A stretch of DNA of 20,084 bases from a virus: positions 1 through 20,084 of the IMG/VR virus record IMGVR_UViG_3300037584_001685; one strand, 5' to 3'. Below are positions 1 to 20,084 of the stretch, in pieces (within the stretch, counting starts at the first letter, position 1; the number at the start of each line of letters is the position of its first letter). Made by a program: the position numbers and the translations under genes. The notes under the pieces were generated by a model. That model did not search any database and was not told where the DNA came from. It saw nothing but the letters and a program-made list of their open reading frames with translations.

Positions 1-597
1 GGCGATGTTACCCTTACAGGCGACAACTACAACATCGTCTTTGACAAGTCCGACGATGCGCTTGAGTTTGCCGACAATGCGAAGGCCAAGTTTGGCACGG
101 GCGGTGACCTTCAAATTTACCACAACGGTTCCAACAGCATAATACACGACTCTGGTACGGGCGTGATTTTAGTGAGGACAAGTACCCTCAAGGTCAACAA
201 TGCGGGAAACACAGAAAAACTAATCCACGCCTTCGATGGGGGCGCAGTCGAACTGTACCACAACAACTCCAAGAAACTGGAGACAGCCAGCGGTGGTATA
301 AGCGTAACCGGCGAAGTGGCCGCAACAAGCCTTGATATTTCTGGTGACGTAGATGTAGACGGCACGTTAGAAGCGGACGCCATTACACTCAACGGCACGA
401 CCATCACGACCACTGCAACTCTATCCACGGGCATTAGCAACGGCAATGTACCAGTATTTACGTCTGGAGTTGCAGACGACGACTTCTTGCGTGTTAACGG
501 AACTTCGATAGAGGGAAGATCTGCATCAGAACTAGCGTCCGACATAGGGGCTGCAACAACTGACGACGCAACCGCACTGGCAATCGCACTAGGATAG
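1..597 (+). CDS. Tail fibre protein, C-terminal part (5' end outside window)
   Basis: The reading frame is open from base 1 to TAG at 595-597, leaving the last 198 residues of a longer protein. The translation carries the motif DLQIYHNGSNSIIHDSGTG (residues 36-54) and a second related copy, AVELYHNNSKKLETASGG, about 45 residues later. I recall this beta-repeat from tail fibres of many marine phages. The C-terminal stretch FLRVNGTSIEGRSASELASDIGAA is also typical of fibre ends that hand over to a small appendage protein. Such fibres sit outside the virion and carry or present host-binding domains. The next gene starts four bases after the stop, so the fibre heads the array of small appendage genes. 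The N-terminal tail-attachment domain cannot be seen, so the full length is unknown. Its identity as a fibre is fairly sure; its receptor is unknown. Confidence 0.8.
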   Translation, partial: GDVTLTGDNYNIVFDKSDDALEFADNAKAKFGTGGDLQIYHNGSNSIIHDSGTGVILVRTSTLKVNNAGNTEKLIHAFDGGAVELYHNNSKKLETASGGISVTGEVAATSLDISGDVDVDGTLEADAITLNGTTITTTATLSTGISNGNVPVFTSGVADDDFLRVNGTSIEGRSASELASDIGAATTDDATALAIALG

Positions 598-601
598 GAA
601 C

Positions 602-952
602 ATGGCAAACACATTCAAAGTGAAGACGAATGCGGCCATGCCAGCGAGTGCTGGTACGCCGCTAACCCTGTACACCGTACCATCAAGCACGACCAGCGTG
701 GTCTTGGGTCTGATGCTGTGTAACGTACACACAAGTCAGATAACCGCTGACGTGCAGCTTGTGTCTGATACGTCTGACACGGAGACTAACGAGACGGTCT
801 TGTTGGTCAAGGACATCCCGATCCCGGCGGGGTCTTCTGTCGAACTGCTGGCAGGTAACAAGGTCGTCTTGCAGACCACAGATGTCTTGAAGATCGACTG
901 TAGTGTCGCCGCCAAGATCGATGCGACCTTGAGTATTATGGAGATCACCTAA
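602..952 (+). CDS. Small virion/tail appendage protein, IPIPAGSS type
   Basis: This 116-residue protein is predicted to be all beta, with no signal peptide or membrane segment. The pattern VLGLMLCN, then KDIPIPAGSSVELLAGNKVVL, then LSIMEIT at the end matches a small structural protein I recall from cyanophages and other marine phages, usually annotated as a virion structural or hypothetical protein. An AGGA ribosome-binding site lies just upstream of the chosen ATG. The C-terminal codons ATG GAG ATC contain GGAG, which is placed 8 bases before the ATG of the next gene (overlap TAATG). The product probably decorates the fibre or the baseplate region. The family resemblance is moderate; the precise role is inference. 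Confidence 0.7.
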   Translation: MANTFKVKTNAAMPASAGTPLTLYTVPSSTTSVVLGLMLCNVHTSQITADVQLVSDTSDTETNETVLLVKDIPIPAGSSVELLAGNKVVLQTTDVLKIDCSVAAKIDATLSIMEIT

Positions 953-954
953 TG
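940..954 (+). promoter_or_regulatory. RBS embedded in C-terminal MEI codons, upstream of 952 gene
   Basis: GGAG at 940-943 lies within the codons for Met-Glu-Ile near the end of the 602 gene, 8 bases before ATG 952, which overlaps TAA. It decides the start of the MPFIG-type gene. Confidence 0.65.
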
Positions 955-1401
955 CCGTTTATTGGCAATCCTATAACGTCACAGTTTCAGGCGCGCACTG
1001 CCACACAAGAGTTCAACGGTAACGGCTCGACTACGACCTTCACCCTGAACCAAGCGGTAACGCAGGAAGACATCCTTGTATCTGTCGACGGGGTTATCCA
1101 AGAAAGCGTGGATGCTTTTTCCGTTCCAGATGGCACGACTTTGACATTCACCGCAGCGCCGTCTAGTGGCACTGGTAACATCTTCGTGATCTACATGGGC
1201 GTTGCAGCGTCGTCTGTAACACCGCCGGATCAGAACAAAGGCAATTTCAAGGGTGGTGGGCTGTTCCGTACAAATGCACAGAGCCTGACCTCTGATATAA
1301 CCATCCTTGCAACTGAGAACGCAAACGTGACTGGCCCGTTTACTGTAGCCAGTGGCGTAACCCTGACCGTTGAAAGCGGTGGAACATTGGTGACGCTATG
1401 A
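952..1401 (+). CDS. Tail appendage protein, MPFIG type (copy 1)
   Basis: This 149-residue beta-rich protein begins MPFIGNPITSQFQARTATQEF and then has a segment of the type TFTLNQAVTQEDILVSVDG. That pattern resembles the short domain that recurs in marine phage fibres and links a fibre to its tail. The C-terminal half (GLFRTNAQSLTSDITILATE, then NVTGPFTVASGVTLTVESG) resembles the ends of many marine phage fibre proteins. It is paralogous to the gene starting at 4815: both start MP-aromatic-IG, share the central domain, and end with an NGQTINADITI/NAQSLTSDITI segment. Start and stop overlap the neighbours by 1 and 4 bases, so it is translationally coupled on both sides. I infer a structural adaptor or decoration role in the tail; no enzymatic motif is visible. 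Confidence 0.7.
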   Translation: MPFIGNPITSQFQARTATQEFNGNGSTTTFTLNQAVTQEDILVSVDGVIQESVDAFSVPDGTTLTFTAAPSSGTGNIFVIYMGVAASSVTPPDQNKGNFKGGGLFRTNAQSLTSDITILATENANVTGPFTVASGVTLTVESGGTLVTL

Positions 1402-1763
1402 GTACGTTGAAGGCAGATACCATCCAAAGCACCAGCGGCGGTGCAGCTACGCTGACGAAGCAGACCACCATCAAAGCGTTTTATATCAGCACAACAACTT
1501 TTGGTACAGCAGACAACAGCTTTGGCATTTCATCGTCGGCTGATGCTTCAACAGGAACCACGACACTTAATTTTACCAACGCATTTGATAGCGTTCATTA
1601 CGCTGTTGCTGGAATATCTTATGATGGGGATGGTGATTTTTTTACTGAAAGTAAAACCTCATCTAGCGTTAATGTTCGACATGTAGGTTCTTACTACAGC
1701 AGTGGGTCAGTTTCATTTGAAGACGCTGATAAAGAGGCTATGGTTACGGGAGACCTCGCATGA
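1398..1763 (+). CDS. Small appendage protein, DSFN/GDLA family, copy 1
   Basis: This 121-residue protein starts MSTLKADTIQSTSGG and continues with a TTIKAFYI segment, NSFGISSS and LNFTNAFDSVHYAVAG. This is a degenerate version of the pattern KAW-x-NFNG, DSFNVSS, GTGxYxxNFTNAM, NANYxxxG shared by five genes in the window. I recall this module from small marine phage proteins and fibre C-termini. It ends in VTGDLA. The codons for GDLA plus stop form GGAGACCTCGCATGA, which also carries the ribosome-binding site and start of the next gene. Hand counting gives about 56% G+C for 1398-1470 and about 41% for 1501-1740. I infer an externally exposed, variable beta-domain subunit of the tail or fibre; the ligand is unknown. 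Confidence 0.75.
   Translation: MSTLKADTIQSTSGGAATLTKQTTIKAFYISTTTFGTADNSFGISSSADASTGTTTLNFTNAFDSVHYAVAGISYDGDGDFFTESKTSSSVNVRHVGSYYSSGSVSFEDADKEAMVTGDLA
1749..1763 (+). promoter_or_regulatory. Boundary word GGAGACCTCGCATGA, copy 1 (stop, RBS and start in one)
   Basis: The word GGAGACCTCGCATGA encodes Gly-Asp-Leu-Ala-stop of the upstream appendage gene and at the same time carries GGAG and the ATG (1760) of the downstream gene. The spacing from GGAG to ATG is 7 bases. It is identical to the words at 3596 and 6037. Confidence 0.8.
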
Positions 1764-2263
1764 GTACCATTCTTGTTGACACCATCAACCAGAAGACTAG
1801 CGGCAACGGGGTGACTATTCCGGGGCATGTAATTCAGGTCGCGCATAATAAATGGAGTACCGCTTCTACGACCACATCAAGTTCATTGTCCGATGTTTCG
1901 GGAAGTAGCTTTACGTTTACGGCCAAGCAAGCAAATAGTAAGTTATACATCTCAACAGATGTTTCAATAACGCAAACACGGACTGCGACGAACGCCTTTG
2001 GTGGCTACGAATTGAACATTGATGGTTCGGTCATAGAGGGAGCTGGTGCTACTTATGAATTGGGTATGACGTCGGGCGGCGCTAGTTCAGCAAACTTATA
2101 TCAACGAGCGCCAAAGTCATATTTTATCGACGCATCTAACACCAACGCAAAAACAATCAAGTTGCAATTTTATGCGGAAACAAATGCAAACTCAGGCCAA
2201 ACCAGAATTAATGTAGGTGGTCAATTTTATAGCGCAATAACGGTTATGGAGATTGCCCAGTGA
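1760..2263 (+). CDS. Small appendage protein, MEIA-ending beta-sandwich type, copy 1
   Basis: This 167-residue protein begins MSTILVDTINQKTSGNGVTI, the same N-terminal tag as its DSFN-type neighbours, but the body is different: HVIQVAHNKWSTASTTTSSS, a SDVSGSSFTFTAKQANSKLYI strand pair, then FYAETNANSGQTRINVGG and the end SAITVMEIAQ. The pattern SSSLSDVSG-x-FT-x-AN-SK is one I recall from marine phage tail-fibre-associated proteins. It is paralogous to the next gene: both have (Y/L)SDISG/SDVSG, TxxxANS(K/L) and a terminal EIA. The ATG overlaps the upstream TGA by four bases. The codons for MEI contain GGAG, correctly spaced for the GTG start downstream. A jelly-roll-like fold and an exterior structural role are inferred. 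Confidence 0.72.
   Translation: MSTILVDTINQKTSGNGVTIPGHVIQVAHNKWSTASTTTSSSLSDVSGSSFTFTAKQANSKLYISTDVSITQTRTATNAFGGYELNIDGSVIEGAGATYELGMTSGGASSANLYQRAPKSYFIDASNTNAKTIKLQFYAETNANSGQTRINVGGQFYSAITVMEIAQ
2248..2262 (+). promoter_or_regulatory. RBS embedded in MEI codons supporting a GTG start at 2260
   Basis: GGAG at 2248-2251 falls in the Met-Glu-Ile codons of the 1760 gene, 8 bases before GTG 2260. The GTGA overlap with the stop and the N-terminal tag of the product support this non-ATG start. Confidence 0.65.
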
Positions 2264-2790
2264 GTAGCGTACTAAAGGTCAATCAAATTCAGCTTTCTAA
2301 TGGCAACACACCAACCATCGGTGACTTAGGGCTAAACGATACTCATTCTGTTTTGCAGACTTTGCATACTAGCACCACGACATTTACTACTTGTTCAACT
2401 ACGTCCTATTCAGACATCTCAGGCATGTCTCTGACGATTACACCGACCAAAGCAAACTCACTAATACAACTCAGTGGGGTGTTGTGTGCGGCAATTCAAT
2501 CAACCGCTAGTCAAGTAGATGTTCACGGTAGAACACGAATACTGAGGTCGTTCACTGGAGACAGCACAGAAGTTTATGTAATTGACCTTCGCACATACGA
2601 CTTCAATGGCGGCTCTATCTATGTGAATACAGGGCTTCCTTTTATGTTTATTGATCAACCAAACACTACATTAGCTGTCACTTACAAGTTCCAAGGTAAG
2701 GAAGTGTCTGCTGGCTGCACCAGCATAGATTTCAACGCAGAAGCCGAAAATAGATGTTCATTTATAATCCAAGAAATAGCCGTGAATTGA
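2260..2790 (+). CDS. Small appendage protein, EIA-ending beta-sandwich type, copy 2 (GTG start)
   Basis: The GTG at 2260 is chosen as the start because it overlaps the previous stop in the GTGA arrangement used repeatedly here and has GGAG (2248-2251) eight bases upstream. The 176-residue product begins MSSVLKVNQIQLSNGNTPTI, carrying the shared N-terminal tag, followed by TSYSDISGMSLTITPTKANS and a C-terminus FIIQEIAVN. The body matches the preceding gene in layout (SDISG strand, TKANS, terminal EIA) but is strongly diverged. Two Cys pairs (Cys-Ser-Thr near residue 47, and others near 85, 154 and 168) are unusual among the largely Cys-free neighbours. An exposed virion beta-domain is the likely role. 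Confidence 0.7.
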   Translation: MSSVLKVNQIQLSNGNTPTIGDLGLNDTHSVLQTLHTSTTTFTTCSTTSYSDISGMSLTITPTKANSLIQLSGVLCAAIQSTASQVDVHGRTRILRSFTGDSTEVYVIDLRTYDFNGGSIYVNTGLPFMFIDQPNTTLAVTYKFQGKEVSAGCTSIDFNAEAENRCSFIIQEIAVN

Positions 2791-2800
2791 GGAGCATGTA

Positions 2801-3205
2801 ATGGCAACAGTAGCAAACGCAATCGTAGCCCTTATCCCTGACGAACAGTGGGTGCTACGCGGTGATCCTAAGACAGAGGATGAGTTTAATGCCATGTTCC
2901 GCAAGGTCACTGGCGCAGACGCCAACGGTTCCGCTATTGAGTCCAGCAATTCTGACGACTTTGGCGTAACGTGGTCGCAGATTACCGCCAAGCAGACGGC
3001 GCTTGATAATGCGGCTCCTATGGAGGAACTTCGCCGTCAGCGCAATGGAAAGCTGGCTGATACAGACTTCTATGCACTGTCTGACGTAACTATGTCAGAC
3101 GCCATGACTACTTACCGTCAAGCCCTTCGTGACATCACTACTCAGACTCCCAGCCTCGACAGTGATGGCAACTTGACCGGCATCACTTGGCCGACGAAAC
3201 CATAG
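2801..3205 (+). CDS. Tail assembly chaperone-like protein (Phage_tail_APC type)
   Basis: The 134-residue product has an N-terminal half with the phrase IPDEQWVLRGDPKTEDEF and a C-terminal helix-rich half, ELRRQRNGKLADTDFYALSD then AMTTYRQALRDITTQTP, finishing near a WPTKP end. The second half matches the phage tail assembly chaperone family I know as Pfam Phage_tail_APC, in which R-x(2)-RN-x-(L/K)-L-x-x-(T/S)-D-(W/F)-x-x-(L)-x-D is followed by a YRQALRD helix and a WP(x)KP end. Related proteins are encoded beside tail fibres and are thought to help fold or assemble them. A strong GAGGAG ribosome-binding site (2789-2794) lies upstream. Its position inside a run of fibre-like genes fits a fibre-folding role. 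The family match is good; which neighbour it serves is unknown. Confidence 0.78.
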   Translation: MATVANAIVALIPDEQWVLRGDPKTEDEFNAMFRKVTGADANGSAIESSNSDDFGVTWSQITAKQTALDNAAPMEELRRQRNGKLADTDFYALSDVTMSDAMTTYRQALRDITTQTPSLDSDGNLTGITWPTKP

Positions 3206-3214
3206 GGACGCATA

Positions 3215-3610
3215 ATGGCATTCGGCACACTCAAAGCAGATACCCTGACGCACTCGACTGCGGGTTCGCTGGCTACGAATTATGTGGTCAATGGTAGTGC
3301 GAAGGCATATTACCACGTCAATGTTGGTGGGGATACTATTCTAGACAGCTTAAACATTTCATCTCACGACGACGATGGTGAGGGAGATGGTGGTATTCAT
3401 CTGTCATCTAGCATGGGGTCAGCAAATTACAGTTGTGTTTTGAATTGTGATGATGCTGGAGCCGGTTCCACAATCCTAAACTCTGATGTCACTAGAGACA
3501 GCCAAGCTGCCGGAACATTTGACTATGAAGTTGTAAAAGCTAACTCTACGACAAATAGAACTAATCAGGATGCAGTCAGATTTGGTGTAATGCACGGAGA
3601 CCTCGCATGA
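3215..3610 (+). CDS. Small appendage protein, DSFN/GDLA family, copy 2
   Basis: This 131-residue protein starts MAFGTLKADTLTHSTAGSLA, then has GSAKAYYHVNVGG, ILDSLNISSHDDDGEGD, SSMGSANYSC and the terminal HGDLA. It is the most diverged member of the five-gene family but keeps the order of elements: N-terminal LKADT tag, KA-aromatic strand, DS-x-N-(V/I)-SS, (N/S)AM-xx-ANY and GDLA. A poly-Asp stretch and two Cys (around residues 71 and 75) are peculiar to this copy. Hand counting gives about 53% G+C for 3215-3300 and about 43% for 3301-3600. The stop region is GGAGACCTCGCATGA, giving a 4-base overlap with the next gene. I infer an exposed virion subunit of unknown ligand. Confidence 0.72.
   Translation: MAFGTLKADTLTHSTAGSLATNYVVNGSAKAYYHVNVGGDTILDSLNISSHDDDGEGDGGIHLSSSMGSANYSCVLNCDDAGAGSTILNSDVTRDSQAAGTFDYEVVKANSTTNRTNQDAVRFGVMHGDLA
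3596..3610 (+). promoter_or_regulatory. Boundary word GGAGACCTCGCATGA, copy 2
   Basis: This exact copy links an appendage gene to the unrelated Trp-rich gene starting at 3607. The downstream partner is therefore not confined to one protein family. Confidence 0.8.
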
Positions 3611-4068
3611 CAGTGACCCCAGAGTTTCAAGGCACACATCTATGGGACAGGCTCTGTTGGGCCAAAGAGAACCTTGACGGTGTGCAGTCAGACTATCGTG
3701 TCGTGTACGAGGACAAGGTAGACGAGTGCGCCAAGATACTGGTGCCGGACCCCAACTGGATGGCCTGTGCCTTGCAGGGTGGGATACTGCCGCCGGTTTG
3801 GGTATACTGGGAATTAGCGAAGGACGAGGCACAGCCCGACTTCAAGAAACATACACGCGGCTATTTGTTGCATAATACGGAACCGATGGGGCCGATGACC
3901 GAAGAAGAGGCCATCGAATATCTCATCCAGAAGGATGTACCACAGTCTGTGTGGCAGTCGTGGGACGAGGGCAACCGCCCGAAGATGGTGATCTGTCGGA
4001 AGGAGCAGCTTCCGGGGACACGCGAGTGGAGAAACGCATGGCGTATCTCTGATGAACTGGCAGCTTAA
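3607..4068 (+). CDS. Conserved marine-phage protein of unknown function
   Basis: This 153-residue, Trp-rich soluble protein contains LWDRLCWAKENLDGVQSDYR near residues 12-31, a (V)YEDKVDECAKILVPDPNWM stretch, the helix-like TEEEAIEYLIQKDVPQSVWQ, and a C-terminus REWRNAWRISDELAA. I recall proteins of this layout beside tail genes in cyanophages and pelagiphages, always as hypothetical proteins. It has no signal peptide, membrane segment or catalytic motif that I can name. It starts within the GGAGACCTCGCATGA word that ends the preceding appendage gene, so it occupies the position of a cassette although its sequence is quite unlike the beta-domain proteins. Guesses include an assembly factor for the fibre proteins or a virion component. 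The function is left open. Confidence 0.7.
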   Translation: MTVTPEFQGTHLWDRLCWAKENLDGVQSDYRVVYEDKVDECAKILVPDPNWMACALQGGILPPVWVYWELAKDEAQPDFKKHTRGYLLHNTEPMGPMTEEEAIEYLIQKDVPQSVWQSWDEGNRPKMVICRKEQLPGTREWRNAWRISDELAA

Positions 4069-4079
4069 AGGAGCAGAAA

Positions 4080-4451
4080 ATGCCGACAACTTACATCGTA
4101 GACAAGGACGGGAACCAGATTGACGCTTCCACGGCTACCGTTCCATCTGACCGTCACTTTCGCGGTGCATGGTCATTGAGTGGCAAAGTCATCTCTGAAG
4201 ACATGGATGCAGCCAAAGTAATCTTCAAGGACAAAATCCGTGAGGTTCGCAAGCCACTGCTTGAGGCAGAGGACGTAGTGTATATGAAGGCACTTGAGGC
4301 TGACGATGCGTCTGCCAAGACTGCTTCTGTAGCAAAGAAGAAGGCACTGCGTGATGCACCTGCCGCACAAGCAATTACAGATGCAGACACGATTGCCAAG
4401 CTCAAGGCAGCTTGGGATACGTCTGTACTAGGTGATAGCCCTTACGCATAG
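4080..4451 (+). CDS. Tail fibre assembly chaperone-like protein
   Basis: The 123-residue product begins MPTTYIVDKDGNQIDASTA, followed by HFRGAWSLSGKVISEDMDAA and a long charged helix region, VIFKDKIREVRKPLLEAEDV, with MKALEADDAS and KKKALRDAPA further on. The layout (short beta N-terminus, R-x-x-W segment, helix with R-x-x-(R)-x-x-LLxxxD, Ala-rich helix with KKxALRD) resembles small phage tail or fibre assembly proteins that I recall from alphaproteobacterial phages. It parallels the C-terminal half of the gene at 2801, which carries RRQRNGKLADTDF. An AGGAG site lies about 7 bases upstream of the ATG. A chaperone role for the neighbouring appendage proteins is inferred from this resemblance and context; a virion role is possible. 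Confidence 0.6.
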   Translation: MPTTYIVDKDGNQIDASTATVPSDRHFRGAWSLSGKVISEDMDAAKVIFKDKIREVRKPLLEAEDVVYMKALEADDASAKTASVAKKKALRDAPAAQAITDADTIAKLKAAWDTSVLGDSPYA

Positions 4452-4461
4452 GGAGTAAGAG

Positions 4462-4815
4462 ATGGCGCTGACCAATCTCACAAAAGGTACGGTTGTCGGG
4501 TCGGAGGGCGGCTCGGCAACCACGAACCTTGCTCAAGGGCTGGCGAAGGCGTTTATACGTTTCAATGCAGGTACAAGCATAAATGACAGCTTTAACGTAG
4601 CATCACTGACGGATGATGGGACAGGGGATTATCACTACAATTTTACAAACGCTATGGGCAATGCAAATTATACTCATGTTGGTATGGGCGGTAATGTTGG
4701 CATTACAGATGACACAGTGACAACTGCTCTTGCAAACATCGGTGCTTTTAATGCGTCTGGCAGTGCTATTGATGATACTCGTATGAACGGTCATGTCACA
4801 GGAGACCTCGCATAA
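4462..4815 (+). CDS. Small appendage protein, DSFN/GDLA family, copy 3
   Basis: The 117-residue protein opens MALTNLTKGTVVGSEGGSAT, a diverged form of the shared tag, then follows the family closely: LAKAFIRFNAGTSINDSFNV, SLTDDGTGDYHYNFTNAMGN, ANYTHVG and a terminal HVTGDLA. It is among the clearest members for defining the family pattern. GGGAG lies just upstream of the ATG. The last codons read GGAGACCTCGCATAATG, where TAA overlaps the next ATG by one base, so this copy joins to its neighbour through TAATG where other copies use ATGA. Hand-counted G+C is about 59% for 4461-4560 and about 42% for 4561-4800. The role is inferred to be an exposed tail or fibre subunit. Confidence 0.77.
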   Translation: MALTNLTKGTVVGSEGGSATTNLAQGLAKAFIRFNAGTSINDSFNVASLTDDGTGDYHYNFTNAMGNANYTHVGMGGNVGITDDTVTTALANIGAFNASGSAIDDTRMNGHVTGDLA

Positions 4816-4817
4816 TG
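4801..4817 (+). promoter_or_regulatory. Boundary word GGAGACCTCGCATAATG, copy 3
   Basis: The first 13 bases match the other copies exactly. The stop is TAA and the next start sits in TAATG (ATG 4815), so the spacing from GGAG to ATG is 10 bases. It leads into the MPYIG-type gene. Confidence 0.78.
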
Positions 4818-5273
4818 CCATACATAGGTAAATCCCCAGAGTTTGGCGTCCGCAACCGTTTCGTGTATCAAGCCACGGCGGGGCAAACGAGCTTCAGCGG
4901 ATCAGACTCCGATTCGCTAGTGCTGACATACTCTGACAGCATGTACATGGATGTGTATCAGAACGGTGTGTTGCTGAAACCCGGCACTGACTATGCAGCT
5001 ACGACAGGCACAACTGTTGTGCTGGTCACGGCGGCGTCCTTGAACGACGTTGTTGAGATGGTGGTATACGATGCGTTTTCCGTCGCCGACAGCTACACCA
5101 AGTCCGAGTCCGACACGCGCTATCCCTTCAAGGGCAACAACTCCATCATCCGTCTGAATGGTCAGACCATAAACGCAGACATTACGATTGACAGCGACGA
5201 AAACGGTGTGTCGGCAGGGCCGATTACGCAGAGTGCTACCGTCATTGTTAACGGATATTGGAGCATCGTATGA
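4815..5273 (+). CDS. Tail appendage protein, MPYIG type (copy 2)
   Basis: The 152-residue protein starts MPYIGKSPEFGVRNRFVYQA and contains TAGQTSFSGSDSD, MYMDVYQNGVLLKPGTDYAA and TTVVLVTAASLNDVVEMVVY. This is a textbook copy of the short beta domain with the motif DVYxNGVLLxPGxDY that I recall from many marine phage fibres. The tail half, SIIRLNGQTINADITIDSDE then SAGPITQSATVIVNGYWSIV, is the counterpart of the C-terminus of the gene at 952. The Y-T-K-S-E-S-D-T-R-Y-P segment (residues 94-104) is typical of coiled or linker segments in fibres. It overlaps both neighbours (TAATG upstream, ATGA downstream). It is likely an adaptor or decoration subunit of the tail fibre complex. Confidence 0.75.
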   Translation: MPYIGKSPEFGVRNRFVYQATAGQTSFSGSDSDSLVLTYSDSMYMDVYQNGVLLKPGTDYAATTGTTVVLVTAASLNDVVEMVVYDAFSVADSYTKSESDTRYPFKGNNSIIRLNGQTINADITIDSDENGVSAGPITQSATVIVNGYWSIV

Positions 5274-5647
5274 CCAGCGTATTGAATGTAAACACGATTG
5301 CTGACAAGGCGGGTACGGGACCGGTTGAACTGACAAAACAACAAGCAGCAAAGGCGTGGGTTGAGTTTAATGGAACAGGTACAGTTGCCATTTCAGATAG
5401 CTTCAACATCAGTGGCTTAACGGATGCTGGCACGGGTTTGTATAATTTGACGTTTACTAACAGCATGAATAACGCAGGTTTTGCAAGCACAGGAGCCGCT
5501 GGTGAACGTGATAATGCTGGCGGCAACCGTAGTTGTGGACTTCGCGCAAAATCCACTGGCGGTCAGAATATTCGTGGATTTCGTGACGGTGTGTCAGCAG
5601 ATGATTTTCCTGAATTATGTTTCCACACAATGGGGGATCTCACATAA
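5270..5647 (+). CDS. Small appendage protein, DSFN/GDLA family, copy 4
   Basis: The start is placed at ATG 5270, which overlaps the upstream TGA. An in-frame TTG at 5258 would only add four residues and would absorb the GGAG (5260-5263) that serves as ribosome-binding site. The 125-residue product begins MTSVLNVNTIADKAGTGPVE, then has AAKAWVEFNGTGTVAISDSF, SGLTDAGTGLYNLTFTNSMN and a terminal HTMGDLT. This is a canonical member of the family. It is the only copy ending in Thr; its terminal word is GGGGATCTCACATAATG, differing from the others at three bases. Unlike the other counted copies, its G+C changes little along its length (about 49% then 47%). An exposed virion subunit is inferred. Confidence 0.77.
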   Translation: MTSVLNVNTIADKAGTGPVELTKQQAAKAWVEFNGTGTVAISDSFNISGLTDAGTGLYNLTFTNSMNNAGFASTGAAGERDNAGGNRSCGLRAKSTGGQNIRGFRDGVSADDFPELCFHTMGDLT

Positions 5648-5649
5648 TG
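5633..5649 (+). promoter_or_regulatory. Boundary word GGGGATCTCACATAATG, copy 4 (variant)
   Basis: This copy differs from the 4801 word at three bases. Two are silent (Gly, Asp) and one changes the last residue from Ala to Thr. The retained Gly-Asp-Leu with silent changes suggests that selection also acts on the peptide. The purine run GGGGG before the ATG may still serve as a weak ribosome-binding site. Confidence 0.7.
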
Positions 5650-6051
5650 GCTAGTGAACTGCGAGTAAATACTCTAAAAGATGCCAGCGGGAACAACAGT
5701 GTGGCTACATCTGTGGTGTCCAACGGCACCGCAAAGGCTTGGATAAATTTCAATGGCACTGGAACTATTGCAACAAGAGGGTCGTTTAATGTTGCATCTA
5801 TTGCAGATGAAGGGGTTGGCGCATATCAAACCAACTTAACATCCGCAACCGCAGATGCGAATTACGCTGTTACAGGAAGCGCGGGTGGTTCTGGCACTCC
5901 GTCCGGTTGTTGGCATTCCACAGGTTTTAATGCAAACAGTTATAATACTTCTAATACAACATCTTCTTTTCATCAGCAGATATATTACACCACCAGTACA
6001 ATCGCGGACGTTGAATTTATATACTCATCCTTAAACGGAGACCTCGCATGA
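5647..6051 (+). CDS. Small appendage protein, DSFN/GDLA family, copy 5
   Basis: The ATG at 5647 is preferred over an in-frame ATG at 5617, because 5647 overlaps the upstream TAA (TAATG) and yields the shared N-terminal tag MASELRVNTLKDASGNNSVA at the very start. The 134-residue product continues with GTAKAWINFNGTGTIATRGS, FNVASIADEGVGAY, ATADANYAVTGSAGG and the terminal LNGDLA. It is most similar to the preceding gene: KAW(V/I)(E/N)FNGTGT is shared almost exactly, so a tandem duplication of these two is plausible. The stop region is again GGAGACCTCGCATGA, coupling it to the large fibre gene downstream. Its role is inferred as for its paralogues. Confidence 0.76.
   Translation: MASELRVNTLKDASGNNSVATSVVSNGTAKAWINFNGTGTIATRGSFNVASIADEGVGAYQTNLTSATADANYAVTGSAGGSGTPSGCWHSTGFNANSYNTSNTTSSFHQQIYYTTSTIADVEFIYSSLNGDLA
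6037..6051 (+). promoter_or_regulatory. Boundary word GGAGACCTCGCATGA, copy 5
   Basis: This is an exact copy of the words at 1749 and 3596. It links the last small appendage gene to the 367-residue receptor-binding-type fibre (ATG 6048). Confidence 0.8.
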
Positions 6052-7151
6052 GTAAGGCCGCAGAACTCGCCGCACTGATTGGTTCGCAGACGGCGTTGTC
6101 GAACAGGAACCTGATTATCAACGGTGCGATGAAGGTGGCGCAGCGGGGTACGTCGAGCACTGGCCTTCATGACTCTGGTTATTACACAGTTGACAGGTAC
6201 AGTTTAATTTTCGGCAATGAGGATGAGTTGCGCGTAACTATGACGCAAAATTCTGTTACCGACCTAGCCGGTTTTGCTAATTCTTTGAAGGTCCAAACTA
6301 CCACCGCTGAAAGCGCAATAGCCGCCGATGAAAGTTACTACATCATCAATCGTTATGAAGGCCAAGATTTTCAACAGCTAAAATACGGCACATCAAACGC
6401 ACTTTCGACAACACTTAGTTTCTATGTGAAGTCGTCGGTAACCGGCACTTTTGCAGTGGCGATCTACCAGACTGACGGTAATGACATCATTGGGTCAACC
6501 TACACAATCAACTCTGCTGATACTTGGGAACGCAAAACAATCACCTTTGCTGGGAACACTCTCGCGGCAATCGTAGATGACAACACCAATGCAATTATGA
6601 TTGATTGGTTTTTGGCGGCTGGCTCCAACTTTACATCAGTAAACAACACTAGCTGGGGTGGGTATGAGACGGGCAAGCTGGCCTATGGACATGGCACAAA
6701 TGCAGTGGCTACCACTACAAATGCTACTTGGGAAATAACAGGAGTGCAGTGGGAACTTGGCGAACAGGCCACGCCGTTTGAGCATCGGTCTTTTGGCGAT
6801 GAGTTGGCTAGGTGTCAGAGGTATTATGCTGAAAGAAAAAATGGTACTGGCGGGTCAATGTATTATGGCAATACATTACAGGCATACGGCACAAGTTCTA
6901 TTTACGGCGTGATTGCAGATTATCCAGTTCCTATGAGGGCTACCCCAACGGTTTCTCAATCTGGAGATTTTGGTGCTTACACAGCATCTTCGGGTAATAA
7001 TGGTATGGCTACCACGATAGGCAATTTATCCGCTACCAGTCATGCTTGGCGCACAGGCGGCTGGAGTGGAAATAGCAACTTAACTGCTGGTCATGCTGTT
7101 GTGCTGTATGCCTTAAGCAATGCTAAGTTAATTGCGGATGCAGAACTATGA
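6048..7151 (+). CDS. Receptor-binding-type tail fibre / adhesin
   Basis: The 367-residue protein starts MSKAAELAALIGSQTALSNR and has NLIINGAMKVAQRG (residues 21-34), a signature I know from marine phage fibre proteins with a carbohydrate-binding-like beta-sandwich. The body includes YYIINRYEGQDFQQLKYGTS, SFYVKSSVTGTFAVAIY and VQWELGEQATPFEHRSFGDE (residues 233-252), followed by LARCQRYY. These are the usual landmarks of that family. The remaining 110 residues, rich in Gly, Ser, Ala and Thr, form a separate C-terminal tip domain. The start overlaps the GDLA word of the preceding gene. The first 120 bases are about 58% G+C, whereas 6181-6420 is about 42%. It probably binds the host surface; the actual receptor cannot be read from sequence. 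Confidence 0.8.
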   Translation: MSKAAELAALIGSQTALSNRNLIINGAMKVAQRGTSSTGLHDSGYYTVDRYSLIFGNEDELRVTMTQNSVTDLAGFANSLKVQTTTAESAIAADESYYIINRYEGQDFQQLKYGTSNALSTTLSFYVKSSVTGTFAVAIYQTDGNDIIGSTYTINSADTWERKTITFAGNTLAAIVDDNTNAIMIDWFLAAGSNFTSVNNTSWGGYETGKLAYGHGTNAVATTTNATWEITGVQWELGEQATPFEHRSFGDELARCQRYYAERKNGTGGSMYYGNTLQAYGTSSIYGVIADYPVPMRATPTVSQSGDFGAYTASSGNNGMATTIGNLSATSHAWRTGGWSGNSNLTAGHAVVLYALSNAKLIADAEL

Positions 7152-7324
7152 AAATTATAAACGCAAAGTACATGAAAGACATGGCCACAGACGAAACGGT
7201 TGGCATTGCAGCGACGATTGACGGTACAGATGTGACTGTGTCTCTAGACCCAGCCAATCGCCACTACGAAGAAATCATGCGACAGGTCGCAGCCGGTGAC
7301 CTGACAATCGCGGACGCTGACTGA
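7148..7324 (+). CDS. 58-residue conserved small phage protein
   Basis: A short reading frame fills the space between two long fibre genes. It starts at ATG overlapping the upstream TGA (ATGA) and stops at TGA overlapping the next ATG (TGATG). The product begins MKIINAKYMKDMATDETVGI, continues AATIDGTDVTVSLDPANRHY and ends with an EEIMRQVAAGDLTIADAD segment. It looks like a small beta domain followed by one amphipathic helix. I recall similar 55-70-residue proteins with an (N)RHY-x-EI-(M/L) helix beside phage tail genes, where they are unnamed. The exact overlaps at both ends argue strongly that it is translated. A fibre-associated assembly or tail role is inferred only from position. Confidence 0.72.
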   Translation: MKIINAKYMKDMATDETVGIAATIDGTDVTVSLDPANRHYEEIMRQVAAGDLTIADAD

Positions 7325-8406
7325 TGTTTGCCGTCAACGCCTTTGCGGAAGAGTCTTTCGCACACGCAGGGGCGGTTGCTGGCGGAGCCTCAACGCTTTC
7401 TTCTAATTTTATACAAACTAGCGACAGCATTGTATTGGGGTCGGCATCTGCACAGATGGTCGGCACCTCCAGTGCCATTAATGTTGGCGTTGGCATTCTG
7501 GTTGGAAATACCACTGTAAGCTCCGCGTTCACAGAGTCCGCCGCCGGTGCAGGCATATTTGTGGGCACTTCCACACAGCAAGCAAATTTCACTAAAACAT
7601 CTGCGGCAGTGCGTTTGCTTTCTGCAACAACTTCCCAGAGCGCAAACTTCACACAAACGGCAAATGCTATAAACGTCCTCTCTGGGATTTCTAGTCAATC
7701 CGCTAATTTTGTAAAGACGACGGATGCTCTTCTACTGGGGTCGTCGGTAGCGAACTTGTCTTCGACGTTTGATCAAACCACAAATGCGGTTGGAATTTTT
7801 GTTGATTCAGCTTCTTTGTCTGCGTTGTTTGAACAGACCAGTGTACCCACGCGCATTCAACCAGCTACATCTTCGATGGAAGGCACGTCATCTGCGCTAT
7901 CTGTTGGCGTCGGTGTTCTTGTTGGCATCTCTACGGTGTCCTCAATCTTCACGCAGACAGCAGTGCCGGTTGCAATCAGATCCGGAATATCTACACAAGT
8001 TTTCAACGCAACGCAGGCAGCGGCAGGCGCTCGTATTCGCAGCGAGGCCGCTGAACTGTCAGCCCTATTTGAGCAAACCGGCATCGGCACTCGTATACAG
8101 GTGGCCTTGTCTGAACAAGAGTTTGGTTTCACACAAAGCGCTCTTGGCGGGCTCATTACAGCGGGGGCTTCAGATATTGTATTCTTAGTGGTACAATCTG
8201 CATTAGGGGAACTAAAGTTTGTTCCTGTTGATGCAGGTCAGGATGTAGAAACGTGGTCAGATATCACGCATACTGGTGATACTTGGACAGATGTCAGTGC
8301 ATCGGGTACAACTGAGTCTTGGACAAGCATTACGCATAGTGGCGACACTTGGGCAGATGTGGATGCGGGCACTGACGCAGAAACTTGGACAGAAGTGGTG
8401 AACTAA
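7324..8406 (+). CDS. Repeat-built tail/fibre protein with Trp-rich C-terminus
   Basis: The 360-residue protein has almost no charged residues in its body and is built from about 14 repeats of 19-22 residues. Typical units are TSQSANFTQTANAINVLSGI, SSQSANFVKTTDALLLGSSV and ELSALFEQTGIGTRIQVA, with consensus S-(A)-x-F-x-(Q)-T-x-x-(A/G)-x-x-I-x-(V/L)-x-(S/G)-x. The regular hydrophobic spacing suggests stacked beta-strands such as a beta-helix or beta-solenoid. From about residue 308 the sequence changes to Trp-Thr repeats of the type ETWSDITHTGDTWTDV, a C-terminal style I recall in marine phage fibres. It overlaps its upstream neighbour by one base and abuts the next gene directly. It has no signal peptide. 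It is probably a rigid extension or adhesin of the tail; no named family is assigned. Confidence 0.68.
   Translation: MFAVNAFAEESFAHAGAVAGGASTLSSNFIQTSDSIVLGSASAQMVGTSSAINVGVGILVGNTTVSSAFTESAAGAGIFVGTSTQQANFTKTSAAVRLLSATTSQSANFTQTANAINVLSGISSQSANFVKTTDALLLGSSVANLSSTFDQTTNAVGIFVDSASLSALFEQTSVPTRIQPATSSMEGTSSALSVGVGVLVGISTVSSIFTQTAVPVAIRSGISTQVFNATQAAAGARIRSEAAELSALFEQTGIGTRIQVALSEQEFGFTQSALGGLITAGASDIVFLVVQSALGELKFVPVDAGQDVETWSDITHTGDTWTDVSASGTTESWTSITHSGDTWADVDAGTDAETWTEVVN
7384..8235 (+). repeat. Protein repeat region, about 14 units of 19-22 residues
   Basis: Degenerate tandem units with an S-x-x-F-x-Q-T core run through the 360-residue protein. A higher-order copy is visible: the stretch beginning GTSSAINVGVGILVGNTTVS (from residue 47) recurs as GTSSALSVGVGVLVGISTVS (from residue 187), 140 residues later. 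Confidence 0.7.
8248..8403 (+). repeat. Trp-Thr-rich C-terminal repeats
   Basis: Five W-(S/T/A)-(D/S/E)-(I/V) units (ETWSDI, DTWTDV, ESWTSI, DTWADV, ETWTEV) are spaced roughly 9-14 residues apart at the C-terminus of the repeat protein. Two larger units, ITHTGDTWTDV and ITHSGDTWADV, are nearly identical. Confidence 0.72.
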
Positions 8407-9252
8407 ATGGCTTCTACATATACAACAAACACCGGCATAGAAAAGCCCGGTTCAGGCGAACAGGCGGGTACTTGGGGTACGACCACCAATACCAACTTTG
8501 ATATTATCGATCAAGCTCTGCACGGGCAGGTATCCCTTGCTATTACTGGCAGTCGAGATTTGGAAACCACCGACGGAGCAACAAGCGACGGCGCAAATAC
8601 CGTCATTATATTAACCGGCACCCCCGGTTCAACTTTTGAGTTGCGTGTAACGCCAACTGATCAAGAAAAGTTTTATACCATTAGAAACGAAACTGACGCA
8701 GCGTGTCATGTTATTTACAAAGGCGTGACTTACTCGGCCTCAACTGGCGTTGAGATTGCAGCGGGCTCTACACAAGCTGTAACAGGTGACGGCGGCGCTG
8801 GGTCGGGTAAGTTCAAAAGTCTAACTGGCGCTCTGGTAAATGATTCGGCTCCGCAGCTTGGCGGTAATTTAGACACGAATAGTAATAATGTCCTTTTTGA
8901 CGATGCACATTTCATTGGCGATGAGAATGGAAATGAGCAGATCATTTTCCAAACCACATCATCTGCCGTAAATCAGATTGACGTTACTAATGCCGCGACA
9001 GGCAACGCTCCGCAAATATCGGCTACTGGGGGTGATTCCAACGTCAACCTAAAGCTGGCCGCAAAAGGGACGGGTAAGTTAGAGCTTGCCTCTGATCTGC
9101 AAGTTAACGGTACTACGAACAACTGGACAATCGAAGTAGATTCTAATGATCACTTGATTTTTAAATACAACGGCACTGCGGTTTTAGCCATACAAGATAC
9201 CGGGGTGGTAATTGCTAAAGATGATATAACAGCGTTTGGTACGGTGGCGTAA
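8407..9252 (+). CDS. Tail fibre protein (GEQAGTWG / APQLGGNLD type)
   Basis: The 281-residue protein starts MASTYTTNTGIEKPGSGEQA and continues GTWGTTTNTNFDIIDQAL, the N-terminal signature of a fibre family very common in marine phages. A middle domain (about residues 45-140) is beta-rich and ends with the phrase KSLTGALVNDSAPQLGGNLD, which in related fibres introduces the distal repeat region. The distal part has LKLAAKGTGKLELASDLQVN and a short C-terminal strand set ending ITAFGTVA, with no obvious tip domain or intramolecular chaperone. It directly abuts the genes on both sides (stop followed at once by ATG). It is expected to be trimeric and exterior, by analogy with fibres. Family assignment is firm; host specificity is unknown. 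Confidence 0.82.
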   Translation: MASTYTTNTGIEKPGSGEQAGTWGTTTNTNFDIIDQALHGQVSLAITGSRDLETTDGATSDGANTVIILTGTPGSTFELRVTPTDQEKFYTIRNETDAACHVIYKGVTYSASTGVEIAAGSTQAVTGDGGAGSGKFKSLTGALVNDSAPQLGGNLDTNSNNVLFDDAHFIGDENGNEQIIFQTTSSAVNQIDVTNAATGNAPQISATGGDSNVNLKLAAKGTGKLELASDLQVNGTTNNWTIEVDSNDHLIFKYNGTAVLAIQDTGVVIAKDDITAFGTVA

Positions 9253-10629
9253 ATGAGCAATAACCCACCCCTTTTAGGCGGCGGAGCGGGTAGCGAAATT
9301 TCATTTTCAACTTTACGCGATTTTTATGGCGACAGTAACCCTGTGTCTCTTTCTGAATTTACTCGTGGTGGCAGTTTAGTAGCTTCTACTTTTGCAGGGG
9401 CGTCTACTGCGACCACGACTACCGGAACCGGCACAAAAAATGATTTTGCTATAGCTCAGACAGCTTATACGGTTTACACCGGCAGTCCCGGTAGCTTTAC
9501 CACTCGCGAATCAGATGCCACCTCCACCGCATATCAAGGGGTTTCTCTCACTTACACTGTAGCTGCGGGTGACAGTGTAATTTCCTTGGGCGGTGCCGGA
9601 TACACTGATTTTAGCGGCGATGAGCCGAATATTCAGGTTGTTAACGGATTTCAATTAAGCGTCAACGGTGGCAGTTCAACTAGTTATGGTGGCTCGTTCT
9701 TTTACTTTAAGGGTCCGGCGTGGCAAAATGGTCACCACCCCAGCATCCTTTCATATCAGGGCAGTTTTAGCGCTGGCAATACCATTACGATGACAACTAC
9801 CGCTGGGAATTATAGTGCTTTTGTAACCCTGTCTTCGTCGCGGGTAGCCGCCAGCAGTGAATATGATATTACCTTCACAAACAACAACAGCACTGGTGAT
9901 ACATATACTTTAACATCTAACTCCACGAGAATTGGGTCAAATTCTCAGGTATACGCTGCGGGAGACAGCCGTCTAGTTAAAGACAACAGCACTTCTAACC
10001 AATGGACAATCGCTTACGATAATGTAACAGGCAGCGGCAGCGGAACGGCTGGCGATATAGCAGTAACTGTTACAAGTCAGGCTGACGCGGGGACAGAAAC
10101 TGCTTCGGTCGGGGGTCAAACGACAGCTTCTGCTACCGCACCATCCTCATCTGGTATTTCTTTCGTTAGTGTTATTGGTAGTGTCTCAGACCCAAATAAC
10201 GATAATCCTCCTACGGTAGTGCTTAGAAGAAACGGCACTGTAGTCGCGACTTACAATGATGGCTCTAGTGCAGGGGCATCCGTAACCTATACCGGAACAA
10301 TTAACTCTGGTGACGTATTTACGGCGGCTGGCGGCGACCAAAGCAATGCTGTTACAATTAATTATACTACGCCGTCTAGGAGTATTACGTTTAAGAACAA
10401 CGGCTCTTCTAGCCTTACACTAGGATCTAATTCAACAGGGGGAGCAAGAACTATCGCAGCAGGTGTTACTTCAACAGTGCAAACAGGTGGGTCCACCAAT
10501 AATGAGGACTGGCAGGTTCACTTCGACACGGGTAGTGGTGATTGCAATGTTGGCATACCAGCTACTATAAGTTCAGGTAATCCTGTTAATATGGATGTAT
10601 TCAACACAGTTACTACACCGGTGGGTTAA
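9253..10629 (+). CDS. Ser/Thr/Gly-rich tail fibre or adhesin with internal duplication
   Basis: The 458-residue product has an N-terminal motif ISFSTLRDFYGDSNPVSLSE, then FTRGG. The form (I/S)-x-S-x-L-R-x-x-(F/Y)-G-x-(S/A)-NP-(V/I)-S-(L/M)-S-(E)-(F/Y)-x-RGG recurs in phage fibre and minor tail proteins and is probably an attachment peptide. The rest is beta-rich, dominated by Thr, Ser, Gly and Asn, with very few Cys or charged residues. Two segments of about 50 residues resemble each other: one from DITFTNNNSTGDTYTLTSNS to NQWTIAYD (from about residue 205) and one from SITFKNNGSSSLTLGSNSTG to EDWQVHFD (from about residue 377). A segment between them (about 284-370) looks like an immunoglobulin-like or cadherin-like beta domain (VLRRNGTVVATYND). 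It is probably a surface-exposed fibre; the ligand is unknown. Confidence 0.7.
   Translation: MSNNPPLLGGGAGSEISFSTLRDFYGDSNPVSLSEFTRGGSLVASTFAGASTATTTTGTGTKNDFAIAQTAYTVYTGSPGSFTTRESDATSTAYQGVSLTYTVAAGDSVISLGGAGYTDFSGDEPNIQVVNGFQLSVNGGSSTSYGGSFFYFKGPAWQNGHHPSILSYQGSFSAGNTITMTTTAGNYSAFVTLSSSRVAASSEYDITFTNNNSTGDTYTLTSNSTRIGSNSQVYAAGDSRLVKDNSTSNQWTIAYDNVTGSGSGTAGDIAVTVTSQADAGTETASVGGQTTASATAPSSSGISFVSVIGSVSDPNNDNPPTVVLRRNGTVVATYNDGSSAGASVTYTGTINSGDVFTAAGGDQSNAVTINYTTPSRSITFKNNGSSSLTLGSNSTGGARTIAAGVTSTVQTGGSTNNEDWQVHFDTGSGDCNVGIPATISSGNPVNMDVFNTVTTPVG
9865..10530 (+). repeat. Distant duplication of a ~50-residue beta unit in the 458-residue fibre
   Basis: The span covers two copies: one near 9865-10020 (begins DITFTNNN, ends QWTIAYD) and one near 10381-10530 (begins SITFKNNG, ends DWQVHFD). 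They share the initial xITFxNN, a central (L)xSNST, an AAG turn and the final W-x-(I/V)-x-(Y/F)-D. Similarity is moderate. Confidence 0.6.
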
Positions 10630-10633
10630 CATA

Positions 10634-12907
10634 ATGCCCTTAACAAAACTTCAATTTAAACCCGGTATCAACCAAGAAGTAACCTCGTACTCTAACGAGG
10701 GCGGCTGGCGAGATTGTGACAAGGTCCGTTTTCGTTTCGGGTATCCTGAGAAGATAGGTGGCTGGGAAAAGTTATCGTCATCAACGTATCTTGGATCTGC
10801 ACGGGCTTTGCATAACTGGATCGCGCTGGATGGCTCGAACTACCTTGGCGTCGGAACACATCTTAAATATTACATTGAAGAAGGTGGTAGTTTTAATGAC
10901 ATCACGCCAGTTCGTTTAACCACTAGCGCGGGTGATGTGACATTCTCTGCCTCTACCAGCAAAAACTTTAAATCAGTATCAACGGCGGGAAGCAACGATA
11001 GCACAATAGTTACTGTTACAGAGATTGGACACGGTGCGGTTGAAAATGATTTTGTCACATTCAGTGGTGTTGATGCCGCCGGTCTTGGTAGTGGCGGTAA
11101 TATTACTAAAGCTATCCTAGAGGCAGAACATAAGATAACGGCAGTTCTCGACGCTAGTACCTATGAAATAACGCTGGGTGTAGCGGCGGGTTCTACGTCA
11201 TTAATTGCGAGTTCGAGTGATTCTGCAAATGGAAACACGGGGAGCGGCACTGTTGCAGCTTATCAAATTAATGTCGGCCTAGACGCGACGGTTGGCGGCA
11301 CAGGCTGGGGCGCAGGTTTATACGGTGGTGTGTCAGCGGGAGCTTCAGAGGCCGCCATCAACGAGGGTGGAACTTTTTCAAATTCCGACACAACTTTAAC
11401 AGTAAGTGGCGGCCACGGAATTGTTGCTAGCGATTTTATTCTTGTCGATAGCGAAATTATGAAGGTCACCAATGTATCGACTAATGATTTAACCGTTGTT
11501 CGCGCTCATGCGGGCACAGGGGCGGACAGCAATGTAAACACAGCAGGTCACGGCGGAGGAAATGCAGCTACGGACGCAGCTACTCATGCAAACGGTGCAA
11601 CCGTTACTTTGATCACAGGCAATGCCAGCGCGGCTAACGATTACTTTGGTTGGGGCATTGCGGCATCCGGCGGTCTAACAACTACCACACAGATTCGTTT
11701 GTGGTCACATGACAACTTTGGTGAAGATCTGTTAATAAATGCGAGAGATGGCGGTATTTATTACTGGGACCGTACTACTAATTTGTCTAGTAGAGCGGTA
11801 GAACTAAGTGCGTTTGGAAGTTCTAGTTCTCGTAGTGTGCCTACTGTAGCAAAACAAATACTTGTTTCTGATCAGGACCGTCATGTAATTGCTTTTGGCT
11901 GTGACTCCAAAGGCGGGTCTAGTAGTGCCACACAAGGGGACGGGGTGCAGGACCCTCTCTTAATTCGATTTTCTACTCAAGAAAATGCAACTCTTTGGTT
12001 TCCAGACACTACAAATACCGCGGGTAATCTTAGGCTTGGCGCGGGATCTACCTTTGTTCAAGCGGTAGAAACAAAAAGAGAGATATTGGTTTACACAGAC
12101 ACCGCTTTGTTTTCTATGAGATTTATTGGTGGAGACCTTGTTTTTGGCCTGTCTCAGTTAGCTTCAAACATAACCATAGCGGGACCTCAAGCCGCGGCCT
12201 CTACAGAAGATGTTGTGTTCTGGATGGGTATCGACAACTTTTACGTGTATGCGGGTCGCACCCAACAACTGCCTTGTTCAGTAAAAGAAAAAGTTTTTGG
12301 CGATTTTAACACTTCAGAAACTGATAAAATCGTTTCAGGGGTAAATTCAGAGTTTTCCGAGGTGTTTTGGTTTTATCCCTCGGCTTCTGCTACGGAAAAT
12401 GATCGATATGTTGTGTACAACTATGGTGAGAAGGTCTGGTATTTTGGCACTTTAGTTAGAACGGCATGGTTGGACCGCGGCACACGGTCCTTTCCTATAG
12501 CTGCTGGGGGCCAGTACCTATACAACCACGAGATCGGGTTCGATGACGATGGCTCTGCAATGACCGCGTTTATTGAGTCAGCGGGCATAGACATAGGAGA
12601 TGGGGATCAGTTTTCATACATTCGGCGCGTGATACCTGACCTGACGTTTACGGGGTCCACGGCATTGAGCGCTCCGCAAGCTGTGTTTACCATAAAATCA
12701 CGACGTTTTCCCGGAGCTAACTTTAATAATACTGCGGCGGGGACCGCGGAACGAACCGCCAGTTCTCCTGTCGAGACTTACACGGAACAGTTACATTTAC
12801 GGTCAAGAGGCCGGTCCTTTGCCCTGCGTATAGAAAGCACGGCTCTCGGCACTAAATGGAAATTAGGAAGCCCGAGAATAGATTTACGACCTGACGGGAG
12901 ACAGTAA
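10634..12907 (+). CDS. Large tail hub / DNA-stabilisation-like virion protein (podovirus type, candidate)
   Basis: ATG 10634 is chosen over an in-frame ATG at 10595, which lies inside the previous gene; from 10634 the product begins MPLTKLQFKPGINQEVTSYS, a start I recall from a conserved marine podovirus-type protein. The 757-residue protein continues GGWRDCDKVRFRFGYPEKIG, LGVGTHLKYYIEEGG, and later IDNFYVYAGRTQQLPCSVKE, VWYFGTLVRTAWLDRGTRSF, and a C-terminal KLGSPRIDLRPDGRQ. The blade-like beta repeats and overall layout recall beta-propeller tail proteins such as T7 gp12 or P22 gp10, which join the portal to the tail tip. I cannot show homology to either by eye. Residues about 100-250 look like inserted beta domains. 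It is followed by a coupled 76-residue gene. The virion role is likely; the exact position in the tail is inferred. Confidence 0.65.
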   Translation: MPLTKLQFKPGINQEVTSYSNEGGWRDCDKVRFRFGYPEKIGGWEKLSSSTYLGSARALHNWIALDGSNYLGVGTHLKYYIEEGGSFNDITPVRLTTSAGDVTFSASTSKNFKSVSTAGSNDSTIVTVTEIGHGAVENDFVTFSGVDAAGLGSGGNITKAILEAEHKITAVLDASTYEITLGVAAGSTSLIASSSDSANGNTGSGTVAAYQINVGLDATVGGTGWGAGLYGGVSAGASEAAINEGGTFSNSDTTLTVSGGHGIVASDFILVDSEIMKVTNVSTNDLTVVRAHAGTGADSNVNTAGHGGGNAATDAATHANGATVTLITGNASAANDYFGWGIAASGGLTTTTQIRLWSHDNFGEDLLINARDGGIYYWDRTTNLSSRAVELSAFGSSSSRSVPTVAKQILVSDQDRHVIAFGCDSKGGSSSATQGDGVQDPLLIRFSTQENATLWFPDTTNTAGNLRLGAGSTFVQAVETKREILVYTDTALFSMRFIGGDLVFGLSQLASNITIAGPQAAASTEDVVFWMGIDNFYVYAGRTQQLPCSVKEKVFGDFNTSETDKIVSGVNSEFSEVFWFYPSASATENDRYVVYNYGEKVWYFGTLVRTAWLDRGTRSFPIAAGGQYLYNHEIGFDDDGSAMTAFIESAGIDIGDGDQFSYIRRVIPDLTFTGSTALSAPQAVFTIKSRRFPGANFNNTAAGTAERTASSPVETYTEQLHLRSRGRSFALRIESTALGTKWKLGSPRIDLRPDGRQ

Positions 12908-13137
12908 TGGCGCAAATTGAAGTTCCCGCTCCGAGACTGCCAGAGGCTCCAGAAGAGTACGATCCGGTATACATGCAGGATTTGTTACGAGCTTTGGAGA
13001 CTTTTATTTCTCAGGAAAGAACCCCGGGGAAAATTCGCGGGACGGCCATAACTCTGACTAACCTGCCCACTAGCTCAGCTAATTTAGAGTCAGGAGCTTT
13101 GTTTAACGATAGTGGAACAGTGAAGATTGTTACTTAA
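12907..13137 (+). CDS. 76-residue conserved companion of the hub protein
   Basis: The product begins MAQIEVPAPRLPEAPEEYDP, has a helix (YMQDLLRALETFISQE, residues 22-37) and ends with a short beta unit, IRGTAITLTNLPTSS then ESGALFNDSGTVKIVT. I recall small proteins with the same plan (Pro-rich start, LxRALxxF helix, RGTxLTLTNLPT, GxLFxxxGxVKI) immediately downstream of the hub-type gene in marine phages, always unnamed. The ATG overlaps the hub stop (TAATG), so the two are co-translated. The helix followed by a small beta unit suggests a structural plug or collar subunit or an assembly helper. The reading frame is firm, while the function is unknown. Confidence 0.72.
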   Translation: MAQIEVPAPRLPEAPEEYDPVYMQDLLRALETFISQERTPGKIRGTAITLTNLPTSSANLESGALFNDSGTVKIVT

Positions 13138-13161
13138 TAAAAAGTAAGGTAAGATTCAGCC

Positions 13162-15321
13162 ATGGGACAATCTATTCAAAAACAGGACATGCTCAGCGTA
13201 CCGTCAGGAGGCATCGCTGATTTTTACATGTCTGATGAAGCTATTGCTGCAATTGAGCAGGAAGAGGCACAAAAAGCCTTTGGTTCTGAAGGGGTTGCAG
13301 CCTTTGATGGTGTCGCCAAGAGGATGGCCTCTTACGGTCGTTTTGGCGATGACCGCATTGTTCACGTCGAAAGCGGCGAGATCGTCGTGCCGCGGGCCCT
13401 GATCGAGCAAAGCCCTGAACTGAAGGAGTCCATCTTCTCGCACCTTCGGGAGCAAGGTGTAGAAGACCCCGAGCGGTATGTCGTGGGCTCCTCGGCCAAT
13501 AGCTTGAACCCTGAGACAGGCCTGCCTGAGTTCTTTTTGAGCAAGATTGTCAAAGGTGTTAAAAAAGCTTTTAAAGGCGTCGGCAAGGTTTTGAAGAAAG
13601 TCGCGCCGGTTGTCCTGCCCCTTGTTTTGGCAAGCACACCTCTCGGCCCTGTGTATGGCGCAGCAATGGGATCGGGCATTAGCACTTTAATTCAAGGCGG
13701 CAGCGCAGAAGACGCTTTGAAAAGCGCTGTCATAGCGGGCGGAACAGGGGCGTTGTTTAAAGGGTTCACCGGAGATGCCGGTTCTTTTGGCAAGAACGTC
13801 AGCGCCGCCTTCTCTGACCCTGTGGGACGTTTTAGTCAGACTCTTTCCGGAGACGGTGGCTTCTTTGGTGACTATAAGCCCGTGACCGCTCCGCCTATCA
13901 CCTCAGATCCGTCAACAGGTCTTCCTGACTACACTGTCTCCGATAGTGCGTTGGGGGACACCTCACCGGGTTCAAAGATCTCGGCCCTCGAATCTATTCA
14001 AGAAACGATCATGCCGTCAGATCCAACCTCGGCACAAATTGCCCAAAAATCTCAAGAGCTTATGAGCATCAACCCGAAGCTGACTAGCTCGGATGCAATC
14101 GCTCTAGCTCAGAAAGAGTTAACACCCGGATTCCTGCGAAAGTACGGGCCCAGTATAGCTTTGGCTGGTCTGGGAGCAGGGGCTTTGGGCGCTTTCGATG
14201 CCCCCGAGGTAGAAGAGGAAGAGTATGTCACGGGTGCTGACCTTCTGGCTCAAAACCCAGAGAAGTATGGGTTTGCGCCGGAACAGTTGAGATATCTTCC
14301 AGACTACAACCCATTTGTGCCGCCACCGGATAGACGAGTACCCGTCATGCAAGCTGCTGAAGGCGGCGTCGTGGGCGGATTGCGCGGTCTTGCTGAGTAT
14401 TCTGAAGATGTAGTTGGCAATCTAAATCAGATGATGTATGGCGGGCAGGGCCCGAGCAGCACGGCTACTGCGGCACCGACACTGCCTCCTATCGCGCCCC
14501 CAGCGGCTACTGCGCCATCTGGTCCCTTATTCGGTGGGGGCGGAACGGCTGTTTCTTCAATGCCCGCACCGATCACTGCGGTTCCTGTTCCTCCTACTCC
14601 GCCAAACCCAAGTGGCCCTAGTTTTGGCACAAGGCCAAATGAGTTTAATCTCACTGACCAAATGCTAAGACTTCCTCCCACAATGGATCCCCGGCCTTCT
14701 GTTAGCCCAATCAATCGCACCCCCGGTATAGGTGGTGGAAGCGGCCCCGTGGTTGATACGTTTGTTCGTCCGGAGAATTATGTTGGCAACCCGGCCCCTA
14801 ATATTCCGACTCCTAATCTTGAAGAGCGGATCTTATCGTTGAACGATATGTCCTTGCTTGGTATGGCTACGCCAACTTATATGCCCTTGGATCGTGGCGA
14901 TGGCATGGATCAGTTTGGCCGTCCCATACAGAGTCAATTAACTGATGCGGAGAGGTCGCAAGCGAAACAAGATCAGACACTTAGGCAGGAAGAGCTCCAA
15001 GCACTTCTTCAAGAAAGACGTAACCAACCCAGCAGTTCCCTTTTCTCTAATTTAGGCATATCGGGATTGGCCTCTTTAGGCCCAAACATCTTCTCCGGCT
15101 ACGCAGAAGGCGGCGAGATATTCCCTCGCCGCACTGGCGGTATCATGCCGGATGAGGGTGTTCCAGACAAAGACAGTGTCCGAGCGATGCTGATGCCGGG
15201 CGAGTTTGTGATGACTACAGATGCCGTCAAGGGCCTTGGCAACGGTGATAATGATCAAGGCATCCGCAAAATGTATGATATGATGCGAGGCCTTGAGGCT
15301 AAAGGGAAGGCGATGGCGTAA
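13162..15321 (+). CDS. Large virion protein with cationic/hydrophobic segment; candidate DNA-ejection (internal virion) protein
   Basis: This 719-residue protein sits after the only sizeable spacer in the window (24 bases). Residues about 65-125 contain HVESGEIVVPRALIEQSPEL and SSANSLNPETGLPEFF, a block I recall from large tail or ejection proteins of marine phages. Residues 128-147 are Lys-rich and amphipathic (KIVKGVKKAFKGVGKVLKKV), followed by the hydrophobic APVVLPLVLASTPLGPVYG and Gly/Ala-rich helices. This arrangement suits a segment that inserts into or crosses a membrane. A Pro-rich, low-complexity part (about residues 430-520) is followed by a C-terminal block with YAEGGEIFPRR (647-657) and MLMPGEFVMTTDAVKGLG, similar to C-terminal motifs in tape-measure-like proteins. 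Its place after the hub gene supports an internal or ejection role, but a tape measure is an alternative. Confidence 0.6.
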   Translation: MGQSIQKQDMLSVPSGGIADFYMSDEAIAAIEQEEAQKAFGSEGVAAFDGVAKRMASYGRFGDDRIVHVESGEIVVPRALIEQSPELKESIFSHLREQGVEDPERYVVGSSANSLNPETGLPEFFLSKIVKGVKKAFKGVGKVLKKVAPVVLPLVLASTPLGPVYGAAMGSGISTLIQGGSAEDALKSAVIAGGTGALFKGFTGDAGSFGKNVSAAFSDPVGRFSQTLSGDGGFFGDYKPVTAPPITSDPSTGLPDYTVSDSALGDTSPGSKISALESIQETIMPSDPTSAQIAQKSQELMSINPKLTSSDAIALAQKELTPGFLRKYGPSIALAGLGAGALGAFDAPEVEEEEYVTGADLLAQNPEKYGFAPEQLRYLPDYNPFVPPPDRRVPVMQAAEGGVVGGLRGLAEYSEDVVGNLNQMMYGGQGPSSTATAAPTLPPIAPPAATAPSGPLFGGGGTAVSSMPAPITAVPVPPTPPNPSGPSFGTRPNEFNLTDQMLRLPPTMDPRPSVSPINRTPGIGGGSGPVVDTFVRPENYVGNPAPNIPTPNLEERILSLNDMSLLGMATPTYMPLDRGDGMDQFGRPIQSQLTDAERSQAKQDQTLRQEELQALLQERRNQPSSSLFSNLGISGLASLGPNIFSGYAEGGEIFPRRTGGIMPDEGVPDKDSVRAMLMPGEFVMTTDAVKGLGNGDNDQGIRKMYDMMRGLEAKGKAMA

Positions 15322-16148
15322 TGGCTACAGATACTGTTATTCAAAGATCAGCGCCCGAGTTTGAAGCCTACATTTTAGGTCTCATGGAGCGGGCAAAGGG
15401 GCTATCCGAGCAGGAAAAAGAACTGCCCGGCTTTGAAGTCGCCGGTATGACCGACCTACAGTTGGCCGCGCTAAACCGAGCGGGGACCGGCATTGGGGCA
15501 TATCAAGATTATTTGGACCGTGCAGATGCCGCAGTAACAGGTGCAGGTCGGAAACTTACTCAAGATGAAATATCTGAGTATATGAATCCGTTCCAAGACA
15601 CGATTCAAAAAGAAATTATGCGGGCTTATGATGAGCAGCAAGCTCAACAGGGTCTTGCGAATGTTATTCAAGGTGGTGGGGCCGCTGCTTTTGGGGATAG
15701 AGGCGACCTTCTTCGGGGGAAGGTTGAGCAAGGAAGGTCGGATGCTTTAGCTCGCGCTGCGGCAGAAAACTACATGAACGCTGCGGGTATGGCAGAGCGC
15801 CAGCTTGGCAGAGAGGCTGCTATGGGCCAAGGGATTGCATCCTTGGGCCGAATGGGTCAGGAGCTAGGACAAGATCAAACGCGGTTTATGTTTGACGTTG
15901 GGGAGCTGGAGCGTATGTATAATCAGGCGGGCTTAGATGCTACCCGTCAGACGCAGTTGGCACAACTGTACGAGCCGGAGCAGCGCATGTCTTACCTTTC
16001 AGATATTTTCAGAGGAGTTCCTTCTGGTTCGCAGACAATAAGCAAATCCGCGGATCCGTCTGTTTCTCCTTTCCAACAATATGCTGGTTTAGGCATTGCG
16101 GGCTTGTCCGCAGCAGCGGGCGCACAGAAAGCGGGGCTTTTCGGATGA
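15321..16148 (+). CDS. Gln/Ala-rich helical virion protein; candidate internal virion (ejection) protein
   Basis: The 275-residue protein is mostly helical. It contains AGMTDLQLAALNRAGTGIGA (about residues 41-60), EYMNPFQDTIQKEIMRAYDE (about 86-105), a Gln-rich helix, a GGGAAAFGDRGDLLRG turn and a C-terminal hydrophobic Gly/Ala segment, FQQYAGLGIAGLSAAAGAQK. I recall the sequence theme (L)-S/T-x-(L)-Q-x-x-A-x-x-x-A-x-x-G-(I/V)-G-x-Y, then YMNP(F/Y)Q, followed by an AFG-x-R-x-D/S motif, from internal or head-tail proteins of marine podoviruses. The gene overlaps both neighbours (TAATG, ATGA) and sits among other large Ala/Gly-rich genes. The short hydrophobic tail could contact the host membrane. 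The function is inferred from recalled family features and context. Confidence 0.58.
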   Translation: MATDTVIQRSAPEFEAYILGLMERAKGLSEQEKELPGFEVAGMTDLQLAALNRAGTGIGAYQDYLDRADAAVTGAGRKLTQDEISEYMNPFQDTIQKEIMRAYDEQQAQQGLANVIQGGGAAAFGDRGDLLRGKVEQGRSDALARAAAENYMNAAGMAERQLGREAAMGQGIASLGRMGQELGQDQTRFMFDVGELERMYNQAGLDATRQTQLAQLYEPEQRMSYLSDIFRGVPSGSQTISKSADPSVSPFQQYAGLGIAGLSAAAGAQKAGLFG

Positions 16149-19072
16149 TGAATCGAGGTGTACTGAAACGTCAGATGTTTGCCAAGGGCGGAGCGGCGTT
16201 CCCGGATTTGAACAAGGACGGCAATATCACACAGGCCGACATCCTGATGGGCCGTGGTGTAGAGTTTAAGCAAGAGGGCGGGATTGCAGGTATGATGCAG
16301 CCGCCTGCCGCAGCGCAGCTTGACCCGCAGGTTGTCGATCAGATGCTGACAGCGGCAAGTCAGACCACCGGTGACCTTGAGGGTGCTCAAGACTTTGAAC
16401 AGATGATGAACATGGTCCGCGGTGATGATGCCTCCATGGGTGAGCGCCGCGAGGAGCTGGCCGGTGTGGTTGGCCCCGAAGATGCCATGCAGACACCAGA
16501 GTCGGTTCTGGCACTTGTGCAGCCGGTCATGCAGATCGCTGCTGTAGATCAGGGAATTGGTGAGCTGGCACAGCAAGAGATGCAGCAGCCGATGCAAGGC
16601 CCGATGGCTGGCGGCATCATGGAAAATGTTGCGCCGCCCGCGGCCCCTGCACCTGTTCCAATGGGAGGGCCCCCGCCCGTAAATTTTAAGGATGGCGGGC
16701 TGGTCCGCCGAGGCGACAACCAGCCGGTTCAAAAGTTCCAGTTTGGCGGAACCGATTACGCTACGCTCTTGTCTGGTACGGTAGGCGATCTTCCCGGACA
16801 ACGGTTTAGGCGAATGATGCAAGATGTTGTGTTTGAAAATGCTGCCGTAGCGGAACAACAGGCGGCGGCTCGTGCGGCTTTGAGCCCTGCTGCGGCAGCG
16901 GCTTTGCCAAAGCCTGAGCCAAAACGAGGCGACGGCAGTCGTCTGCGCGAGCTGATGGAAGCGCAGCGCGAGCTCTATCGCGAGTATGGACTTGGAGATC
17001 CCGCAGCTCGTGCGGCTGAGCGCGAAGATCAGCGGAAGATGACGCAAGCTCAGATGTTGTTTGATATTGCTAACACCGCGCTGACCTTCGCTGCGCCCAT
17101 GCAGGGCGAAAGAGCGGGTTTGAGCCCTGCCGAGCGTCTGGCTATGGCCGCTACGCAGACTCAACTGCCACAGACCATTGGTGCCCGGGCACAGGCTCAA
17201 CTTGAGGCAGACCGTGCATCTAAGAAAGAAGAGCGGACGTTAGATCTTGCAGCGCTTCAGTCGGCGGAGACGAAACTAGCGGCAGAGGTCGCTTCTCAAG
17301 ATGCCCGCGACTTGGCCTTGGCTAAGAAGACACCAGAAAAAGCGGATCGCGTAAAACTTGTCATTCCAGACGGTGACGGTGAAAAAGTCGTTGGGACTTA
17401 CGACCTAAGCAAGCCCGCGGATGTTGCAAAATACGACGCAAAGATGGCGGAGTTTGCAGAAAAAGGTATTAATGCATACCCGATCACGGCGTCTCCCCGC
17501 CAGACTCGTGAGCGCGAGATTGTTCTGTATAACGAGGCGGATGGCAGTACATCCCCGATATTTGACATTGGCTCGGAAGCCGGGCGCAAAGCGCGTGACG
17601 CATGGAAAGAAGAAAATCCTTTGCCCGAGGGTCAGTCCTATCGAGAAATGGGGCCACCTACTGCCCCAGCTCCGGATCGCCCAATCAGCGAGCGGGACTT
17701 CTTCAAACAGTTTGGCTACAGCTACAAAGCATTTGGCGAGTTGTCTGCGGACATGCAGAAATATGTACGCGGCCTTCCGGTTCTTACTGATAAGGACTTC
17801 TTCGCCAAGTACGGCATGACCAAGGCTGAGCTCGATGCTCTGGATCCAGAACTCAAGAAATACTTCATGGGCTTCCCGGTCCTTACCGACAAGGATTACT
17901 TTGCCAAGTACGGCATGGACAAGGCAGCATTCGACGCTCTGCCAGTCGACACAAAGAACCGCCTGTCCAAGGTTTCCCCCGAGCGAGAAATTCGAGTTAT
18001 CAACGATCAGATTATCGATGTTACCGAGGGCAGCGCCCCGGTCGCTATCTTCGGCGATCCGGAGGTCAAGACTCTTACGGTTGGCAGCGAGGTCATCGAC
18101 ATCACCGATCCAAACGATGTCAAAGTCATATTCGGCAACAAGAAGCGCGATATTCGTGTCGTGCGTGGCGAGCTTGTCGAGATTCCGGCAGATGGCGGCA
18201 AGCCTATCAAGATCTTTGGCGAGCGTGTGCCGCCTACCGGAACCTTTGAGAACATGATCCTCAAGACCGGTGAGAACATCATCGTCAAGAAGGTTGGCGA
18301 TAAGCTGTATGATAAAACTGGGGCAGAGATCAACCTCAACACCGACGCTTATGATGGTGCGGTTCTGGTCAGCAAGGACAAGGCGTTCATGGAGTCCAAG
18401 ATGGCCTCTAGTCAAGCCGCCGCGGGCGCACGGCTGGAAGAGGTGCGACAGCAGCAAAGCGACCGAGCGTTGCGCGGGGTTCTTGGAGGGAACAACTCTA
18501 CGGTTAATTCTCGTGTCGAGGCTATGGGTGGGCAGGCTCTGTCCCCCGAAACTAACGCTGTTGTCTTTGACGCCCTTAACGCTGCTCGTCAAGGTGTTGG
18601 CTTCTATAACAAACTTAAACAAAGCGTCAGTGAATATGGCGGTGCACTTGTACCCGCGCTTCAAAATGCTTTTGCGGACAAGGTGGAAGCGGGGAACTTC
18701 ATAGACTCTGTATTTGTCCTTGGTCGTGTCGCCCTAGCGCAGAGCCCGCGGTTTGCAGAGGGTGAACAAACACGCCTTGCTGACTTGTTCCCGAGTACTC
18801 AACGTCTTCTGGCTAACCCAGAAAACGCTGTTCGTAAGCTTGTTGGCCTCAAGCGCATGATGCAGTTCGAGCTCGAACAAAACTTGCAAATACTAGCCAA
18901 CAGCACAGACCGTTCTATACGGCGTCAGGCGGAACAGTCGGTTTACGCTATCGACGGTGTTCTGAAGATGCTGGAGACCATCCCGGACCGGGGTGTTGTT
19001 TCCACCCCGGTGGCTGATGAAACAATTCAAGCAATTATGCAATCGCAAGCTGCGGCACAGGGGAGTAACTGA
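16145..19072 (+). CDS. Large modular virion protein with dockerin-like Ca-binding loop and tandem repeats
   Basis: The 975-residue product starts at ATG 16145 overlapping the previous TGA; ATG 16148 is an equally possible start one codon later. Residues 21-32 (DLNKDGNITQAD) fit an EF-hand/dockerin calcium loop, with ligands D21, N23, D25, N27, T29 and D32. The motif aromatic-x-x-(x)-GG appears four times in the first 202 residues. About residues 230-420 are helical and charged, probably coiled coil. Three 33-residue helical repeats span 518-616 (DFFxKYGM-type) and three beta repeats of about 27 residues span 614-693, each ending with a hydrophobic-hydrophobic-FG. The final 270 residues are helical. 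There is no lysozyme or transglycosylase signature. A role as an internal virion or ejection-complex protein is inferred from size and context. Confidence 0.62.
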   Translation: MMNRGVLKRQMFAKGGAAFPDLNKDGNITQADILMGRGVEFKQEGGIAGMMQPPAAAQLDPQVVDQMLTAASQTTGDLEGAQDFEQMMNMVRGDDASMGERREELAGVVGPEDAMQTPESVLALVQPVMQIAAVDQGIGELAQQEMQQPMQGPMAGGIMENVAPPAAPAPVPMGGPPPVNFKDGGLVRRGDNQPVQKFQFGGTDYATLLSGTVGDLPGQRFRRMMQDVVFENAAVAEQQAAARAALSPAAAAALPKPEPKRGDGSRLRELMEAQRELYREYGLGDPAARAAEREDQRKMTQAQMLFDIANTALTFAAPMQGERAGLSPAERLAMAATQTQLPQTIGARAQAQLEADRASKKEERTLDLAALQSAETKLAAEVASQDARDLALAKKTPEKADRVKLVIPDGDGEKVVGTYDLSKPADVAKYDAKMAEFAEKGINAYPITASPRQTREREIVLYNEADGSTSPIFDIGSEAGRKARDAWKEENPLPEGQSYREMGPPTAPAPDRPISERDFFKQFGYSYKAFGELSADMQKYVRGLPVLTDKDFFAKYGMTKAELDALDPELKKYFMGFPVLTDKDYFAKYGMDKAAFDALPVDTKNRLSKVSPEREIRVINDQIIDVTEGSAPVAIFGDPEVKTLTVGSEVIDITDPNDVKVIFGNKKRDIRVVRGELVEIPADGGKPIKIFGERVPPTGTFENMILKTGENIIVKKVGDKLYDKTGAEINLNTDAYDGAVLVSKDKAFMESKMASSQAAAGARLEEVRQQQSDRALRGVLGGNNSTVNSRVEAMGGQALSPETNAVVFDALNAARQGVGFYNKLKQSVSEYGGALVPALQNAFADKVEAGNFIDSVFVLGRVALAQSPRFAEGEQTRLADLFPSTQRLLANPENAVRKLVGLKRMMQFELEQNLQILANSTDRSIRRQAEQSVYAIDGVLKMLETIPDRGVVSTPVADETIQAIMQSQAAAQGSN
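16205..16240 (+). other. Dockerin/EF-hand-like calcium-binding loop
   Basis: The twelve codons encode D-L-N-K-D-G-N-I-T-Q-A-D. Loop positions 1, 3, 5, 7, 9 and 12 carry Asp, Asn, Asp, Asn, Thr and Asp, with Gly at 6 and Ile at 8, as expected for a functional loop. Asp at position 12 is the dockerin rather than the classical EF-hand choice. Confidence 0.7.
17696..17994 (+). repeat. Three tandem 33-residue (99-bp) repeats in the 975-residue protein
   Basis: Units begin at residues 518 (DFFKQFGY), 551 (DFFAKYGM) and 584 (DYFAKYGM), exactly 33 residues apart. Each holds an (F/Y)G turn, a helix of the type KAxxDAL/KAFGEL, and a LPVLTDKD/FPVLTDKD linker. The second and third units are the most alike; the first is diverged. 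Confidence 0.8.
17984..18223 (+). repeat. Three beta repeats of about 27 residues
   Basis: Each unit has a strand with V-x-(N/G)-(D/S/G)-x-(I/V/L)-(I/V)-(D/E)-(V/I), a variable turn, and a strand ending (A/V/K)-I-FG. The FG dipeptides fall at residues 636, 663 and 691. They directly follow the 33-residue helical repeats. Confidence 0.72.
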
Positions 19073-20084
19073 TGGCTGAAAATCCGGTCTCTGTGTTTTC
19101 TGAAAATAGTCCCTTCCAGACTATTGAGTTCAGCCCGGAAGAGGTGCAGTTCGCATATGATCGACATGGTGCAGGGACCGAAAAAACCTTAGCACAGGCC
19201 ACGGCGGCGATTTTGAACAACATGCCTCAATACCAAGGCATGGCGGACTACACTGACCTGATGATGGGCACTGCCCCCATTTTGGACATGGTGCCTTTGC
19301 CACCACAAGAGCGCGGTAAAGCGGTAACTGACGATCAGATCCTTCGCCTGTTTACCAGCATGAAGGGCCTTGGCGATCCGGGAGCTCCAACAGAAACAGA
19401 TGCGTTTCTTTCCGGCCTAACCCGTGGTACAGCCGCGACCGCCACAGGTGTTTTAGGCGCAAAAATGGCCGCTAGTGCTGCCCCGCCATATGTGCCTCTT
19501 CCGGGGCCCCTAGCTCCTCTAGGTGTGTTCTCCAAGCCGGTAGCCGGGGTAGCCGGATTTCTTGGCGGCTCTATTCTTGGAGACCTATTCGTCGGATCTC
19601 CCTTGTCCCGACAGATGTTTACAGGTCTGGAAGACGTTCAGCTCACACCCTCGGCGGAAGCAACTTACAGGGGATATGAATCTGGGGGCAACATTACTCC
19701 GATGCTCCTGTCCCTGCCGTTTCTTGCCCCCAAAGCAGCTCTGAGCACCGCAGGCTATGTAAAAAAGCTGCCCTTGGCTAATCAAGTCACGGTGCTGTCC
19801 GCGGACGATATGGCTAACCCGATGGTCACAAAGTATCTGGCGGGCAAAGTAGCTGGAGCTCCGACTACTCGTCAGTATCTAACTCTGCGAGACAAGATTT
19901 TCCGCGAAGCCAAAGAGGCCGGGCAAGAAATCACCCTGAAAGAGGCGGCTAAACAGGCTGCACAAGAACTCAATCGGTCAGGTGCACTTGTCCGCGGGAC
20001 CTCCGGCTTTATTAATTTTGCGGAAAAAGCTCTAGTAAGTGGCGGGCAATCATTCAGAGCTTTGAGCCCCGGCAGAAAAGCCGG
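19072..20084 (+). CDS. N-terminal part of a large virion protein (3' end outside window)
   Basis: The ATG overlaps the previous TGA (TGATG). The frame stays open to the end of the window, giving at least 337 residues. The start is MAENPVSVFSENSPFQTIEF. Residues about 125-170 are rich in Ala, Gly and Pro, hydrophobic and nearly uncharged (LTRGTAATATGVLGAKMAAS, then APLGVFSKPVAGVAGF and LGGSILGDLFVG), which looks like glycine-zipper membrane-associating helices. A further hydrophobic segment (about 208-225) contains PMLLSLPFLAPKAALS. The end is helical and charged. I recall an arrangement of this sort at the start of the giant internal proteins of marine podoviruses, which are thought to form part of the DNA-ejection apparatus. 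No enzymatic motif is seen in this part; any catalytic domain would lie downstream. Confidence 0.6.
   Translation, partial: MAENPVSVFSENSPFQTIEFSPEEVQFAYDRHGAGTEKTLAQATAAILNNMPQYQGMADYTDLMMGTAPILDMVPLPPQERGKAVTDDQILRLFTSMKGLGDPGAPTETDAFLSGLTRGTAATATGVLGAKMAASAAPPYVPLPGPLAPLGVFSKPVAGVAGFLGGSILGDLFVGSPLSRQMFTGLEDVQLTPSAEATYRGYESGGNITPMLLSLPFLAPKAALSTAGYVKKLPLANQVTVLSADDMANPMVTKYLAGKVAGAPTTRQYLTLRDKIFREAKEAGQEITLKEAAKQAAQELNRSGALVRGTSGFINFAEKALVSGGQSFRALSPGRKA

Follow-up and report, generated by a model that had tools for sequence, protein, structure and literature searches.

The window considered here is the entire 20,084 nt of IMG/VR record IMGVR_UViG_3300037584_001685, which derives from a marine phage. 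Its tail fiber genes and their order (compared by eye only) are like those of Puniceispirillum phage HMO-2011 (NC_021864), and the two are 75.7% identical over 4797–5354. No HMO-2011-type replication region was recognized among the window's ORFs, ten of whose proteins were covered by Pfam and PHROG searches. All Pfam matches fell below the cutoff and were set aside; the Phage_T7_tail match of the 952–1401 product (E = 2.6e-4, under the Pfam cutoff) is mentioned only as such. The relevant features of the tail array are as follows.

602..952, + strand: gene for a jelly-roll-like virion/tail protein ending IMEIT (phrog_26609 and phrog_1276, function unknown; AF2 prediction)
940..943, + strand: GGAG within ATG GAG, putative Shine-Dalgarno word for gene 952 (spacing 8 nt; the codon switches with overlap in homologs)
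950..954, + strand: TAATG stop-start overlap (-1), from the sequence
952..1401, + strand: tail fiber protein gene, T7-tail N-terminal-like (phrog_18673, E = 8.5e-34; Phage_T7_tail)
1398..1763, + strand: tail fiber gene ending GDLA (GGAG 7 nt before ATG 1760)
1760..2263, + strand: tail-array gene ending VMEIAQ, TNF-like lectin fold predicted (structure prediction)
2248..2251, + strand: GGAG within ATG GAG, putative Shine-Dalgarno word for GTG 2260 (spacing 8 nt; homologs)
2260..2263, + strand: GTGA stop-start overlap (-4), from the sequence
2260..2790, + strand: downstream tail fiber gene ending EIAVN (phrog_6942)
3215..3610, + strand: tail fiber gene ending GDLA (GGAG 7 nt before ATG 3607)
4462..4815, + strand: tail fiber gene ending GDLA (GGAG 10 nt before ATG 4815)
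4815..5273, + strand: gene ending WSIV (TGG AGC gives GGAG 6 nt before ATG 5270)
5270..5647, + strand: tail fiber gene ending GDLT (GGG GAT; weaker GGGG word)
5647..6051, + strand: tail fiber gene ending GDLA (GGAG 7 nt before ATG 6048)

The 602–952 protein is predicted by AF2 with a mean pLDDT of 91.4, and several of its homologs carry the annotation virion structural protein; a PHROG search with the 1760–2263 protein gave no match. The original prediction held that the IMEIT and VMEIAQ ends supply GGAG 8 nt before overlapping starts at 952 and 2260, and this can be read directly from the sequence. Gene 602–952 ends ATT ATG GAG ATC ACC TAA, with ATG at 938–940 and GAG at 941–943, so that GGAG occupies 940–943 and lies 8 nt before ATG 952; gene 1760–2263 (whose end is one base past that first given for it) finishes GTT ATG GAG ATT GCC CAG TGA, with GGAG at 2248–2251, 8 nt before GTG 2260. 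The overlaps are 1 nt (TAATG, 950–954) and 4 nt (GTGA, 2260–2263), and at both junctions the intragenic Shine-Dalgarno word stands at the usual spacing (8 nt) and is kept in homologs whose next start overlaps or lies within 4 nt. The 20,084 bases contain 69 copies of GGAG on their + strand (0.0034 per base), and by simple arithmetic the chance of finding it at one given spacing in two of two junctions is about 1e-5. Since GAG accounts for 149 of the 292 Glu codons in the window genes, however, its presence is by itself unremarkable, and the evidence rests on the homologs. Among the 22 window junctions checked, 11 have a Shine-Dalgarno-like word inside the upstream gene (GGGG counted), including the two MEI ends, five GDLA or GDLT ends and the TGG-AGC of 4815–5273; the overlaps of 952–1401, 6048–7151 and 7148–7324 have no such word. 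The count leaves out a twenty-third junction, that of the ORF beginning at 10595. The gene at 2801, which follows 2260–2790, has its own AGGAG at or past the upstream stop.

We think it probable, at roughly 85%, that these tail genes end in codons with two readings, one as C-terminal residues and the other as the Shine-Dalgarno sequence of the overlapping next gene. From the sequence and the codon switch described below, both observed directly, we infer that GGAG would position a ribosome that is terminating, or else a fresh 30S subunit, on the overlapping start, and that translation of one tail protein would be coupled to that of the next. The best reading is a known arrangement, a start-stop overlap with its Shine-Dalgarno sequence inside the upstream gene, which here appears to lie in a shuffled tail fiber array.

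The comparison proposed beforehand as a check, that of synonymous codons in homologs with an overlapping and with a separate next gene, supports the double reading, as the terminal Glu codon follows overlap in both MEI families. For the 602 family (at least 586 candidates; homolog scans each took the best 80 relatives of longer lists) 341 homologs were scored, 214 of them tight (next start overlapping or at a gap of ≤4 nt) and 127 loose (gap ≥7 nt). GAG encodes the terminal Glu in 206 of the 214 tight genes (96%, against a background of 34.9%) and in 13 of the 127 loose ones (10%, against 13.4%), which leaves eight tight genes with GAA and 13 loose genes with GAG as exceptions. Among Met-Glu genes only, the GAG counts are 194/202 tight and 0/63 loose. 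The same next gene (MTTIA) is found behind xEI ends in both states (10 tight, 17 loose). At the deposited gene ends of named phages (14 of 33 records, 11 with a terminal xE, and also part of the pool of 341), a gap of ≤1 goes with GAG in four of four and a gap of ≥5 with GAA in seven of seven. Four 602 relatives from a genome scan are included in the same pool.

If the MEI words were purely a protein feature of the last β-strand, with GGAG arising incidentally from Met-Glu and normal codon usage, GAG should sit at background in tight and loose genes alike. Two observations are in keeping with that reading, the invariance of the Glu within the last strand in both alignments and the persistence of Met-Glu in 63 of the 127 loose homologs; but the 96% in tight genes is far from the background of 35%, and not one of the 63 loose Met-Glu genes has GAG. 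For the codon this reading is already contradicted by the sequences, and we regard it as very improbable.

A codon difference of this kind might also be due to shared ancestry and base composition, if AT-rich pelagiphage-type lineages used GAA and had longer spacers by chance. Loose 602 members do have lower GC (0.343 vs 0.435 in the first sample), the Met/Leu difference discussed below requires only five changes on the tree, and the loose genes in the GC 0.38–0.42 bin are split, four of eight with GAG and four with GAA. Against this, within GC 0.34–0.38 only, GAG is found in 58 of 60 tight and 5 of 75 loose genes, the tight and loose groups of the 1760 family are similar in mean GC, the named phages belong to several groups, and correlated evolution was found on four trees. 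In the 602 family our own Pagel-type script gave LR 64.3 (p = 4e-13), and p = 4e-9 on a thinned IQ-TREE tree, in which thinning was done within trait states and kept seven of the eight tight GAA exceptions while dropping most typical rows. The full FastTree tree has seven starred independent pairs, 5.3 of them changing the same way and 0.0 the opposite way (sign-test median p = 0.0625); the thinned tree has three (2.3 same, 0.0 opposite), too few for a sign test. In the first, narrower test (380 sequences) the 602 contingency table was strong, yet there were only three starred pairs, with GAG following overlap in 0.8 of them, and on that tree the final G of the preceding codon changed once and the Met four times; the sample was then widened. 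We consider an origin of the difference in ancestry and composition highly unlikely.

The 1760 family gives the same picture at similar mean GC in both groups. Terminal GAG is present in 37 of 39 tight and 5 of 19 loose genes (mean GC 0.381 vs 0.386), and two of those five loose genes (L323 and L331) have ATGA at the stop followed by a frame below the length rule. The test of correlated evolution gave LR 28.5 and p = 1e-5 (also p = 1e-5 on an IQ-TREE tree); in the first such test some fitted rates were very high, making its p-value a rough one. There are seven starred independent pairs, 5.5 the same way and 0.0 the opposite way (median p = 0.031). A search of phage records with the 1760 protein at E 1e-5 found no match, so the evidence for this family rests on metagenomic viral contigs.

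The original prediction went further and supposed that the MEI peptide itself is shaped by the encoded ribosome-binding site; of this the part on the silent codon, which tracks overlap, is supported, and the part on the peptide is not. The peptide should be lost or free to vary where no site is needed, and direct observation found Met-Glu retained in 63 of the 127 loose genes. Retention of both codons and peptide in standalone homologs had been named as the result that would speak against the idea; the loose homologs that keep the peptide have changed the codon, which is GAA in all 63. No aligned protein departs from this Glu (37 in one set, 28 in the other, with tight and loose members among them), and it falls in the last predicted β-strand of both proteins (Met113-Glu114-Ile115 of the 602–952 protein in strand 106–115, and Met163-Glu164-Ile165 of the 1760–2263 protein in strand 158–165). 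It thus appears to be required by the protein itself, in which case selection from the next gene would mostly favor GAG over GAA at the silent third base, together with a final G in the codon before (ATG, CAG, GAG, CTG, TTG). Where the next start lies further downstream, the Shine-Dalgarno sequence sits at the stop or beyond it, commonly as TAGGAG, and GAA takes over as the Glu codon; among the loose homologs of the first 602 sample, 36 of 68 read TAG-GAG. The Met is less clear. In the 602 family, 64 of the 127 loose members have Leu in its place, as do 12 of the 214 tight ones, and the Pagel test on this residue varies with the tree used (p = 0.08 for the full one, p = 0.0004 for the thinned one); in the 1760 family it is not significant (p = 0.36). 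The idea that Met is required, suggested by the narrow sample, in which none of 59 loose genes had Met, was rejected when HTVC010P-type relatives proved to have Met-Glu with GAA. In the MEI families, then, the constraint appears to fall mainly on the codon and not on the peptide. Such families amount to a natural experiment on a neighboring gene's hold over silent sites, as the same protein end is seen with and without a second task, and across hundreds of phage contigs the codon changes with that task and the amino acid is mostly retained.

The GDLA ends behave differently. The word GGAGACCTCGCATGA is exact at 1749, 3596 and 6037, and a variant, GGAGACCTCGCATAA, ends gene 4462–4815. The GDLA genes of the array share one near-fixed word, roughly GGAGAYYTNGCATRA. 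Gene order often changes at this point, so that a GDLA gene would bring with it the binding site of whatever gene comes next. The Gly codon is GGA in 167 of 170 cases (background 22%), and the other three are also biased, GAC in 152/170 (38%), CTC in 97/170 (7%) and GCA in 159/170 (38%), GCA being partly forced by the ATGA overlap.

That terminal peptides exist because a binding site must be encoded there is more plausible for GDLA than for MEI. GDLA-like ends were called tight in 236 of 246 cases, overlapping variants hold the site through other residues (GSLA as GGG AGY, four times), and 14 of 18 homologs without a long overlapping next gene have other ends. The remaining four keep GDLA (L018, L085 and L035) or GELA (L023) together with GGA, and what overlaps or adjoins them is only a short frame. 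With the tree-dependent Met/Leu result of the 602 family on its side, and the 63 loose Met-Glu genes and the Met tests at p = 0.36 and 0.08 against it, we judge the peptide claim as a whole unlikely. Overlap does not strictly need a Shine-Dalgarno word, as only 285 of 531 other tight gene pairs have one. Without standalone homologs, GDLA could be misread as a protein motif and MEI as a pure RNA signal.

Phage modules can be separated by conserved boundary or linker sequences. The GDLA word is likewise short and shared where neighboring modules differ, the same short sequence being flanked by different modules across genomes, but unlike such linkers it doubles as coding sequence for a C-terminus, as a stop and as a putative ribosome-binding site. 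It might serve primarily as DNA homology for recombination among tail genes, with the binding site secondary, a reading that we hold to be possible but short of an even chance. Codons not needed for the site (GAC, CTC, GCA) are biased too, and among 22 clusters of GDLA genes that are ≥90% identical, a script found differing next genes in 15 (13 of these clear on inspection by eye), compared with 14 of 67 other tight clusters; the latter are other gene types, however, and the turnover may belong to tail fibers and not to the word. L006 and L007 are identical across the 60 nt before the word and 33% identical across the 60 nt past the start. In low-GC phages, on the other hand, the word is less constant (TTA or CTA in place of CTC) but GGAGA is retained, as a binding site would be, and the second codon of the downstream gene in part dictates how the stop type fits that gene. 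The swap pattern was seen directly, without an observed recombination event; recombination within the word we infer from it. Returning to the double reading of 3′ codons, we tentatively suggest that the array may consist of interchangeable cassettes that carry the binding site on the cassette 3′ end and not on the 5′ end of the gene served, GGAGAYYTNGCATRA (GDLA, stop and start) acting both as universal translation adaptor and as the DNA joint for cassette exchange. Any fiber gene arriving behind GGAGAYYTNGCATRA would then be expressed at once, and the phage could exchange receptor-binding genes without losing expression. Passages and listings of open-licence PMC texts yielded no description of the GDLA word or of the swaps seen at it.

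Start-stop overlapping pairs with an intragenic Shine-Dalgarno sequence are described in connection with termination-reinitiation in passages of Huber et al. 2019 (PMC6728339) and of a review (PMC12548453); in the former, motif removal in seven Haloferax gene pairs had effects from ~80% loss to gain. The overlaps there are -1 and -4, as at the phage junctions, but coupling at the phage junctions is putative, and because some phage homologs overlap the next gene and others do not, the cost in codon choice becomes visible. Eyre-Walker 1996, as cited in PMC2784483 and PMC11040516, found that the next gene's initiation region constrains synonymous sites at gene ends; that work was genome-wide in E. 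coli, whereas here one Glu codon is followed across gains and losses of overlap, and in both, silent sites at 3′ ends are shaped by the next translation start. According to the passages seen of Palleja et al. 2009 (PMC2784483), stop codon and spacer adapt to the Shine-Dalgarno sequence (including TAGGAGG). Loose 602 homologs likewise put the word at the stop, while the window pair has it inside the coding sequence. Five genes in the tail fiber array of HMO-2011 end in GDLA, written with GGA GAC, and overlap the gene that follows; the 602-family homolog of that phage ends VDTISA, has a separate GGAA-type site and lacks an MEI overlap.

The 20,084-base viral record carries the tail region of a marine phage resembling HMO-2011; positions 4797–5354 are 75.7% identical in nucleotide sequence to HMO-2011, which has an array of short tail-fibre genes in the same style. 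The original prediction that GGAG stands 8 nt upstream of an overlapping start at each of the gene ends IMEIT and VMEIAQ is exact, save for one base in an end coordinate:

602–952, + strand: gene ending IMEIT; ATG-GAG gives GGAG 8 nt upstream of the overlapping ATG at 952
1760–2263, + strand: gene ending VMEIAQ; ATG-GAG gives GGAG 8 nt upstream of the overlapping GTG at 2260

Both ends add new cases to a known class, described in PMC6728339, in which start and stop overlap and the Shine-Dalgarno sequence is intragenic. At the consecutive overlaps and abutments scanned in window positions 6048–8407 (starts 7148, 7324 and 8407) no Shine-Dalgarno-like word was found. Silent constraint at gene ends was reportedly noted by Eyre-Walker in 1996, as cited by others. 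We found no published account of a clean switch of codon in which the peptide is for the most part retained, nor of the GDLA word, the shared end of several tail-fibre genes, as a joint carrying the site for changing neighbours.

Homologues of gene 602 were gathered with queries from several branches; the earlier queries were whole proteins, and the later ones lacked the last eight residues and so did not select on the motif. Removal of 107 duplicates from 462 listed hits left 355, and removal of 13 without the terminal Glu and one with an intermediate gap of 5 left 341 among the matches listed. In 324 of the 355 the next gene's start was recognised by the peptide pattern of that gene and in 31 by open-frame length, never by a Shine-Dalgarno sequence. 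It was called tight if it overlapped or lay within 4 nt, and loose at a gap of at least 7 nt.

Comparison of the synonymous Glu codon, as had been proposed, bore out the expected dependence on the neighbour: among the matches listed the terminal Glu is GAG in 206/214 tight and 13/127 loose genes, against backgrounds of 34.9% and 13.4% at Glu codons elsewhere in these genes and in neighbouring ones, so the tight genes lie far from background and the loose ones do not differ from it significantly (p 0.40). By gene GC, GAG occurs in 5/6 tight and 4/43 loose genes below 0.34, 58/60 and 5/75 at 0.34–0.38, 63/68 and 4/8 at 0.38–0.42, and 80/80 and 0/1 above 0.42. The idea that the MEI peptide is likewise constrained by the overlap was not supported: 63 loose genes keep Met-Glu, but none of them uses GAG (194/202 in tight genes). 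Where Leu replaces Met, its codon ends in G (TTG/CTG) in 6/12 tight and 0/64 loose genes. Loose genes in the first sample often carry the site at the stop, as TAG-GAG in 36/68.

The 1760 family (58 genes) has GAG in 37/39 tight and 5/19 loose genes, with mean GC of 0.381 and 0.386, respectively. Its Gln-Glu variants (QEIAQ and similar) read CAG GAG in 12/13 tight genes, and CAA or CAG followed by GAA in 8/9 loose ones. A next gene starting MTTIA stands behind xEI ends of either kind, 10 tight and 17 loose. From 33 named-phage records 14 with deposited gene ends were fetched, which also belong to the 602 pool, and 11 of them have a terminal xE. All four with a gap of 1 or less (HTVC106P, RHph_I1_18, S-SRM01 and S-BM3) use GAG; the other seven (HTVC026P, HTVC115P, HTVC010P, HTVC034P, CRP-9, Melnitz-3 and S-TIM61, the last with a gap of 5) use GAA, and four of these retain Met. 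The deposited next gene of HTVC010P is 324 nt off, but there, as in HTVC034P, TAGGAG is followed by a TTG start.

Relatedness was addressed with our own Pagel-type likelihood test of correlated evolution. On the 602 FastTree tree overlap requires at least 16 changes, GAG 20 and Met 5. For GAG the 602 family gives a likelihood ratio of 64.3 (p 4e-13) and the 1760 family one of 28.5 (p 1e-5), and IQ-TREE repeats gave p 4e-9 (602, 113 thinned rows) and 1e-5 (1760). Starred independent pairs run in the same direction throughout (opposing average 0.0), with 5.3/7 agreeing on the full 602 tree (median p 0.0625), 5.5/7 for 1760 (median p 0.031) and 2.3/3 on the thinned 602 tree. The Met residue gave mixed results (p 0.08 for 602, 0.36 for 1760 and 0.0004 on the thinned 602 tree). 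Ribosomes presumably use the predicted GGAG sites, with translational coupling.

None of the aligned proteins of the two families (37 and 28) differs at the Glu, although 13 of the 355 homologues of 602 lack it. In the AlphaFold2 models of both proteins Met-Glu-Ile falls in the last beta-strand (mean pLDDT 91.4 for 602 and 84.9 for 1760). Thus a suitably spaced Glu was apparently present in the protein beforehand and had its codon recruited by the next gene. The best PDB matches of the 1760 model include TNF-like lectins (BC2L-C N-terminal domain and PLTL; TM, by query length, up to 0.64); the protein, with this predicted fold, has no sequence match in 50,697 phage records at E 1e-5. The 602 model has weak matches to a birnavirus capsid protein (TM 0.61) and to the HFTV1 turret (TM 0.56).

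The GDLA word and a variant lie in the window at:

1749–1763, 3596–3610, 6037–6051 and 4801–4815: GGAGACCTCGCATRA, at four otherwise different gene ends
5270–5647: gene with GDLT end, GGG GAT CTC ACA TAATG; GGAG gone, G-run left

GGAG lies 7 nt from the start at window GDLA ends with TGA and 10 nt at those with TAA. The next start overlaps or abuts in 169/170 clustered GDLA genes. The codons are GGA in 167/170 (background 22%), GAC in 152 (38%), CTC in 97 (7%) and GCA in 159 (38%); Shine-Dalgarno pairing does not explain the bias to CTC or GAC. The 21 positions before the word are poorly conserved (at most 0.66 bits each). Among 270 unique homologues, 246 have GDLA-like ends, 236 of them called tight, six in which an ATG overlaps without its frame having been called, and four without a long overlapping gene (L018, L085, L035 and, as GELA, L023). 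Ten of the other 24 overlap (GNLA, GSLA, GDMA, GVLA, GDLS, GETNA), four GSLA ends retaining GGGAG through GGG AGY; the remaining 14 have different, non-overlapping ends (FGN, IFY, LTR, AVS and others). GDLA is therefore absent from 14 of the 18 homologues without a long overlapping gene and retained, once as GELA, in four. At locus L035 (near 9909), the sole exception among the 170, GDLA overlaps a mini-ORF of 8 codons, MASIGDNK; the gene after it has an AGGAG of its own at +22. In L018 (near 12401) and L085 (near 12118) a 15-codon TTG-started frame follows GDLA, with an ATG about 48 nt downstream; these may be remnants at the array end.

The junction may also be a point of exchange by recombination. 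Among clusters of genes with at least 90% identical cores, next genes compared by script differ in 15/22 GDLA clusters, two of the 15 being doubtful by eye (related next-gene starts) in a check covering GDLA clusters only, vs 14/67 other tight clusters (p 1.2e-4), 11/28 tight and 3/9 loose xEI clusters and 12/59 other loose clusters; these comparison clusters are other gene types, so tail fibres, and not the GDLA word, may account for the turnover. By script, five next genes stand behind one gene (SQVNSAML-GDLA), and at least four of them are clearly different. Between loci L006 and L007, identity is complete in the 60 nt leading up to the word and 33% in the 60 nt past the next start codon. 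Stop type tracks the incoming gene, with TGA before MSTILVxT (31/31) and MSKAAEL (21/21) and TAA before MASELR (19/19) and MPYIGKS (17/17), a match partly forced because the ATGA overlap requires a second codon starting with A; before MxTPEFxG the stops are mixed (25 TGA and 5 TAA).
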